Source: an uncultured Clostridia bacterium (GTDB taxonomy: Bacteria; Bacillota; Clostridia; Oscillospirales; Ruminococcaceae). From it: a stretch of DNA of 64,000 nt. The stretch lies in contig CANQXS010000004.1 of NCBI GenBank assembly GCA_947627875.1, forward strand, positions 62,001-126,000, written 5' to 3'. Below are positions 1 through 64,000 of the stretch, in pieces. Position numbers and translations under genes: made by a program. The notes under the pieces were generated by a model, which had not been told where the DNA came from, did not search any database, and saw nothing but the letters and a program-made list of their open reading frames with translations. Every line of letters starts with the position of its first letter. The first letter of the stretch is position 1.

Positions 1-830
1 TCCTCGAAGGGCTCCTCGAGCTGCCTGTCGTGCTGCAAAAGCCTGAGGTCGTTAGCCATTCTGCAGCAGCTCTGCGCTACCGACGACAAAACGTTGAGTA
101 TTCTCGAATCGAACTTGCGGGGGTAGGTCTGCCCCGAAACCGTGAAGCACTTCTTAAAGCCGAATTCGCCGGCAATCATTCTGTTCATCTCGTCGATCTT
201 TTCGCCGTCGCCCTCGAAGAGGTCCATAAAGCTCGCTTCGGTGCCTGTCGTGCCGCGGCAGCCGAGGAACTTGAAGCTGTCGATGACGAAGTCGAGCTCC
301 TCTAAGTCGGCGAGAAAATCCTGAGCCCAGAGCGAAGCGCGCTTTCCGACGGTAACGAGCTGGGCGGGCTGATAGTGGGTGTAGCCGAGGGTCGGGAGGC
401 TCTTGTATTTTTCGGCGAAGTCGGCGAGATTGTTGAGAACCTTCGCTATCTCTCCGCGAAGATATTTCAGACCGTCGCGGTAGATGATGAGGTCGGCGTT
501 GTCGGTGACGTAGCAGCTCGTCGCGCCGAGGTGGATTATCCCCGCGGCAGAGGGCGCAGCCTTGCCGTAGGTGTAGATATGAGCCATAACGTCGTGGCGG
601 ACTTCCTTCTCGCGCTGATGCTCGAGCTCGTAGTCGATGTCGGTTATATGCTCCTCGAGCTCCTTTACCTGCTCCTCGGTTATCGGAAGACCGAGCTTAT
701 GCTCCGCTCTTGCAAGTGCTACCCAAAGGCGGCGCCAGGTCTGAATGCGCTTATCCATCGAAAACAGGTTGAGCATATAGGGGGAGGCGTAGCGCGAGGA
801 AAGAGGGGATTCGTAGATATTTGTAGGCAT
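1..830 (-). CDS. purB: Adenylosuccinate lyase, N-terminal part (cut by window edge)
   Basis: Cleaves adenylosuccinate to AMP and fumarate and SAICAR to AICAR in purine synthesis; cytoplasmic. Reading the minus strand from an ATG at 828-830 gives about 276 codons open to the window edge, beginning MPTNIYESPLSSRYAS. Family motifs seen are HLGATSCYVTDN (near residue 90) and GYTHYQPAQ (near residue 155), which carry active-site His/Thr residues in this fumarase/aspartase superfamily. The C-terminal signature loop lies outside the window. It follows purA by 14 bp on the same strand, so the two final AMP-branch enzymes are probably cotranscribed. Confidence 0.93.
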   Translation of the reverse strand, partial: MPTNIYESPLSSRYASPYMLNLFSMDKRIQTWRRLWVALARAEHKLGLPITEEQVKELEEHITDIDYELEHQREKEVRHDVMAHIYTYGKAAPSAAGIIHLGATSCYVTDNADLIIYRDGLKYLRGEIAKVLNNLADFAEKYKSLPTLGYTHYQPAQLVTVGKRASLWAQDFLADLEELDFVIDSFKFLGCRGTTGTEASFMDLFEGDGEKIDEMNRMIAGEFGFKKCFTVSGQTYPRKFDSRILNVLSSVAQSCCRMANDLRLLQHDRQLEEPFE

Positions 831-844
831 ATACAGCTTCCTTT

Positions 845-2119
845 CTATCTGATTATAATGCTTTCGCGCTCGGGTCCGACCGAAACATAGCCGATGCGGC
901 AGCCTATTTCGCGCTCGATATATTCGACGTAGTCTCTGGCCTCCTTGGGGAGGTCCTCCCATCTGCGGCAGCCGCTTATATCGCACTTCCAGCCGGGCAT
1001 ATATTCGGTGACCGGCTCGGCTTCGGGCAGAACAGCCGGGAAGGGAAATTCGTCGGTCTGTTTGCCGAAGAGCTCGTAGCGCGAACAGATCGGTATTTTG
1101 TCCATATAGCTCAGAACGTCTAACTTCGTGAGGGCAATGCAGGTCGCGCCCTGAGTTTCGACGCCGTATCTCGTTGCGACTATGTCGATAGGTCCTACGC
1201 GGCGGGGTCTGCCGGTCTTTGCGCCGTATTCCGCGCCCGCCTCGCGGAGTTTCTCGGCCTCCTCGCCGAACCATTCGCAGGTGAACGGTCCTTCGCCGAC
1301 GCAGGAGGAATACGCCTTAACGACGCCGATTATTTTATCTATCTTCACTCCCGGGAAGCCGGAGCCGACGGGCGCGAACGCCGCTATCGTGTTTGACGAA
1401 GTGGTGTAGGGGACTATGCCGTAGTCGAGGTCTCTCAGAGCGCCGAGCTGGGCTTCAAAGAGGATCTTCTTGCCCTCTGCCGACGACTTTTTGAGGAAAG
1501 CGCCGGTATCCCTTACGAACGGGCGGATCTTTTCGCAGTAGCCGCCGAGCCATTCTTCGAGGTCGTCCATAGTATACCCCTTCGCGCCGTAGACGTTTTT
1601 AAGGGTGAGGTTTTTCCACTCCAAGAGGTCTGCAAGGTGGGCTTTTAAGTGCTCGGGGTAGTTGAGCTCGCCCGCGAGGACGGTCTTTTTAGAGTATTTG
1701 TCGGAATAAAACGGGGCTATGCCCTGCCTTGTCGAGCCGAATTTTTTATCGGCAAGGCGCGCTTCCTCGAGCCCGTCGAGCTCGCGGTGCCAAGGCATAA
1801 GGAGCGAAGCGCGGTCGCTTATCATAAGGTTGTCCGGAGTGATGCCGACCCCGCGGGAGCGCACCTCTTCTATTTCCTTCCAGAGGTTTTCGGGGTCAAG
1901 GGCAACGCCGTTTCCGAGGACGTTCACGACTCCGTCGGTAAAAATTCCGGAGGGGAGAAGGTGGAGGGCAAACTTGCCGTATTCGTTGATGATGGTATGA
2001 CCCGCGTTGCCTCCGCCCTGATATCTCACGACGATATCGTGGTCGCGGGTGATGAGGTCGACCATGCGCCCCTTGCCCTCGTCGCCCCAGTTGATGCCGA
2101 CTATTGCACAGTTAGACAT
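845..2119 (-). CDS. purA: Adenylosuccinate synthetase
   Basis: Joins IMP and aspartate using GTP to make adenylosuccinate, first step of the AMP branch. The P-loop-like N-terminus WGDEGKGRMVDL is present, with GGGNAGHTI about 30 residues later and TGRPRRVGP in the second half, all typical of PurA; about 424 residues is the normal length. An ATG three codons upstream (2126-2128) is possible, but the ribosome site GAAAGGA lies only one base from it and 10 bases from the ATG at 2117-2119, so the inner start is preferred. Precedes purB by 14 bp; a sigma-A-like promoter lies at 2162-2190. Confidence 0.95.
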   Translation of the reverse strand: MSNCAIVGINWGDEGKGRMVDLITRDHDIVVRYQGGGNAGHTIINEYGKFALHLLPSGIFTDGVVNVLGNGVALDPENLWKEIEEVRSRGVGITPDNLMISDRASLLMPWHRELDGLEEARLADKKFGSTRQGIAPFYSDKYSKKTVLAGELNYPEHLKAHLADLLEWKNLTLKNVYGAKGYTMDDLEEWLGGYCEKIRPFVRDTGAFLKKSSAEGKKILFEAQLGALRDLDYGIVPYTTSSNTIAAFAPVGSGFPGVKIDKIIGVVKAYSSCVGEGPFTCEWFGEEAEKLREAGAEYGAKTGRPRRVGPIDIVATRYGVETQGATCIALTKLDVLSYMDKIPICSRYELFGKQTDEFPFPAVLPEAEPVTEYMPGWKCDISGCRRWEDLPKEARDYVEYIEREIGCRIGYVSVGPERESIIIR

Positions 2120-2161
2120 AAAATACATATCCTTTCGTTGGGTATAATCACATACACATCT

Positions 2162-2190
2162 ATAATATCAGATTTTTTCCGATATGACAA
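2162..2190 (-). promoter_or_regulatory. Promoter of purA-purB
   Basis: On the minus strand TTGTCA (2185-2190) and TATTAT (2162-2167) are separated by 17 bp. It points into purA, leaving a leader of about 35 bases before the ATG. Confidence 0.65.
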
Positions 2191-2361
2191 TATCCCGAGC
2201 GGGATTTTTTGAAAAAATTTTTGAGCATATGCAGAATAACTCAAACTCTGCGAGCGATGATCATATATAATATCGGACTTGCATAAAATCATAGGTAAAA
2301 TTGTTCGAATAACAAATCGGTGTTTTTAAGATTGTTAAGCTGTAGACGGCAATTATCACGA

Positions 2362-2390
2362 TTGACAAACTCTTCACAAAACTGTATAAT
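2362..2390 (+). promoter_or_regulatory. Promoter of the GH51 gene
   Basis: Perfect TTGACA (2362-2367) and TATAAT (2385-2390) with 17 bp between; followed by the ribosome site AAGGAG about 10 bases before the ATG at 2445. Confidence 0.85.
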
Positions 2391-2444
2391 TAACTCATAC
2401 GCGAAAGCGTAACGGAACATTATATTATTTAAGGAGATGTTTTT

Positions 2445-4061
2445 ATGGGAAAAATCGCTAAGCTCACCGTTCACCCTTCCTACCGCATAGGAAAGATTTC
2501 CCCGAGGCTCTACAGCTCGTTCCTCGAGCCCATCGGCACGATGGTAAACGGCACCATGTATAACCCCAAGCACCCGACTGCCGACGAGCAGGGCTTCCGC
2601 CGCGATATCATCGACGCCCTCAAAGCAACCCCCAACCCCGCCGTAAGGCTCCCGGGCGGAAACTTCGTCTCGGGCTGGGACTGGAAAGACTCGATAGGTC
2701 CGAAGGAGCAGCGCAAAGCTCATTTAGACCTCGCCTGGCACCAGTATATCCCCAACGACGTAGGTCACGACGAGTATCTCCAATGGGCGGAAAAGATAGG
2801 CACAGAGCCGCTTTATACCCTAAACCTCGGCACCGCCGGAATAAACGACGCCGTCTACTGCGTCGAATATACAAACCACGAGGGCGGCACTTGGTGGAGC
2901 GACCTTCGGCGCAAAAACGGGCACGAAGCGCCCTACGGCGTAAAGCTTTGGTATCTCGGCAACGAGATGGACGGTCCCTGGCAGGTCGGCTCGTGGGAGC
3001 GCGACCCCCGCGGCTACGGAATCAAAGCCAACGAGATCTCGAAGGCGATAAAATGGGTCGACGGCTCTATCGAGACCGGCGTATGCGGCTCGTCGGCGCC
3101 ATTTATGACTCATTTCCCCGAATGGGACCTCAAGGTTATGCAGGAATGCTACGAATCAGTCGACTACCTCTCGATTCACCACTACCATTCCGCCGCGCCC
3201 GGCGATTTCGGCGCGCTTTTGGGCGGCTCGCTCTATTACGAGGACTTCATAAACACCGAATCCGCGATGCTCGACTATGTTCAGGCAAAATGCCGCAGCC
3301 CGAAGAAGGTCATGATATCCTTCGACGAATACGGCGCTATGTCGCGCCCGCCGCGCGAATACCGCTACGGCTACGGTCCTCATAACCTCTATGCCGACCA
3401 CTACGTCTTTAATCCCGACAGAAAATACGTCCGCCACGACCCCGACAATATGTTCCCCGGCAGACCGCCTATGCGCCGCCGCGGGGATATGATAGGCGCT
3501 CTCGGCAACACCTCGGTGCTGCTTGCCTTCCTGCGCCACGCCGACAGGGTAAAGGTCGGCTGCCAGACGGGCGGTCTCGGAACTCTCGTCTCCTCGGACA
3601 GAGAGCATACCTGGCGCTCGGCGGGCTTCTATCCGTTCACCCAGCTTATGCGCTACGGTCAGGGCGAATCGCTCCGCGTTGCGGTCGATTGCGACACCTT
3701 CGACATTCCCGCCTATATGGTCGACGACAACTCTCAGTACCCCAAGAAGGAGGGAGTGCCATTTATCGACGCGGCGGCAGCCTTCAACGAAGAAAAGGGC
3801 GAGCTGAACGTTTTCGTCATCAACCGCCGCTGGGACGGCTCCGAGACCCTCGAGCTCGACGCCTCCGCCTTCGAGGGCTACGCCTTTAAGGAGCACATCG
3901 AGATGTATTCCGAAGACCTCAGCGCCGCCAACACCTGGGAAGACCCCGAGGCGATAGTCCCGAAGGTAAATCCCGCCGCCGTCTGCGAAAACGGCAGGGT
4001 GAAAACCGAGCTCAAGAGCCTTTCCTGGAACGTCTTAAGATTTGAAAAGACCGCAGAATGA
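2445..4061 (+). CDS. abfA: GH51 alpha-L-arabinofuranosidase, intracellular
   Basis: Predicted to remove alpha-L-arabinofuranosyl units from arabinoxylan or arabinan oligosaccharides. The 538-residue protein has no signal peptide, so it likely acts on imported oligosaccharides. The (beta/alpha)8 barrel shows LPGGNFVSGWDW near residue 70, the acid/base Glu174 in GNEMDGPW and the nucleophile Glu295 in SFDEYGAM; these spacings match characterised GH51 enzymes of Bacilli. The remaining third is the beta-sandwich C-terminal domain. It has its own strong promoter and a terminator directly after it. The convergent GH43 gene next door fits hemicellulose use. Exact substrate preference cannot be read from sequence. 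Confidence 0.93.
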   Translation: MGKIAKLTVHPSYRIGKISPRLYSSFLEPIGTMVNGTMYNPKHPTADEQGFRRDIIDALKATPNPAVRLPGGNFVSGWDWKDSIGPKEQRKAHLDLAWHQYIPNDVGHDEYLQWAEKIGTEPLYTLNLGTAGINDAVYCVEYTNHEGGTWWSDLRRKNGHEAPYGVKLWYLGNEMDGPWQVGSWERDPRGYGIKANEISKAIKWVDGSIETGVCGSSAPFMTHFPEWDLKVMQECYESVDYLSIHHYHSAAPGDFGALLGGSLYYEDFINTESAMLDYVQAKCRSPKKVMISFDEYGAMSRPPREYRYGYGPHNLYADHYVFNPDRKYVRHDPDNMFPGRPPMRRRGDMIGALGNTSVLLAFLRHADRVKVGCQTGGLGTLVSSDREHTWRSAGFYPFTQLMRYGQGESLRVAVDCDTFDIPAYMVDDNSQYPKKEGVPFIDAAAAFNEEKGELNVFVINRRWDGSETLELDASAFEGYAFKEHIEMYSEDLSAANTWEDPEAIVPKVNPAAVCENGRVKTELKSLSWNVLRFEKTAE

Positions 4062-4079
4062 TTTGAAGCATAACTTAAA

Positions 4080-4114
4080 GCACCCAAGAAGCCGAAGCTC
4101 CTTGGGTGCTTTTT
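4080..4114 (+). terminator. Terminator of GH51 gene
   Basis: Stem GCACCCAAG (4080-4088) pairs with CTTGGGTGC (4101-4109), followed by a T run. It may also serve the convergent GH43 gene, although the A run needed on that side is weaker. Confidence 0.8.
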
Positions 4115-4130
4115 GCATTCTTTTTAACCG

Positions 4131-5774
4131 CTATCCCTTCGTAACGCGGAACCAGTCAAAATCGGCGCAGCCGCCCGACTTTTCGGTCGAATAGCAGAAC
4201 AGGGCGGTGCGGTAGCCGGTGAAGAGGTCGAGGTCGTAAGACATCGTGAAGCTCTTGCCTATCTTCTCCCAGTTCTCGCCGTCGAGCGAGTAGTAGAACC
4301 TCGCCTGGTCGCTTGTGGTTATGCTGCCGTCGTCGGCTATGTCAGAGAATCTGTATTCTATTTTCAGATAGATCTCTCCGCCCGAAATGTCCTCTTCCTT
4401 CGAGAGATAAAGCTCCTGACCGCGCTTTATGTTCCCGTAATAAGCGTGGGCTTTGCCTTCGCCGTCGATGTAAACGCCGACTTCTCCGCAGTAGCTCTGG
4501 AACGCCGCTATGCCCGCGTGGTCGCCGGGATTGAGCCCGCTGTAGTCGAGCTTTACCTCGGCGGTGCAGCAGGGACCCTCGGTGCGGTGGGTGAGGGTGT
4601 TGCGCGCGTGGAATATATCCCTTGCGGTCTTGGCGGTGGTTATCCTGAAATATCCGGGGCGCTCCGAAAGGCTCCAGTTTTCATTGTCGGGGTTGTGGTT
4701 CCATTCCCAAAGGAGCGAGAGCTTATCCTCGCCCGAATCGAACTCGTCGTCGCCCATAAAGCTGCTCTCCTGCCACTCCTTTTCGGTAGAATAGACCGAT
4801 ATTTCGCTGACCGCCTTTCCGTTTTCGCCCATCATAGGCCAGCCGTCAGTCCATTCAACGGGCTGAAGGCAGGGAACGCGCCCGACTCCGCCGTGGTCCT
4901 GGAACAAAAGCGCATACCAGTCGCCCTCGGGGGTATCGACTATTCCGCCCTGAGCTACGCCGCTGCCGTAATAGCCCATCGTATCGCAGAGGACCGTTTT
5001 TCCCTCGTATTCGCCTAAAAGCGTCTTGCTCCTGTAGCAGAGCTCGCAGCGGGCTACCCCGGGGGTCGATGTCGCATAGCTTATCATAAGGAGATAATAG
5101 TAGTCGCCAATCTTATAGAAATGCGAGCCCTCGGCGCCGCTCAAGCCGTCTACAATGCCGGAATTGAGTATCTTTTGGTCAACTCCGCCCGGCTTGACCC
5201 CGGAGCAGTCGGGCAGAAGCTCGGTCACGGTCACGTCGCCTATGCCCTGAATGACGTATACCCTGCCGTCGTCGTCAAAGAAGAGCGAGGCGTCGTAGAA
5301 AACGCGGTCGAGCTCGGTGCGCTCCCAGCTTCCGCTCTCAATGTCCGAAGTCGAGAAGATAAAGGTCTTTCCGAGGTCGAGCGAGCAGAACAGAACGTAG
5401 AATTTTCCGTCGTGATAGCGAATGCTCGTCGCCCACTGACCCTTTGCATAGGCGTTCTCCTCGCCGACCAAGTTGTATTTCGGGTCGGTCTCGGAGAGAG
5501 TGTCGTAAACGTAGCAGACTATCTCCCAGTGAACGAGGTCGTAGGAGCGCATAACCGGACAGCCCGGCATAAAATACATCGTAGTCGAGACCATATAATA
5601 TGCGTCGTCTACCCTGATCACATCGGGGTCGGGGATATCGTCCCATATAAGGGGATTTTTCGCGGTGATGAGATATTTTGTCTCTCCGTCGGGAGTGGTT
5701 ATCGTCTCGGATTTGCCGCAGGCAGATAGCAGCATAAGCGCCGCCAGCAGCGCGGCAAAAATTCTTGATTTCAT
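4131..5774 (-). CDS. GH43-family glycoside hydrolase, lipoprotein
   Basis: Probable exo-acting beta-xylosidase or alpha-arabinofuranosidase anchored to the outer face of the membrane. The 547-residue product starts with a short signal and lipobox LLSAC (Cys19). The five-bladed propeller shows the three family acids: base Asp49 in IPDPDV, pKa-modulating Asp161 in YDASLFFD and acid Glu215 in GAEGSHFY. From about residue 345 a concanavalin-A-like C-terminal domain follows, as in many GH43 xylosidases. Ribosome site GGAAAGG precedes the ATG. The AI-2E-type permease gene ends 38 bp upstream on the same strand, so they may share a transcript. GH43 specificities interchange easily, so the substrate is not assigned. 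Confidence 0.85.
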   Translation of the reverse strand: MKSRIFAALLAALMLLSACGKSETITTPDGETKYLITAKNPLIWDDIPDPDVIRVDDAYYMVSTTMYFMPGCPVMRSYDLVHWEIVCYVYDTLSETDPKYNLVGEENAYAKGQWATSIRYHDGKFYVLFCSLDLGKTFIFSTSDIESGSWERTELDRVFYDASLFFDDDGRVYVIQGIGDVTVTELLPDCSGVKPGGVDQKILNSGIVDGLSGAEGSHFYKIGDYYYLLMISYATSTPGVARCELCYRSKTLLGEYEGKTVLCDTMGYYGSGVAQGGIVDTPEGDWYALLFQDHGGVGRVPCLQPVEWTDGWPMMGENGKAVSEISVYSTEKEWQESSFMGDDEFDSGEDKLSLLWEWNHNPDNENWSLSERPGYFRITTAKTARDIFHARNTLTHRTEGPCCTAEVKLDYSGLNPGDHAGIAAFQSYCGEVGVYIDGEGKAHAYYGNIKRGQELYLSKEEDISGGEIYLKIEYRFSDIADDGSITTSDQARFYYSLDGENWEKIGKSFTMSYDLDLFTGYRTALFCYSTEKSGGCADFDWFRVTKG

Positions 5775-5812
5775 AATGCTTTCCTTTCCAAGTAAACGAG
5801 CTTTCGGTGCCG

Positions 5813-7075
5813 TTACGTCTTGTCTTCGGGAGCGTCATCCCGCTGTTCTATCGCAATAGGTTCGGCGGGAAGGTCGTCGTCCCTTACGAGCCCTATCTCT
5901 ACGCAGGGAATGTCGTAATAATCGTCGTCGGTCGGCATATTCTTATGCGCGAGCCTCGAATTCACAAATCCGATTATAAGGTCGTATGCTACCGCGAAGA
6001 GCGGCACTCCGACTATCATTCCGATTATTCCGAACATCGAGCCGAATACGATTATCGAGAAGAGCATCCAGAACGAAGAGAGCCCGACCTTTGAGCCGAG
6101 TATCTTCGGACCGATGATATTTCCGTCGAGCTGCTGAAGCGCGAGAATAAACAGCAGGAACCATATCACCTTGCGGGGCTCGGCGATAAGAACGAGCAGC
6201 GCCGAGGGTATCGCTCCGATAAACGGACCGAATATCGGGATAATGTTGGTAATGCCTATTATAATGGATATCATCATTGCGTAGGGCATATTGAAGATGA
6301 GCATTCCTATCCCGCAGAGAATGCCGATTATAACGGAATCTATGACCTTGCCGTAGATGAAGTTTAAAAGGGCATTGTTAGTGTTGGTGGTGAAGTTGAA
6401 TATCCAGCGGTAGGTGTCTTCGCGGAAGCAGGCGACTATAAGCTTCTTCGCCTGAGCCTGAAGCGTTTTCTTGCTCGCAAGGAAGTAAATTGCAACTATA
6501 AAGCCGAAGGCGAAGTTCTTTACCGAATTTGCAAAGTCGAGCAGGCTGTTGAGAAGCCCCGTGAGCTGAGGACCGAGAGTTGAGAGCAGCCTTTGCAGGC
6601 TCAGACCGAGGTCCGAGAGACCGTTCATAACAGCCTCCTGAACGCTCGGGTTGTCGTCGAGTATCGTTTTCGCCCAGGTCTGGACCTTCGGGATAAGCTC
6701 GTTGGTAATGCCGGAGTAGATTCCCGGAATGCTCGACATTATCTCGGGTATTACCGTTAGGATTATCGCGAGTATGACCGCGATGAAGACGAGCGCGGCA
6801 ACTGCTACGCCTATCGCGCGGGAGATCTTCTGATGGGGCTTTTTGCGGAAGATGAACCTGTTGAGGAACTTCTCGGTGCTCATCATTATCGGATTCATGA
6901 TAAATGCTATCACCGCTCCCCAGATTATCGGCTCGAATATCTTAACTATCGCCGAAAAGATTCCCTTTATCGTGTCCCACCTGAAAAGCGCGGTTACAAG
7001 GAGAAGGGTTATAATTATCGCGATTACTGCATATTTGAGTATAACGTTGTATTTTTTATTGGAAAAAAGCTTCAA
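5813..7075 (-). CDS. AI-2E family transporter (PerM/YtvI-type permease)
   Basis: Polytopic membrane protein of about 420 residues. N-terminal hydrophobic segments (VILKYAVIAIIITLLLVTALF and following) and the late motif GPFIGAIPSALL with GPKILGSKVGLSSFWML are typical of the AI-2E/PerM family. Members have been linked to autoinducer export or Na+/H+ antiport; the substrate here is unknown. The open frame extends upstream to 7420, but that part overlaps the divergent helicase gene. I choose the TTG at 7073-7075 because AAGGAAGG lies about 10 bases before it and the family begins near here. The C-terminus is acidic. The GH43 gene lies 38 bp downstream. Confidence 0.8.
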   Translation of the reverse strand: MKLFSNKKYNVILKYAVIAIIITLLLVTALFRWDTIKGIFSAIVKIFEPIIWGAVIAFIMNPIMMSTEKFLNRFIFRKKPHQKISRAIGVAVAALVFIAVILAIILTVIPEIMSSIPGIYSGITNELIPKVQTWAKTILDDNPSVQEAVMNGLSDLGLSLQRLLSTLGPQLTGLLNSLLDFANSVKNFAFGFIVAIYFLASKKTLQAQAKKLIVACFREDTYRWIFNFTTNTNNALLNFIYGKVIDSVIIGILCGIGMLIFNMPYAMMISIIIGITNIIPIFGPFIGAIPSALLVLIAEPRKVIWFLLFILALQQLDGNIIGPKILGSKVGLSSFWMLFSIIVFGSMFGIIGMIVGVPLFAVAYDLIIGFVNSRLAHKNMPTDDDYYDIPCVEIGLVRDDDLPAEPIAIEQRDDAPEDKT

Positions 7076-7253
7076 GATACCACATCCTTCCTTTATGCTG
7101 AATCTATTATATAATATTTCCCGAAAAAAAGCTATAGTTATTTGTAAATTCCGAAAAATTTTCAATCTTTTTTTAAAAACCCGCTTCAAGGTGTTTCTTT
7201 CGGACTCGTTTTGTGGTATTATATATGCAACGAATATTTTCACGGAGGAACAA

Positions 7254-9617
7254 ATGACCGACAGAGAATTTACCGCGGCAAAGCGCCGCGCTATGGAGAA
7301 GTATTTTTCTAACCTCAACGATATGCAGCGCGAGGCGGTATTTACCGTAAACGGACCGCTGCTCATACTCGCCGGAGCGGGCAGCGGCAAGACTACCGTG
7401 CTCGTAAACCGAGTTGCCAATATGATATATTTCGGAAACGCCTATTTCGACGAGACCCGCTTTGCCGGAGTCAGCCCCGCCGACGTCCAGTTTCTCAACG
7501 ACTACGCCGAGGGCAGGGAATCCGACAGCGAGCGCTTAAAGAGCATCGTCGCCGTCGACTGCGTGAGCCCCTGGAACATTTTGGCGATAACCTTCACCAA
7601 CAAAGCCGCAGGAGAACTCAAGACCCGCCTCGGGCTTATGCTCGGCTCAAGGGCAGACGGCATAACCGCCGCAACGTTCCACTCCGCCTGCGTAAGGATA
7701 CTTCGCCGCGAGATACAGAATCTCGGCTACGACCCGAAATTCACTATCTACGACACCGACGACTCGGTGCGCGTTTTAAAGCAGTGCCTTTCCGACCTCA
7801 ATCTTTCGGACAAGCTGTTTCAGCCTAAATCCGTCCTCTCCGAGATATCCCACGCCAAGGAGTCGCAGATATCCGCCGAGGAATACATACTCCATTCTGC
7901 GGGGGACTACCGAAAAAAGACCGTCGGCGAGATATACCGAGCATATCAGCAGCGGCTGCGCTCTTCAAACGCCGTCGATTTCGACGACATTATCCTGCTT
8001 ACGGTAAGGCTCTTCGAGGAATACCCCGACGTTCTCTCTCATTATCAGAACCTCTATAAATATATCCTTGTCGACGAGTATCAGGACACCAATATGGTGC
8101 AGTACCGCCTTGTTTCGCTTTTAAGCGAAAAGCGCAGGAACCTCTGCGTTGTCGGCGACGACGACCAGTCGATATATAAATTCCGCGGGGCGACGATAGA
8201 AAATATCCTCTCCTTCGAGAATCAGTTTGAGAACGCAAGGGTAATAAGGCTCGAACAGAACTACCGCTCGACTCAGGCAATCTTAAACTGCGCCAACGAG
8301 GTAATAAAGAACAACCGCGGCAGAAAGGGCAAAAACCTTTGGACCGCGGGCGGCGAGGGCGACAAGGTCGTCCTCTATAAAGCCGCTTCGGAGCAGGGCG
8401 AAGCGAGATTCGTAGCCCAGACTATATATCAGTCGGTCAAAAACGGCGGCAGATGGTCAGACAGCGCAGTTCTCTACAGAATGAACGCGCAGTCTAACGC
8501 GCTCGAGCGGGCGTTCGTCGCCTCGGGAATACCCTACAGGGTGATAGGCGGCGTAAAATTCTACGAGCGCAAGGAGATAAAGGACATTATCGCCTACCTC
8601 TCGGTAATAAACAACGAGACCGATATGCTGAGGTTGCGCAGGATAATAAACGAGCCGAAGCGCGGAATCGGCGACGCCACGGTAGACCTTTTGGAGCAGG
8701 TATCGTCGGGTCTCGGGGAAACTCCGCTCGAGGTTATGCGCAGGGCGGGGGAATATCCGCTGCTCTCGCGCTCCGCCCAGAAGCTCACGGCGCTCGCCGA
8801 GGTATTCGACGAGTTAAGGGAGACCGCCTCGGCTTCTCCGCTCGACGAGCTCTTAGACGAGCTTATGCTCAAAACCGGCTACCTCGATATGCTCAAAGCC
8901 CAGGGCGACGAGGGCGCGGGCAGGCTTGAAAACATCAACGAGCTCAAATCGACTATGGCGAGCTATTCTCAGAGCGCCGACGAGCCCTCGCTCTCCGGCT
9001 TCTTGGAGGAAATTGCGCTTTATACCGACGTCGACGGTATGGATCCCGAGGCAGACAGCGTGACGCTTATGACCGTTCATTCGGCGAAGGGGCTCGAATT
9101 CAGCAACGTATTCGTCGTCGGGCTTGAAGAAAACATCTTCCCGAGCTCGCGCAGCACCGACACCGAGGAGGACATCGAAGAGGAACGCCGCCTGGCTTAC
9201 GTCGCGATAACGAGGGCAAAAAAGCGGCTCTATCTCTGCTGCGCCCGCCAGAGAATGCTCTTCGGCTCGACCAACTACAACAAGCCCTCGAGGTTCGTCG
9301 GCGAGCTGCCGATGGAATACGTCAGAGAGCAGGTCGAGCGCACCGCCGACGATATCCCTCAGCGCTCCGCTAAAAAGCCCCAGCCTTCGGGAACCGGCTT
9401 CGGCGGCTTCGGAGGGGGCTTCGGCAGCGCAAAGACCGGAACCTCGGGCGCGGCAAAGGTGTTTGCGGTCGGCGACAGGGTGAGCCACAATATCTTCGGC
9501 GAGGGGACCGTCCTGAAGGCGACGAGAATGTCGAACGACACCCTCTTGGAGATAGCCTTTGAAAAGGTAGGCACGAAAAAGATAATGGCTAATTTTGCCA
9601 ACATAAAGAAGATTTAA
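7254..9617 (+). CDS. pcrA: UvrD/PcrA-type superfamily 1 DNA helicase
   Basis: ATP-dependent 3'-5' helicase for repair and replication-fork processing. Walker A GAGSGKTTV is at residues 41-49, Walker B VDEYQDTN near 275, followed by GDDDQSIYKFRGA, LEQNYRST, and late motifs VHSAKGLEF and YVAITRAKKRL. The 787-residue length fits PcrA. The tail is Gly-rich and ends in a small Tudor-like domain (VGDRVSHNIFGEGTV) that in PcrA binds RNA polymerase. A much longer frame is open upstream, but CGGAGG four bases before the ATG at 7254 fixes the start. Divergent from the AI-2E permease; the DUF4364-like gene follows after 12 bp. Confidence 0.93.
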   Translation: MTDREFTAAKRRAMEKYFSNLNDMQREAVFTVNGPLLILAGAGSGKTTVLVNRVANMIYFGNAYFDETRFAGVSPADVQFLNDYAEGRESDSERLKSIVAVDCVSPWNILAITFTNKAAGELKTRLGLMLGSRADGITAATFHSACVRILRREIQNLGYDPKFTIYDTDDSVRVLKQCLSDLNLSDKLFQPKSVLSEISHAKESQISAEEYILHSAGDYRKKTVGEIYRAYQQRLRSSNAVDFDDIILLTVRLFEEYPDVLSHYQNLYKYILVDEYQDTNMVQYRLVSLLSEKRRNLCVVGDDDQSIYKFRGATIENILSFENQFENARVIRLEQNYRSTQAILNCANEVIKNNRGRKGKNLWTAGGEGDKVVLYKAASEQGEARFVAQTIYQSVKNGGRWSDSAVLYRMNAQSNALERAFVASGIPYRVIGGVKFYERKEIKDIIAYLSVINNETDMLRLRRIINEPKRGIGDATVDLLEQVSSGLGETPLEVMRRAGEYPLLSRSAQKLTALAEVFDELRETASASPLDELLDELMLKTGYLDMLKAQGDEGAGRLENINELKSTMASYSQSADEPSLSGFLEEIALYTDVDGMDPEADSVTLMTVHSAKGLEFSNVFVVGLEENIFPSSRSTDTEEDIEEERRLAYVAITRAKKRLYLCCARQRMLFGSTNYNKPSRFVGELPMEYVREQVERTADDIPQRSAKKPQPSGTGFGGFGGGFGSAKTGTSGAAKVFAVGDRVSHNIFGEGTVLKATRMSNDTLLEIAFEKVGTKKIMANFANIKKI

Positions 9618-9629
9618 GGAGGTTCGGAT

Positions 9630-10223
9630 ATGGCAGGCTACGAAAAATACATCACTCCGGATATGATGAATCTTACCGACACTTACGCCGTGAAGATACT
9701 GATATGCTATTTTCTGAGGCAGATAAACCGCCCGATAACCCCTATGCAGCTCACCGAGATAGCCACCGACGACGGGATAGTAAACTATTTTGTCTTCACC
9801 GAGGCGGTGAACGAGCTCCTCGAAGCCAAGACCCTGACCCTTGAAGAGCAGGACGGCGAGCAGTATTACGTCCTGTCGGAATTAGCGAAAATCGGCGCCG
9901 ACGACTTCAAGCGAATGGTCCCGAACAGCTTCCGCAACAAAATCCTTTCTTCGGGGCTGAAATTCTTCGCCAGATTAAAGAACCAGAACGACGTGAAAAT
10001 TTCGGTTTCGGAGCAGGAAAAGGGGTGCAGCGTTAATATCCTCTGCACCGAGGGCGGGCTCACTCTTATGGACCTTCGGCTCTACGCCCCCGACCGCGAG
10101 CAGGCTCAGCTTTTAGCCGACAAGATCCTGCTCAACCCCGCAGATTTTTACGGAAAAGTCCTCGATTACGCCCTTGAGAACGAGGAATACGAGCCCGAAG
10201 CGAAAGAGGTGAATGACCTGTGA
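9630..10223 (+). CDS. DUF4364-like protein
   Basis: A soluble protein of 197 residues with no signal or membrane segment. The N-terminal part (about residues 15-90) reads as a winged-helix-like unit with LTEIATDDGIVNYFVFTEAV, and the rest is alpha/beta, ending in an acidic tail. This matches my recollection of DUF4364, a Clostridia family of unknown function sometimes regarded as a DNA-binding regulator. Ribosome site AAGGAGG precedes the ATG. It lies between pcrA and the YfbR-like gene, overlapping the latter by four bases, so translational coupling is likely. No function is claimed. Confidence 0.6.
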   Translation: MAGYEKYITPDMMNLTDTYAVKILICYFLRQINRPITPMQLTEIATDDGIVNYFVFTEAVNELLEAKTLTLEEQDGEQYYVLSELAKIGADDFKRMVPNSFRNKILSSGLKFFARLKNQNDVKISVSEQEKGCSVNILCTEGGLTLMDLRLYAPDREQAQLLADKILLNPADFYGKVLDYALENEEYEPEAKEVNDL

Positions 10224-10801
10224 ACGGAAGCTTTTTCGCGCTTCTCTCGAGAATGAAATACATCTCGCGCTGGGGGCTTATGCGCAACTCCCGAACCGAA
10301 AACATCGCCGAGCATTCGCTCGAAGTCGCGATGATAACCCATCTTCTCTGCGAGCTCAGAAACCGCCGCTTCGGCGGAAACGTCGACGTCTCAAAGGCGG
10401 TGCTCGCGGCGGTGTATCACGACGTCCCCGAGATAATAACCGGCGACCTTCCCACGCCGGTGAAATATTACGACCCCGAGATAAAATCGGCGTATAAGCG
10501 GGTCGAGAACGCCGCCGTCGAGAAGCTCCTCTCTACCGTTCCCGACGACCTTCGGGGCGATTACGCTGCAGTTTTCGACTGCGAGCAGGACCCCGAGATC
10601 GCGCGGCTCGTCAAGGCTGCCGACAAGCTTTCGGCGCTGATAAAATGCGTCGAGGAGCGCCGCAGCGGAAACACCGATTTTGCCGAAGCAGAGCGCCAGA
10701 CCCTCGAGTCGGTGAAGAATATGCATTTAAAGGAAGCCGACGCCTTTATAGATGAGTTCCTGCCGAGCTACGGTTTAACGCTCGACGAGCAGACAAGATA
10801 A
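10220..10801 (+). CDS. HD-domain 5'-deoxynucleotidase, YfbR-like
   Basis: Probably dephosphorylates deoxynucleoside 5'-monophosphates. The 193-residue protein shows the HD metal-site pattern: His in ENIAEHSLEVA, His-Asp in VYHDVPE and a later Asp in KAADKLSALIKC, with the YfbR-type start SRMKYISRWGLMRN. The GTG start at 10220 overlaps the stop of the preceding gene (GTGA), which supports coupling. A hairpin terminator follows immediately. The alternative is another HD phosphohydrolase of similar fold; the N-terminal signature favours YfbR. Confidence 0.85.
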   Translation: MNGSFFALLSRMKYISRWGLMRNSRTENIAEHSLEVAMITHLLCELRNRRFGGNVDVSKAVLAAVYHDVPEIITGDLPTPVKYYDPEIKSAYKRVENAAVEKLLSTVPDDLRGDYAAVFDCEQDPEIARLVKAADKLSALIKCVEERRSGNTDFAEAERQTLESVKNMHLKEADAFIDEFLPSYGLTLDEQTR

Positions 10802-10807
10802 CATAGA

Positions 10808-10834
10808 CCTCGTCATATGGCGGGGTTTTCTTTT
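10808..10834 (+). terminator. Terminator after the pcrA-YfbR gene group
   Basis: CCTCGTC (10808-10814) can pair with GGCGGGG (10819-10825), including G-U pairs, and TTTTCTTTT follows. Confidence 0.65.
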
Positions 10835-11009
10835 CAACAAAGCTAAGCGCCGCTTGTCTCCCCTACCCTATCCGAGGGCAATCAGATGCGGGGATATAGG
10901 GGCGTGAAAGCAAAAAGCTCACGGCGCCGCATTTTCGCATTTTGCGCCGGACAGAGTTGCGCTGCAAGAGGCAAATAAGTTGGTTTCTCCCATATTTTAC
11001 GCATATATC

Positions 11010-11038
11010 TTGCATTTTCCGGCGGCTTGTGGTATCAT
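11010..11038 (+). promoter_or_regulatory. Promoter of ppa-tcdA
   Basis: TTGCAT (11010-11015) and TATCAT (11033-11038) are spaced by 17 bp, with TG just before the -10 box (extended -10). The roughly 180 bases between the previous terminator and this promoter show nothing I can identify. Confidence 0.65.
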
Positions 11039-11065
11039 ATTACCGTATCAAAAGGAGGCATTTTT

Positions 11066-11596
11066 ATGAATATATGGCATGACATCAGCCCGAAAAGGAT
11101 AACCTCTGATTGCTTCGAGGCGGTAATAGAGATAACCAAGGGCTCGAAGTGCAAATACGAGCTCGACAAGGAGACGGGGCTTCTCAGGCTCGACAGGATA
11201 CTCTACACCTCTACCCACTACCCCGCAAACTACGGCTTTATCCCCCGCACCTACGCCGACGACCTCGACCCGCTCGACGTTTTGGTGCTCTGCTCCGAGG
11301 AAATACGCCCGATGACCCTCGTCAAATGCTATCCGATAGGAGTCATCACGATGGTCGACAACGGCAGAAACGACGAAAAGATCGTCGCTATCCCCTTCAA
11401 CGACCCGACCTATAATACATACACCGATATAAATCAGCTCCCTACGCACATTCACGACGAGATGTCGCACTTCTTCACGGTTTATAAGGAGTTAGAGGGC
11501 AAGCAGACCGCCGTCAAAGAGGTAGACGGCCCCGCAAAGGCAAAGGAGATAATCCGGGCGGCGCTCAACGGCTATATAGAGAACTACTGCAAGTGA
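11066..11596 (+). CDS. ppa: Inorganic pyrophosphatase, family I
   Basis: Hydrolyses pyrophosphate to two phosphates, pulling biosynthetic reactions forward. The 176-residue cytoplasmic protein carries the metal-binding signature DLDPLDVLVL near residues 69-78 and the substrate-binding stretch YPANYGFIPRTYADD before it; length and motifs are typical of the soluble hexameric family. An upstream TTG gives a 13-residue extension but overlaps the promoter; AAAGGAGG seven bases before the ATG at 11066 decides the start. tcdA begins 27 bp downstream and probably shares the transcript. Confidence 0.95.
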   Translation: MNIWHDISPKRITSDCFEAVIEITKGSKCKYELDKETGLLRLDRILYTSTHYPANYGFIPRTYADDLDPLDVLVLCSEEIRPMTLVKCYPIGVITMVDNGRNDEKIVAIPFNDPTYNTYTDINQLPTHIHDEMSHFFTVYKELEGKQTAVKEVDGPAKAKEIIRAALNGYIENYCK

Positions 11597-11623
11597 TTCC
11601 GCGGAATTAAAGAGGTTAAAGCT

Positions 11624-12370
11624 GTGCTCAACAGATTTTCAAGGACCGAGCTTATATTCGGCAAAAGCGGCGTTAAAAGGCTTTCCGAGGCGCGGGTCGC
11701 GGTATTCGGGATAGGCGGCGTAGGCGGTCATACCGTCGAGGCGCTCGCCCGCTCGGGGGTAGGCGCCCTCGACTTAGTTGACAGCGACAGAGTATCGCTC
11801 ACAAATATCAACCGCCAGATCGTCGCGCTCGAATCGACGATAGGGCAGTATAAGGTCGACGTTGCAGCCGCTCGGATAGCCGACATAAACCCCGATTGCA
11901 GGGTCACGGCGCACAGGGTGTTTTATTCCCCCGAGACCGCCCAGATGTTCGACTTTTCGCTCTACAATTACGTCGTCGACGCGGTAGATACCGTCTCGGC
12001 GAAGCTGAGCATAATAGAAAAAGCCAGTGCCGCGGGGGTGCCCGTGATAAGCTCAATGGGCGCGGGAAACAAGACCGACCCGACCGCGTTAGAGGTCGCG
12101 GATATTTACGAAACATCGGTCTGCCCGCTCGCGAGGGTGATGCGGTATGAGCTCAGAAAGCGCGGAATAAAGCGCCTCAAGGTGGTTTATTCAAAGGAGC
12201 CGCCCATAGCTCCCGACCCGGAAGCGCTCGTCGAATGCCTCGAAGAGGGCGCAAAAAAGCAGCCCCCGGGGAGCTGCGCCTTCGTCCCTTCGGTCGCGGG
12301 GCTTATCATCGCCGGCGAGGCAATAAAGGATTTGACAGGATATAAAAAGAGCGGGAAGCAGCCCCTCTGA
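11624..12370 (+). CDS. tcdA: tRNA threonylcarbamoyladenosine dehydratase
   Basis: E1-like enzyme that uses ATP to convert t6A in ANN-decoding tRNAs to cyclic t6A. The 248-residue protein has the ThiF/MoeB adenylation fold: glycine-rich AVFGIGGVGGHTVEALARSG near residues 26-45, DSDRVSLTNINRQ and later SSMGAGNKTDPT, a TcdA-type stretch. It lacks the Cys-rich zinc site of MoeB/ThiF, and KEPP followed by a pre-terminal G-S-C-A-F-V-P-S motif fits TcdA. GTG start, 27 bp after ppa. Confidence 0.88.
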   Translation: MLNRFSRTELIFGKSGVKRLSEARVAVFGIGGVGGHTVEALARSGVGALDLVDSDRVSLTNINRQIVALESTIGQYKVDVAAARIADINPDCRVTAHRVFYSPETAQMFDFSLYNYVVDAVDTVSAKLSIIEKASAAGVPVISSMGAGNKTDPTALEVADIYETSVCPLARVMRYELRKRGIKRLKVVYSKEPPIAPDPEALVECLEEGAKKQPPGSCAFVPSVAGLIIAGEAIKDLTGYKKSGKQPL

Positions 12371-12426
12371 GATAAGAAAGCAAGAGTGCCCGACGGCACT
12401 GCGAAGCCCACATGACGGAGGACTTT

Positions 12427-13278
12427 ATGAAAAATCTGAAGGTAGCTCTTATTCAGTATGATACCGTCGTTCCCGATATAGAGCGGAATACCGCAACGGC
12501 TGTAAAACTGATTCGGGAAGCGAGTAAAAACGGTGCGGATTTGGTATTATTTCCGGAATGCTTTCTAACCGCCTATGCGGCGCCGGAAATTTGTAAGAAA
12601 TTGCTGCCGGTTCAGGATATTGAAAGCGATCCCCAATTTATAAAATGGCGCGAAAACGCTTTGACGGAAGACGAAGAACATTTTGTTCAAATAACAAATC
12701 TTGCCGCCGAACTGAATATAGGCGTTGTCATAACCGGTTTTTCCAAGGGAAAGAAATATCCGCAAAATACGGCTTGGATAATCGACAGAAACGGAAAAGT
12801 AATTCTTAAATATTCAAAGGTACATACCTGCGATTTCGACTGGAAAAGATATCTGGAACCCGGAGATTCTTTTCCCGTGTGCAGGTTTGACGGGATCACA
12901 ATGGGATGTATGATTTGTTATGACAGGGAATATCCGGAGAGCGCCAGAGAGCTTATGCTGAACGGCGCGGAGCTGATCATGCACCCCAACTGCTGCGGCG
13001 ATATGCCGCCGAGATTAAAAGAACTTTCGGTGCGGGCTATGGAAAATATGGTCGGCATAGCGATGGCAAATCCTCCGGCGCAGGGAATGGGAAATTCCTG
13101 CGCATTCAGTCCCGTGGTATGGACGAGGGAAGGGTTTGACAACACAATATTCGTAGGAAAAAAGCTTGAGGAAACGATATACTATGTTGAGTTTGATATG
13201 GAGGAAATCAGAGCATACAGAGAAAGCGAGGATTTAGGGAAATACAGAAAAACCGCGGCATACAAAAAGCTGGTGTGA
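12427..13278 (+). CDS. Carbon-nitrogen hydrolase (nitrilase superfamily)
   Basis: Amidase-type enzyme that cleaves a carbon-nitrogen bond; substrate not determined. The 283-residue protein has the full catalytic triad: Glu44 in LFPECF, Lys131 in KYSKVH and Cys164 in MICYDREYPE. An upstream in-frame ATG exists at 12412, but GGAGG seven bases before 12427 marks the start. Base use differs by eye from its neighbours, with many A/T third positions (AAA, TAT, GAT) where flanking genes use GAC or CTC, so recent acquisition is plausible. No partner gene is adjacent. Possibilities include N-carbamoyl amide or omega-amide hydrolysis, not resolvable here. Confidence 0.85.
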   Translation: MKNLKVALIQYDTVVPDIERNTATAVKLIREASKNGADLVLFPECFLTAYAAPEICKKLLPVQDIESDPQFIKWRENALTEDEEHFVQITNLAAELNIGVVITGFSKGKKYPQNTAWIIDRNGKVILKYSKVHTCDFDWKRYLEPGDSFPVCRFDGITMGCMICYDREYPESARELMLNGAELIMHPNCCGDMPPRLKELSVRAMENMVGIAMANPPAQGMGNSCAFSPVVWTREGFDNTIFVGKKLEETIYYVEFDMEEIRAYRESEDLGKYRKTAAYKKLV

Positions 13279-13330
13279 AATTTGCGACGCCGCGGCACAA
13301 TAGAAGCGTTATTTTTGCCGTTATGTAACT

Positions 13331-13363
13331 TCGCTCAAAAAAAATAAAGCACCCGAGGGTGCT
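13331..13363 (-). terminator. Terminator of the tRNA-Ala transcript
   Basis: AGCACCC and GGGTGCT (13348-13363) form a seven-pair stem with a two-base gap. On the minus strand a T-rich run (13331-13347) follows. It ends whatever is transcribed through tRNA-Ala and the hairpins behind it. Confidence 0.8.
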
Positions 13364-13372
13364 AAAAGGGGT

Positions 13373-13486
13373 CCCCGAAAAGCCGTAAGGCTTTTTGGGG
13401 AGGAAGAGCGGCAGCCCGTCAAGCGAAGCCGCGATTTGAAAACAGCTTTAAAAGCAAATCGCGGCGAGCCAAAAGGGCTCGCCGCG
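13373..13486 (-). ncRNA. Chain of strong hairpins linked to tRNA-Ala (candidate structured RNA or repeat)
   Basis: Between the 3' end of tRNA-Ala and its terminator lie three long inverted repeats: 13373-13400 (12-bp stem, four-base loop GTAA), 13429-13438 with 13455-13464 (10-bp perfect stem) and 13460-13470 with 13476-13486 (11-bp perfect stem). The last two share bases 13460-13464, so they cannot fully form together. No open frame of interest is present. It may be a small RNA made by trimming the tRNA transcript, or an intergenic palindromic repeat; sequence alone does not decide, nor which strand matters. Confidence 0.4.
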
Positions 13487-13489
13487 ACG

Positions 13490-13565
13490 TGGTGGACCCG
13501 ATGGGACTCGAACCCACGGTCTCCGCGTTGCGAACGCGGCGCTTTACCAACTAAGCTACGAGCCC
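13490..13565 (-). tRNA. tRNA-Ala (anticodon CGC)
   Basis: Full cloverleaf on the minus strand with encoded CCA (13490-13492). Acceptor GGGCTCG pairs with CGGGTCC and contains the G3-U70 wobble that identifies alanine tRNAs. The anticodon stem CCGCG/CGCGG encloses TTCGCAA, giving anticodon CGC (codon GCG). T arm GTGGG-TTCGAGT-CCCAT. Confidence 0.96.
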
Positions 13566-13580
13566 GTGTCAACCTTATAT

Positions 13581-13609
13581 ATTGTAGCGTCTTCGGAGCG
13601 ATTTGTCAA
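13581..13609 (-). promoter_or_regulatory. Promoter of tRNA-Ala
   Basis: Minus strand TTGACA (13604-13609) and TACAAT (13581-13586), 17 bp apart, about 16 bases before the mature tRNA 5' end. It stands back to back with the hydrolase promoter. Confidence 0.8.
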
Positions 13610-13616
13610 GTGATTC

Positions 13617-13645
13617 TTGACTATTTTTTCGGGAAAGTGTAAAAT
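13617..13645 (+). promoter_or_regulatory. Promoter of the alpha/beta hydrolase
   Basis: TTGACT (13617-13622) and TAAAAT (13640-13645) with 17 bp spacing; leader of about 25 bases to the ATG. Confidence 0.65.
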
Positions 13646-13676
13646 ATATAAAAACACTGTTTCCGAGGTAAAAAAT

Positions 13677-14645
13677 ATGACTGCTCTCATTATCATTCTT
13701 ATAATTCTTGCCGCGGTTATCGTTTTGGCGGCGGCAGCGGCGGCTTATGTCGCCGTAAAGACCTTTAACATCACCTGTTTTCACTCCGACGCGCAGAAGC
13801 TCCGCCATAACGACTCCCATATCGAGATGGGCGGCGAGCAATACGCCTCGCTTATGCCGGTTATGCACAGGCTCATATCCGACGCCGAGAGCGTCCCATT
13901 CGAGTGGGTCGAAATTCGCTCCTCGCGCGACGGTACCGTTCTGAAAGGGCGGTATTACGCCTTTTCCGACGACGGAGTGCTGAATATATTCTTCCACGGC
14001 TACAAGGGAACTGCCCTTCGCGACGGCTGCGGCGGGTTCAAAATGGCTCGCGAAAAGGGGCAGAATATCCTTCTTGTCGACCAGCGGGCAAACGGCGCGA
14101 GCGGCGGAAACGTGATCGCGTTCGGCGTGAACGAGCGCTACGACTGCCTCGATTGGGTAAACTACGCCGTCGGGCGCTTCGGGAGCGGGCTGAAAATCGT
14201 ACTTTCTGGGGTATCCCTCGGCGCGGCGACAGTCCTTATGGCTTCCGACGTAGGCTTGCCGAAAAACGTAAAATGCATCTTGGCTGACTGCGGGTATTCC
14301 TCCCCGAAAGAGATAATCTGCAAGGTCGCGAGGGAAGGCGGATATCCGGCTTCGCTCTGCTTCCCGCTTCTTCAGATAGCCTGCAAGCTCCGCGCAAACC
14401 TCAACCTCGAGGAATCCTCGGCTGTGGAGTCGGTCAAACACACCGATATACCGATACTCATTATCCACGGCGACGACGACCGCTATGTCCCCTGCGAGAT
14501 GGCTTATAAGATCTACGACGCCTGCGCCTCGAAAAAGGAGCTGCTGATAATCCCCGGCGCGCCCCACGCGGCGGCGTATATCACCGACGAAAAGAAATAC
14601 CGCGAGACCGTAGACAGGTTCACCGCCGAATGCCTCGCCGACTGA
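13677..14645 (+). CDS. Membrane-anchored alpha/beta hydrolase
   Basis: A 322-residue protein starting with one hydrophobic segment (about residues 3-30), so it is probably held in the membrane with the catalytic domain on one side. The hydrolase core shows IFFHGYKGT as oxyanion region, nucleophile Ser180 in GVSLGAA (GxSxG), an acid in IHGDDDRYVP near 266 and His near 297 in PGAPHAA, so the triad appears complete. It resembles the BEM46/YqkD-type family of peptidase- or lipase-like enzymes with unknown substrates. A longer frame is open upstream, but GAGG before 13677 and the promoter position fix the start. A terminator lies about 105 bp after the stop. Confidence 0.8.
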   Translation: MTALIIILIILAAVIVLAAAAAAYVAVKTFNITCFHSDAQKLRHNDSHIEMGGEQYASLMPVMHRLISDAESVPFEWVEIRSSRDGTVLKGRYYAFSDDGVLNIFFHGYKGTALRDGCGGFKMAREKGQNILLVDQRANGASGGNVIAFGVNERYDCLDWVNYAVGRFGSGLKIVLSGVSLGAATVLMASDVGLPKNVKCILADCGYSSPKEIICKVAREGGYPASLCFPLLQIACKLRANLNLEESSAVESVKHTDIPILIIHGDDDRYVPCEMAYKIYDACASKKELLIIPGAPHAAAYITDEKKYRETVDRFTAECLAD

Positions 14646-14749
14646 AAATTTTCCGCAATTTTCGGAGGAATAAACACGACGGATAAGCGCCTGAGATGAT
14701 CCCGATTTCAAAGCAAAAAATCATTCGTCAACTGCCTAACCCAAAAGCC

Positions 14750-14793
14750 GACCGCCCGCTCACCGTTTTTTCGGTGAAAGCAGGCGGTCTATT
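14750..14793 (+). terminator. Terminator after the alpha/beta hydrolase
   Basis: Outer stem GACCGCC (14750-14756) with GGCGGTC (14783-14789) and an inner CACCG/CGGTG stem, followed by TATTTAT. The weak T tract lowers confidence. Confidence 0.6.
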
Positions 14794-14797
14794 TATG

Positions 14798-14832
14798 CAA
14801 AAATAAAAAGCACCGACCTAAGCCGGTACTTT
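14798..14832 (-). terminator. Terminator of the tRNA-Gln pair
   Basis: Inverted repeat ACCGAC/GCCGGT extended by flanking AAAAAG/CTTTTT, directly after the tRNA 3' end; on the minus strand the stem is followed by a T-rich stretch. Confidence 0.7.
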
Positions 14833-14833
14833 T

Positions 14834-14909
14834 TGGCTGCGGCACTAGGATTCGAACCTAGGGAATGCTGGAGTCAGAGTCCAGTGCCTTACCACTTGGC
14901 GATGCCGCA
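14834..14909 (-). tRNA. tRNA-Gln (anticodon CTG)
   Basis: Minus-strand cloverleaf with encoded CCA. Acceptor TGCGGCA pairs with TGCCGCA, the anticodon stem CTGGA/TCCAG encloses CTCTGAC (anticodon CTG, codon CAG), and the T arm contains GGTTCGAATCC. It is the second gene of a two-tRNA transcript. Confidence 0.96.
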
Positions 14910-14930
14910 GTATAAAGCTGTCTTGAGCTT

Positions 14931-15006
14931 TGGCTGGGATAGGTGGATTCGAACCACCGGAATGACGGAGTCAAAGTCCGCTGCCTTACCGCTTGGCTAT
15001 ATCCCA
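14931..15006 (-). tRNA. tRNA-Gln (anticodon TTG)
   Basis: Minus-strand cloverleaf with encoded CCA. Acceptor TGGGATA pairs with TATCCCA; the loop CTTTGAC gives anticodon TTG (codon CAA). It lies 21 bases upstream of tRNA-Gln(CTG), so both glutamine isoacceptors are made as one precursor. Confidence 0.96.
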
Positions 15007-15046
15007 AGATCGCTGCGACCAAGCCGGTGTGCAACACAGCTTTGTT

Positions 15047-15075
15047 ATTATAGCAAATCCCCGCAAAAAATGCAA
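15047..15075 (-). promoter_or_regulatory. Promoter of the tRNA-Gln pair
   Basis: Minus strand TTGCAT (15070-15075) and TATAAT (15047-15052), 17 bp apart. Located just after the ispDF stop, so the tRNAs do not depend on ispDF transcription. Confidence 0.75.
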
Positions 15076-15094
15076 GGGGTTTGAGAAAATTTTT

Positions 15095-16252
15095 TTAATT
15101 TTTTCTCAAAATCATCGCTACCGCCTGAGCGGCTATTCCTTCCTTCCTGCCCGAAAAGCCGAGCTCCTCCTCGGTAGTCGCCTTTACCGATACCTGCGAA
15201 GCGCTTATTCCGGCGGCTTTCGCTATATTTTCGCGCATTTTTTCGATATGAGGCGCAAGCTTCGGCGCCTGAGCTATTACAGTGGCGTCGATATTCGATA
15301 TCGCGAAGCCGTTTTTTCCGAGAAGCTCCGCAACGGCGCCGAGGAGCTTTAGGCTGTCGGCTCCTTTATATTTATCGTCGGTGTCGGGGAAGAGCTTTCC
15401 TATATCCCCGAGGGCGGCGGCCCCCAGAAGGGCGTCCATGATCGCGTGGACGAGAACGTCGGCGTCGGAATGCCCTAAAAGCCCCTTTTCATAGTCTATC
15501 TTTACTCCCCCGAGGATCAGCTCTCTGCCCTCGGCGAGCCTGTGAACGTCGTATCCCTGACCTATCCTCATAGTCTTCCCTCCGAGATATTCCTCCGCGA
15601 CGGCGATATCCTCGCGGGTGGTGAGCTTGATGTTTCGGTATTCGCCCAAGGTTATATGCGGAGTTACGCCTATCGCGTCGAGGAGCTGGGCGTCGTCGGT
15701 AAAGCCGCCGGACGAATTTAAGAGCGCATATCTATATAGCGGAAGCGAAAACGTCTGAGGCGTGCGGACGGTATATATACCGCTTCTGTCGGGGCAAAAG
15801 CTCTTTTCGTCGCTGCATATCCTCAGGGTGTCCTTTACCGGAGTGCAGACTACCGAGCTGCCCCATCTTTGAGCGTCGTCGATCGAGCGCTTTATCTCGC
15901 TCTCGGTCACGAGCGGGCGCGCGCCGTCGTGAATGAGAATGAGGTCGCCCTCGGCAAGAGCCGCGGCGTTTTTTACCGACGCCGCTCTCGTTTCTCCCGC
16001 CGCGCAGAACAAAACCGGGACCGTCAGCCCCACGAGCTCGGCTTTATAGGTATCCCAAAGCTCGGGCGGCGCGGGGATTATTATTTTTATGATATTGTCG
16101 CATGAGCCGAGAGCCTCCGCTGAGCGCCTGATAACGCTCTTTCCGCAGAGGTCGATAAGAAGCTTGTTTTCGCCCATACGGCTGCCGCTTCCACCGCAGG
16201 CGAGCACCGCCGAGGTCGCCCTTCCGCCAGAAATATAAGCCGAAATGTCCAT
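15095..16252 (-). CDS. ispDF: Bifunctional IspD/IspF of the MEP isoprenoid pathway
   Basis: Carries out two non-consecutive steps of isoprenoid precursor synthesis: cytidylyl transfer to methylerythritol 4-phosphate (IspD) and cyclisation to MEcPP (IspF). Residues 1 to about 225 are IspD, with [13 protein letters not shown] and the IHDGARPLV motif. Residues from 228 are IspF, beginning [11 protein letters not shown], with metal ligands in GYDVH and LLGHSDADV, and ending in the [19 protein letters not shown] stretch. Both halves look intact at 385 residues. Such fusions are known in several bacteria. GGGGG precedes the ATG by about eight bases. Confidence 0.95.
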
Positions 16253-16315
16253 TTTCGCGCCCCCTTACACAAATAATATAGCCCCGCGGGGAGAAAAAGT
16301 CAAGACGGGAGCGGG

Positions 16316-16344
16316 TTGATTTCCCCGCCCGCCTGTGATATACT
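16316..16344 (+). promoter_or_regulatory. Promoter of the DUF4298 gene
   Basis: TTGATT (16316-16321) and TATACT (16339-16344) spaced 17 bp, with TG one base before the -10 box. Confidence 0.7.
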
Positions 16345-16363
16345 ATACTTCGGAGGTGAGAAT

Positions 16364-16651
16364 ATGCCCGACATCGCGCGCATAGCAAAAAACGAGGAGT
16401 ATCTCGACGAGGCTTCTCAGGCCGTTTCGGAGCTTCTGACAGCGCTTGAAAAATATGCCGCCGCAAAGCCGAAGCTCGCGGCTCTCTGCAGCTACTACAA
16501 AACCGACTGGATGACCGACCTGAACGACGACATTAACGGGCTCCTGCCCGAGAATTTAAAGCGGGGCGTTTTATCGGAAGACGCGGTATTCGACCTTCTT
16601 GCCGCCGACGAAGCCGTAAAGCGGCTCGTTTCCGAGATTTTCGGAGAATGA
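16364..16651 (+). CDS. DUF4298 domain protein
   Basis: Small soluble acidic protein of 95 residues, predicted all-helical, with no signal. The C-terminal half with SYYKTDWMTDLNDD and LLPENLKRGVLSEDAVFDLL matches what I know of DUF4298, a short Firmicutes family of unknown function. An upstream in-frame start exists but overlaps the promoter; CGGAGG a few bases before 16364 marks the true start. It stands alone with its own promoter and a terminator directly after it. No function is assigned. Confidence 0.75.
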   Translation: MPDIARIAKNEEYLDEASQAVSELLTALEKYAAAKPKLAALCSYYKTDWMTDLNDDINGLLPENLKRGVLSEDAVFDLLAADEAVKRLVSEIFGE

Positions 16652-16656
16652 CACAT

Positions 16657-16691
16657 AAAAAGGGAACGGGTTATATCCGTTCCCTCTTATT
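16657..16691. terminator. Bidirectional terminator between the DUF4298 and carboxypeptidase genes
   Basis: GGGAACGG (16662-16669) and CCGTTCCC (16677-16684) form the stem. An A run lies before it (T run on the minus strand) and TCTTATTTT after it, so both convergent genes can end here. Confidence 0.8.
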
Positions 16692-18080
16692 TTACCAGTT
16701 GTTTCTCTTTGTATCTCTCTTCGGCGGGGCGTAGAGCTTAGCCCGCTTTTTGTTTGCCCGCGCGAACGCGATTTTAATGATGATGATTATTATAGTATAT
16801 ATAAGAAAAAATGCCGCCGAATACTTGATTGCGCTGTAAAAATCGTCGGAGCCGATAAAGCTCTGCGCAACGGCGGTGAGCTCCTTCTGCCGCGAACGCG
16901 CAACGTCGGTCGTCGCGACAAGGTCGATGACCGCGAGCGTTTCCCCGCCGTACTGAAGCTCGAGCGTTCCGAGGACGTCCCCCGCCTTTACCGGCGCTAT
17001 GACGTTTTCGCTCAGCTCAACGCTCCTATGGACCGAATCGGGCGATACCCTCTTGCTCCAGATTCGCGAGAATTCCTCCTTCGGTCTGACTATAACGTAG
17101 TCTACTCCGTCGCCGTATTCAACGGGGACCTCGGCTATCTCCTCGGTCTTGCCGATGATCGTTGTGTATTCAAAGGTGCTGAACGCCCATTCGTAAATAT
17201 TCTTGTGGTCGATAAAGTTATACATCACCGAGTTGCCGTTTTCGTCGTACTGCGGCGCGCCGAGGGTTATAAGAAGATACTGATAGCCGTCCTTCTGGGC
17301 GGTGGTTATAAGGCAGCGCCCCGCCTCGTCGAGGGTGCCGGTCTTTATTCCCCTGACGTATTCATAGTAATAGCTTCCGCCGTTGGTCTTAGACATCATA
17401 AGTACGGTATGGCTTATCGTGCGCGGCTCGGAATGCTTGTTTGTCGCCGCCATTTTATATGTCTCGGTGCTCGCGACTTCCATAAAGAGCGGCAGGGTCA
17501 TGGCGTATTTCGTCAGTTTTGCGAGGTCGTTAGCGGTGGTATAGTGGTTCTCCCAGAAGAGACCGTGGGCGTTGGTGAAATGGGTGTTGTCCATTCCGAG
17601 CTGCGCCGCCTTTATATTCATCATCTCGGCAAAGCCTTCGAGGCTCCCGCCGATGTTTACTGCGATTATATTCGCGGCTTCGCAGGCTGAGCGGAGAATG
17701 AGCGCGTATAAAAGATCTTTATAAGAGACCTCCTCGTAGACCTGAATGTCGGCAGTCGAGGCGCCCTGAAGATAAAGCTCGTCGAAGCATTCGTATCCGC
17801 CCGAGACCTTAGTCGTCGAGAGAGCCGAAATATCGTTCTGGAACTGCTCCAAAAGCAGCACGGCGGTCATTATCTTTGTGAGAGACGCGGGGACGAGCTG
17901 CTTATCGGCGTTCTTGGAATACATAACGTCGTCGGTGTCGAGATTCACAAGCAGCGCCGCCTCGGAATAAACGTCGAAATCCGGCGTAAAGCTTACGTCG
18001 GCAGAGACGTTTACGCACAGGCTGAGAGCGAGCATCAGCGAAGCGAGCAGAGCGCAGAGCAGTTTCTTGATTCTTTTCAT
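16692..18080 (-). CDS. Serine-type D-Ala-D-Ala carboxypeptidase (PBP5/DacF type)
   Basis: Trims the terminal D-Ala of peptidoglycan stem peptides outside the membrane. The 462-residue precursor has a signal peptide (residues 1-27), the SxxK motif at Ser66-Lys69 (PASLTKI), SxN as SACEAAN, and KTGT in GIKTGTLDEAG. After the catalytic domain comes a beta-rich PBP5_C-like domain, then a C-terminal hydrophobic helix (about residues 415-440) with a basic tail, so it is anchored in the membrane. The frame extends ten codons upstream, but CGGAGG fits the ATG at 18080. Could be the vegetative or a sporulation-associated paralogue; not distinguishable. Confidence 0.92.
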   Translation of the reverse strand: MKRIKKLLCALLASLMLALSLCVNVSADVSFTPDFDVYSEAALLVNLDTDDVMYSKNADKQLVPASLTKIMTAVLLLEQFQNDISALSTTKVSGGYECFDELYLQGASTADIQVYEEVSYKDLLYALILRSACEAANIIAVNIGGSLEGFAEMMNIKAAQLGMDNTHFTNAHGLFWENHYTTANDLAKLTKYAMTLPLFMEVASTETYKMAATNKHSEPRTISHTVLMMSKTNGGSYYYEYVRGIKTGTLDEAGRCLITTAQKDGYQYLLITLGAPQYDENGNSVMYNFIDHKNIYEWAFSTFEYTTIIGKTEEIAEVPVEYGDGVDYVIVRPKEEFSRIWSKRVSPDSVHRSVELSENVIAPVKAGDVLGTLELQYGGETLAVIDLVATTDVARSRQKELTAVAQSFIGSDDFYSAIKYSAAFFLIYTIIIIIIKIAFARANKKRAKLYAPPKRDTKRNNW

Positions 18081-18145
18081 ATTGCCACCGACCTCCGTTT
18101 TTGCGGTCAAACATCGTATAAAAATATAACAGTCGCATTTTAATC

Positions 18146-18174
18146 ATTATATCAGATTTTTCTCCGTTTGAAAA
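18146..18174 (-). promoter_or_regulatory. Promoter of the carboxypeptidase gene
   Basis: Minus strand TTTTCA (18169-18174) and TATAAT (18146-18151), 17 bp apart, with an extended -10 TGA before TATAAT. Confidence 0.6.
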
Positions 18175-18248
18175 GACAAAAATGATTAAAAATCGGTTAC
18201 AGTTTCGGCTTTTTCGGCTAAAGGCTTTTTGCCGCCGCAAATTTACTA

Positions 18249-18277
18249 TTGAAATATTTGAGAAGCTGCGATATAAT
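18249..18277 (+). promoter_or_regulatory. Promoter of the pullulanase-pepV pair
   Basis: TTGAAA (18249-18254) and perfect TATAAT (18272-18277), 17 bp apart. Its position inside the longest open frame shows that the upstream in-frame start codons are not used. Confidence 0.85.
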
Positions 18278-18317
18278 ACTTATTATGAATATTTTTCCGA
18301 AAAGGACAGTGCATAAT

Positions 18318-20204
18318 ATGGATTTTTCCGCTATTGACGCAAGGTTCGCCTATAACGGATTTTTAGGAGCGGAGCTTAAAGAAAACAAGACCGAGTTTTC
18401 GGTCTGGGCGCCCGAAGCCGAGGAAGTCCGGCTTTTGCTCTACAGCGTCGAGGGGGACGAGCCCTGCGACCGCATACCTATGAAAAACGACGGCAGCGGC
18501 GTTTGGAGATACTCATATCCCCGCCGCCTCGACGGATTTTACTATACCTATTCCTTCACCTACGGCGGTATTTCACGCGAATGCATCGACATAAACGCTA
18601 AAGCCTGCGGCGCAAACGGTCTGCGCGGATATATAACGGACCTCTCGGCGACAAACCCCGATGGCTGGGAAAGAGAGGGCTATGTAAGCCTCGGCTGCCC
18701 CGCCGACGCCGTTGTATACGAGCTTTCTGTCCGCGATTTCTCGGCAGACCCTTCCTCTGCGATACCCCCGGAGCTTAGGGGAAAGTTCGCCGCTTTTTCC
18801 GACAAAAAAAGCCGCCTGCCCTCGGGCGAGCCGACCTGCCTCGGGCATTTAAAAAAGCTCGGCATAACCCACGTCCAGCTCCTTCCGGTATTCGACTTCG
18901 AGGGCGTAGACGAAAAAGACCCGCGCGCGTCGTATAACTGGGGCTACAACCCCTCTAACTACAACATTCCCGAGGGCTCTTATTCTATTGACCCCGACAA
19001 GCCTGAGCTCAGAATAAAGGAGCTCAAAGCGCTCGTTTCGGCGCTTCATAAAGAGGGCATAGGCGTTGTTATGGACGTTGTTTATAACCACACCTACCGC
19101 TCCGAGGGCTCCTGCCTTAACATCACCTACCCCGGCTATTATTACCGCCAAAGCGCCGACGGCGGCTTTTCAAACGCCTCGGGCTGCGGAAACGAGCTCG
19201 CCTCCGAAAGGGCGATGGTCAGAAAATACATTATAGATTCGGTCCTTTGGTGGGCGAAGGAATATAAGATCGACGGCTTCCGCTTCGACCTTATGGCTGT
19301 GCTCGACACCGACACGATGAACGAAATTGCCGACAGGCTTAAGGAGATAAACCCCTCGGCGCTTCTCTACGGCGAGGGCTGGACGGGCGGAGCCTCGGCG
19401 CTGCCCTACGAGCGCTCGGCGTCAAAAGGGAACGCCCGCAAAGCCCCGCGGTACGGATTCTTTAACGACGGCTTCCGCGACGCGATAAAGGGCGACTGCT
19501 TCAGCGACTCAGACCTCGGCTATATAAGCGGCAACTACCACTACCGCCAGTCGGTCATAAACGGGCTTTTGGGCTCTGCGCCCTGGGCGGGCTCGCCGCT
19601 CCAGACCGTAAACTACTGCGAAGCTCACGACAACCTCACTCTCTGGGACAAGCTCGTTTTATCGACGGGCGGCTGCCACGACGACGACCGCAGAAAGATG
19701 TCGAGGCTCGCGATGGCGCTCGTTCTGCTCTCGCAGGGAATGCCCTTCATTCACGCCGGACAGGAATTTTTGCGCTCCAAGCCCTTGGGATACGGAAAAT
19801 TCGACCACAACAGCTACCGCTCGCCCGACAGCGTGAACTCCTTAAAGTGGAACAGGCTCGAAGAAAACCTCCGCGAATCGGAATACTGCCGCGGGCTTAT
19901 CGCCTTCCGCAAGGCTCACCCCGTTCTCAGGCTCAAAAGCTTTTACGACATCGAGCACGCCGCCGAGGTGCTTTCCTCGCCCGACGGAACTATTGCGATA
20001 AAGCTTACCCGAGGCGAAGAGATTCTGATTCTCGTCAACCCTATCCCCCGCGCGAAGATGTTCCTGCTGCCCGAGGGGGAATGGTATCTTCATATAAGCG
20101 ACATCAAGGCGTCGGAAGAGCCGCTCGCGACCTACTGCGAAGCGTTTTTGATCCCGCCGATTTCTGCGGCGGTGCTGATTAAAAAAATCGTGAAAGGAGA
20201 TTAA
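18318..20204 (+). CDS. pulA: Type I pullulanase (GH13)
   Basis: Debranching enzyme that hydrolyses alpha-1,6 links of pullulan, amylopectin or glycogen. The 628-residue protein lacks a signal, so it acts inside the cell. An N-terminal CBM48-like domain (VWAPEAEEVRLLLY) precedes the barrel. The type I signature YNWGYNP is followed by DVVYNHT, DGFRFDLM (nucleophile Asp), GEGWTGG (acid/base Glu) and EAHDNLTLWD. Two earlier ATG/TTG starts are excluded by the promoter; AAAGGA lies about 11 bases before 18318. pepV begins one base after the stop, so the two are probably cotranscribed. Possibly used for glycogen turnover or for imported starch fragments. Confidence 0.93.
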   Translation: MDFSAIDARFAYNGFLGAELKENKTEFSVWAPEAEEVRLLLYSVEGDEPCDRIPMKNDGSGVWRYSYPRRLDGFYYTYSFTYGGISRECIDINAKACGANGLRGYITDLSATNPDGWEREGYVSLGCPADAVVYELSVRDFSADPSSAIPPELRGKFAAFSDKKSRLPSGEPTCLGHLKKLGITHVQLLPVFDFEGVDEKDPRASYNWGYNPSNYNIPEGSYSIDPDKPELRIKELKALVSALHKEGIGVVMDVVYNHTYRSEGSCLNITYPGYYYRQSADGGFSNASGCGNELASERAMVRKYIIDSVLWWAKEYKIDGFRFDLMAVLDTDTMNEIADRLKEINPSALLYGEGWTGGASALPYERSASKGNARKAPRYGFFNDGFRDAIKGDCFSDSDLGYISGNYHYRQSVINGLLGSAPWAGSPLQTVNYCEAHDNLTLWDKLVLSTGGCHDDDRRKMSRLAMALVLLSQGMPFIHAGQEFLRSKPLGYGKFDHNSYRSPDSVNSLKWNRLEENLRESEYCRGLIAFRKAHPVLRLKSFYDIEHAAEVLSSPDGTIAIKLTRGEEILILVNPIPRAKMFLLPEGEWYLHISDIKASEEPLATYCEAFLIPPISAAVLIKKIVKGD

Positions 20205-20205
20205 A

Positions 20206-21594
20206 ATGAATACCGAAAAAATCTTCGGCTATATCGACTCGATGAGAGACGAAATGATAAACACCCTTGGAGAGCTTATTTCTCACCCGAGCTTTAGGCA
20301 GGAGCCCGAGGAGGGCGCGCCCTACGGCAGAGCTGCGAGGGAATGCCTCGGCTCGGCGCTTGAAATTTGCGAAAAATTCGGCTTTAAGACCGAAAACGTC
20401 GGCGACCGCGCGGGCTTGGCTTCTTTCACCGAGGGCGAACCGCTGCTCGGAATACTCGCCCATCTCGACGTCGTTCCCGCTGGGGACGGCTGGGTCCGCG
20501 AGCCCTATAAGGCGACCGTCGAGGGCGGGAAAATCTACGGCAGAGGCGCTATGGACGACAAGGGACCGGCGGTATCGGTTATGTATGCGATGAAGGCGCT
20601 CAAGGACCTCGGCGTGCCGCTCAAGCACGGCTTCGAGCTTATTCTCGGCACCGACGAGGAATGCGGCTCGTCGGATATAAAATACTTCCGCGAGCACCGC
20701 AGAATGCCCCGCTGGCTGTTCACGCCCGACGCGAATTTCCCGCTTATAAACATCGAAAAGGGCAGGATTGAAAGCAGATTTGCCGCGCCCTGCCGCTCGA
20801 AAAAGCTGATAAGCCTTCACGGCGGAAAAACGGTGAACGCCGTTCCCGCCTTCGCCTCCGCCGAGGTCGAAGGAATCCCCGAAGCCGAGATAATAAACGC
20901 CGCTGCGGGCTCGGGCTGCACCGCCGAATTCGGGATTACTTCTGAGGGCGGCAGAACGAAAATTGAGGTTCGCGGCGTAAGCGCCCACGCCTCTACTCCC
21001 GCCGCCGGCGACAACGCGCTTACCGCGCTTATAAAGCTCCTCTCGCTTATCAATATCGACGAGCCCGCAAAAGGTCTGCTTTCGGGGCTCGCAAGGGAGT
21101 TCCCCTATAAAGAGACCGACGGCAGAAGCGCCGGAGTTGCCACCCGCGACGGTATTTCTGGCGAGCTCACGCTTGTTCTGAGCGTTCTCGACTTCGACGG
21201 CGAAAATCTCGGCGGCGCGATAGATATCCGCTTCCCCGTCTGCGAAACGGCGGCATCGGTCTGCAATAAGCTCGACGCAGCTCTAAAAAGAGCCGGCTTT
21301 GAGGCAAGATCAGGCGGCAGCGAGCCCCACTGCGTACCGTCGGACAGCCCGTTTGTAAAAACGCTTCTCGGCGCTTATGAATCGGTGACCGGCAAAAAGG
21401 GCGAATGCATAGCGATAGGCGGCGGGACCTACGTCCACGGGATACCCGGCGGCGTGGCGTTCGGCTGCGAGGTCGAGGGCGAGGACAACCGCATTCACGG
21501 CGCCGACGAGTTCATAAGGATAGACGCGCTCGTTGAAAACGCGAAGATCTTCGCGGCGGCGATCGCCGAGGTCTGCAACAGCGACAGCCTCTGA
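20206..21594 (+). CDS. pepV: M20-family dipeptidase, PepV/Sapep type
   Basis: Metal-dependent dipeptidase for nutrition or peptide turnover in the cytoplasm. The 462-residue protein shows the metal ligands LAHLDVVPAG, GRGAMDDKGP and GTDEECGSSD in order, then the small lid/dimerisation insertion and a late HGADEF motif that supplies a final His. Length agrees with PepV. AAGGAG sits six bases before the ATG. It shares the pullulanase transcript; no functional link is known. A bidirectional terminator follows. Confidence 0.92.
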   Translation: MNTEKIFGYIDSMRDEMINTLGELISHPSFRQEPEEGAPYGRAARECLGSALEICEKFGFKTENVGDRAGLASFTEGEPLLGILAHLDVVPAGDGWVREPYKATVEGGKIYGRGAMDDKGPAVSVMYAMKALKDLGVPLKHGFELILGTDEECGSSDIKYFREHRRMPRWLFTPDANFPLINIEKGRIESRFAAPCRSKKLISLHGGKTVNAVPAFASAEVEGIPEAEIINAAAGSGCTAEFGITSEGGRTKIEVRGVSAHASTPAAGDNALTALIKLLSLINIDEPAKGLLSGLAREFPYKETDGRSAGVATRDGISGELTLVLSVLDFDGENLGGAIDIRFPVCETAASVCNKLDAALKRAGFEARSGGSEPHCVPSDSPFVKTLLGAYESVTGKKGECIAIGGGTYVHGIPGGVAFGCEVEGEDNRIHGADEFIRIDALVENAKIFAAAIAEVCNSDSL

Positions 21595-21623
21595 GCCTGA
21601 GGCTCCCATAGAAAATCAAGACA

Positions 21624-21660
21624 TAAAAAGCGCTCATCTGAATGATGAGCGCTTTTCTTG
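21624..21660. terminator. Bidirectional terminator between pepV and the giant subtilase gene
   Basis: AAGCGCTCATC (21628-21638) pairs with GATGAGCGCTT (21644-21654). A runs before and T runs after allow both convergent transcripts to stop. Confidence 0.85.
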
Positions 21661-21671
21661 GTTAAGTCGGG

Positions 21672-24600
21672 TCAGCCTTCGGTGACGCTGATGTTGAATC
21701 TTCCTTCGACAGGCGATTCGATCTCAACGGTATCGTCGGAGCTTTCGATCGGGGTCTCTGTTGTGCCTCCGGGGACAGTGGGAAGCGCATAGCCGGGCTG
21801 TACATAGCCGCAGGCGGTGCAGACTCCGTTGACGAAGGTGTGAGGCTCTCTCGGACCTCCGACAACACCGCAGCTCGGGCAGATGAGCCAGTGCTCGGTA
21901 TCGCTGAACGCCATTACGAAGTTATGAACGTGGACGCCGTTCGCGGTGTCGGGATCGATGGGAATGGAGATTGAGTCGTGAGCACTGCCGGAATCGTTCT
22001 CCTCGCTCATATTGATCTCGATAGGATTGAACTTCTTGTAAGCGTCCTTCTTGTCGTAGCTGAAGAGCAGGTCGAGGACCATTCCGTTCTCGGGCTCTGC
22101 CGAAGCATAGGCAAAGGTGATTGTTCCGGCAGCCTCGTCGACCTTCATCGAGCAGTAGGCTGCAAGAGGAGTAGCCTTGACAAGAGTAAGCATAGTCGGG
22201 TCGTATTTTACGGTGAAGAGACCGTTGGTGTCGTCGGTGATCTTCATCTGGACCATAACGGTGCAGTTCTTGGGGTCGACATACTGCGAATTCTTCGCGG
22301 TGCTGCTGCCCTCGGCGGTTATGCTGTTGAGCGAGCCGACGACCGAAGCGGTAACATTGTCGGCGGGCTCTTCGGGAGCAGACTCGGTAGGCGCGGGCTC
22401 CTCGGGAGTAGGTTCTGTGGGAGCAGGCTCGGTAGGAGTAGGCTCGGTAGGAGCTGGCTCCTCTGGAGTAGGCTCAGCGGGAGCAGGTTCTGCGGGAACG
22501 GGAGCCGCGGGGAATACATTCGCGAAAACGGAGCGGCGCATAGGAGCTACCGGCTCGGTGACGGCTACGCACTCGCTGAGAGACTTCAATGTCGGAGTTC
22601 CGATAACTATAGCGTCTTCAACGACTCTGCCGGCGCTCGCACCGCTCGGATCGTAAGCTACCGCAGAGTTACCGATAAGCGCGGTAACGGGCCATACGTC
22701 GAGACCGAAGCCCTCGGGATCGACCGATATATGAGCCTCGCCTGTCCTCGAATCGGTCTTGATGTAGTAGAGAAGCGCCGTATCGGGATTGATAGAGGTG
22801 TTGTAAACAGCATAGAGGAGGAAGTCGTCGGCGCTGCTCTGAGGATCTGCGCCCTCGCTGAAGTAGAGCGAGCCGAGAGCGTTGAGCGAGTTCTTGTTAG
22901 CGGTGTAGAAGTCGCCCGCGCCGGGGTTCTTAATGCCGGTGTCGTATTCTGCGGCGCCGATGAGAATATATCCCGCATATTCTCCGGTAAGACCTAAGAA
23001 TACCTGGTGGAGCCCGCCGTCTTCACACATAACGGCATATACGGCGATGATGGAATCGGAGCCGGAGAGATTAGCGAGATACTGGTAAGTAATACCTACC
23101 ATCGGAGAGCCGAATCTTGAAGAGAATCCGTCGAAGTAATAGGGCGCGCCGGCAAGAGTATCTATATTGCCGAAGTAGAGCGAATCGCCCATGTCGCCGA
23201 TCGCCAGGAATTCGGTGGGACTAACTTCATCGAGCTGAGGAAGTATGTCGCCTATAGGATAAGGCACCTCTGCCATATCGCTGAAGAGGAAGTTGATATA
23301 TTCGATCACGGTGCTTCTGCCGTCGGGTTGGAGGGTAACAGGGTCAATTTCCGCAATCTCTGCGCCGGTCTGAACGAATATCTTCTGAGAACCGTCCTCA
23401 AGCTCTCCGCTGGCGGTTCCGGCATAAACGTCGTAATCGGATGAGGTCAGCGGAATGTAGTCCTTCGGGCTCGAAGCGTTTACCTGAGCCCAGCCCGCGG
23501 TTCCGTCGGCGCCGTATACGAAGGCGGTGAAGTCGTGCGCGGGAGCGGTGGTCACGTTGACGGTTATCGGACCGGTAGTAACGGAAGGAGTTGCGACAGA
23601 GGTACCTACTATCGTCGCGGTGCCTTCCTTTACGCCGTAAAGAACGTTGCCGTTTACCATTACCGTAGTCGGGTCGTTAGATACCCATGTTACCTCGCGG
23701 GTGCTTACGGGCAGACCGTCGTCGCCGGTAATTTCGAGCATCCAAGGATCAGCCTTGATGTTCAAAGGATAATTCTCGCCTACCAACAGATTGATCTCGG
23801 CGGGAGCGGGAATACCGGTCGCGGTGGTAGTGGGCTGGAGATTTACGCTCTCGGTATCCTCGGGGATAACGGTAAGAGCATAGGTTACGGGAATATTTGA
23901 CGTATCGAATCCCGAAACATCCTCGGAAGTGTTTGAATGATTCAGCTCATATGTGTCGACGTCGAAAGCATACATATAAACTGCGGGGAAGAAGAAGTTC
24001 ATAAAGCCGGAGCAGTATACCTTTCTGCTTGCTTCGTCATAAGCCAAGCTGATGAACGGAATGTGCTCGGTAAGTCCGACGGTCTCTATTGCGTCGGCAG
24101 GAGTGATAGCGCGGTAGTAGTTGTAATAGAAGTTCACCGCAAGAATATCCCATTCGTAAAGCCTGCCCTGAGTTTCAAAAGCGTTGCCGTAAACGTCGCC
24201 GTAGCAGGTGCCGTCGGGAGTGATAGCCATAGAGTTGAATGGCAGCTCCTCATCGTTGGAAACAGCGCCTATCGGTCCGACACCGCCGCTCACCGGATCT
24301 ACCATGTAGAGCTCGGAATACTCGGCAGCGGAATTCATAACGATTATGCTGCCGTTGTATGTAGAAAGCGCGGCAACGGCGTCGATGCCGTAGGAAGGAA
24401 GGTCGCAGACCTGATAAACGTAGTCGGGCTCGTCGACCGAAGCGGCAAAGAGCGCGCCGGTGGTCCCGTCGCTGTTAAGACCGACAAGGAAGAGATAGCC
24501 GTCGACATATGTAGCCGCGCTGACGGGAAGCGCATCGGCATCGCTGTTTACGGGAGCTATCGGGGTAACACCGACATATACGGAATTGAAATAATCGGTA

Positions 24601-27600
24601 GTATCAAGACCGACACGGTCGGGCTCGTATTTGCTCCACATAAGGGTCTCGGCGTCGACGCCGATGAGAGTGCCCGAAATGTCGGCGCTTTCGCCGCCGT
24701 ATCTTACCATTTTAACGGTGGTGTTGCCGGCGTAGTCGGCCGCATAGAGGAGAACGAATTCACCCGCGCCTTCAAGCTCTTCGGCGGTAGCGGTGAAGGT
24801 GAATTCATCGGTTGCGGGAACGTCGTAAGCAAAGACGAAGTTCTCGTTGCTGCGGCGGCATACCGCAACAAACGCGAGGTTTTCGTTATCGGTCACGCTG
24901 AACGTAAGGTCGCTCTTTGCGTCGGGATCGTCGAGGTCTACCGACAGATTGGCTCCTGTGATAACGGGGGCGGTGTCGTCGACGGTGAAGGTGTATGAAA
25001 GGGTCGCGCCCTTGCCGAGTATACCGCTCGTAACGACTCCCAGAACGGCGGAAACGTCATGCTCGGCGTTCATCAGGTAGTATTCAGGAATGGCGGTGAG
25101 CGAAACGGTGAATTTGTCGCCTTCGGCGAGCTCGACGTCTGCAGGAGAAACATTTATTACCTGCTCCTCGTAATCGTTCGCAACGCTGCCCTGCTCGTTT
25201 ACATACATACCTCTTACGTCGCTGTCAACTGCGCCCCATACGACATTGCCGCCGCCGTCGTAGATCATTGTGAGAACATCGGAGGCGCTGCGGATAAGGG
25301 TGTAATTGAAGGAGCCGATAGTGTCGCTGCTTCTGATCGCAAGCCTGTCGGCAGGGAATTCGCTTTCGGTAACGTAGTTGTTGCCCGTTACGATATATTC
25401 GCCGCCGTCGGTGGAATCAACATAGGTGAGAAGTCCGTTATAAGGGAGATAATCTCCGCTCGCGAGCTTTACTTCGGCGTCGCCGTAGTTATCGAGATCG
25501 TTAGTGCCGTAGATGGCGTCGATATCGGTCTGGCGGTCAAACATCGAAGGATCGGTCCAGTTGCCGTAGAAGCCTATGATCGGAATGCTGTAGTCGACGT
25601 CGAGGACGCCCTCAACGGAGGCCTCGGCGGAAACGGTGGTGTAGCCCTCGACCCAAGCGCCGTTTACATAAGATTCGAGCGCCGCTTTGTTGAGCTCGAT
25701 GTGAACGTCGACGGTAACCGTCTCTCCGGGCTTGAGAGTAACTCTTGTGCCGAGACCGGCAAGAATGAGATGAGCGTCGTAGGAGGTAACCTCGGTGTCG
25801 GAATCGACATCGGCGGCAATAAGGTCGAGCTTGGAGCCGTCAACGTTGCCGACAAGGTAGTCGAGAATGGCAACGGCGTCGTATTCGTCGGTGTCGCCGT
25901 CCATATCGACGTCGGCGTCTATAGAAGCAACTACCTCATAGGGCTCGTTGTTTACCTTATAGGAAACGCTCGAAGGAATGGGCGCGGTGTATTTCGAGAG
26001 ATATGCGCCTTCAATAGCCTGAGTGAAGAGGTCGGTGCCGAAGGTGTAGGAATTGGTGCCTTCGCCGGTATTCGTGAGGGTAAAGGTGTAGTCGTAAACG
26101 CCGGTCTTTAAAGGATCGTCGCCGAGCTCAACCTTTACCTTGCCGTCGTCATAGCTGTTGTTGGCGTTGGGAGCCATCATAATGAAGGCGTCTGCCGAAA
26201 CAGCGTTGCCGACGTTTGCAAGTCCTGCGCCCTGATAAAGAACAGGGTAATAATAGCCGGAGTTATAGGGGTCCATTATCGGGGTCGCGGTAGACATAAG
26301 CAGGCTCTGAGCAACTACTCTCGGAGCAAGCCCAAGCTTATCCGCAAGACCGGTCTTCTGGATATACTGCGAGAGGACCGCGATCATACCCGAGATATGC
26401 GGAGCAGCCTGAGAGGTGCCGACGACGCCCGCATATTGGTCATGCTCATTTGTTGCGAATTCGCCGCCGTTGGGGTTGTCATTGGCGCCGAGGACCGAAT
26501 AGATCCAGTAGCCGCCGGGGGCGGTTATATCGGGCTTGAGCTCAAGGCTTCCGGGAACGCCCCAGGAGCTGAAGTCGCTCATTATCTGCTCGTCGTAGAG
26601 AGCGCCGTGGATAGTGATATCGAGGGTCGCGGTCTCGCCCTCCATAGGAATATAATAATCTACAGGACCCATATATTCCCAACTGAGGTCGGCAGTAAGG
26701 ACATTGCCGTCGCTATAAGAAACGGAAACAACCGGAGCGGTGTATTTATAGGCTGAGAGGTCCATGCGGATCGTACCGCCGTTGGGGTCGCTGTCGGAAT
26801 AACTGTTTACGATGATAACGCCGATAGCGCCGGCTTCAACGGCGTTATTCGCCTTAGTCGAAAAATCGATGTCGCCTCTGTTGATGCAAACTACCTTGCC
26901 CTGAACAAGACCTTTTTCGGCAAGATAATCGAATTCTTCCTTGGTTCCGATGCTGTCGAGATAGACGAATTCAACGCTGTCGCCAAGAGAATAGAAGGGC
27001 TGGATGTCGTCGTTGCTGCTGTTGCCCTCCACTACGGCGTCGTATATAGTGATGGGTTCTTCTCCGTTGACGAGAACTATCTGCTCGACATAGCCGGAGT
27101 TGTTGACGGAAGCGACCGCGATGGAGTCGGTGAACGAGGCAGGAGAGCCGGTGAGGTTAAAGCTTACGTCGTCGTTATAAAGCGCGCCGGGATAGGTCCC
27201 GTCGGGGAAAGCGCCGTCGTTGCCCTGAGCCATTACCGCAACGATAACGCCGCTCTCGGTGATCTCTTCGAGGACCTCGCCGAATCTGTCGCTGTGAGAG
27301 AAGCCGTTTGTAGAGCCGAGAGAAAGGTTGCAAACGTCGGCCCCGAGGAGAATGGCGTCTTCAATGGCGGCGAAGTAATCGGATTCGCTGGTCGTTCCGC
27401 CGGTGAATACCTGCATTGCAAACAGCTGAGCGTCGGGAGCAACGCCCTTTACTCTCGCCTGTTCTTCTTCAACTGTGGTAACGTCGGTGAATCCGCCGTT
27501 GCCGTCGGGAATATATGCGTTAGCGGCTGCAATGCCCGCGACATGAGAGCCGTGAAAATCAACGCCGTTGCCCAGATGCCTTGCATTTGAGGTGCCGTCG

Positions 27601-28443
27601 GCATAGTTGAACGCAACGGGTATTTTCTCGCTGTAATACATATCGGCGGTAAAGCTGCCGCGCTTGCTCATATTTAATTTGGGATATACCTCCGCCACTT
27701 CGTCGGCAGTCATAAGGAGCGAAGTGTCGTAGCCGTTCTTCTGATAGGAATAGAGAAGGGCATCGGGGTCGAACGCAATATGTTCGAGGTCAATACCGGT
27801 GTCTATAATGGCTATTCTTGAGCCTGCGCCGGTATAGCCGCTTGACCAGGCTACGGGTGAACCGGTGAGAGCCGGAGAATTCGCCATGCTCGGGGTGATC
27901 GGATCGCTGAGGCTGTCGGCGGTATAGACGGTTTCTTCATAAACGTCTACAACTCCGGGGACGGTCTTGATGGCTTCGATATCGCCTCTGCGGACGTTTG
28001 CGGAAATGATATTCGCAACGAGCGTGAGGTTCCACACTACGTCGATATCGATTCCGTAGCTGCGGATCCTCGCAGCTACGTCCTCCTGCTGAAGCTCAAG
28101 CTCAGCGCGGTATGACATAGCGGCGTCGTTGTCCGCGATGTTCTTTGTGTCAAAACCGGCAGAAATGGTCGCGCTGCCCTCGACGACGATAGATACGCGA
28201 ACGTATTCTTCTTCGTCAAGAGAAACGGTCATGATGCCGTTGTCTGACGGGGCGAGATTTTCGGGGTTGCGGAGGTCGGGAATAATATCCGCATCCAAAA
28301 GCTCTAAGGATTTACCCCCCCCCCGGTTGATTTTCGTCGGCGCTTACGCTTACGGGCATTACGACGAGCATTGAAAGCAGCATCGCAAATGTCACTGCAA
28401 GCGAGAACACACGACGTAAAATCGGGTTTTCTGATAATTTCAT
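21672..28443 (-). CDS. Giant secreted subtilase with dockerin-like and cohesin-like modules; reading frame broken at a G10 tract
   Basis: Predicted secreted S8 serine protease. The ATG at 28441-28443, with AGGAG before it, starts a signal peptide (MKLSENPILRRVFSLAV..., cleavage after VSVSA). Ten G residues (28315-28324) then lead straight into TAA. With 9 or 12 G the frame would join the 2208-codon frame that begins near 28298. Counting from the internal TTG at 28298, the triad is Asp about 166 (AIIDTG), His about 249 (DFHGSHVAG) and Ser about 628 (GTSQAAPH), with a PA domain inserted around 440-520. Next come Fn3-like regions, a dockerin-like pair of DxDxDG repeats (about 793-850), a Big_2-like domain (about 1500-1580), a Pro/Glu/Thr-rich linker (about 1930-1980), a cohesin-like domain (about 1990-2100) and a CxxC-rich tail. 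No LPXTG. As written it would be OFF, or read from the internal TTG without a signal. Confidence 0.8.
22362..22505 (-). repeat. Pro/Glu/Thr-rich repeat linker in the giant subtilase
   Basis: Degenerate tandem repeats of about 12-15 bases encode alternating units such as EPAPTEPTPEEP. This is a flexible spacer between the catalytic/adhesion part and the cohesin-like module. Copy number may vary between strains. Confidence 0.75.
28315..28324 (-). repeat. Homopolymeric G10 tract (candidate phase-variation switch)
   Basis: Ten consecutive C on the plus strand, i.e. ten G in the coding strand, directly after the signal-peptide region. Current length gives TAA right after the tract; lengths of 8 or 11 reach TAG three codons later; 9 or 12 keep the giant subtilase open. 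Confidence 0.85.
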
Positions 28444-28500
28444 ATTGCATCTCCTTTTCTTTCATTGTACTGGTTTAAAGCACAAAATCTTACGCTAAAA

Positions 28501-28529
28501 ATTATACACTTTTTCAGTATTTATTACAA
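28501..28529 (-). promoter_or_regulatory. Promoter of the giant subtilase gene
   Basis: Minus strand TTGTAA (28524-28529) and TATAAT (28501-28506) with 17 bp between. It supports the true gene start at 28443 rather than at the internal TTG. Nothing else was recognised between here and 28680. Confidence 0.75.
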
Positions 28530-28675
28530 TAGCAAAGTTCAAGAAATTTATGAAAAAGTGAAAATTTTGCTACTTTTACACAGATTCGGCGGGGAAGACG
28601 CAAAAAGTTAAGGAACTTTTGACGGAAGCACGGGCGGCGGCAGCTTTGGATACATTTTCCTGTTTGATTAACTAA

Positions 28676-28716
28676 AATGCATTTGCCGCCCGCCGGCAGA
28701 CGCGGCAAGCGGCAAA
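28676..28716 (-). terminator. Possible terminator of the glucan synthase gene
   Basis: Minus strand TTTGCCGC (28709-28716) pairs with GCGGCAAA (28682-28689) across a GC-rich loop, followed by TGCATTTTAG. The long loop and short T run make this tentative. Confidence 0.45.
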
Positions 28717-28742
28717 CATTTTTATTCGGTTCGGAGGCTTTT

Positions 28743-31700
28743 TCAGGCGGTCCCGCCGGAGTCCTTCACCTCTGCTTTTTTTGGCGCGCGGGGGTCGACT
28801 CTGAGCTTACCCTCCCTGAGCGAAACTCCGCAGAGCCCCTCTCTTATCGCACGGTAATACCAGGCTGCGGAGCCGGTGTAAATCGACCAGCCGCCGCGCC
28901 CGAAGCAGTTTTTGTTTGCATAAACGTCGCCGCAGAGGTAATAAGGCTCGGTTTTGTATCTGTCCCAGCCGGCAAGAGCGCGGTTTATCGGGCTGAGCGC
29001 CTCAAGGATATTTTCGCCCTCCTCGGTAAGCCCCGCCTTCAGGCAAGCAATTCCGAGCCACACAGCGCCGTGGGTATACTGCCCGCCGTTTTCGCGCATT
29101 CCCGAGGGATAGAACCTGACGTAGCCCGGATCGGGCTCGGCGCCGTCGGAAAAAGCGGGCGTAAACAGCTTTACGACTCCTCGCTTTATATCCGCAAGCT
29201 CGGAATAGGCGCGTTCGAGCGCAGCCCTTGCAAAGCCTTCGCCTCCGAGACCTGCAAACTCCGCAAAAGCCTGAGCTATTGCGTCGATGCTGCACTCCCG
29301 GTTCTTCGGCGAGCCGAGCTCCGAGCCGTCGTCGAAATAACCCCTCAGATACTGCCCCTGCTCCCTGCCGCGGCTCTCGACTACTTCGCAGAGCTTTTCG
29401 GCGCTCTCCGCGAGCTTTTCGGCGTAATCGCAGTCGCCGAGGCGCTTTGAAAGCTCGGAAAACCTTTTCAGAACTATTATAAAGAATTCGCTGAGCCAGA
29501 CCGATTCGCCCCTGCCGTCCTTCCCGACCGAGCCGAAGCCGTCGTTCCAGTCGCCCGTCCCGATGAGCATAAGCCCGTTTTCGCCGGTCTTTCCGAGCCT
29601 GAAGTCGATTGCCCTGCGGCAGTGCTCATAAACGCTGTCGCGCCGAGAGGTCCTGAAAACCTCGCCGTAGCGCTCGCTTTCGCCCTCTTTGAGCTCTATT
29701 CCGTCGCACCAGCAGACCTTAAGCTCCAAAAGCCCGAGGTCGCCCGTCTTGTCGGCGTATTCGCAGACCGCATAGGGCAGCCAGAGCGCGTCGTCCGAGA
29801 TTCGGGTGCGTATCCCGCGGGGCTTTCGGTTCACTACTGTATGCCACCAGTGCATAACGTCGCCCTCTTTGAACTGCGCGGTACAGCAGCGAAGAATCTG
29901 TGTCTTTAACGCCCCGGGGTTCTCCGAGACTATCCCGACGACGTCCTGAAGCTGGTCGCGGAAGCCGTATGCGCCGGAACACTGATAGAACCCCGTTCGG
30001 GCGTAGATGCGCGCGTGGAGCGCCTGATACCTGAGCCAGACGTTCGCGAGAAGGTCGGTGTATTCGCTGTCCGTTTTGATCTCGATCTTTCGCTCGCGGG
30101 TGTCGGTCTGAACGCGGAACCTGCGCGGCATTTCGAGGGCGGCGCGCTCCGAAAGCCCGTAAGAGAGGTAAAAGCTGAGGCTTTCCCCGTCGCCTACATC
30201 GCACCACACCGCCCCTATAAGCCCCGAGGACGGCTCGGCGCATTCCTCCCATTTTCCGCAGAGAAAGCTCTCGCGGTCGGTGCAGGCGCAGGCGCTCTTT
30301 GAAGCGCTCAGATACATATACCCGGGAATTTCCGAGGCGGGCGAGCCGAGAATAAGCCCGTTTTCGGTCTTTTTCGGAATTATCATATCGGCGCGGGAAC
30401 GGTCGGCGCCCATACAGGGTTCAACGTAATAGCAGAGCTTCCCCTTTCCTCTCAGCCTGAGCTCGACCGAGATTTTTTTGCACATTCCCTTCGCCGAAAC
30501 GCCGACTTCGGTGCGGCATTCGTAGCCTTCGCCGCGCGAGTAATACTCCGCCTTATAGGGCGAGAACACCGCCGCCGCTCCCCTTATGAGGTCGAAGATC
30601 CCGCCGTCGGTCTTAAGGAGGAGCCGCTCGCCGAGGTTGTCGCGCTCGGGGTCGTTGTCCCAAGGGGTCAGGCGGTTTTCGCGGGAGTTGAAAGCGTAGG
30701 TGAACCCGAGCGAGCCCTCCGAAACGAGCGTTCCGAAGACAGGGTTAGATAAAATATGACACCATGGCAGCGGCGGCTTTTCATTGACGACATAAGCCGA
30801 GCCGGTAAAGCCTCCCCGCGCAACGGGCAGCTCTACCTTCTGCGGAATGGGACCCGATCCCTTTATTTCGGCATAGCTCAAGGTGTTTATTTCGGGCTGC
30901 TCCGAGGCTATCTCGTCGGTGCAGATATGGCAGGCGGCGGCGCGGCAGAGGTCAAAAAGACATTCACGCGCCCTCGAAAGATCGAGCGGGAGTATCCCTC
31001 CGCTCGAATACACCGAGCCCTCGAGCCCGAGCTCCTTTGCGGCAGAGATGAGCTCGGAATAATGAGCGCGCTCGTATCTTCCGCCGTCGTCGAAGGCAAA
31101 AACGAGCTGAACAGAAAGCCCGCAGAGCCTTAAAAGCTTATATGCGCCGAGGTAAGCCGAAAGCTTCTGCGAGTCGTTGCGGGAATTCAGGACTACGAGC
31201 GCCATAGGGATATCCGTCGCGACGGAGAGCTCCCAAAGAGCCCTCAGCGGGAGCTTATTTTTTATCACTGCCTCCCGCTTTTCGGGGGTAGTCTCCCCTC
31301 CGAAGAGAATATGGGGCAGGAGCGCCGAGGCGACCCTTCCTGCGGCGGTGTCGAGGCGGGGCAGAGCGCAGAATTTCGGGCGTCTGCGGCGTATCTCGGA
31401 GACTCGGTTTATAAGCTCCTCCCTCGAATCGGCGCAGACCAAAAACAGCGTAAGCTCGGCTTCGGCTTTCGGCGGAAGCTCGAGCGAAGCGCGGATAAAC
31501 ACGCAGGGGTCGGGCTCGCAGATCAGGCTCGGCGGTATCTCTTTAAATCGCCTGCCGATGCCGGCAATACCGTCGGGGCGGTCGAGCACCTCGCCGCGGT
31601 CAAAGCTCACGCATTCCTTTACCTCCTCGACGAAGCCTATCCCCAGCCATATCTTCTTTTCGCCGTTCACCCTCGTTGCAATAACGGTGTTCCACTCGGG

Positions 31701-34700
31701 GTCGCGCTCGAGCCGCAAAAACATCTTTGAAAACGCGGGGTGAGCCTCCTCGGCGGCGTCGGACTGAAGCGAAGGCTCGATATAGTTTATAATCGAAACC
31801 GGCAGCGCCTCGGCTGTCTCGTTTCTGAGGGCGAAGGTGCGCAGTTCGCAGGGATATTCCGAATGGAGCCTCAGCCTCATTCCGGCGGAGAGCTTTTTTG
31901 TGTTGCGGTAAAAAGCCGCTCCCTCCTCGCTGAATTCCGCGCAGAGACCTTTGGCTTTATCGGGAAGCCAGCTCAGCGAAAGCGCGTCGCCGCCGTCGCT
32001 GATAAAGCTGAATATCCCCGTAGGTCTCATCATAAGGTCGCGGGTGCGGCGGTAGACGTTTTCTGAGCGGTAAAGCGAAGCGCAGGCGCCGTTGTCGGCT
32101 ATCATCAGGGTCATCTCGCCGTTGCAGATAAGCTTTACCCTCGGCTTTGAAAGGCTGAAGCCGCTCAGAATCTCGGTCTCGCTCTCCCTCGGCTCGGGGG
32201 CGGTCTGCTTCGGCTTCAAAAGGTTGTTTTCAAAGACTGCCGTGCCGAGGTGGAAGCGCTCGTCGAGCAGTTCGAGTGCTCCCCTTACTCGCAGGTCGCG
32301 CATAAACCTCTTCTGAATTATCCCGCCGCCGAGGTAATTGTCGAGCGAGCAGAGGCTCATTCCGACGTGGTGCGCCATATAGCTGCGGACCGGCTCCGGC
32401 TTTTCAGAGCCCGAAGCCGTAAAATCGAGCGCTTCATAGAGACCGTATGAGCCGTACATTCCGTATTCCGCTATTCTGCGGAGGTTTTCGGGACCCTCAG
32501 CGCCCGCAAAGCATAGCGAAATATATGTCGAATAGGGCGAAACGACATAGCTGTTTTCGAGCCCCCGCCTTACGCCCGTATTCGGGACGCCGTGCGCCAT
32601 ATAGCGGTAATTGAGCGCGCTGTCGAAGCTGTAATAGCCGCTCTCCGAAATACCGTAGGGTCTGCCGAGGCTTTTCGCGTATTTTTTCTGCACCCAGAGC
32701 GCATATCTAAGGCTCTCGCCGAAGAGAGACCCCTCGGGGCTCTTTAAGAATATCTCGGGCATAAAGAATTCAAACATCGTCCCCGAATACGAAGCCGCGC
32801 CGCCGAAAAATCCCGAGGAGAGCATCGAGCGGGAGAGCCTCAGCCAATGGCTTTTCGGTACCTGCCGCGAGGCTATCGCCCAGAACGAGGTCAGCCTCGC
32901 CTCGCTCATAAGGTAGTCGTAGCGGTTGGGGCTCTGACTGAGGGCTTTCGGGTCGATCCCTATCGCCATAAGCCCGCGGACGCCGTCGTAAAACGCCGAG
33001 AAGTCGCAGGAGCTGATGATCTCCTCTATCCTCGAAACGAGCCTATTTGCCCTGCGGTCGTTTCCGAGCTCCTTAAGCCCCTCTTTCAGCGCAACGAGGC
33101 AGCAGATAAAATTGCCGCTGTCTACGCTCGAAACATAGGGTTGAGGGCAGATCTCAAGGGTCTGGGTATCGTACCAGTTGTAGAGATTGCCGCGGTATTT
33201 TTCGAGCCGACCGACGGTGTTAAGCGTTCTTTCGAGGCGCGAGAGCGCGGCCTCGGGATTTATGAGCCTGCGGTCGCAAGCCGCGAGCACCGAGAGCATA
33301 TAAAGCCCGATATTCGTCGGCGAGGTCCTGTGGGCGACGCGGTATACCGGCGAAAACTGTACGTTGTCGGGCGGGAGGTCGTTGTCGGCGCGGGTGACGT
33401 ATTTTTCAAAGAAGCCCCACATATCCGCAAACTGCTTCGAGAGCTCGCGGGCGTCGCGGTATTTCGGGGTCTTGTCCGAAAGGGCTATCCCCGCGTCGTT
33501 GAGCGAAAGAAGCGCAGGCATCGACGAAAAAACCGCGCCCATAAGCCTTATGAAATAATCGGGCGACCAAAGGAGCGAAAGCGCCGAGAGCTCTGCCCAG
33601 AGATAAAACCTTATCGGATTCGAGCCCGCCCGCTCAGAGGCGTCGGAGGTCGTCCAGTCCAAAAGCCGCCTGCCGGTTATAAGCCTCAGAAGGGCGGTAA
33701 AGATTGCTCTTACCGACTTTACCGAAAGTGTCGGGAGCATTACCGTGCTGTAAAGGATATACCGAAGGTTCTGCGACGCCGAGCTCAAAAGTCCGGAATA
33801 GAATCGCCGCCCGAGGGCGCGGTCGGAAAGAAACGCCGAAACGGTCCCCATTACCGACGGGAACAGCCAAAAGATCAGCGCGGCAAGGGCGGTTACCGCG
33901 GCGGAAGTCGGATATATAAAGAAGCCGAGAAACATCGCCGAAAAGACCGCGGGCGGCGTTGCGGCGCGGCGAAGATTGTCGGCGAGCTTGAGCTTTGAGA
34001 GGACTCCGTATTTTTTTGAGAACAGCTCGGGAAGGTTCTGAAAATCGCCGCGTATCCAGCGGTCGGCGCGGCGGTAATAGCTCTGGGGAGTGCTCGGAAA
34101 CCCCTCGGTAAAGCAGACATCGCCGGCGTAGGCGGTCCTTAAGAGCTCGCCCTCGAGGATATCATGAGAAAGTATCCGCTCGCTCTTAAGGCTGCCGGTG
34201 CATTCGAGCAGTGCGGCGACGCTGATAAGCCCCTTTCCGCAGAAGGTACCGCTGCCGAAAACGTCCTGATAAAGGTTTGACGATTCCTCGTCGTAGCTCG
34301 AGCGCGAGCCTATCCCGCCGAGGCTTTTTGCAAATTCTGTCCTCAGGGAATCTCCCAAGCGGGTGACCATTCGCGGGCAGATTATCCCGTAGCCCGAAAC
34401 GACTCTGCCGTTTTCTATTCTTACCCTGTTCGACGGGTGGAGCGCTATCGAGAGAAGCTCGGTGACGGAATCCATAAGCGGCTGGGTATCGCTGTCGACG
34501 GCGCATATATATTCCGTCCCGACAAGGCGCTCGGCTGCGCCGAGAGCGGCGTAAAAATCGCCCTCACCGGTCTTCATATACTTTGCGGCGTCCATAAGAG
34601 CGCCCCGCTTTCTGAGAGCACCCATATATTCCTGCTGGGTCTCGGAAAAGCTCCGCTTTCTTACGATGCAGGAAAACTTTCCCTCGCATATTCCGTTGAG

Positions 34701-35810
34701 CCTCGAAACCGTTTCGCCGAGGCTTTCGATAACCGCGCGGTCCTCGGAGGTCGTCGGGACCTGTTCGGCGTGAAGGTCGGCGAGCGCGCAGATCAGAATG
34801 TTCTCCGAGGGGTTGAGGCAGTGGAGCTTTAAAAGGCGGTCGTAAAGGCGTTCGGCGTCTTCGGGGTCAGAGACCGCCGCCGAAAGGACTATCGCGGTTT
34901 TTGTATTTTTTACCTCCTCCGAGCGCGAATCGAAGCGCATAAGGCGGGAAGCTCCCCTGCCTCGCCTAAGGATCATATCGCTGAAAGGGCGGAGGGCTTC
35001 TACTGCCGGAAGGAACAGGAGCAAAGCCGCCGCAGGAACATCTGCCCAAAGAGCCGTAATAACCGAAACCGCCGCAGCAGCGGCAAAGAGCGCAAGGGCG
35101 CAGGCGAGCGCAGCGCTCTCGGGGAGAAAGCCTTTTCGGGAGGGAAAGCTGTTTATATCAAGGTCTGTTCCGCGGTATTTTTCAAGGAGATCGTCGCAGA
35201 GCCTGAGCTCGTCGATACCGAGCTCCTCAGACGCGCCGTAGACCGCCTCTCGGTAGCAAAGTCGGGTGCGCGGGTCGCTTTCGCGGTAGGCTCTGTCCTC
35301 CGAGAGCTTTATCGCGACAGGGTTTAAAACGTCGTTTATCCTCACGGCGTCGAGGCTGCCGAGGCTCCCCAAGAGCGTAATGCAGCGGATAAGCTCCCTG
35401 TCCCAATTTTTCACAAGGAGGCATATTCTTTCGACAAGGGTATAGGTAAGCCCGAAGGCGAGATATTCAAATTCGCAGCCGTATACCCTGCGGTTTTCGC
35501 AGGCTTTGCGAAGGGCAAGGAGCGCGCCGTCGGTATCGGGGAGGCGGTCTTCCGAGGCGCGGAGCAGCGCTTCGGCAAGCTTAAAGCCGCCGTCGAGGTA
35601 TACTTTGCGGCTGTCTTTCGGCGACGGGCGGACATCGGCGCAGCTCAGGACGGTGTGAAAATTATCGGCAAAGAAAGCCGCGGCGTCGTTCGGAACGCCC
35701 GAGGCGCAGAGCTCGGAATATATCCTCTTCAGGGTCTTTATCCGCTTTGCCGTTCTTCGGGCGAGCTTTTTTATGCTCACAAGTCCCGCTTTTCTGCCGC
35801 CTTTGCTCAT
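28743..35810 (-). CDS. Cyclic beta-1,2-glucan synthase-like protein (GT84-GH189-GH94)
   Basis: A 2355-residue multimodular membrane enzyme, probably making beta-1,2-glucan. Known family members polymerise glucose from UDP-glucose (GT84), close the ring by transglycosylation (GH189) and set chain length by phosphorolysis (GH94). Visible: hydrophobic segments near 230-275, GT DxD-type motif AVDSDTQ near 439, RADRW of the RxxRW motif near 580, more hydrophobic helices near 605-700, a middle alpha-barrel region (about 790-1180) and the GH94 catalytic motif GTGDWNDG near 2085. It is shorter than the roughly 2800-2900 residues of the Brucella and Agrobacterium enzymes. The start follows the ribosome site GAAAGGAAG. 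It could instead make or degrade linear glucan. Confidence 0.85.
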   Translation of the reverse strand: MSKGGRKAGLVSIKKLARRTAKRIKTLKRIYSELCASGVPNDAAAFFADNFHTVLSCADVRPSPKDSRKVYLDGGFKLAEALLRASEDRLPDTDGALLALRKACENRRVYGCEFEYLAFGLTYTLVERICLLVKNWDRELIRCITLLGSLGSLDAVRINDVLNPVAIKLSEDRAYRESDPRTRLCYREAVYGASEELGIDELRLCDDLLEKYRGTDLDINSFPSRKGFLPESAALACALALFAAAAAVSVITALWADVPAAALLLFLPAVEALRPFSDMILRRGRGASRLMRFDSRSEEVKNTKTAIVLSAAVSDPEDAERLYDRLLKLHCLNPSENILICALADLHAEQVPTTSEDRAVIESLGETVSRLNGICEGKFSCIVRKRSFSETQQEYMGALRKRGALMDAAKYMKTGEGDFYAALGAAERLVGTEYICAVDSDTQPLMDSVTELLSIALHPSNRVRIENGRVVSGYGIICPRMVTRLGDSLRTEFAKSLGGIGSRSSYDEESSNLYQDVFGSGTFCGKGLISVAALLECTGSLKSERILSHDILEGELLRTAYAGDVCFTEGFPSTPQSYYRRADRWIRGDFQNLPELFSKKYGVLSKLKLADNLRRAATPPAVFSAMFLGFFIYPTSAAVTALAALIFWLFPSVMGTVSAFLSDRALGRRFYSGLLSSASQNLRYILYSTVMLPTLSVKSVRAIFTALLRLITGRRLLDWTTSDASERAGSNPIRFYLWAELSALSLLWSPDYFIRLMGAVFSSMPALLSLNDAGIALSDKTPKYRDARELSKQFADMWGFFEKYVTRADNDLPPDNVQFSPVYRVAHRTSPTNIGLYMLSVLAACDRRLINPEAALSRLERTLNTVGRLEKYRGNLYNWYDTQTLEICPQPYVSSVDSGNFICCLVALKEGLKELGNDRRANRLVSRIEEIISSCDFSAFYDGVRGLMAIGIDPKALSQSPNRYDYLMSEARLTSFWAIASRQVPKSHWLRLSRSMLSSGFFGGAASYSGTMFEFFMPEIFLKSPEGSLFGESLRYALWVQKKYAKSLGRPYGISESGYYSFDSALNYRYMAHGVPNTGVRRGLENSYVVSPYSTYISLCFAGAEGPENLRRIAEYGMYGSYGLYEALDFTASGSEKPEPVRSYMAHHVGMSLCSLDNYLGGGIIQKRFMRDLRVRGALELLDERFHLGTAVFENNLLKPKQTAPEPRESETEILSGFSLSKPRVKLICNGEMTLMIADNGACASLYRSENVYRRTRDLMMRPTGIFSFISDGGDALSLSWLPDKAKGLCAEFSEEGAAFYRNTKKLSAGMRLRLHSEYPCELRTFALRNETAEALPVSIINYIEPSLQSDAAEEAHPAFSKMFLRLERDPEWNTVIATRVNGEKKIWLGIGFVEEVKECVSFDRGEVLDRPDGIAGIGRRFKEIPPSLICEPDPCVFIRASLELPPKAEAELTLFLVCADSREELINRVSEIRRRRPKFCALPRLDTAAGRVASALLPHILFGGETTPEKREAVIKNKLPLRALWELSVATDIPMALVVLNSRNDSQKLSAYLGAYKLLRLCGLSVQLVFAFDDGGRYERAHYSELISAAKELGLEGSVYSSGGILPLDLSRARECLFDLCRAAACHICTDEIASEQPEINTLSYAEIKGSGPIPQKVELPVARGGFTGSAYVVNEKPPLPWCHILSNPVFGTLVSEGSLGFTYAFNSRENRLTPWDNDPERDNLGERLLLKTDGGIFDLIRGAAAVFSPYKAEYYSRGEGYECRTEVGVSAKGMCKKISVELRLRGKGKLCYYVEPCMGADRSRADMIIPKKTENGLILGSPASEIPGYMYLSASKSACACTDRESFLCGKWEECAEPSSGLIGAVWCDVGDGESLSFYLSYGLSERAALEMPRRFRVQTDTRERKIEIKTDSEYTDLLANVWLRYQALHARIYARTGFYQCSGAYGFRDQLQDVVGIVSENPGALKTQILRCCTAQFKEGDVMHWWHTVVNRKPRGIRTRISDDALWLPYAVCEYADKTGDLGLLELKVCWCDGIELKEGESERYGEVFRTSRRDSVYEHCRRAIDFRLGKTGENGLMLIGTGDWNDGFGSVGKDGRGESVWLSEFFIIVLKRFSELSKRLGDCDYAEKLAESAEKLCEVVESRGREQGQYLRGYFDDGSELGSPKNRECSIDAIAQAFAEFAGLGGEGFARAALERAYSELADIKRGVVKLFTPAFSDGAEPDPGYVRFYPSGMRENGGQYTHGAVWLGIACLKAGLTEEGENILEALSPINRALAGWDRYKTEPYYLCGDVYANKNCFGRGGWSIYTGSAAWYYRAIREGLCGVSLREGKLRVDPRAPKKAEVKDSGGTA

Positions 35811-35884
35811 ATTTAATACTTCCTTTCGCGCAGAATTTCGAGGATAGTATTTCCTTCTGCGGAAAAATTATGCGTTTTAAAGCT

Positions 35885-35985
35885 CCCTGCGCCTTCGGGG
35901 CGAAGCCCGCGCGCCGAGGGCGCGCCCGCCGCGCTTGCGCGGCGGCTGCCGCCCCCCTTTGGGGGCGGCAGGGGGCTTCGCCCCC
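35885..35985. repeat. Cluster of four GC-rich hairpins
   Basis: The gap between the glucan synthase start and the phosphoglycerate mutase promoter holds four consecutive perfect inverted repeats: 35909-35925, 35926-35945 (9-bp stem, two-base gap), 35946-35971 (11-bp stem) and 35971-35985. There is no T run after any of them and no gene. It looks like an intergenic palindromic repeat of the REP/BIME kind rather than a terminator. Confidence 0.6.
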
Positions 35986-36070
35986 CGCACTCCGCCGTTT
36001 CCCCTGCCCCTCCCTCAAAAATATTTGCAGTTTGCACAAATGCCGACACCCTCGGCGAGTTTCATTCTAC

Positions 36071-36099
36071 TTGCATTTTCCGCGTTAGTGTGCTATAGT
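36071..36099 (+). promoter_or_regulatory. Promoter of the phosphoglycerate mutase gene
   Basis: TTGCAT (36071-36076) and TATAGT (36094-36099), 17 bp apart. Confidence 0.65.
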
Positions 36100-36136
36100 T
36101 GGAAACGAAAAAACTGATTCCGAAGGAGTTTTTGAT

Positions 36137-37345
36137 ATGAAATATGTTGTTCTGCTCTGCGACGGCATGGCCGACTACCCCGTCCCCGAGCTTTTGGGGC
36201 TCACTCCGATGGCAAAGGCAAAAAAGCCGAATATGGATAAGCTCGCGGCGCGCGCGGAAGTCGGTCTTGTAAAGACCGTTGCCGACGGGCTCAAGCCGGG
36301 CAGCGACGTCGCCAACCTCTCGGTCCTCGGCTACGACCCCGCTCTCTATTATTCCGGACGTTCGCCTCTCGAGGCGGGCTCTATCGGAATAGATATGAAA
36401 CCCACCGACGTCTCTCTGAGGTGCAATCTCGTCACCCTCTCTGACGAAGAGAATTACGAAGACAAAACGATGGTCGATTACTGCGCCGGAGACATCTCCA
36501 CCGCCGATGCAAGAGTGCTCGTCAACTTCCTCAAGGAGGTATTCGACAACGACGAGTTTACGCTCTATTCCGGCGTAAGCTACCGCCACTGCCTTATCTG
36601 GGACCACGGCACCCTCGACCTCGGCACCCTCACCCCGCCTCACGACATCACCGGCAAGCCGCTCAAAGGTCACCTTCCGGAGCACCCCAACACCGCAAAG
36701 CTCTACGATATGATGAAGCGCAGCTACGACGTATTAAAGAACCACCCGCTCAACCTCGAAAGGGTCAAGCGCGGCGAGCGCCCCGCAAATTCGATGTGGT
36801 TCTGGGGCGAAGGAGTTAGAAAGCCCCTCGCATCGTTCAAAGAAAAATACGGCGTAAGCGGAACGATGATCTCCGCCGTCGACCTTTTGAAGGGGATCGG
36901 CAAGTTCTCGGGAATGAACGTCGTGAACGTCGAGGGCGCAACGGGTTACCTCGACACCAACTTCGGGGGCAAGGCTCAGGCGGCAATAGACGCTCTTAAA
37001 AACGGCAGCGACTTTGTTTATATCCACGTTGAAGCGCCGGACGAATGCGGTCACAGATACGAGATCGAAAACAAGGTGAAGTCGGTCGAGCTTATAGACG
37101 AAAAGATCCTCGGTCCGCTCCTTAAAGCTCTCGAGGAATACGACGACTATAAAATTATGATACTCCCCGACCACCCGACGCCGCTCTCTTTGAGAACTCA
37201 CACCAACGACCCCGTGCCTTACCTCATTTATCACAAAAAGGCGGAGAAAAACGGCGTTGAAACATTCAGCGAGGAGTCGGCAAAATCGACCGGCATATTC
37301 GCGCCGATAGGTCACGAGCTTATGGAAAAATTCATAAAGGGATAA
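36137..37345 (+). CDS. apgM: Cofactor-independent phosphoglycerate mutase, ApgM family
   Basis: Interconverts 3- and 2-phosphoglycerate without 2,3-bisphosphoglycerate. The 402-residue protein belongs to the alkaline-phosphatase-like superfamily: metal Asp in LLCDGMAD near residue 9, the nucleophile Ser in the GSDVANLSVLGYD stretch near 55, HVEAPDECGH near 300 and LPDHPTPLSLRTHT near 340 supplying the other metal ligands. This is the archaeal-type (aPGAM) branch rather than GpmI, which is longer. AAGGAG precedes the ATG. It stands alone; whether it is the main glycolytic mutase of this organism cannot be told. Confidence 0.88.
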   Translation: MKYVVLLCDGMADYPVPELLGLTPMAKAKKPNMDKLAARAEVGLVKTVADGLKPGSDVANLSVLGYDPALYYSGRSPLEAGSIGIDMKPTDVSLRCNLVTLSDEENYEDKTMVDYCAGDISTADARVLVNFLKEVFDNDEFTLYSGVSYRHCLIWDHGTLDLGTLTPPHDITGKPLKGHLPEHPNTAKLYDMMKRSYDVLKNHPLNLERVKRGERPANSMWFWGEGVRKPLASFKEKYGVSGTMISAVDLLKGIGKFSGMNVVNVEGATGYLDTNFGGKAQAAIDALKNGSDFVYIHVEAPDECGHRYEIENKVKSVELIDEKILGPLLKALEEYDDYKIMILPDHPTPLSLRTHTNDPVPYLIYHKKAEKNGVETFSEESAKSTGIFAPIGHELMEKFIKG

Positions 37346-37351
37346 AAACAG

Positions 37352-37386
37352 CCGCCCTGCGTTGAATCACGGGGCGGTCGATTTAT
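37352..37386 (+). terminator. Likely terminator after apgM
   Basis: CCGCCC (37352-37357) pairs with GGGCGG (37372-37377), followed by TCGATTTAT. The T tract is short. Confidence 0.5.
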
Positions 37387-37410
37387 ACCGTGACTGAATT
37401 GGTAAAGGGA

Positions 37411-37977
37411 TTATTTGGCAGGCTGGAAGTATTTTTTGAGCGGCTTGTAAATCAGCGCGGCTACAACCGCGGTGATGACCGTTTCAGCGCCCATATACCA
37501 GCCGTTATATGCAAGCGAATAGACAACGCTTGTCATACCGTAATCGTTCGGCCAGAGAGCGTCCCAGATCCATACGCCGGTGACGAAATGGCAGACAAAG
37601 CGAAGCAGGAATGTCACAACTATTCCGAGAACAAGCTCAAGAACGCCGTTGTTGAACTTTCCTTTAAACATTCCGGCAAGACCGATAACGGTATAGGCAA
37701 TAACATAATCGAAGAGAATAATTGCAATTACCATAAGTGCCGAAGTGCCGTAGCGGACGTTGTCGAGACCCAAAACAAGCTGCAAAAGGCTGTAGACGAA
37801 CCCGCTGAGAAGTCCCCATTTCCAGCCGTAGCGGAAAGATATGATGACAAGCGGAAGCATACTTACTATTGTAAGTCCGCCGCCCATAGGCATATCGATC
37901 TTAAACAGGCTGAGGATAGTGCCGACAGCAATCAAAAGAGCGCTCTCGACAAGCATAAGTACCTTTTTGTTTTTCAT
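37411..37977 (-). CDS. thiT: Thiamine-specific ECF transporter substrate-binding component
   Basis: Membrane S-component that captures thiamine for an energy-coupling-factor transporter. The 188-residue protein has about six hydrophobic helices, a GGGLTIVSMLPLVIISFRYG stretch in the loop region and the aromatic-rich FVTGVWIWDALWPNDYG segment typical of ThiT, whose Trp and Tyr residues line the vitamin pocket. The shared EcfA/EcfA'/EcfT module is not in this window. AAGGAGG precedes the ATG by about nine bases. A TPP riboswitch lies in its leader, so uptake should be repressed when thiamine pyrophosphate is plentiful. Confidence 0.93.
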   Translation of the reverse strand: MKNKKVLMLVESALLIAVGTILSLFKIDMPMGGGLTIVSMLPLVIISFRYGWKWGLLSGFVYSLLQLVLGLDNVRYGTSALMVIAIILFDYVIAYTVIGLAGMFKGKFNNGVLELVLGIVVTFLLRFVCHFVTGVWIWDALWPNDYGMTSVVYSLAYNGWYMGAETVITAVVAALIYKPLKKYFQPAK

Positions 37978-38061
37978 TTAAATTTCCTCCTTAAGGGCGG
38001 GGCAAATGAAAAAAGCCCCAAAAATGATTTCGTCATTCCTGAGGGCAAATCAACATATAAA

Positions 38062-38153
38062 GCAAAAGCTCCCTACGCCGGTATTAACCGAATCAGGTTT
38101 AAGGGTCAAAGATCGCATCTTTATCTCAACTCGTCAACGAGTCCCCCTGTTTT
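38062..38153 (-). promoter_or_regulatory. TPP riboswitch upstream of thiT
   Basis: Minus-strand leader with the conserved THI elements in order: ACAGGGGG, a short P3-type hairpin ACTCG-TTGA-CGAGT, TGAGA, GACCCTTAAACCTGAT, GGTTAATACC and GCGTAGGGA. The aptamer senses thiamine pyrophosphate. Between it and the ATG, GGGGC and GCCCC (about 37998-38020) can pair and may act as the switch near the ribosome site; whether control is transcriptional or translational is unclear. Confidence 0.93.
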
Positions 38154-38163
38154 GACGGGGAAT

Positions 38164-38192
38164 ATAATACCACAGCGGTAATTATTTGTCAA
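38164..38192 (-). promoter_or_regulatory. Promoter of the thiT transcript
   Basis: Minus strand TTGACA (38187-38192) and TATTAT (38164-38169), 17 bp apart, with TG before the -10 box; transcription would start just ahead of the TPP aptamer. Confidence 0.85.
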
Positions 38193-38332
38193 GCGTTTTT
38201 CGGGAGTAATTTTGAGCACGATAATTCGGTGCAGCCTGTATATTCGCGTATAGAATATGCACAACCGTAAAGCCGTATGATTTTCGCCGCTAATAGCACT
38301 CGACAGCCGAAAGAATTATGGTGGATCATTAG

Positions 38333-38417
38333 TTGGCGGCGGCTAACTTGCTGCTTTTTGCTGCTCTCCAAGCGGCTTTTATCAGGGCGGCAAGTTAGCT
38401 GCGACTAACCAACGATA
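38333..38417. repeat. Imperfect 85-bp palindrome
   Basis: About 23 bases containing GGCTAACTTGCTGC (from 38333) recur inverted as GCGGCAAGTTAGCTGC near 38390-38417, with roughly 18 of 23 positions matching. There is no T run. It lies next to a broken gene, so it may be a remnant of a small mobile palindromic element. Confidence 0.45.
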
Positions 38418-38484
38418 GAAACGCCGCTCATTGTAAAGGAAGACGGGACATACTATGAAATCTAACTCTGAACGGGCGCGGGAA

Positions 38485-38751
38485 AGATAGACTTTAACAC
38501 CAAAGACGGAATTCTCTTTGGAGAAAGACGGCTTTATCGGCGCGCTGTATTACCCTGTGGTCGATAAATATCCCGGAATGGCTGTCATAATGTTCGGCGG
38601 AAGCGACGGCATCTACCCGCTCACAAGGCTTTTAGCCGAGCGGTATGTCACTCGGGGAATGACGTTCCTTGCGCTGGCGTATTGGAACGAGCCCGGTCTG
38701 CCGGACGCATTTGAAAAAACCGGCGTTCCGCAAAGAGATGTGGCGAGATAA
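38485..38751 (+). pseudogene. Remnant of a BAAT/dienelactone-type acyl hydrolase
   Basis: The frame ending at 38751 encodes about 78 residues with MAVIMFGGSDGIYPLTRLLA and FLALAYWNEPGLP, which resemble the start of the catalytic domain of acyl-CoA thioesterase/bile-acid-CoA:amino-acid acyltransferase proteins. The nucleophile region and the rest of the domain are missing, and the preceding N-terminal part is broken: a separate frame upstream reads KIDFNTKDGILFG. No promoter or ribosome site was seen. I regard it as a decayed gene. Confidence 0.55.
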
Positions 38752-38765
38752 ATTCCGCTTCGTCA

Positions 38766-38798
38766 AAAACACACCGAGCCTTTAAGCCCGGTGTGTTT
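38766..38798 (-). terminator. Terminator of metY
   Basis: AACACACCG (38768-38776) pairs with CGGTGTGTT (38789-38797); on the minus strand a short T run follows. Confidence 0.75.
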
Positions 38799-38807
38799 CG
38801 CTTCATT

Positions 38808-40112
38808 TTACTCTATTGCCTTGAACGCTTCGTCGAGCGCGGCGATCAGGTCCTTTACGTTTTCGGTGCCTATCGACAGGCGGATCGTATTCGGCTTGAT
38901 GCCCTGATCCAGCAGCTCCTCTTCGGTTAGCTGCGAGTGGGTCGTGCTCGCGGGGTGTATGACCAAAGACTTTACGTCGGCAACGTTGGCAAGCAGCGAG
39001 AAGATCGCGAGGTTGTCGATGAACTTTTGCGCCGTCGCGGCGTCCCCCTTGACCTCAAATGTGAAGATGGAGCCCGCCCCGTTGGGGAAGTATTTTTTAT
39101 ACAGCTTATGGCTCGGCTCGCTTTCGAGAGAGGGGTGATGCACCGCCTCAACCTGCGGGTGACGGTTAAGATACTCCACTATCTTCAGCGCGTTTTCGAC
39201 GTGGCGCTCTACGCGCAGCGAGAGGGTCTCAAGCCCTTGCAGGAACAGAAACGCGTGGAAAGGCGAGAGGGTAGAGCCGGTGTCGCGGAGCAAGATCGCG
39301 CGGATATAGGTCACAAACGCTGCGGGACCGACCGCATCAGCAAAGGAAATGCCGTGGTAGCTCGGATTTGCCTCGGATATCCAAGGGTATTTGCCGGAAG
39401 CCTTCCAGTCAAAGTTTCCGCTGTCAACGATAACGCCGCCGATCGCGGTCCCGTGACCGCCGATAAACTTAGTCGCGGAGTGAACGACGATATCCGCGCC
39501 GTATTCTATCGGGCGAATGAGATAAGGCGTCGCAAAGGTCGAATCGATGACCAGCGGTATCCCGTGCTTATGCGCAACTGCGGCGACCGCCTCAATGTCG
39601 ATGATATTCGAGTTGGGGTTGCCGAGCGTTTCAATGAATATCGCCTTCGTGTTGTCCTGTATAGCCGCCTCAAATGAGCCTTCCTCGTCGGGGTCGACAA
39701 AGGTAGTGGTAATTCCGCTCGAAAGCGGGAGAGTGTGCGCCAGCAGATTGTAGGTACCGCCGTAAATTGTCTTGGAGGCAACGATATGTTCGCCGCTTCT
39801 TGCCAGCGCGCCTATGGTATAATTGATTGCCGCCGCGCCGGAAGCCGTCGCCAAAGCCGCAACTCCGCCTTCGAGCGAAGCTATGCGCTGCTCAAAAATG
39901 TCCTGAGTAGGGTTGGTAAGTCTTCCGTAGATGTTTCCCGCATCTTTAAGACCGAAACGGTCTGCCGCGTGCTGCGAATTGTGAAATACATAAGAGGTGG
40001 TCGCGTAAATCGGCACCGCTCTTGCGTCGGTTGCGGGGTCGGCCTGCTCCTGACCGATATGCAGCTGTCTGGTTTCAAAGCTCCAGTTCTTGGGGTCGTG
40101 AATGTTTGCCAT
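38808..40112 (-). CDS. metY: O-acetylhomoserine sulfhydrylase (PLP enzyme)
   Basis: Makes homocysteine from O-acetylhomoserine and sulfide, or related thioethers. The 434-residue protein is a Cys/Met metabolism PLP enzyme: TRQLHIGQEQADPATDARA at the start, PIYATTSYVF, GRLTNPT, and the PLP lysine Lys215 in VVHSATKFIGGHG. The SIGTEN motif near the end fits the family. AGGAGG precedes the ATG by six bases. A divergent Rrf2 regulator lies 300 bp away with cysK beyond it, so the trio probably serves sulfur assimilation. The intergenic 300 bp hold the regulator's promoter; no clear metY promoter was found. Confidence 0.93.
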   Translation of the reverse strand: MANIHDPKNWSFETRQLHIGQEQADPATDARAVPIYATTSYVFHNSQHAADRFGLKDAGNIYGRLTNPTQDIFEQRIASLEGGVAALATASGAAAINYTIGALARSGEHIVASKTIYGGTYNLLAHTLPLSSGITTTFVDPDEEGSFEAAIQDNTKAIFIETLGNPNSNIIDIEAVAAVAHKHGIPLVIDSTFATPYLIRPIEYGADIVVHSATKFIGGHGTAIGGVIVDSGNFDWKASGKYPWISEANPSYHGISFADAVGPAAFVTYIRAILLRDTGSTLSPFHAFLFLQGLETLSLRVERHVENALKIVEYLNRHPQVEAVHHPSLESEPSHKLYKKYFPNGAGSIFTFEVKGDAATAQKFIDNLAIFSLLANVADVKSLVIHPASTTHSQLTEEELLDQGIKPNTIRLSIGTENVKDLIAALDEAFKAIE

Positions 40113-40352
40113 AATTTTATCCTCCTGCGGTTATGCCGCGTATAGTTTTGTTTTAACTTTAAAGTGTTTGATGTCGGGAATCAAGAGCTCAGCCGCACAT
40201 TCGGTTCAGGCTCAGCAGCACCGAAAACGAAGTGCGGGAAATATCCCTTCGGCAGGATTCTTTTTTCACTGTTTTTGCCTCCTCTTTGATTGCAATATGA
40301 TTACGGACTTCTGCCCGATGACCCTCCGATTTGAAATCCCGATTTGTTTCTC

Positions 40353-40381
40353 TTGAAAACCTACAAAATATATGTTATAAT
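40353..40381 (+). promoter_or_regulatory. Promoter of the Rrf2 regulator gene
   Basis: TTGAAA (40353-40358) and TATAAT (40376-40381) spaced 17 bp, about 30 bases before the ATG. Confidence 0.85.
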
Positions 40382-40411
40382 TAGGTTATGGACTTCAAAG
40401 GAGGTTTAACT

Positions 40412-40846
40412 ATGAAAATATCCACAAAGGGGCGCTATGCTCTGCGAATGCTTTTGGATTTGGCGGAGCACCGCAGCGAGGGCTATATCGCCCTGAAAGA
40501 CATAGCCGAGCGCCAAGGGATCTCGAAAAAATATCTCGAACAGATAGTTCCGATCCTTAACAGGTCTGACGTATTGAAAACCAACCGCGGGTATCAGGGC
40601 GGGTATATGCTCGCGAAGGACCCGTCGCAGTATACCGTCGGGGATATTCTCCGCCTTACCGAGGGCAGCCTCGCGCCGGTCTTCTGCACCGAATGCCCGG
40701 GCGACTGCAAAAGAAGCGCCGATTGCCCGACTCTTCCGGTCTGGCAGGGGCTTTACCGCGTCATCAACGAATATCTCGACGGGATAACGCTTCAGGATAT
40801 TTCGGACAGTCACCGAGCACGCGGCGCGGACAGCTACGTTATATAG
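40412..40846 (+). CDS. Rrf2-family transcriptional regulator, probably of cysteine or Fe-S metabolism
   Basis: A 144-residue winged-helix regulator beginning MKISTKGRYALRMLLDLA, with the recognition region ISKKYLEQIVPILNRSDVLKT and the wing NRGYQGGYMLAKDP. It contains a cysteine group CTECPGDCKRSADC near residues 90-103, as in Rrf2 proteins that bind an Fe-S cluster (IscR-type), whereas CymR senses cysteine through CysK. Its place between metY and cysK makes a role in sulfur-amino-acid control the best guess. The frame opens eight codons earlier, but AAAGGAGG fits 40412. The target site is not identified. Confidence 0.85.
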   Translation: MKISTKGRYALRMLLDLAEHRSEGYIALKDIAERQGISKKYLEQIVPILNRSDVLKTNRGYQGGYMLAKDPSQYTVGDILRLTEGSLAPVFCTECPGDCKRSADCPTLPVWQGLYRVINEYLDGITLQDISDSHRARGADSYVI

Positions 40847-40848
40847 TT

Positions 40849-41240
40849 GATAGTTTGATAGTTGTTAGTTGTTAGTAATTGTTTTTTCACCTTTAGAATC
40901 GCCGCCGCAAGGCGGCACCTTGAGACCAGCCACTAATAACTAATTTCTAACAACTATTCGGAGTACATCGGTAAAAAAGCTGATAGTTAATAGTTTAATA
41001 GTTGTTAGTAATTGTTCGCCTCACCTTTAGAATCGCCGCCGCAAGGCGGCACCTTGAGACCAGCCACTAATAACTGATTTCTAACAACTATTCGGAGTAC
41101 ATCGGTAAAAAAGCTGATAGTTAATAGTTTAATAGTTGTTAGTAATTGTTCGCCTCACCTTTAGAATCGCCGCCGCAAGGCGGCACCTTGAGACTAGTCA
41201 CTAATAACTAAACTCTAACAACTATTCGGAGTACATCGGT
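40849..41240. repeat. Tandem 134-bp repeat, almost three copies, each with a MITE-like palindrome and a copy of the cysK tail
   Basis: The landmark CTTTAGAATC recurs at 40891, 41025 and 41159, a period of exactly 134 bp. Each unit has outer inverted repeats (AATAGTTGTTAG against CTAACAACTATT), a central GCCGCC-GCAA-GGCGGC hairpin, and a 19-bp copy of the end of cysK (40954-40972, 41088-41106, and the real one at 41222-41240). The first copy is incomplete and differs at its left end. The hairpins may also act as terminators for the convergent regulator and cysK genes. Confidence 0.85.
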
Positions 41241-42151
41241 GTGGAAAGATACCGCTCGCCTGTATCGGGGAGAAGGGCTACGATTATTTTGCCCTTGTTC
41301 TCGGGGCGCTTTGCAAGCTGTGTTGCGGCATAAACCGCCGCGCCCGAGGAAATTCCGACCAATAGCCCCTCTTTTCGCGCCAAAGTCCGACCGGTTTCAA
41401 AGGCTTCCTCGTTCTCCACCGCGATTATCTCGTCGTAAACGCCTGTGTTCAGCGTATCGGGCACAAACCCCGCGCCGATCCCCTGAATCTTATGCGGTCC
41501 GGAGATGCCCTTTGAAAGAACGGGTGAGCCCGCCGGCTCGACCGCGACTACCTTTATATTCGGGTTTTTGGACTTCAGATATTCCCCGACTCCGGTAACC
41601 GTTCCGCCCGTTCCCACGCCCGCGACGAAGATATCGACCTTGCCGTCGGTGTCCTCCCAAATTTCGGGACCGGTGGTTTTACGGTGGATATCCGGATTCG
41701 CGGGGTTGGTAAACTGGCTCGGGATAAAGCTGTTGGGCGTTGCTTCGGCGAGCTCCTGCGCCTTGGCTATTGCGCCTTTCATTCCCTTTGCGCCGTCGGT
41801 AAGAACGAGCTCGGCGCCGTAGGCTTTGAGAAGATTGCGCCGCTCAACGCTCATAGTCTCGGGCATTGTCAGAATGATTTTATATCCCCTCGCCGCCGCT
41901 GCTGCCGAAAGACCGATGCCGGTGTTGCCGCTCGTCGGTTCGATGATTACCGAATCCGGCTTCAAAAGCCCCTTAGCCTCGGCGTCGTCGAGCATCGCCT
42001 TGGCAATCCTGTCCTTAACGCTCCCCGCGGGGTTGAAGTATTCGAGCTTGCCGTAAACCGTCGCGCCGAGCTCTTTTTCTTTGATATAGTTTGTGAGCTT
42101 TAAAAGTGGCGTTCTGCCTATCAGGTCGGTGATCCTGTCGTATGTTTTCAT
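41222..42151 (-). CDS. cysK: Cysteine synthase A (O-acetylserine sulfhydrylase)
   Basis: Forms cysteine from O-acetylserine and sulfide with PLP. The 309-residue protein has Lys46 in [11 protein letters not shown], the substrate loop [11 protein letters not shown], the phosphate-binding [12 protein letters not shown] and [11 protein letters not shown]. It ends in [11 protein letters not shown]. The frame is open 48 codons upstream, but AAGGAG nine bases before the ATG at 42151 sets the start, leaving a leader of about 120 bases after a strong promoter. In low-GC Gram-positives CysK can also act as corepressor with the Rrf2 protein CymR, which makes the neighbouring regulator interesting. Its last 19 bases are repeated in the tandem array. 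Confidence 0.95.
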
Positions 42152-42280
42152 ATCGATTCGCTCCTTATAAAAGATTGATGTGAGTTTACTTCTGAATACG
42201 GCGGACATCGCCGGCATTTTAACGTTGTTTTCACAGTCTCCGCCTTCGCATTGTTTATAAAGCCTATCGGCAATATAGGT

Positions 42281-42309
42281 ATTATATCCTTGCAAACACC
42301 GTTTGTCAA
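42281..42309 (-). promoter_or_regulatory. Promoter of cysK
   Basis: Perfect TTGACA (42304-42309) and TATAAT (42281-42286) on the minus strand, 17 bp apart. Confidence 0.88.
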
Positions 42310-42347
42310 GAACGAAAAATAAAAATCCGCTTTTTGAACAGTTACTA

Positions 42348-42376
42348 TTGACACTCGGGGCGCAAATATGTATAAT
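42348..42376 (+). promoter_or_regulatory. Promoter of the HD-domain gene
   Basis: Perfect TTGACA (42348-42353) and TATAAT (42371-42376), 17 bp apart, divergent from the cysK promoter with 38 bp between the two -35 boxes. Confidence 0.88.
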
Positions 42377-42426
42377 ACATATAATGCTGATAGGTTTAAT
42401 ATTAGTACTAAAAGGAGAAGAGAAAA

Positions 42427-42999
42427 ATGTCGAAAGAATTGACGAGAAACGAAGCCTGGGAGCTCTTGTGCAAATGGAATAGTGAGCCGTTTCATTTAAA
42501 GCACGCCGTGACGGTCGAGGGCGTGATGAGGTATTTCGCGAATGAACTCGGGTATGCCGACGAAGCGGATTTTTGGGGCGTCGTCGGGCTTTTGCACGAC
42601 CTTGATTTTGAAAAATTCCCCGAGGAGCACTGCATAAAGGAGCAGGAAATTCTCAGGGAATACGGCGCCGACGAGCGGCTTATTCACGCGGTCGCGAGCC
42701 ACGGATATGGGCTCACGGTGGACATAAAACCCGAGCACGAGATGGAAAAGGTCCTCTACGCCGTTGACGAGCTGACGGGGCTTATAGGCGCGGTCGCTAT
42801 TATGAGGCCTTCAAAGAGCGTGTCGGATTTAGAGCTGAAATCGGTCAAGAAAAAGTATAAGACTCCGAATTTCGCGGCAGGCTGCTCAAGAGACGTCATA
42901 AACCGCGGCGCGGAAATGCTCGGCTGGGAGCCGGACGATTTGATCAGTCGGACGATACTTGCTATGAGAAGCTGCGAGGCGGAATATGAAAAGTTTTGA
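42427..42999 (+). CDS. HD-domain phosphohydrolase of unknown substrate
   Basis: A 190-residue cytoplasmic protein with the HD metal pattern: His in [11 protein letters not shown], His-Asp in [12 protein letters not shown], His in AVASHGYG and Asp in [12 protein letters not shown]. This spacing is typical of short HDIG-type hydrolases annotated only as hydrolases in Clostridia. Strong promoter and AAAGGAG site. The next gene starts 48 bp later on the same strand, but its base composition differs, so a shared function is not assumed. Nucleotide or phosphoester cleavage is inferred only from the fold. Confidence 0.8.
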
Positions 43000-43047
43000 A
43001 GGGGTATCGGGATCGGAGCAGTTATCGCTGAGTAAGAAGGAGCTGCT

Positions 43048-43527
43048 ATGAAAAGAAAATTGTTTTTGATGCTTGCGCTTGCTGCAATACTGACTGCCTG
43101 CGGCAGCGGATCGGCTTCGGAGGGGTCCTTGCCGAACGAGACCGCAGCTGCTTCCGAAACCGTATCGGACGGTCTGACGATCCCGCTGGACAGCCTGAGC
43201 GCACAGCCTCTATTCATCGACTGGGAACAGGACGGCACGCCGATGCAGCTGATCGCGCTGCTTGACGGGGAACAGGTACGGCTGGCATACAACACCTGCC
43301 AGTCCTGCGCGGGTTCGCCCTACGCCTATTTCGAGTATAAGGACGGTATTTTGACCTGCCAGAACTGCGGCAATCAGTTCGGTCTGGATTCGGTCGGCGA
43401 GGTGGTCGGCGGCTGCAATCCTCTGCCCGTGGGCGAATCGTCTGTCGAGGGCGACTGCGTGGTGATCCCCGCCACAGAGCTCGAAGCCAACGCTTCCGCC
43501 TTTACTAACTGGAGAAAATTCTCATGA
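43048..43527 (+). CDS. DUF2318/FtrD-like lipoprotein
   Basis: Extracytoplasmic lipoprotein of 159 residues: signal with lipobox LTAC (Cys18), then an acidic linker and a domain with two CxxC pairs, NTCQSCAGSPYAYF and LTCQNCGNQF, and a later Cys in GGCNPLPVG. This pattern resembles the membrane Fe-S protein FtrD (DUF2318), thought to receive electrons in ferrous-iron uptake, but the pairs could also bind copper or zinc. It overlaps the next gene by four bases (ATGA), so the two are made together. Codon use with many CTG and GCG differs from the surroundings, suggesting the pair arrived by transfer. Confidence 0.65.
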   Translation: MKRKLFLMLALAAILTACGSGSASEGSLPNETAAASETVSDGLTIPLDSLSAQPLFIDWEQDGTPMQLIALLDGEQVRLAYNTCQSCAGSPYAYFEYKDGILTCQNCGNQFGLDSVGEVVGGCNPLPVGESSVEGDCVVIPATELEANASAFTNWRKFS

Positions 43528-44843
43528 GCGCGATCCGCAAAACCTGGCGCATAGAGGGTATGCACTGCCCGCACTGCGAGACGGCGGTGCGGCGCGCACT
43601 TATAGGCGTGTCGGGGCTTTCCGAGGTCAACGTGAGCTTCCCGAACGGAACGCTGACTGCGCTGTGGGACGAAAAGCAGTTGCAGGAAAAGGAGATCGAC
43701 GCGCGTTTGCGGGAGGCCGGCTACGGTCTGATTTGCGGGACAAAGCGCGCAGGGTGGCTGCGCGAGGTCCTAAGGCTGCTTTCGGCGCTCGCGGCGGCGG
43801 GGATTTTATACCTGCTGCTCACGCGGACTGCCGTTGCCGACCTAATGCGCGCGTTCCCGACGGCTCGCGCAAGTATGGGACTGGGCGCGCTGTTTGCCGT
43901 GGGGCTGGCTACATCGCTGCATTGCGTGGCGATGTGCGGCGGTATCAACCTTGCTCAGAGCGCGGCTTCGGCTCAGCGCGGTGCGAAGCCGTCGCGGGCA
44001 AATATTCTCTATAATCTCGGACGCCTGTGCTCCTATACGCTGATAGGCGGCATCGTGGGTGCGTTGGGAACGGCGCTGAGCATCACCAATACCGCGAAGG
44101 CGGCGATTCAGATCTTTGCGGCGGCGTTTATGCTGTTAATGGCGCTGAACCTGCTGGGCGGCTTCGCCGGACTGCGCAAGTTCACGTTCCGTCTGCCCGA
44201 AAGCTTGAGCAAACGGCTGTTATCGCGCTCCGTCGGGAAGTCCTCATTCGTCATCGGGCTGGCAAACGGTCTGATGCCCTGCGGTCCGTTGCAGGCGATG
44301 CAGGTCTGCGCGCTTTCTTCGGGCAGCTGGTGGCGGGGCGCGCTGTCTATGTGCTGCTTCTGCTTGGGTACGATCCCGCTGATGCTGGGCGTGGGACTGG
44401 TCAGCGGCAAGCTGAACAAGCGCTTCGCCAAACCGATGCGTTACGCCTCAGCCGCGCTGGTGCTCGCAATGGGCGTGAGTGCGCTGGCGAGCGGGTTGGC
44501 GCTGGCGGGCGCTGTAACTCCGGCTGCAAAACCAACGGGTGAAGACGGCGTGGCAATAGTGCAGGACGGTGTGCAGTACGTCCGCTCAGAGCTGGACTAC
44601 GGAGGCTATCCCGTCATCACCGTGCAGGCGGGTATCCCTGTGGAATGGACGATCCACGCCGAAGAAGACCGCATCAACAGCTGCAACCACGAGATCTACA
44701 TTCCCAAGTTTGACCTCAGCGTTACTCTGGAACCCGGCGACAACCTGATCCGCTTTACCCCGGACACCGCGGGTTCGATACCCTATACCTGCTGGATGGG
44801 GATGATCCGCAGCACGATATATGTGACAGACGACGCGGCATAA
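43524..44843 (+). CDS. Three-part membrane protein: HMA domain, TauE/UreH-like membrane domain, cupredoxin-like domain
   Basis: A 439-residue protein. Residues 1-70 form a heavy-metal-associated domain with GMHCPHCE (Cys15, Cys18). A first helix near 78-100 leads to a six-helix DsbD_2/UreH-like domain with the paired motifs SLHCVAMCGG near 130 and ANGLMPCGPLQAMQ near 250. The end (about residues 335-439) looks like a cupredoxin, with potential copper ligands in NSCNHEIYI and PYTCWMGM. The fusion suggests moving or sensing copper (or another soft metal) or electrons across the membrane, with the upstream Cys-rich lipoprotein as outer partner. Direction and metal are inference. High-GC codon use unlike its neighbours. 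Confidence 0.7.
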   Translation: MSAIRKTWRIEGMHCPHCETAVRRALIGVSGLSEVNVSFPNGTLTALWDEKQLQEKEIDARLREAGYGLICGTKRAGWLREVLRLLSALAAAGILYLLLTRTAVADLMRAFPTARASMGLGALFAVGLATSLHCVAMCGGINLAQSAASAQRGAKPSRANILYNLGRLCSYTLIGGIVGALGTALSITNTAKAAIQIFAAAFMLLMALNLLGGFAGLRKFTFRLPESLSKRLLSRSVGKSSFVIGLANGLMPCGPLQAMQVCALSSGSWWRGALSMCCFCLGTIPLMLGVGLVSGKLNKRFAKPMRYASAALVLAMGVSALASGLALAGAVTPAAKPTGEDGVAIVQDGVQYVRSELDYGGYPVITVQAGIPVEWTIHAEEDRINSCNHEIYIPKFDLSVTLEPGDNLIRFTPDTAGSIPYTCWMGMIRSTIYVTDDAA

Positions 44844-44913
44844 AATGAAAACCGATGCAAAATCCGAACCCGTTGAAACAGCGGAATGACTTGAATCAAC
44901 TGTCAAAAATTGA

Positions 44914-45090
44914 ACGGACAGCTTAAATCACGAAGCCACAGCCTGCGGCAGGGCGTTTATAAGGCTTTATTATGCCGTCAGCCCGACGCTTGTAACGCTG
45001 TTCGGCAATTTAAAGTGCTTCAACCTATTCCGGAGAAGGATTTTAGACGGATTTGTCGCAAAGCTCCAAAAATCGGCAAAATGGCGGTAG
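44914..45090 (+). pseudogene. C-terminal remnant of a CFI-box-type protein
   Basis: The frame bounded by TGA at 44911 and TAG at 45088 encodes AFIRLYYAVSPTLVTLFG and FRRRILDGFVAKLQK, which resemble the helical C-terminal end of CFI-box proteins common in gut Clostridia. There is no start codon or ribosome site and the Cys-Phe-Ile box itself is absent. It runs opposite to another remnant, with a junction near 45090-45130. Confidence 0.45.
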
Positions 45091-45091
45091 C

Positions 45092-45347
45092 TCTGCTCCT
45101 CCTCACTCCAGCTCGGATTCATCGAGATATTAAAGACGACATAAGGCAGAATATCGCCGGGAATCAGGTCGATAATTTTCACGGGGTCGGAGTTGTACCA
45201 GGTGTCGATATGCACGATCCACATCGGGCTTTCGGGTGACACGGGATGGCGCATTTTAGCGGTTTCTGCGGCTTTTGTCGGCACGCACATGCCCATTCAG
45301 ATGCTCAGGCAAAGGAGGGCAGACGTAATATTTCTGATGATTTTCAT
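45092..45347 (-). pseudogene. Broken secreted protein with GH98-like N-terminal fragment
   Basis: An ATG at 45345-45347, two bases after the GH63-like gene's stop and with AGGAAAGG before it, begins a signal peptide (MKIIRNITSALLCLSI), but an in-frame TGA follows at codon 17. The frame then continues with MWIVHIDTW and KIIDLIPGDILPYVVFNIS, recalling the start of GH98-like secreted glycosidase domains. Homology stops near 45130 and the rest is antisense to the other remnant. It was probably the second gene of the GH63-like operon. Confidence 0.5.
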
Positions 45348-45349
45348 GG

Positions 45350-47053
45350 CTACCTTTCCTCTAAAAATTCATGAGCTAAAATGAACGCGCCGCTCGAGGT
45401 CCAGGTGTACGCCCTGTCTCTGAGACCGTCGCCGGTCAGAGCGTTGAAGTTCTCGGCAAAGCCGCTTTTTTGGCACATTTTCAGGAATTTTTCCGCGGCA
45501 GACCGCGCAAGCCCGACCTCGCCGCAGCGCTTAAGACCGTCGCAAAGGATAACGGTCGAGGGCGCCCAGATAGGCCCGCGCCAGTAGCCGTCGGGGCGGT
45601 AAAGCGTGCTTTCGAGGCTCTCGGTAGCGAAGCCGTGAGGGCTGATAAATCCTCCGCCTTTAAGGCGCTCGATCATCTTATCACGATATTCCTTCGGGAG
45701 CTTTTCGCCGAGTATCAGGGAAAGATACGGCAGCAGGCTTTTGTTTTCTATTGCCTCGCGGGCGCCGCTTTTGAAGGCGATCGGAAGCCCGTCTTTAAAG
45801 CACAGCTTTAAGAACAGTTTTAACAGATCCTCGGATTTTGATTTCCACTCCTGCGAGCGCTCAGGCATATTCAGCCGCTCGGCGAGATATGAGAGCGCCT
45901 GCATCTGCACTATAAGGAACGCCTGCAGATCCGGCGAGCAGACCGGCGGAACGGCGGCAAAAACGGTGGAATTATCCCAGCCGGAATCGTTTCCGTGAGC
46001 GTATTCCGAAAGACCGTCGCCGTCAAAATCGCGGTAATTCAGCCACCAAAGGGTCTGCGCCTCGAGCGCGGAATACGCCTCGGAGAGCTGCTCGGCGCTC
46101 GGCTCCATTCCTCCGTCGAGCATTTTTAAAAGCGTCCAGCCGTGGATGGGCGGTTTGACGTAGTTGCGGATTATCTTTGAATCGTTCACGCTGTCGGGGA
46201 GCCTGCCGGTCCCGTCGCGGTAATCGAACATTAACATAAACTGCTCCCAAGCCGCCTCGGGGTTCTTATACGAGAGCGCAAGCGCGTTGAAGCAGTGGTC
46301 CCAGCTCCAGACATTTGTCATGTGATTTTTTGACATCAGCATCGCCGGTCGCTTTAAAAAACCGCGCGGCGAAACATAAGCAGACCAGTTTACATACGCC
46401 CCTAAAGTTGATAAATCCTCATATTCGTGAGGCATATCGGGGTAACCGCGCTGAAACTCCGAGAGCTCCTCCGCGACGGTTTTCAGGCATTCGTCGAAGC
46501 CGTATTCGGGGCATTTGCGGTCCCACTCCGACGGCGTCTCCTTTATTACAAGCAAAAATCCGCCCTCGCCGAAGACCCTGAGCCGCGAAAATTCCGACGA
46601 CTGCTCGCGCCAGCGCTGTTCGAGTTCCGTTTTGCCCGACTGCGCCCAAATCGCGAAGCCGGTGTTGTTTTTGTAGCAGTTCACGAAATAGCAGTGCCGC
46701 CCGTCGGCGTCGAGCTCGTAAATATAGTCGTAGGGTCCGCTCTCGGTCATAAAATCGAGGAGGAGCGCGGAGTCCGCAGAGCCGCGTATCAAGAGGGTTT
46801 GCGGGTCAGGATAGCAAAAATCGAAGCGATATCCGCCCGATTTTAACGCAAGCGAGCCGCCGTCAAGTTCGGCAGCTATGCTTTCGCTCGGCAGAACGAT
46901 TTTTGCAACGACAGGTGTCGGCGCCGAACCGCTGACCGTCTTTAAATACAAACCGCGCGTAAGCCTGCCGCCCTGCCAATTATCGGGCAGCTCGGCGACA
47001 GCCATATAAGAGCCGAAGCGCGAAAACGGGATTTTTGAGATGTCGAATTTCAT
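45350..47053 (-). CDS. GH63-like (MGH1-type) glycoside hydrolase, intracellular
   Basis: A 567-residue protein without signal. The N-terminal 200 residues are a beta-sandwich; the remainder is an (alpha/alpha)6 barrel with MTNVWSWDHCFNALAL, DSVNDSK, HGNDSGWDNST (likely catalytic Asp) and GPIWAPSTVIL, the pattern of GH63 and mannosylglycerate hydrolase-type enzymes. It would act on alpha-linked oligosaccharides or a glycoside of small size; substrate unknown. The divergent AraC regulator 113 bp away is the likely controller, and a broken secreted GH98-like gene follows directly, so this was a small glycan-use locus. Confidence 0.8.
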   Translation of the reverse strand: MKFDISKIPFSRFGSYMAVAELPDNWQGGRLTRGLYLKTVSGSAPTPVVAKIVLPSESIAAELDGGSLALKSGGYRFDFCYPDPQTLLIRGSADSALLLDFMTESGPYDYIYELDADGRHCYFVNCYKNNTGFAIWAQSGKTELEQRWREQSSEFSRLRVFGEGGFLLVIKETPSEWDRKCPEYGFDECLKTVAEELSEFQRGYPDMPHEYEDLSTLGAYVNWSAYVSPRGFLKRPAMLMSKNHMTNVWSWDHCFNALALSYKNPEAAWEQFMLMFDYRDGTGRLPDSVNDSKIIRNYVKPPIHGWTLLKMLDGGMEPSAEQLSEAYSALEAQTLWWLNYRDFDGDGLSEYAHGNDSGWDNSTVFAAVPPVCSPDLQAFLIVQMQALSYLAERLNMPERSQEWKSKSEDLLKLFLKLCFKDGLPIAFKSGAREAIENKSLLPYLSLILGEKLPKEYRDKMIERLKGGGFISPHGFATESLESTLYRPDGYWRGPIWAPSTVILCDGLKRCGEVGLARSAAEKFLKMCQKSGFAENFNALTGDGLRDRAYTWTSSGAFILAHEFLEER

Positions 47054-47166
47054 AATTGCCTCCGAAACGTCTTGATATTGCAGATTCTTTATGATATAAT
47101 ATCACAAATAATCATTATAATCTACTGCAATTCTACTCAATTCTGATACTATTCTACGGAGGTCAT

Positions 47167-48021
47167 ATGCGCGAGAAACTTCATGAAAAGCTGCGACATA
47201 CGAGCGGCTATAAGCAGTTTGCGCTGTATCGGCAGCGAATGCCGGAGCTTTACCCGTTTACGCCGCTGCACTGGCACAGCGAATTTGAGATAAATTTCAT
47301 TGTCAGCGGGTGCGCGGACTATATCGTCGGCGACGAAAAATTTACCTCGCAGCCGGGCGACATCATCATCTCAGCTCCCAATATTTTACATTCCGCATAC
47401 CCGCACGGCGAAGTGACGCAGGTTTATGAGGTGTTTTTGTTTTCGGCGGATATACTTGGGGCGGCTGCGGGCGATCGGTTCTCAAGTGAGATTTTGCTGC
47501 CGATAGTCAGCGGAGAAATGCGCATAGATCCGCATATTACGCCGCTTCACGCATATTACAGCGAGCTGCGTACATCGGTCGAAAACATAATTTCAGGGGC
47601 ATTGGGCGACAGCGCCGGTCATGATTTACTGATCAAAAGCGAGCTGGCGCGGCTGTTTTGGCTGATGCTGGAGGCGGGCGACATCGCAAAACCCGAAAAA
47701 AGCAGGGTGACAAGCGAGATTATCCGACCGGCTATCGACTATATGAATCTGCATTATACGGAAAACATAACCGTTTCGCAGCTTGCGAAGACGGTCAGCC
47801 TGAGCGAGAGCTATTTCATGCAAAAATTCCGCGAAGCCGCCGGGATCAGCGCGATAGAATACCTCAATCAGATCAGGGTGAGAGCGGTCTGCGCTCAGCT
47901 TGCCGGCACAAAAAAGCCCGCTGCCGAGATCGCTTTCGGCTGCGGGTTCAGAAATCTTGCAAATTTTAACAGGGTGTTCAAGAGTGTGACAGGAAAAACG
48001 CCGAGGGAGATGAGAGGGTGA
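47167..48021 (+). CDS. AraC-family transcriptional regulator
   Basis: A 284-residue regulator with an N-terminal cupin-like sensor domain (LHWHSEFEINFIVSG, QPGDIIISAPNILHSAYPHG) and two C-terminal helix-turn-helix motifs (ITVSQLAKTVSLSESYFMQKFR and AEIAFGCGFRNLANFNRVFKSVTGKTP). It is divergent from the GH63-like gene and probably activates it in response to a sugar. In the gap, TTCTAC-type hexamers recur (CAATTCTACTCAATTCTGATACTATTCTAC region, 47129-47158) and may be binding sites. CGGAGG lies five bases before the ATG. A terminator follows. Confidence 0.9.
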   Translation: MREKLHEKLRHTSGYKQFALYRQRMPELYPFTPLHWHSEFEINFIVSGCADYIVGDEKFTSQPGDIIISAPNILHSAYPHGEVTQVYEVFLFSADILGAAAGDRFSSEILLPIVSGEMRIDPHITPLHAYYSELRTSVENIISGALGDSAGHDLLIKSELARLFWLMLEAGDIAKPEKSRVTSEIIRPAIDYMNLHYTENITVSQLAKTVSLSESYFMQKFREAAGISAIEYLNQIRVRAVCAQLAGTKKPAAEIAFGCGFRNLANFNRVFKSVTGKTPREMRG

Positions 48022-48059
48022 GGATTTTTCTTGATTTGCGCTTATCAGTCGTAAATCGA

Positions 48060-48105
48060 CCCGCTCATTCTTCCAAATTGCATGAATGGGCGGGTATTTG
48101 GATTT
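48060..48105 (+). terminator. Terminator of the AraC regulator gene
   Basis: CCCGCTCATTC (48060-48070) pairs with GAATGGGCGGG (48084-48094), followed by TATTTGGATTTTT. Confidence 0.65.
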
Positions 48106-48214
48106 TTGGTTGCTGAGCGCCGAATCTTTTGTCGTTCTCATCTCAATCAAGAACACTGAACGATCAAAAAGTCTGCCGATGCCGGCTCGGCAGAAATCTC
48201 TTTTAAATCCGTCT

Positions 48215-48242
48215 CAAAAAAATCCCCCTCAGAGAGGGGGAT
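48215..48242 (-). terminator. Terminator of the BlaI-LRR transcript
   Basis: ATCCCCCTC and GAGGGGGAT (48222-48242) with a three-base loop; on the minus strand a run of T follows at once. Confidence 0.88.
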
Positions 48243-48286
48243 AAAATCTGCAAGCCGTCTGGATAACCGTCTTGCCTTTTTAAACT

Positions 48287-48473
48287 CTACCGTTCCGTTT
48301 CTGTTTCGGCAGAAGCAACCGTAACGGGGTTGGTCGAATAATTTATCAGACGGAAAACGTAATCGCCGCTGTCGGGTATATCAAATTCCACATCGCAGTC
48401 GCTCAGCCTACCCTTTTTAAACACAGATTTCAGGCGCTTTTCAACTTGTGCTTCTGTAAATCTTTTTTGACAT
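48287..48473 (-). pseudogene. Small frameshifted gene after the LRR protein
   Basis: An ATG at 48471-48473 is followed by an A run. The frame from this ATG stops after ten codons, but removing one A joins a 60-codon frame reading FTEAQVEKRLKSVFKKG, then DVEFDIPDSGDYVFRLINYS, which looks like real protein of an extracytoplasmic type. It may be a broken small gene or the end of a deleted larger one. It sits between the LRR gene and its terminator, so it is transcribed with it. I do not recognise the family. Confidence 0.4.
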
Positions 48474-48490
48474 TATTAAACCATTCTTTC

Positions 48491-49822
48491 TTAATCTAAA
48501 TCTATGACATCTATCAGCAAAACATTGCCGGTGTTTGAAAGCCATTCCTCGTCCTTTTCGATTGCCGCCCACTGATCGTGCGTACCTTTGAACAAAATCT
48601 TTTCAACCGAGCCTCCGTGAGAATCTATCGCGCTTATTGCCGCCTTTTCTATCTTTTCGAGACTTGCGGGAAGCAAGATCTCGTCTATCCTTTCAAAATC
48701 CGATACTGCGTGGCTTTTCAGAAGAGTCACGCCCTCGGGGATAGAGACCCTGTCTGCGTCGGTATTTGCGTAAGCGAAAGGCCCGATGATTTTAATGCTT
48801 TCGTCGGTCGGTACGCTGTCGGGGTCCGGTGCAAGAATCAGCTCGCCCGTTTCGCGCACGATAATGCAGTTGTTCGAACTGTAATATACCGAATTTTCCT
48901 CGCTGACGGTTATTTCGGAGATCCCGCCGTTATCGGAAAAAACGTATTTCCCGCCGAAAGCCTCAAAGCCGATCTCGGTAACGTGAGACGGAATATATAC
49001 GCTTGCGATATCGGTACCCAAAAAAGCTCGGCTGCCGATTTTTTCAAGGCTATCGGGCAATTCTATTTCGGTCAGCGGGTTTCCCAAAAACGCATTCGAG
49101 CCGATTTCTTTAATTCCGCTCGGCAGAATAATTTCTTCAAGCCTTGCTATATCGAAAGCGGATTTCGAAACGGTTTTAATGCTTTTCGGCAGCTCGATGT
49201 GCCTGAGCGAATTGCAGACGTTAAACGCATATTCGCCTATTGACTCGACTCCGTCGGGCAGCACAACGCTCTCAAGCAGTGTGCAGCGGGTGAACATATA
49301 CGCGGGAATCACGGTCAGGTTTTCGGGCAATGTTACTTCGGCGAGCTTTGAGCATTCCTCAAAAAGATGCACGCCTAAATTTTCAATACTTTTTGGCAAA
49401 ATCGCTCTTTCGAGCTTCTCGCATTTATAAAAAGCATAGTCCTCGATGATCCTGACGCTGTTCGGAACGGCAATCTCGGTTATCGATGTGCCGGCAAAGG
49501 CGCTTTCTCGGATAACCTCAACGGTATCGGGAATCGTCACCGATGTAATTTCGGATTTAAATCTGAACGCCCGCTCGCTGATCTCTTTTATCGGCACGCC
49601 TTTATATTCTGCGGGAATTATAATATCCGTTCCCTCATAGCTGCCTATCCCCGTGACGGTGTAGCTGCTTCCGTCGCCGCTCAATTCCATTGCGAGAACT
49701 TTTTCGCCGCCGTCGCTGACGCCGACCTCCTTTTGAGGATGACTTTGTAAATAAACAAAGAGGGAAATAAAAGCGGCAAGAAGTACAAACCCTAAAACAA
49801 AACTCGGAATATATTTTTTCAT
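48491..49822 (-). CDS. BspA-like leucine-rich-repeat surface protein
   Basis: A 443-residue protein with an N-terminal hydrophobic segment (about residues 6-26) that may be an uncleaved anchor, exposing the rest outside the cell. From about residue 75 it consists of LRR_5 repeats of about 23 residues, such as VTIPDTVEVIRESAFAGT and VVLPDGVESIGEYAFNVC, the BspA type involved in binding or protein interaction. No LPXTG. It starts 14 bp after a BlaI-type repressor gene and is presumably controlled by it, although such repressors usually precede a BlaR/MecR sensor or a resistance gene. Ligand unknown. Confidence 0.85.
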   Translation of the reverse strand: MKKYIPSFVLGFVLLAAFISLFVYLQSHPQKEVGVSDGGEKVLAMELSGDGSSYTVTGIGSYEGTDIIIPAEYKGVPIKEISERAFRFKSEITSVTIPDTVEVIRESAFAGTSITEIAVPNSVRIIEDYAFYKCEKLERAILPKSIENLGVHLFEECSKLAEVTLPENLTVIPAYMFTRCTLLESVVLPDGVESIGEYAFNVCNSLRHIELPKSIKTVSKSAFDIARLEEIILPSGIKEIGSNAFLGNPLTEIELPDSLEKIGSRAFLGTDIASVYIPSHVTEIGFEAFGGKYVFSDNGGISEITVSEENSVYYSSNNCIIVRETGELILAPDPDSVPTDESIKIIGPFAYANTDADRVSIPEGVTLLKSHAVSDFERIDEILLPASLEKIEKAAISAIDSHGGSVEKILFKGTHDQWAAIEKDEEWLSNTGNVLLIDVIDLD

Positions 49823-49836
49823 AATCGCTCCTTACG

Positions 49837-50259
49837 TTATCGCGCCCCGCTGCTTCCGACCGCCGGAAGTCCGGAGATATCGGTATTGAGTTTATCGGCG
49901 ATTTCCAGTTTGTCTACGAGCTTTTTGAGATTCTCGATTTCGGAGCGGCTCAGCTTTTTGCCGTCTAAAAGCGCAGCGAAAAGCCCGTCGACAGAGCCCT
50001 CAAACATCTTGTCTATAAGCTCGTTGGTTCTTTCGTCCTGGATCTCCTTCTTCGATACCTTTGCCCTACAGATAAAATTCGGTTCGATTCGCTCAATGAC
50101 GCCTCTTTTTACGCACCTCTTTATAAGAGTGTAGGTCGTATTGATGTTCCAACCTTCTTCTTTTGCCAAAACTTCGGCTATGTGCTTTGCGCCGCATTCA
50201 CCGTCGCGCCATAAAACCTTCATTACCTTAAGCTCGGCATCGGGGATTCTTTCTTCCAA
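49837..50259 (-). CDS. BlaI/MecI-family repressor
   Basis: A 140-residue winged-helix repressor: PDAELKVMKVLWRDGECGAKHIAEVLAKE, then NINTTYTLIKRCVKRGVIERI, and a dimerisation helix region (SVDGLFAALLDGKKLSRSEIENLKKLVDKLE). The open frame starts at 50292, but AAAGGAGG ends seven bases before the TTG at 50257-50259, which aligns with the family N-terminus. Two BlaI-like dyads overlap its promoter, so it represses itself and the downstream LRR gene. No BlaR1-type membrane sensor protease is adjacent; the inducer is unknown. The tail is unrelated to BlaI of staphylococci. Confidence 0.88.
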   Translation of the reverse strand: MEERIPDAELKVMKVLWRDGECGAKHIAEVLAKEEGWNINTTYTLIKRCVKRGVIERIEPNFICRAKVSKKEIQDERTNELIDKMFEGSVDGLFAALLDGKKLSRSEIENLKKLVDKLEIADKLNTDISGLPAVGSSGAR

Positions 50260-50298
50260 AGTCCTGACCTCCTTTATCGGATCTGTAATCACGGTTAT

Positions 50299-50316
50299 AT
50301 ACTACACCCGTAGTAT
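50299..50316. promoter_or_regulatory. BlaI-type operator 1
   Basis: Perfect seven-base dyad ATACTAC-ACCC-GTAGTAT, close to the known TACTACA/TGTAGTA core. It covers the -10 box of the repressor promoter (TTGACA at 50320-50325 on the minus strand, TAGTAT at 50297-50302). Confidence 0.85.
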
Positions 50317-50325
50317 GGACTTGTC

Positions 50326-50345
50326 AATACTACATTTGTATTATT
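50326..50345. promoter_or_regulatory. BlaI-type operator 2
   Basis: Near-perfect dyad AATACTAC-ATTT-GTATTATT (seven of eight pairs), centred about 28 bp from operator 1 and just upstream of the -35 box; paired operators are usual for BlaI/MecI. Confidence 0.75.
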
Positions 50346-50417
50346 AACAGAAAATTTACAATTCGTTCTGCACATCGGCAGACCGAAAACCAGAATAACA
50401 GCGGAAAGACAGCAAAC

Positions 50418-50457
50418 AAAAAGCTACGGAGCCGAAAAATCGGCTCCGCCTGCTTTT
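50418..50457. terminator. Terminator of the NlpC/P60-like gene
   Basis: GGAGCCGA (50428-50435) and TCGGCTCC (50440-50447), extended by AAAAAGC and GCTTTTT on the outside, so it can work in both directions. Confidence 0.8.
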
Positions 50458-50493
50458 TATGAAAATGAAAGTAAGGAGGAATGAGATGATGTC

Positions 50494-51222
50494 TTAATTA
50501 ACCGACGGGCGTATTCCCGTCACAAACCGCGAGGTCCAGTAGCCTGTGGTGATGTTCGCGGTCTTAACCGCTTCTCCGGGCTTCGGCGCGTAAACTATAA
50601 GTCCGCCGCCGGCATATATCCCGCAGAAGCTCGCCTCTTCGCCGGGCTCGGCTGAGAAGTATACTATATCTCCCGAGGAAAGGTCGGAATAGGCGATTTT
50701 TTCTCCCGCTTCGACCTGGTCCTTAACGAGTCTCGGGAAGTCTATTCCCGCAGCCGTTACGCAGTAGTAAACGAGGCCAGAAGCGTCGAAGCCCTTTTCT
50801 GGTGAGCTTCCGCCCGATTCAAACTTAACTCCGAGCTGAGCGGCCGCGGTGTCGATTATCGTCTGGGCTATATGAACCGGGAGCGCTTCCGAAACGACCT
50901 CGGCGGGCTCGGTCACCTCGGGTTCAGTGACCTCGGGCTCGGTTGCCGCAGGTTCGGTGACTTCGGGTTCGGTAACCTCAGGCTCCTCGGTAACGGGAGC
51001 TTCGGTCTCGGGCGCCTCGGTTTCGGGCGGAAGAGTCTGCTCCGGTTCGGTAGTCGCTTCGCCGGGCGCTACGTCGCTTATTGCGGGAACGCTGCCCGCG
51101 GTAGTCTGATCTTTGGTAATTTCGGAATTCTGCTTTTCGGCTGCGCCGCAGGCGGCGAGCATCGCGCAGATAAGTATTCCCGCTATAATTGAATTGATAA
51201 TGCTGAGCTTGCATTTTTTCAT
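50494..51222 (-). CDS. NlpC/P60-like lipoprotein with all catalytic residues replaced
   Basis: A 242-residue lipoprotein: lipobox LAAC (Cys25), an acidic Pro/Glu/Thr linker with PEVTEP repeats (about residues 58-108), then an NlpC/P60 fold. Active family members cut peptidoglycan peptides with a Cys-His-polar triad in DCSGL, HVGIY and HAP. Here these read DASGL (Ala147), FCGIY (Phe199 in place of His) and VYAP (Tyr211), so peptidase activity is not expected. The fold otherwise looks complete (PRLVKDQVEAGEKI, LSSGDIVYF). A binding or regulatory role at the cell wall is inferred. It has its own promoter and terminator, arguing that it is a used gene and not debris. Confidence 0.85.
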   Translation of the reverse strand: MKKCKLSIINSIIAGILICAMLAACGAAEKQNSEITKDQTTAGSVPAISDVAPGEATTEPEQTLPPETEAPETEAPVTEEPEVTEPEVTEPAATEPEVTEPEVTEPAEVVSEALPVHIAQTIIDTAAAQLGVKFESGGSSPEKGFDASGLVYYCVTAAGIDFPRLVKDQVEAGEKIAYSDLSSGDIVYFSAEPGEEASFCGIYAGGGLIVYAPKPGEAVKTANITTGYWTSRFVTGIRPSVN

Positions 51223-51253
51223 TTTTGTAACCCCCTTCTTAAACTGTGATTAT

Positions 51254-51282
51254 ATTATAGCGCCTGAAATCGCGCAATTCAA
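51254..51282 (-). promoter_or_regulatory. Promoter of the NlpC/P60-like gene
   Basis: Minus strand TTGAAT (51277-51282) and TATAAT (51254-51259), 17 bp apart. Confidence 0.8.
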
Positions 51283-51349
51283 GAACAGAGCGATTACAAA
51301 TGGTTACGGTTTGATTACAGTTTGCGGGAAAATAATTACGAAAAAATTA

Positions 51350-51388
51350 CAGATAAAAAAGCGGCGGGAGAGGTAATCTCTCCGCCGC
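51350..51388 (-). terminator. Terminator of glmM-glmS
   Basis: GCGGCGGGAGA and TCTCTCCGCCGC (51361-51388) form a strong stem; the minus strand continues into a T run (51354-51360). Confidence 0.85.
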
Positions 51389-51402
51389 TTGAAAGCGATA
51401 TA

Positions 51403-53241
51403 TTATTCCACCGTTACGCTTTTGGCAAGGTTTCTCGGCTTATCGACGTCGAGACCCTTCGCGCAGCTCACATAGTAGCCCATAAGCTGGAGCGGAACGA
51501 CCGCAAGGCTTGCCAAAAACAGGTGATCGGTATTCGGAATATAAACCGTGAAGTCTGCAAGGTCTTCTATTCCGTAGTTGCCGTAGCAGGTGAGCCCCAT
51601 AAGATACGCGCCGCGGCTCTTTACCTCGACCATATTGCTCACAGTCTTTTCATAAAGCTCCTGCTGAGTAAGAACGCTGATAACAAGAGTGCCGTCCTCT
51701 ATAAGGCTTATCGGACCGTGTTTCAGCTCGCCGGCGGCATAGGCTTCGGAATGGATATAGCTTATCTCCTTCATCTTGAGGCTTCCCTCGAGGCAGACGG
51801 CGTAGTCTATTCCCCTGCCGATGAAGAAGGCGTCTTTTACGGCGGCAAACTTCGCCGCGAACCACTGTATCCTCTCCTTGTCTTCAAGTATCTTTTCTAT
51901 CTTTTTGGGAAGAGTCTCGAGCTCGGCAGTGAGTCTGAGATACTCTTCCTCCGAAATTTCGCCCCTCACATAAGCAAACTGAATGGCGAGCATATACCCC
52001 GCGGCAAGCTGGCAGCTGTATGCTTTTGTCGTTGCGACGGATATTTCGGGACCGGCGAGGGTATAGAACACGCTGTCGGCCTCTCTTGCTATGCTCGACC
52101 CGACTACGTTCACGATGCCGAGGGTCTTGCAGCCGCGCTGTCTTGCCATTTTCAGCGCCGCAAGGCTGTCGGCGGTCTCGCCCGACTGGCTTATTACTAT
52201 AACGAGGCAGTCTTCGCGGAGCTTCATTTTTCTGTATCTGAATTCCGAGGCGAGCTCGACTCTGACCTGAACCGAAGTGAGCTCCTCAAAGACGTATTGC
52301 AGCGCCATTCCGACGTGATATGCCGAGCCGCAGGCTACTATATATATCTGCCTGAGGTTTTCTATGTCTTCGTTTTTTATCCCCACCGACGAAAGGTCTA
52401 TCCTTCCGTCCTTCACGAGGGAGTTTATCGTGTCGCGGACAGCCTTGGGCTGCTCGTGAATCTCTTTGAGCATAAAATGCTCGTAGCCGGCTTTTTCGGC
52501 GGCTTCGGCGTCCCACTTTATCTCGGTCGGTTCCTTCTGTATCTCTTCGCGGTCGATGTTGTAGAAGGTAACCTCGCCCTTTTTCAGCTTCGCTATCTCG
52601 AGGTCGCCGACATAATATACGCTCCTCGTGTATTTGAGAATCGCGGGGACGTCGGAGGCTACATAGCTCTCGCCGTCGGCGATCCCTATTATCATCGGGC
52701 TGTCCTTGCGGATAGCGTATATCTCCTCGGGGCAGTCGGCAAACATAAGCTCCATCGCGTATGAGCCGCGGATTCTGGTCATCGCGCGGGCAAGGGCGTC
52801 GACAGGTCCGAGATTATACTTTTTATAGTAGTAGTCGACAAGCTTTACGCCGACCTCGGTATCGGTCTGGCTCTTGAAGGTATAGCCGTTTTTGGTGAGC
52901 TTTTCCTTAAGCTCCTGATAGTTTTCGATTATTCCGTTATGTACTCCGATGACGTTCTGGTCGTCGCTCGAAAGCGGGTGGGCGTTAGTCACCGAGGGCT
53001 CGCCGTGGGTCGCCCAGCGGGTATGACCTATTCCGCAGGTTCCTTCGACAGCCTCGCCCTCGTTGGTCATCTCCCTGAGTATTTTAAGCTTGCCCTTAGC
53101 CTTTACTATCTCCGCAGGGGCGGTGCCGTTCCTTACGGCTAAGCCCGCAGAATCGTAGCCGCGGTATTCAAGCTTTGAAAGCCCGTCTAAAAGTATCGGC
53201 GCAGCCTGTTTTTTTCCGGTGAATCCGACTATTCCGCACAT
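51403..53241 (-). CDS. glmS: Glutamine-fructose-6-phosphate aminotransferase
   Basis: Makes glucosamine 6-phosphate from fructose 6-phosphate and glutamine, the entry to UDP-GlcNAc. The 612-residue protein begins MCGIVGFTGKK, with Cys2 as the glutaminase nucleophile, and has GHTRWATHG, then two SIS sugar-isomerase domains (SQSGETADSLAAL; KEISYIHSEAYAAGELKHGP) and ends DKPRNLAKSVTVE as is standard. It lies 12 bp after glmM in the same transcript. No glmS ribozyme was seen in the short space before it. Confidence 0.97.
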   Translation of the reverse strand: MCGIVGFTGKKQAAPILLDGLSKLEYRGYDSAGLAVRNGTAPAEIVKAKGKLKILREMTNEGEAVEGTCGIGHTRWATHGEPSVTNAHPLSSDDQNVIGVHNGIIENYQELKEKLTKNGYTFKSQTDTEVGVKLVDYYYKKYNLGPVDALARAMTRIRGSYAMELMFADCPEEIYAIRKDSPMIIGIADGESYVASDVPAILKYTRSVYYVGDLEIAKLKKGEVTFYNIDREEIQKEPTEIKWDAEAAEKAGYEHFMLKEIHEQPKAVRDTINSLVKDGRIDLSSVGIKNEDIENLRQIYIVACGSAYHVGMALQYVFEELTSVQVRVELASEFRYRKMKLREDCLVIVISQSGETADSLAALKMARQRGCKTLGIVNVVGSSIAREADSVFYTLAGPEISVATTKAYSCQLAAGYMLAIQFAYVRGEISEEEYLRLTAELETLPKKIEKILEDKERIQWFAAKFAAVKDAFFIGRGIDYAVCLEGSLKMKEISYIHSEAYAAGELKHGPISLIEDGTLVISVLTQQELYEKTVSNMVEVKSRGAYLMGLTCYGNYGIEDLADFTVYIPNTDHLFLASLAVVPLQLMGYYVSCAKGLDVDKPRNLAKSVTVE

Positions 53242-53253
53242 ATCATTTCCCCC

Positions 53254-54633
53254 TTATACCGTATGACCCTTATCGGTTATCGTCTTTACTATTCCGTCGA
53301 CGTAGCGGCGGCAAATTTCCTCGGTCTCGGCTTCAGCCATTACCCTTATCAAAGCTTCGGTCCCGCTCTCGCGGACGAGTATCCTTCCGCTGCTGCCTAT
53401 TTCGCTCTCGGCTTTCTTTATTGACTCCGCAACGTCGGGGTCGTTGAGAACGGCGGCTTTATCCTTTACCTTTACGTTTACGAGCACCTGGGGATAAACG
53501 GTAAGCCCCTCGCAGAGCTCGCTCATCTTCTTCTTGCTCGCTATCATGACCTCCATCATCTTGAGGCTCGTTAAAATCCCGTCGCCGGTAGAGGCGTATT
53601 TTGAAAAGATTATATGCCCCGACTGCTCGCCTCCGAGCCTGCAGCCGTTCTTTTGCATATATTCATATACATATTTGTCTCCGACGGCGGTTTTTGCGTA
53701 ACCTATGCCGAGCTCGTCAAAGGCCTTATAGAGCCCGAAGTTCGACATAACCGTAGTTACCACGGTGTTGGTCAAAAGCTTTCCGCGGCTCTTCATATAT
53801 TTTCCGTAGATATAAAGGATATGGTCGCCGGTCACGGCTCCGCCCTTTTCGTCGACGCAGAGGCAGCGGTCGGCGTCGCCGTCGTAGGCAAACCCGACGT
53901 CGAGCCCGTTCTCGACGACGAATTTCTGAAGATTTTCAAGGTGAGTCGAGCCGCAGTCTTTATTGATGTTTATGCCGTCGGGCTCGGCGCCTACGACGTA
54001 GGTCTTGGCTCCGAGAGCGTCGAATACCGACTTTGCTATGTTCCAGCTCGAACCGTTGGCGCAGTCGAGACCTACCTTAAGCCCCTTGAAGGAGTATATT
54101 CCCAGAGAGATAAGATAGCCTATATAGCGGTTTCTTCCCGAAACGTAGTCGACCGTTCTTCCTATATTCTCGCGGACGGCATAGGCGGGCTCGCTGCCGC
54201 CGAAAGCCGTCGGCTTGCCGTCGAGGTAATCCTCTACGAGCGAAATAACGTCTTCCGACATCTTTTCGCCGTTCGAGTTTATCAGCTTTATTCCGTTGTC
54301 GTAATAGGGGTTATGGCTCGCCGAGATCATAATTCCGCAGTCGAACTCGTCGATTTTGGTGATATAGGCTACCGAAGGGGTGGTAGTGACGTGAAGAAGG
54401 TAGGCGTCGGCTCCCGAAGAGGTAAGCCCCGCTGCAAGAGCGTATTCAAACATATAGCTCGAACGGCGGGTGTCTTTTCCTATCACTATGCGCGCGTGCT
54501 CGCCCGAGCCCGCCCTGCGCTTAAGCTCTCCGTAATACCAGCCCAGAAATCTGCCGACCCTGAACGCGTGGTCGGCTGTAAGACCGATGTTTGCCTCCCC
54601 GCGGAAGCCGTCGGTTCCGAAATATCTGCCCAT
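53254..54633 (-). CDS. glmM: Phosphoglucosamine mutase
   Basis: Converts glucosamine 6-phosphate to glucosamine 1-phosphate. The 459-residue protein has GTDGFRGEAN at the start, the phosphoserine loop MISASHNPYYDNG with Ser106 and the metal loop DGDADRCL near 245, and near the end SGRILVRESGTEALIRVM for phosphate binding. The frame is open six codons further upstream, but AAAGGA fits the ATG at 54633. Leads glmS in a two-gene operon; the order glmM-glmS keeps the pathway together. Confidence 0.96.
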   Translation of the reverse strand: MGRYFGTDGFRGEANIGLTADHAFRVGRFLGWYYGELKRRAGSGEHARIVIGKDTRRSSYMFEYALAAGLTSSGADAYLLHVTTTPSVAYITKIDEFDCGIMISASHNPYYDNGIKLINSNGEKMSEDVISLVEDYLDGKPTAFGGSEPAYAVRENIGRTVDYVSGRNRYIGYLISLGIYSFKGLKVGLDCANGSSWNIAKSVFDALGAKTYVVGAEPDGININKDCGSTHLENLQKFVVENGLDVGFAYDGDADRCLCVDEKGGAVTGDHILYIYGKYMKSRGKLLTNTVVTTVMSNFGLYKAFDELGIGYAKTAVGDKYVYEYMQKNGCRLGGEQSGHIIFSKYASTGDGILTSLKMMEVMIASKKKMSELCEGLTVYPQVLVNVKVKDKAAVLNDPDVAESIKKAESEIGSSGRILVRESGTEALIRVMAEAETEEICRRYVDGIVKTITDKGHTV

Positions 54634-54665
54634 TAACTCATTTCCTTTCAAAACATATTGAAAAT

Positions 54666-54694
54666 ATTATACAGTATCGGGCGGAGAATGTCAA
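54666..54694 (-). promoter_or_regulatory. Promoter of glmM-glmS
   Basis: Perfect TTGACA (54689-54694) and TATAAT (54666-54671) on the minus strand with 17 bp spacing. Confidence 0.9.
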
Positions 54695-54761
54695 CATAAT
54701 AATGCCGTGATGAAAGCTAAAAGTTTCGGTCAAGATTTTGATCCTGTTCCGCTTTTCCGAC

Positions 54762-54796
54762 AAAAAAGCGCCTCCACCTTAGCGGCGGAAGCGCTT
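54762..54796 (-). terminator. Terminator of ftsZ
   Basis: AAGCGCTTCC and GGAGGCGCTT (minus strand) form the stem around 54766-54796, followed by T residues. Confidence 0.75.
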
Positions 54797-54808
54797 CTGC
54801 GATTATTC

Positions 54809-55873
54809 TTACTTATTGAGGAAGCCCCAGAGGTTGTCGTAGAACGGGTCTCCGGTAGACTTGCGCTCCTCGCCCTCGGCAGAGGATTCCTCCTCCTTGG
54901 GTTCCTCGGGCTCGGGCTGATACTCGTCGAAGTCCGCTGCGATGACGATAAGGTCGATAGCGTCGTTGAGGTCTTCCTTGAAGTCCGCGCCGAAGATGAG
55001 GTTTACGTCCTCGGCGGCAGCCTTGGTGATGGTGTCGGTCAGCTCGGCGATCTCGCCCGCAACGATGTCTTCCGACATAGTGATGTTGATGAGCAGCCTT
55101 CTTGAGCCCTTGATAGAGGTCTCGAGCAGCGGGCTCGAGATGACCTGCTGAACGGCGTCGGCGACTTTGTCCTTGCCCTCGCCATGTCCGATAGCCATAT
55201 GAGCGTAGCCGGCGTCTTTCATTATAGTCTGAACGTCGGCAAAGTCGACGTTGATCTCGCCGTGCCTGAGAATGAGCTCGGTTACGGAGAGGACCGCGGT
55301 TTTAAGTATATCGTCGGCAAGAGCGAAGGACTGGCGCATAGTCAGGTTCTCCTTGCCGGTGAGAAGCTTCTGGTTGGGTATTACTACGAGCGAATCGACG
55401 TTTTTAAGAAGGGCGTCGATCCCGCGCTCTGCCTGTGCAAGCTTCTTTGCGCCTTCAAACGAGAAGGGCTTGGTTACGACCGCAACCGTAAGTATTCCCA
55501 TATCGCGGGCAATTTCGGCGACTACGGGAGCAGCGCCGGTGCCGGTCCCGCCGCCCATTCCGGCGGTGATGAATATCATATCCGCACCCTTAAGAGCGTC
55601 GCATATTTCGTCTTTAGATTCCTGAGCGGCTCCCTCGCCGACCTCGGGCCTTCCGCCGGCGCCGAGACCGTGGGTCAGCTTCTGACCTATCTGGATCTTT
55701 ATGGCTGCCTTGGAGTTCTTGAGAGCCTGCGCATCGGTATTTATAGCAATATATTCGACATTCTGGATGCCGGTCGAGACAATGCAGTTGAGGGCGTTTC
55801 CGCCGCCTCCGCCTACACCTACAACCTTGATCTTTGCCAAATCAATGCCTTCGTTTTCCATAATGAATCCCAT
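54809..55873 (-). CDS. ftsZ: Cell division GTPase FtsZ
   Basis: Tubulin-like protein that forms the division ring. The 354-residue protein has VVGVGGGGGNALN near the start, the GTP-binding GGGTGTGAAPVVAE near 105, and the T7 loop region NVDFADVQTIMKDAG. The acidic linker is short and the conserved C-terminal peptide reads DNLWGFLNK. The frame opens at 55924, but GGAGG nine bases before the ATG at 55873 sets the start. It closes the murE-to-ftsQ cluster but has its own promoter and terminator. Confidence 0.96.
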   Translation of the reverse strand: MGFIMENEGIDLAKIKVVGVGGGGGNALNCIVSTGIQNVEYIAINTDAQALKNSKAAIKIQIGQKLTHGLGAGGRPEVGEGAAQESKDEICDALKGADMIFITAGMGGGTGTGAAPVVAEIARDMGILTVAVVTKPFSFEGAKKLAQAERGIDALLKNVDSLVVIPNQKLLTGKENLTMRQSFALADDILKTAVLSVTELILRHGEINVDFADVQTIMKDAGYAHMAIGHGEGKDKVADAVQQVISSPLLETSIKGSRRLLINITMSEDIVAGEIAELTDTITKAAAEDVNLIFGADFKEDLNDAIDLIVIAADFDEYQPEPEEPKEEESSAEGEERKSTGDPFYDNLWGFLNK

Positions 55874-55939
55874 TTTCAACATCCTCCAATATCCAATATA
55901 TAATAATCGGCGAAGCGCCCACAAACTAAATATAGTATT

Positions 55940-55968
55940 ATAGTATCACAAAAAATCTCACTTGGCAA
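55940..55968 (-). promoter_or_regulatory. Promoter of ftsZ
   Basis: Minus strand TTGCCA (55963-55968) and TACTAT (55940-55945), 17 bp apart, with TGA directly before the -10 box. Confidence 0.7.
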
Positions 55969-56001
55969 TAGGTTTTTGAAAGAAATTTCAGGAAACTTAC
56001 A

Positions 56002-56868
56002 TCAATTTTCGACCGAACCGCCGTCAGAGGTCTCGGAGCCATCCGAAGAGGGCGGATCCTGAGGCTGATTCACAGCTTCAAGGTCCTCTTTTTTGATGAA
56101 CGAAGCTCCCGCCGCCGCGCTGTGATAGATTATCTCGCCTTCGTCCTCGGGCGAGAGGTTTTCTTCGATTATCGCAGTTATATAGCGAAGCTTATATTCA
56201 TAATCGAGCGAGCTTCCGAAATCAATGTCGATCCGATCGTCGTATTTCATCGTTATGTTGGTTCTGTCCGTTATGTCGATAGAGGTTATTTTGCCGTCGC
56301 AGGTCTCTGAAATCGCCTCGAAGAGCTCGAGGATTATCTCCTTCTTGGTTTCGTCCTCAGACTCGAAGTCTTCCCCGAGGGCGACGTTTTTGAGCTGCAT
56401 TCCCGTAACGAGTATCAGCCCCGCCCTCGCGCCGAGCTGCTCGGTTTCGAGGTATCTTCCGTTCTTTGTTATTACGGCATAGCGCGAGCCCTCGTATTCG
56501 CAGCAGGCGAACGCCTGTGCCTCGGTGACCTCGACTATGAATTTGTCGGGCAGCTTCCGCCTTAAAGTCACGCTTTCGAGGTATATGAGCTTATCCTTTA
56601 TCTTCTCGGCGGTCCTGTCTAAGTTTATGCCGTACATATTCCTGCCCTCGTGGAGCCCGCCGGCGTTCAATATCTGGTCGGCGGAATAAATGCTGTTGCC
56701 GGTAACGGTGTATTCCTTTATGTTGAATAATACCGTTCTTGAGAGAACGAGGAATATCCCCGCGCATATAAGGAACAGCATAAGATAGTAAAGCGAAAGA
56801 TTGCGCCTGCGGCGGCGGGGTCTGCCCTGAGGAGCAGGATTGCCGGATGATTTTACAACGTCCTTCAT
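56002..56868 (-). CDS. ftsQ: Division protein FtsQ/DivIB
   Basis: Bitopic membrane protein that links early and late divisome parts and regulates septal synthesis. The 288-residue protein has a basic N-terminal cytoplasmic stretch (RPRRRRRNLS), one membrane helix at about 25-47, then a POTRA domain starting FNIKEYTVTGNSIYSADQIL and the FtsQ beta domain. The tail is acidic and Ser/Asp-rich. It follows murA by 16 bp, as in other dcw clusters. Confidence 0.88.
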   Translation of the reverse strand: MKDVVKSSGNPAPQGRPRRRRRNLSLYYLMLFLICAGIFLVLSRTVLFNIKEYTVTGNSIYSADQILNAGGLHEGRNMYGINLDRTAEKIKDKLIYLESVTLRRKLPDKFIVEVTEAQAFACCEYEGSRYAVITKNGRYLETEQLGARAGLILVTGMQLKNVALGEDFESEDETKKEIILELFEAISETCDGKITSIDITDRTNITMKYDDRIDIDFGSSLDYEYKLRYITAIIEENLSPEDEGEIIYHSAAAGASFIKKEDLEAVNQPQDPPSSDGSETSDGGSVEN

Positions 56869-56884
56869 TTTTTCGCTTCCTTTC

Positions 56885-58144
56885 CTATGTTCTCTTTATC
56901 GCCGCGCCCACCGAGCGCAGCGCAGTCTCTATCGATTCATATCCGCGGTCTATATAATGCAGGTTCGAGACCGTTGTAGTGCCTTCGGCGGCAAGCCCTC
57001 CGAGGACCAATGCCGCGCCGGCTCTTAAATCCGAGGCTACCGTCGCGGTTCCCGAGAGCCTTGCCGCGCCTTCTATCACGGCTACCTTGCCCTCCGCCTT
57101 TATATCGGCTCCGAGGCGCCTCAGCTCGGGAGCCGCCCTGAAGCGGTTCTCGAATATGTTTTCGACAATTACCGATGTCCCCTTTGCCTTTGTGAGCACA
57201 GCCATAACTATCGGCTGGCAGTCGGTCGGGAACCCGGGATAGGGCATCGTCCTTACGGTTTTTATCGCACGAAGCGGCTTCTTAGCGTTTATGTAGATCC
57301 TATCGGAATAGGGGTAGACCCCGCAGCCCATCTGCTCGAACACCGACACCGTCGAATACATATCCGACGGTCTCACGCCCCTGAGCATAAGCTCGCCGCC
57401 CGTTATCGCCGCGGCGCCCATATATGTTGCCGCCACTATCCTGTCGGGCATAACCGTGTATTCCGCTCCGTGGAGCTTTTCAACCCCCTTAACGGTTACC
57501 GTAGAGCTCCCCTGCCCCGAGATTTCGGCTCCGCAGGCGTTTAAAAAGCCCGCAAGGTCGGCTATTTCGGGCTCGCGCGCGGCGTTCCTTATAACCGTTT
57601 CACCCGAGCCGATAACTGCCGCGAGCATTATGTTTTCGGTCGCGCCGACGCTCGGCAGAGTCAGGGTTATATCGGCTCCCGTAACCGTCCCGGAAAGGGT
57701 GCAGTCGAGAACTCCGTGGTCTTCGCATATCTTCGCGCCGAGCTTTCTTAAGCCCGAAAGATGAAGGTCTATAGGTCTCGGACCGAGCTCGCAGCCCCCG
57801 GGGAACGACAGCCTGCACCTTCTGAGCCTGCCGAGAATTGCCCCGAGAAACACTATCGACGAGCGCATTTCGCGCATAAGCTGCTCGCTTATTTCGTAGT
57901 CGGATATGCTCCCGGAGTCTATCTCTAAGGTACTGCCTTCGCGCCTGCATTTGCAGCCGAGCGACCCGAGAATGCGGCAGGAGGAATAAACGTCGCTCAG
58001 CGCGGGGCAGTTATGTATAACGCAGACCCCGCCCGACAAAAGCGTTGCCGCCAGAACGGGGAGGACGCTGTTTTTAGCGCCGTGAACTCCTATCTCGCCC
58101 GATATTTTTCTTCCGCCCTCTATGTAAAGCTTTGATTCCGTCAC
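56885..58144 (-). CDS. murA: UDP-N-acetylglucosamine 1-carboxyvinyltransferase
   Basis: First committed step of peptidoglycan synthesis: transfers enolpyruvate to UDP-GlcNAc. The 419-residue protein has GAKNSVLPVLAATLL, the catalytic Cys118 in GGCELGPRPIDLH and PGFPTDCQPIVMA, all typical. The frame opens at 58192 but the GTG at 58144 has AAAAAGGGG before it and gives normal length. It is the fosfomycin target; Cys at position 118 predicts sensitivity by this criterion only. MurB, the next enzyme, is not in the window. Confidence 0.95.
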   Translation of the reverse strand: MTESKLYIEGGRKISGEIGVHGAKNSVLPVLAATLLSGGVCVIHNCPALSDVYSSCRILGSLGCKCRREGSTLEIDSGSISDYEISEQLMREMRSSIVFLGAILGRLRRCRLSFPGGCELGPRPIDLHLSGLRKLGAKICEDHGVLDCTLSGTVTGADITLTLPSVGATENIMLAAVIGSGETVIRNAAREPEIADLAGFLNACGAEISGQGSSTVTVKGVEKLHGAEYTVMPDRIVAATYMGAAAITGGELMLRGVRPSDMYSTVSVFEQMGCGVYPYSDRIYINAKKPLRAIKTVRTMPYPGFPTDCQPIVMAVLTKAKGTSVIVENIFENRFRAAPELRRLGADIKAEGKVAVIEGAARLSGTATVASDLRAGAALVLGGLAAEGTTTVSNLHYIDRGYESIETALRSVGAAIKRT

Positions 58145-58222
58145 CGCAATATCCCCTTTTTGACTGTTATGCATCGGCTTTCTACGTTGCATAATATGTC
58201 AATCGGGGATTTTGTGCTACAT

Positions 58223-59362
58223 TCAGGCTTTAATGACCTCTGAAATCACGTTCCAGATCCTTTCGGGGGTGTCCTCTATGAATTGCTCGCTCGCATGAGC
58301 CGACATTTCGTTCAGCGCTTCGGGGTCGTTTATAAGACCTCTTACCGTTTCGGCGATAAGCCCGGGGGTTATGTCCTTTTGCTCATAGAGCACCGCCGCG
58401 CCCGCGCTTTGCAGCACGAGCCCGTTGTAATACTGATGATTCTCGGCAAGATAGGGCGACGGGATAAGGATAGAAGCCTTTCCCTCAGCCTCTATTTCGG
58501 TCAGAGCGCCCATTCCGCAGCGGCTTATTATAAGGTCGGCGGCTGCCATGCAGACCGACATGTTGTCGATATATTCCTTAACGATAAAGTTGGGGTGCTC
58601 CGAAAGGACTATTTTCCTGTCGGCAAGCCCCTTTTCAAATTCCTCGCGGTTGCTCTTTCCGTAGGAATGGATATGGTTCACCTTTACTCCGTCGCGGATA
58701 TACCATTCCATCAGCTCGAGCGCGGCGTTGTTTATCGCCCTTGCGCCGAGGCTCCCGCCGGTTGAGAGCACGCAGACCGAACCGTCGAGCCCGAGGCTGC
58801 GCTTTGCCTCCTCTTTCGAGAGGGTATGACCCGCGAAGCCTTTCCTTACGGGCAGACCGGTTACGACGCACTTTGAGCGCACCTGCTCCTCGAGCCTGTC
58901 GGCGGCCTTGGAGACGGTGAGCATTATCCTGTCGACGTCGGGGGAAAGGAGCTTTGTCGTGAGTCCGGGGAAGGCGTTCTGCTCGTGGATAACGGTTTTT
59001 ATCCCCATTTTCGCGGCTTTTCTTACGATAGGTCCGCAGACGTAGCCGCCCGTGCCGATGACGATATCGGGCTTGAAATCCTTGAGTATCTTGGAGGCTT
59101 TTGCGCCCGAAGTCGCAAGATAGGCGGCGGCTTTTATGTTCCTGCCGATATTTTTCAGCGACAGGTGCCTTTGAAAGCCCGCGACCTTCATTCCCGCGAA
59201 GTTGAAGCCAGCGTTTTCGGCAAGGCGGTGCTCCATTCCGTTCGGAGTCCCGACATAGAGGAACTCAGCGTCGGGGCAGTTGTCTTTTATTATTTCGGAA
59301 ATGGCGAGCGCAGGGTTCACATGTCCCGCGCTGCCTCCGCCCGAAAGGATAACTCTGAGCAT
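58223..59362 (-). CDS. murG: MurG lipid II-forming GlcNAc transferase
   Basis: Adds GlcNAc to lipid I on the inner face of the membrane, making lipid II. The 379-residue GT28 protein begins LRVILSGGGSAGHVNPALAI, has HEQNAFPGL near 125, and in the C-terminal domain TGGSLGARAIN and ISRCGMGALTEIEAEGKASILIPSP followed by HQYYNG. The ATG at 59362 is preferred to a GTG three codons upstream since GGTG lies at normal distance. It lies between ftsW (18 bp) and murA (78 bp). Confidence 0.95.
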   Translation of the reverse strand: MLRVILSGGGSAGHVNPALAISEIIKDNCPDAEFLYVGTPNGMEHRLAENAGFNFAGMKVAGFQRHLSLKNIGRNIKAAAYLATSGAKASKILKDFKPDIVIGTGGYVCGPIVRKAAKMGIKTVIHEQNAFPGLTTKLLSPDVDRIMLTVSKAADRLEEQVRSKCVVTGLPVRKGFAGHTLSKEEAKRSLGLDGSVCVLSTGGSLGARAINNAALELMEWYIRDGVKVNHIHSYGKSNREEFEKGLADRKIVLSEHPNFIVKEYIDNMSVCMAAADLIISRCGMGALTEIEAEGKASILIPSPYLAENHQYYNGLVLQSAGAAVLYEQKDITPGLIAETVRGLINDPEALNEMSAHASEQFIEDTPERIWNVISEVIKA

Positions 59363-59380
59363 AATTTTCACCCGCTGATA

Positions 59381-60640
59381 TTATATTTCGCACTGCCGCG
59401 ATATTCCGAGGATAACTCCCATTTCGGCGAGCTGCATCAAAAGCGCCGTGCCTCCCGAGCTGAAGAAAGGCAGCGAAATGCCGGTGTTCGGGAAGGCGTT
59501 GCAGGCGACGCCGATGTTCAAAAACGCCTGCAAGCCTATCTGGAAGGTTATGCCCGTCGCAACGAGCATTCCGAATTTGTCGGGCGCCTTTTTCGCGATA
59601 TAAAAGCCCCGATAAACGAACAGCGCGAAGAGGATAACGACGACTATTCCGCCCAAAAAGCCGAGCTCCTCGACGATTATCGGGAGTATGAAGTCGTTAT
59701 ACGGCTCGGGGAGCCAGGCGTATTTTTGGCGCGATTCTCCGAATCCGAGACCGAACCACCCGCCCGAGCCTATCGCTATCAGCGACTGGGCGGTCTGCCA
59801 GCTCTCGTCGGAAATTTCTCCGCTGTCCGCCTGCGACATGCTCGTAAAGCGGTCGAGGACGTAGGAAAGGTCGATAAGCCCGAGAAGGCTCGCTATCGAA
59901 GCCGCGAGCACCGCTGCGACGACAAGGAGCACTCCCGCCCTGATGAGCTGCTTTATCGGTATCCCGCTCACAAAGAGCACGCAGAAGCCTATCATAACCA
60001 TAAGCATAAGCCCCGAGATATGCCTCTGCAAAACCATAAGTCCGCAGACGAGCCCGAGGACGACAACCATCGGCAGAACGCCCTTGCGGAAGTTGTTGTA
60101 ATGATTCTGATGCCTTACCGCGAGGTAGGAGAGAAAAACGATAAGAACCGCTTTCATAAGCTCGGAGGGCTGGAACGACCACGAGCCTATCTCTATCCAC
60201 CTGTAGGCGTTCGCCTCGGCATGACCTATCGGCGAGAATACCGCGAGCATAAGCGCCAGCGCGGTTATAAAGCCGATAAAGACTATCTTTGTGTTCATAA
60301 GGATATGATAGTCGAAGAACGAAATGAACACCATAATGATAACGCCGGCAACGGCGGCTATCCCCTGAGTGCGGACATACATATAGCCGTCGTGAGCCTT
60401 CGAGGTGAGCCCCGCCATATAGCTCGCCGAGAACATCATGATTATCCCGTATACGAGTAGGACGATGACTATAACGAAGAAGAGCATATCGAGGTTGCCG
60501 TCGTAGATTCTGAGCCCGGGCTCCTTCTGCTTCGGCTTTTTTTCGGCGGCTTCCGGCGGAGCCTTCAGCGCCTGAGGCGGCGGTGTTTCGCCGCCGGCGG
60601 GAGCCCTGCCGACTATGTAATTCTTTCTTTTACGCGCCAC
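59381..60640 (-). CDS. ftsW: SEDS glycosyltransferase FtsW/SpoVE
   Basis: Polymerises lipid II into glycan strands together with a class B PBP. The 419-residue protein has a Pro/Lys-rich cytoplasmic start, then about ten membrane helices, with the family motifs WSFQPSELMK near 190 and late FPNTGISLPFFSSGGTALLMQL. The acid WLPEPYNDFILPIIVEE loop around 290 carries the catalytic-region residues seen in SEDS proteins. It could be the vegetative FtsW or sporulation SpoVE; position between mraY and murG fits both. Confidence 0.92.
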   Translation of the reverse strand: MARKRKNYIVGRAPAGGETPPPQALKAPPEAAEKKPKQKEPGLRIYDGNLDMLFFVIVIVLLVYGIIMMFSASYMAGLTSKAHDGYMYVRTQGIAAVAGVIIMVFISFFDYHILMNTKIVFIGFITALALMLAVFSPIGHAEANAYRWIEIGSWSFQPSELMKAVLIVFLSYLAVRHQNHYNNFRKGVLPMVVVLGLVCGLMVLQRHISGLMLMVMIGFCVLFVSGIPIKQLIRAGVLLVVAAVLAASIASLLGLIDLSYVLDRFTSMSQADSGEISDESWQTAQSLIAIGSGGWFGLGFGESRQKYAWLPEPYNDFILPIIVEELGFLGGIVVVILFALFVYRGFYIAKKAPDKFGMLVATGITFQIGLQAFLNIGVACNAFPNTGISLPFFSSGGTALLMQLAEMGVILGISRQCEI

Positions 60641-60662
60641 GGCGCAGCCTCCCTTTGCGGAT

Positions 60663-61676
60663 TTATTTCAGATATATCACCGTCGCGGCGGCACCGAGTA
60701 TGCCTGCGGCAAGGGTTATCGCGGAAAATACGAAGACGATCTTATATTCGCTCCAGCCCGAAAGCTCGAAGTGGTGATGAATGGGAGCCATTTTGAACAC
60801 CCTTTTGTGCCTGAGCTTGTAGCTGCCTATCTGTATTACGTCGCTCATAGCCTCGATGAGATATATTATCCCGACGAGCGGTATAAGGAGCTCGAGCCCG
60901 CTCGCAAACCCGAGAGCGACTACGCAGCCCCCGAGGAACATCGAGCCGGTATCCCCCATAAACACCTTCGCGGGGTGAAGATTCCAGACCAAAAATCCGA
61001 GGCAGCCCCCGGCGACTGCCGTCGCGAAGGCGGAATATTCCCAATCGCCCAAAAGGACGAAGATAAACGCGAACGCCGCGGCATAGATAAGCGTTACCGA
61101 GCCGCAGAGCCCGTCTACCCCGTCGGTAAGGTTCACGGCGTTTACAAAGCCGTAAATCGCCACTGCCATTATTATATAATAGAATATCCCGAAGTCGACT
61201 TCTCCCAAAAACGGGATAACGACCTTAGTCGTGTCGCCCAAAAGATGGAGCCCCGCTAAGTAGAGCACAACTACTATCGCCTGACAAATGCTCTTTGCCT
61301 TAACGTTGAAGCCCTGGTTGCGCTTTTTCACGACCTTAATATAGTCGTCGGCAAAGCCTATAAGAAGAAAGCAGACCGAGACCCCGAGCCCGAGCAGCAG
61401 CTTTAAAACGGCGTTGTCGGGCTGTTCGAGCATATGAGCGCTCCTGTATCTTGAAATGAGAACGCAGCCCGCAAGCGAAGCTATTACGGTAGACGCCGCG
61501 AACATAAACCCGCCCATAAGGGGGGTCCCCTCTTTGTCTTTCTGCCAGCGGGGACCTATTTCGAGAATGTGCGCGCCCGCCTTGAGCTTTTTTAGGTAGG
61601 GTATGAGTATTGCTCCGAAGCCCGCAGAAACGACCGCGGAGACAATTCCGACGATAAGATTTATCCAATACGGCAT
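60663..61676 (-). CDS. mraY: Phospho-MurNAc-pentapeptide transferase
   Basis: Transfers phospho-MurNAc-pentapeptide from UDP to undecaprenyl phosphate (lipid I). The 337-residue polytopic protein has GTPLMGGFMF, the magnesium-binding FADDYIKVVKKRNQG, NAVNLTDGVDGL, VFMGDTGSMFLGG, and the MAPIHHHFELSGWSE motif, all standard. It directly follows murE; the murF gene often found between them is absent. Confidence 0.96.
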   Translation of the reverse strand: MPYWINLIVGIVSAVVSAGFGAILIPYLKKLKAGAHILEIGPRWQKDKEGTPLMGGFMFAASTVIASLAGCVLISRYRSAHMLEQPDNAVLKLLLGLGVSVCFLLIGFADDYIKVVKKRNQGFNVKAKSICQAIVVVLYLAGLHLLGDTTKVVIPFLGEVDFGIFYYIIMAVAIYGFVNAVNLTDGVDGLCGSVTLIYAAAFAFIFVLLGDWEYSAFATAVAGGCLGFLVWNLHPAKVFMGDTGSMFLGGCVVALGFASGLELLIPLVGIIYLIEAMSDVIQIGSYKLRHKRVFKMAPIHHHFELSGWSEYKIVFVFSAITLAAGILGAAATVIYLK

Positions 61677-61696
61677 AAGGGTTTACCTTCCTGTTT

Positions 61697-63133
61697 TTAT
61701 TCCGAACGTTTAAGCGCCTCGCGGACTACCTCGCGCTCGTCGAAGTGAATTTTTCTTCCTCCCGCGAGGATCTGGTAGTCTTCATGACCCTTTCCCGCCA
61801 AAATGAGCGTATCCTTCGGCTTTGCGTGGGCTATCGCCCAGAAGATCGCTTCGCGGCGGTCGTCTATTTCAATATACTCCGTCTTTTCGTCTTTAAGACC
61901 GGCTATTATCTCGGTTATTATCGCGTGAGGGTCTTCGTTGCGGGGATTGTCTGAGGTGACTATCAGAAAATCCGAATGCTCGGCGGCAGCCTTTGCCATA
62001 AGCGGACGCTTCAGCGGGTCGCGGTTGCCTCCGCAGCCGAACAGACACACAACTCTGCCCTCGGCGCATTCCTTTACGCTCCCGAGGATATTCTCAAGGG
62101 CGTCGGGGGTATGGGCATAGTCTAAGATAACGGTGAAATCCCGCCCGGTCGGTACGACTTCGCACCTTCCGCGCACGCCTTCGACCTCTGATATCATCGG
62201 GACGAATTCCTTCGGCTCGAAGCCCAGAAGCTCGAGCGCCGCGAGCGCGCAAAGCGTATTCGATACGTTATACCCCCCGGGAAGGGTTATCTTTACGCTT
62301 TCCTCGCCCTTGCCGCCGCGGTAGATATACTCAGAGCCGTGGGGCATAAGCTTTACCGACGAAGCGCAGAAATCGGCAGGAGAATTGAGCGAAAAGCCGT
62401 ATTTCGGGCATTTGACTTCTTCATAAAGCCGCCTGCCGCCCGCGTCGTCGAGGTTTATAAGAGCCTTGTCGCAAATCGAGAATAGCAGCTTTTTCGCCTG
62501 ATAGTAGTTCTCCATAGTCCCGTGGACGTCAAGGTGGTCCTGAGTTAGATTCGTGAACGCAGCGAGCTCAAATCTTATTCCGCTAAGGCGGCGCTGCTCG
62601 AGCCCCTGAGAAGTCGCCTCCATAACTGCGTATTCGCAGCCCGAATCAGCCATTCTTCTTAACAGGCAATAGAGCTCGTCGGCTTCGGGGGTAGAGCGCT
62701 CGCCGCGGATAAATTCGTCGCCTATCTCGTTGCCGCAGGTCCCGATAAGTCCGACCTTATGACCGAGCCGCGTAAGAAGCTTCTTTATTACGGTGGTTAT
62801 CGTTGTCTTGCCGTTGGTGCCGGTAACGGCTATCATTTTCAGCTCTTTCTGAGGGTTGCCGTACCAGTTTGCCCAAAGGAGCGCGAGCGCCTCGCGGGTA
62901 TCGGGAACGATTATCTGATTTTTTATCCCGCAGTCGCGCTCGACTACAAACGCCGCGACTCCCCTTTCGGAGAGTTCGGGTATTAAGCTGTGGGAATCGA
63001 ACGTCATTCCCTTAAGGCATACAAAAAGACTTCCCTCCCCCATTTCCTTTCTGGAATCGGAGAAAAGTCCGCTTATCTCAATATTTTCGAGCGAAGTTTC
63101 GGCAACGCCCTTTAAAAGCTCGTAAAGTTTCAT
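61697..63133 (-). CDS. murE: UDP-MurNAc-tripeptide synthetase, meso-DAP-adding
   Basis: Adds the third amino acid to UDP-MurNAc-L-Ala-D-Glu. The 478-residue Mur ligase has the ATP loop VTGTNGKTTITTVIKKLL near 110, EATSQGLEQRR, YAHTPDALENIL and DNPRNEDP, in which the DNPR motif indicates meso-diaminopimelate rather than lysine. The wall is therefore inferred to be of the DAP type. It lies 46 bp after the PBP gene and 20 bp before mraY in the same transcript. Confidence 0.95.
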   Translation of the reverse strand: MKLYELLKGVAETSLENIEISGLFSDSRKEMGEGSLFVCLKGMTFDSHSLIPELSERGVAAFVVERDCGIKNQIIVPDTREALALLWANWYGNPQKELKMIAVTGTNGKTTITTVIKKLLTRLGHKVGLIGTCGNEIGDEFIRGERSTPEADELYCLLRRMADSGCEYAVMEATSQGLEQRRLSGIRFELAAFTNLTQDHLDVHGTMENYYQAKKLLFSICDKALINLDDAGGRRLYEEVKCPKYGFSLNSPADFCASSVKLMPHGSEYIYRGGKGEESVKITLPGGYNVSNTLCALAALELLGFEPKEFVPMISEVEGVRGRCEVVPTGRDFTVILDYAHTPDALENILGSVKECAEGRVVCLFGCGGNRDPLKRPLMAKAAAEHSDFLIVTSDNPRNEDPHAIITEIIAGLKDEKTEYIEIDDRREAIFWAIAHAKPKDTLILAGKGHEDYQILAGGRKIHFDEREVVREALKRSE

Positions 63134-63179
63134 ATATTGCCCTCTCGGTCAGTTGTTGCTTTATGCCGACGGACGGGAA

Positions 63180-64000
63180 TCATCCCGTCTCGTCGTTTAT
63201 GATGAAGTAAGCCTCTATTACGGTTCCTACCTCGACCGTTTCGTCTTTATGAGACATAACGCCCGAGCACTTTGCGCCCTCCTTCTGGGCGGCTCCGCCG
63301 AGAGGCTTCAGGTTGAGCCCTAACTTTTCGAGCTTCTCCTCGGCATATTCGAGCGTTCTGCCCGTCAGGTCGGGGACCTCTACATATTTCGGCTCGATGC
63401 CGTCTTCGGTGTAGAGCACGACGGTGCAGCCCTTCGGCATGGCGTCGGAGCCCGAAGGCACCTGCCTTACAACGCGGTCGCCGTCTCCCATTACCTTGGC
63501 ATTGAAGCCGAGCGATTCGACTGTCGCGACGGCGGATTCAACGTCGGCTCCCGTCATTTCGGGGACGTTTACGTCGAGATTTTCGAGCTCCTCCTCGCTG
63601 TATTCGGCATAGTAGCCGAGGTAGGGAAGTATCTCTTTAAACGCCTCGGATACCACCGGCGCGGCGACTGCCGAGCCGTAGTAAAGCCCCTGGGTCGGTT
63701 CGTCTATCATAACGAGCATTATTATCTCGGGATCTTCGGCGGGGTAAAACGCGCAGTAGGAGGAAACATAGGTATCGCCTTTGGGGTTGACGTCGAGCTT
63801 CTGAGATGTTCCGGATTTCCCGCCTATATGGTAGCCCTCGATATATACGTTCGAGCCCTGATTTACCGTTACTACGGTCTCGAGGGTGTCGCGCATGATC
63901 GCCGAGGTCTCTTCGGAAATGACCTGGCGCTTTATAGTGGGCTCAAATTCCTTTACTATATTGCCCTCGGAATCGACGATCTTGTTCACGACATAAGGCG
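63180..64000 (-). CDS. Class B penicillin-binding protein with PASTA domains, C-terminal part
   Basis: Septal transpeptidase of the FtsI/SpoVD kind; the gene continues beyond the right edge, so only about 273 codons are visible (the frame before the GTG at 63989 remains open as PYVV). The KSGT motif of the penicillin-binding domain is in GGKSGTSQK, followed by the end of the transpeptidase domain (MIDEPTQGLYYGSAVAAPVV). After it come two PASTA repeats (VNVPEMTGADVESAVATVE and VEVPDLTGRTLEYAEEKLE), which bind muropeptide-like ligands. SpoVD-type proteins carry one PASTA domain and PBP2x-type two. It heads the mur/fts cluster in this window. Confidence 0.92.
   Translation of the reverse strand, partial: PYVVNKIVDSEGNIVKEFEPTIKRQVISEETSAIMRDTLETVVTVNQGSNVYIEGYHIGGKSGTSQKLDVNPKGDTYVSSYCAFYPAEDPEIIMLVMIDEPTQGLYYGSAVAAPVVSEAFKEILPYLGYYAEYSEEELENLDVNVPEMTGADVESAVATVESLGFNAKVMGDGDRVVRQVPSGSDAMPKGCTVVLYTEDGIEPKYVEVPDLTGRTLEYAEEKLEKLGLNLKPLGGAAQKEGAKCSGVMSHKDETVEVGTVIEAYFIINDETG

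Follow-up and report, generated by a model that had tools for sequence, protein, structure and literature searches.

Known G-tract systems and the present locus

In promoters of the Neisseria porA type, a poly-G tract lies between the -35 and -10 boxes. As a general regulatory device, homopolymer tracts have long been known, and a term search of the available text of PMC2831843 returned nothing on flanks or Firmicutes. For the Campylobacter phasome, the available text of PMC6321876 gives 53% G9 and 26% G10 over 77 genomes, 5 to 81 loci per strain, and a threshold of at least 8 G for a hypermutable homopolymer in C. jejuni; phase-variable homologues without a tract are described there as well. 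A third body of work concerns the GnT hotspot, where, in the accessible part of PMC12344412, the least mutable 5′ base is C and the least mutable 3′ base is A, and the T-to-G rate at G4T is lowest where AC stands 5′ and A stands 3′. Among the matches listed in our literature search, with most subscription papers and preprints outside its scope, we found no poly-G phase variation in gut Clostridia and no C-Gn-TA flank. The kind of switch is known, and the lineage and the stereotyped flank appear to be new.

The window analyzed here is a stretch of 64,000 nt (contig CANQXS010000004.1, positions 62,001-126,000; coordinates below are window positions). It holds a G10 tract that, judging from sequence comparison, is very likely a slipped-strand contingency switch, one of a genus-wide set of long G tracts. 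This set resembles the Campylobacter phasome, as far as the available text of PMC6321876 describes it, in that the commonest length is 9 G and the next commonest 10 G, on and off states are mixed, and homologues without a tract occur. It differs in that the Clostridia lineage keeps mutS1 and in that the targets include large secreted proteases, acyltransferases and MurT. In the present set the tracts stand in the flank C-Gn-TA and follow an A/T block that lies 5-10 nt upstream; the comparison with Campylobacter covers tract lengths, on/off states, targets and homologues without a tract. As in the Neisseria porA type, a TTGA[CT] box on one side and a TA...T box on the other enclose 13 of the 92 genus tracts by a mechanical test, whereas the genomes studied here also hold the same flanked tract inside coding frames, as in the window. 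The likeness to the GnT motif is a G-run followed by T, with C-Gn-T-A corresponding to the quiet context; however, that study, in the part available to us, treats substitutions after G3-G5 in Pseudomonas and Salmonella, and the present case concerns slippage of G9 (PMC12344412).

The G10 tract and the protease gene

All features of the unit lie on the minus strand. A promoter-like site, TTGTAA-17-TATAAT (28501..28529), matches the consensus at 10 of 12 positions and was recognized by consensus only; two such sites were found in 461 bases against 0.7 expected from shuffles. A Shine-Dalgarno sequence AGGAG (28451..28455) is located 7 nt 5′ of the ATG at 28443, where a short ORF of 43 codons begins (28312..28443). 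Its translation, MKLSENPILRRVFSLAVTFAMLLSMLVVMPVSVSADENQPGGG, covers a signal peptide, judged by eye, and the tract, and is ended by TAA. The tract itself (28315..28324; C10 on the plus strand) is the sole G or C run of at least 7 within the 64-kb window. It is preceded by AAAATCAACC and followed by TAAATC, in agreement with the genome-wide flank pattern, and its length passes the threshold of at least 8 G given for C. jejuni in the available text of PMC6321876. A terminator-like hairpin (28680..28718; two found against 0.7 expected from shuffles) separates the unit from the preceding gene. That gene (28743-35810), to which the hairpin would belong as its own terminator, has 2355 codons with GH94 and glycoamylase-like domains and is presumably cyclic glucan synthase-like.

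The tract lies exactly at the signal-peptide junction and separates the signal peptide from a frame of 2208 codons (21672..28298), which is open throughout from a TTG and, at G10, out of phase with the signal peptide. A change in tract length at this position would toggle the product, as the signal peptide and the protease frame stand on either side. The arrangement reported in an earlier note on this DNA, with promoter, ribosome site, signal peptide, exactly ten G and TAA on the minus strand, was found in full, and its arithmetic (9 or 12 G in frame, 8 or 11 G leading to a stop) proved right when recomputed.

The long frame qualifies as an S8 subtilase by a domain over the cut-off together with the catalytic motifs. 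The Pfam domain Peptidase_S8 spans residues 157-672 (26283..27830) with E 4.3e-43 and 148.1 bits against a cut-off of 21.8, and a PA domain is found with E 7.4e-13. The translation contains HGSHVA at 249, GTSQAAP at 627 and IAIIDTGID, which we take to be the His, Ser and Asp motifs of S8 catalysis, respectively. The best solved relatives are C5a peptidase (7edd, E 9.9e-35) and chemokine protease C (E 2.9e-30). Streptococcal C5a peptidase and the cell-envelope proteinases share the S8 and PA domains with the window protease. In contrast to them, the window protease has no LPxTG motif, is 2208 codons long, carries G10 at the signal-peptide junction, and has a dockerin-like segment below the threshold. 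The description of the protease as bearing dockerin and cohesin was not upheld by Pfam, where Dockerin_1 reaches 17.6 bits (E 0.0045) against a cut-off of 22.9 and Cohesin 10.5 bits (E 0.69) against one of 24.1, both too low.

Long G runs in the window genome

The genome that holds the window is represented by one draft assembly of 2.57 Mb in 50 contigs. It contains 18 runs of at least 9 G (12 G9, 5 G10 and 1 G12), where about 15 are expected at equal base frequencies. Exact G7 runs number 13 against about 176 expected on the same basis; long G runs are thus rare in this genome except at 9 or more. The flanks of the 18 tracts are strongly biased: C is at -1 in 18/18, T at +1 in 16/18 and TA at +1,+2 in 14/18, and 13/18 have at least 5 A/T among the six bases from -10 to -5. 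With baselines set from shorter runs (53% for C, 7% for TA and 12% for the A/T block), the binomial values are 1e-5, 2e-13 and 5e-9, respectively. The exact G7 runs of the same genome have mixed flanks (C-G7-TA in 0/13), and C..TA surrounds 3-13% of the G3-G6 runs in the loci fetched.

Several of these tracts affect recognizable genes. A locus on contig C20 (L019) repeats the layout of the window, with the signal-peptide-like MKKRIVSALLALVLILSNFT, G10, a stop, and then about 1000 open codons out of phase, followed to the end of the locus. In a second subtilase (L012), G9 lies in frame in the N-terminal region, and the same holds for the counterpart of this gene in the congener G010. A C-5 DNA methylase (L009) and MurT (L014) are broken by their tracts, and a tract lies just 5′ of the start of a LytTR regulator (L010).

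Distribution of the flanked tract

Relatives were surveyed with the pattern HG9HH, in which the flanks are merely non-G. Among 31 congeners, 150 G9 runs were found in 22 genomes; C precedes 121 of them, TA follows 113, and 94 are C-G9-TA. A direct search of the genus for C-G9-TA also returned 94, and the reversed control 0. The trait is patchy: G003 has 24 G9 runs (15 C-G9-TA), G016 has 16 (12), and nine genomes have none. Rich in tracts are G000, G003, G016, G017 and G022, and poor in them are G011, G012, G021, G023, G027 and G030. In a class sample of 118 genomes, C-G9-TA makes up 30/36 of the G9 runs of the genus g46 (G075, G109, G163) and 3/62 in the remaining class genomes, own excluded. 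The unbiased flank counts are these two surveys and the 18 tracts of the window genome. Flank figures of 88/90 for C, 85/90 for A and 92% are biased, being drawn from loci of relatives that were fetched by the C-G9-TA pattern itself. The flank logos omit the low-complexity loci L069 and L070 as well as tracts close to the end of a locus, and each set of identical flanks enters them once.

A genome scan for AAWTTNNNC-G9-TA gave at least 115 stretches, and 34 among the 115 matches listed come from one rabbit MAG series (Lapin), from which many tract carriers stem. A dataset effect may contribute to the C-G9-TA pattern. The pattern is not confined to Lapin, because isolates and other MAG sets match too; the isolate Blautia sp. 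MSJ-19, from outside Lapin and picked because it holds a match, has C-G9-TA in 3/4 of its G9 runs. Of 18 genomes picked because each holds a scan match, several often show the 3′ TA, with a 5′ base that varies. In G187, likewise picked for a match, 6/10 G9 runs are T-G9-TA, and in G190 and G192 the 3′ TA is not the rule. G190 (Bacteroidales, MGBC; L345-L349) is a tract-rich genome without the C-TA rule, with 38 G9 runs in 2.3 Mb and mixed flanks among which A..AA is common. A scan of 2.9 million viral contigs gave 17 stretches; the motif is therefore not phage-borne in bulk, and a phage origin was rejected.

Repeat families were also observed. In G075 and G163 (L310-L329), which belong to a Monoglobus-like genus, an intergenic repeat family of the form ..TGCCTTTCTCCGAC.TTTGTC-G9-TAATTTTAATA..CGCGG, perhaps a small mobile element, contains several of the C-G9-TA tracts. 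In G9-poor congeners (L091-L124; G001, G013, G019, G027 and others), C-G7-TA occurs within TTGACA-type promoters and within repeat families that end in AACCTCCG.ACAC. The C..TA G7 runs of G001, G013, G019, G027 and G030 were considered as tracts and set aside, being by eye mostly such promoters or repeat families. Rfam, run on 12 G7 loci of L091-L124, found nothing at the tracts, its lone match being a lysine riboswitch elsewhere in L117. In a Lachnospiraceae locus from wild mouse (L148), three neighboring and partly similar sequences start with ATGA..AAAATTTTTC, continue with G9, G8 or G8, and then reach TAG.

Target genes, tract lengths and on/off states

Tracts are found in or at acyltransferases, sugar transferases, a DNA methylase, MurT, promoter spacers and three large secreted proteins. 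Pfam families were tallied for 85 ORFs at or adjoining tracts (91 picked; L090, an antisense ORF of L049 and two duplicates left out), with L012 and the window frame, both S8, scanned separately. Among the commonest 25 of 76 families, from which the figures are taken, there are 10 Acyl_transf_3, 4 epimerases, 3 DegT aminotransferases, 3 group 1 glycosyltransferases, 2 sugar transferases, 2 S8 and 2 MurT. Five genomes together have 13 Acyl_transf_3 genes (G000 2, G003 6, G016 2, G017 3, G022 0), and a tract lies inside the match or at most 35 nt upstream of it in 11 of these, where well under one is expected by estimate. One of the 11 tracts is T-G9-TA, and several of the genes are split by the tract. 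By these Pfam scans and the acyltransferase enrichment, the targets are of the surface and restriction-modification kinds expected of phase variation.

The tract is retained in orthologous genes of about 70-95% identity, and its length differs in several of them. The sugar transferase tract is G10 in the window genome, G11 in L240 and G9 in both copies of G017, where the frame is intact; the sugar transferases of G016 and G020 have no tract, and that of G016 has a stop near the site. The aminotransferase tract is G9 in the window genome and G10 in G017. MurT, whose function is presumably lipid II amidation, occurs in 4/31 genomes with a run at one homologous site of G9, G9, G8 or G6 (L014, C9 in the window genome; L132 of G004; L133 of G015; L082/L134 of G010), and only the gene with G8 is open. 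In a mechanical frame survey of 97 tracts, which left out 6 at locus edges, 28 had clear frames on both sides; 15 of these are open, and the 13 broken ones divide into 7 in one phase and 6 in the other. Among the G9 tracts, 12 are open and 7 and 4 are broken in the two phases. An overlapping next gene makes the survey misjudge L020 and L049, in opposite directions; these two were judged apart.

The length differences between orthologues concern other tract genes, as the only close orthologue of the window gene is without a tract. This orthologue, the nearest among the genomes searched, is in G010 (L136) and has a similar signal peptide that continues directly into the protease frame. At the junction, a tract is likewise absent from L137, L138 and L139, which are more distant homologues. 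The earlier note took a tract in close relatives as an expectation, which G010 contradicts. The observation weighs only modestly against a switch, because Campylobacter, too, has phase-variable genes with homologues that lack the tract (available text of PMC6321876). Over 889 aligned codons the window gene and that of G010 are 71% identical, with dN 0.20 and dS 1.14. The resulting dN/dS of about 0.18 is a two-species average, which a very recent loss would not disturb. The protease frame is under purifying selection.

Alternative explanations

Were the G10 due to an assembly or sequencing error of one base, the gene would in truth have an in-frame tract and always be on. The assembly is a draft in 50 contigs, and the share of Lapin genomes among the scan matches is a dataset effect to consider. 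In addition, all G10 tracts of the window genome judged coding (window, L019, L020 and L013, the last taken as coding by presumed homology) are out of frame, and 6/6 judgeable broken coding tracts of this genome, including that of L013, share one break phase, as a one-directional bias of assembly or slippage would give. On the other hand, an error of assembly cannot know gene function, and 11/13 acyltransferase genes carry a tract. The wider survey of G9 shows all three phases, tracts are kept with different lengths in several orthologous genes, and C-G9-TA occurs in isolates outside Lapin. One-directional error as a general rule was rejected, since both break phases occur in the wider set despite the single phase in the window genome. 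This explanation, named in the earlier note as the main alternative, keeps a small but real probability for the window tract and fails to explain the set; overall we regard it as unlikely.

Slippage on long homopolymers can occur during transcription. Through such slippage, or through ribosomal frameshifting at the G-run, a fixed fraction of full-length protein would arise with no change in the DNA. Yet orthologous tracts differ in length in the DNA, and some tracts of the set occupy promoter-like spacers, where DNA length alone matters. As a replacement for switching at the DNA level, slippage or frameshifting at the RNA level is very unlikely, and RNA-level slippage could coexist with it. 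Least credible of all is a decaying pseudogene whose protease was lost by a fixed frameshift and is drifting, for although the gene is off in the sole assembly at hand, its 2208 codons are open with no other lesion, its substitutions show constraint over the codons aligned with G010, and promoter-like site, ribosome site and signal peptide are intact.

Probable phase variation, proposed mechanism and implications

The phase-variation reading put forward in the earlier note is supported, at the level of sequence, by the genus-wide set, its gene classes, length distribution and mixed on/off states, and the length differences between orthologues, because these are the features expected of contingency loci. 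Slipped-strand mispairing is the simplest account of the tracts. During DNA copying, the G-run would sometimes gain or lose a base. Some lengths would join the signal peptide in frame to the S8 protease, which would then be made and exported; others, including the G10 of the assembly, would stop translation right after the signal peptide and leave the gene off. The genus set would act likewise on surface-glycan enzymes, large secreted proteins, the DNA methylase and MurT, and other genes may be switched through promoter spacing. We infer that length changes occur at high frequency within a population and that expression changes with them.

Campylobacter presumably lacks mismatch repair. In the present genus, loss of mutS is not the source of instability and was rejected as a cause, as mutS1 scores over the cut-off in 30/31 congeners, the exception, G021, being 84% complete and without a G9 run.

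Slippage alone does not account for the flank pattern. Surviving reversible switches may be tracts with a quiet border, because with C on the 5′ side and A on the 3′ side the T behind a G-run is least likely to change to G (PMC12344412, in its available part). This idea explains neither the T at +1 nor the A/T block. It is also conceivable, though we consider it doubtful, that a dedicated, horizontally shared factor reads the A/T block (-10 to -5), the C, the G-run and the TA, and creates or destabilizes the tracts. Gut bacteria would thereby possess a system of targeted hypermutation. It would be shared by this genus and the Monoglobus-like genus and be rare in the other class genomes sampled, with G9-TA patterns of a related kind in some genomes of Lachnospiraceae, Bacteroidales and Treponema.

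If the phase-variation reading is true, a phasome like that of Campylobacter operates in uncultured gut Clostridia and stochastically switches the acylation of surface glycans, large secreted proteases, a DNA methylase and a lipid II amidation enzyme. This would bear on strain-level metagenomics, on phage and immune interactions, and on genes miscalled as pseudogenes. The near-fixed C-Gn-TA flank would then serve as a simple signature for such loci in any metagenome and would make it testable whether flanks tune tract mutability.

The birth of tracts by conversion of a T-run, as at the GnT hotspot, was considered and is not supported, the tract-less orthologues of two genes having no T-run at the site.

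Two tracts of the window genome have A at +1 (L010 on contig C6 and L018 on contig C17). They continue as ATAATA and ACAATA, which is the sequence that a T-to-G change at the first base of TATAAT or TACAAT would leave.
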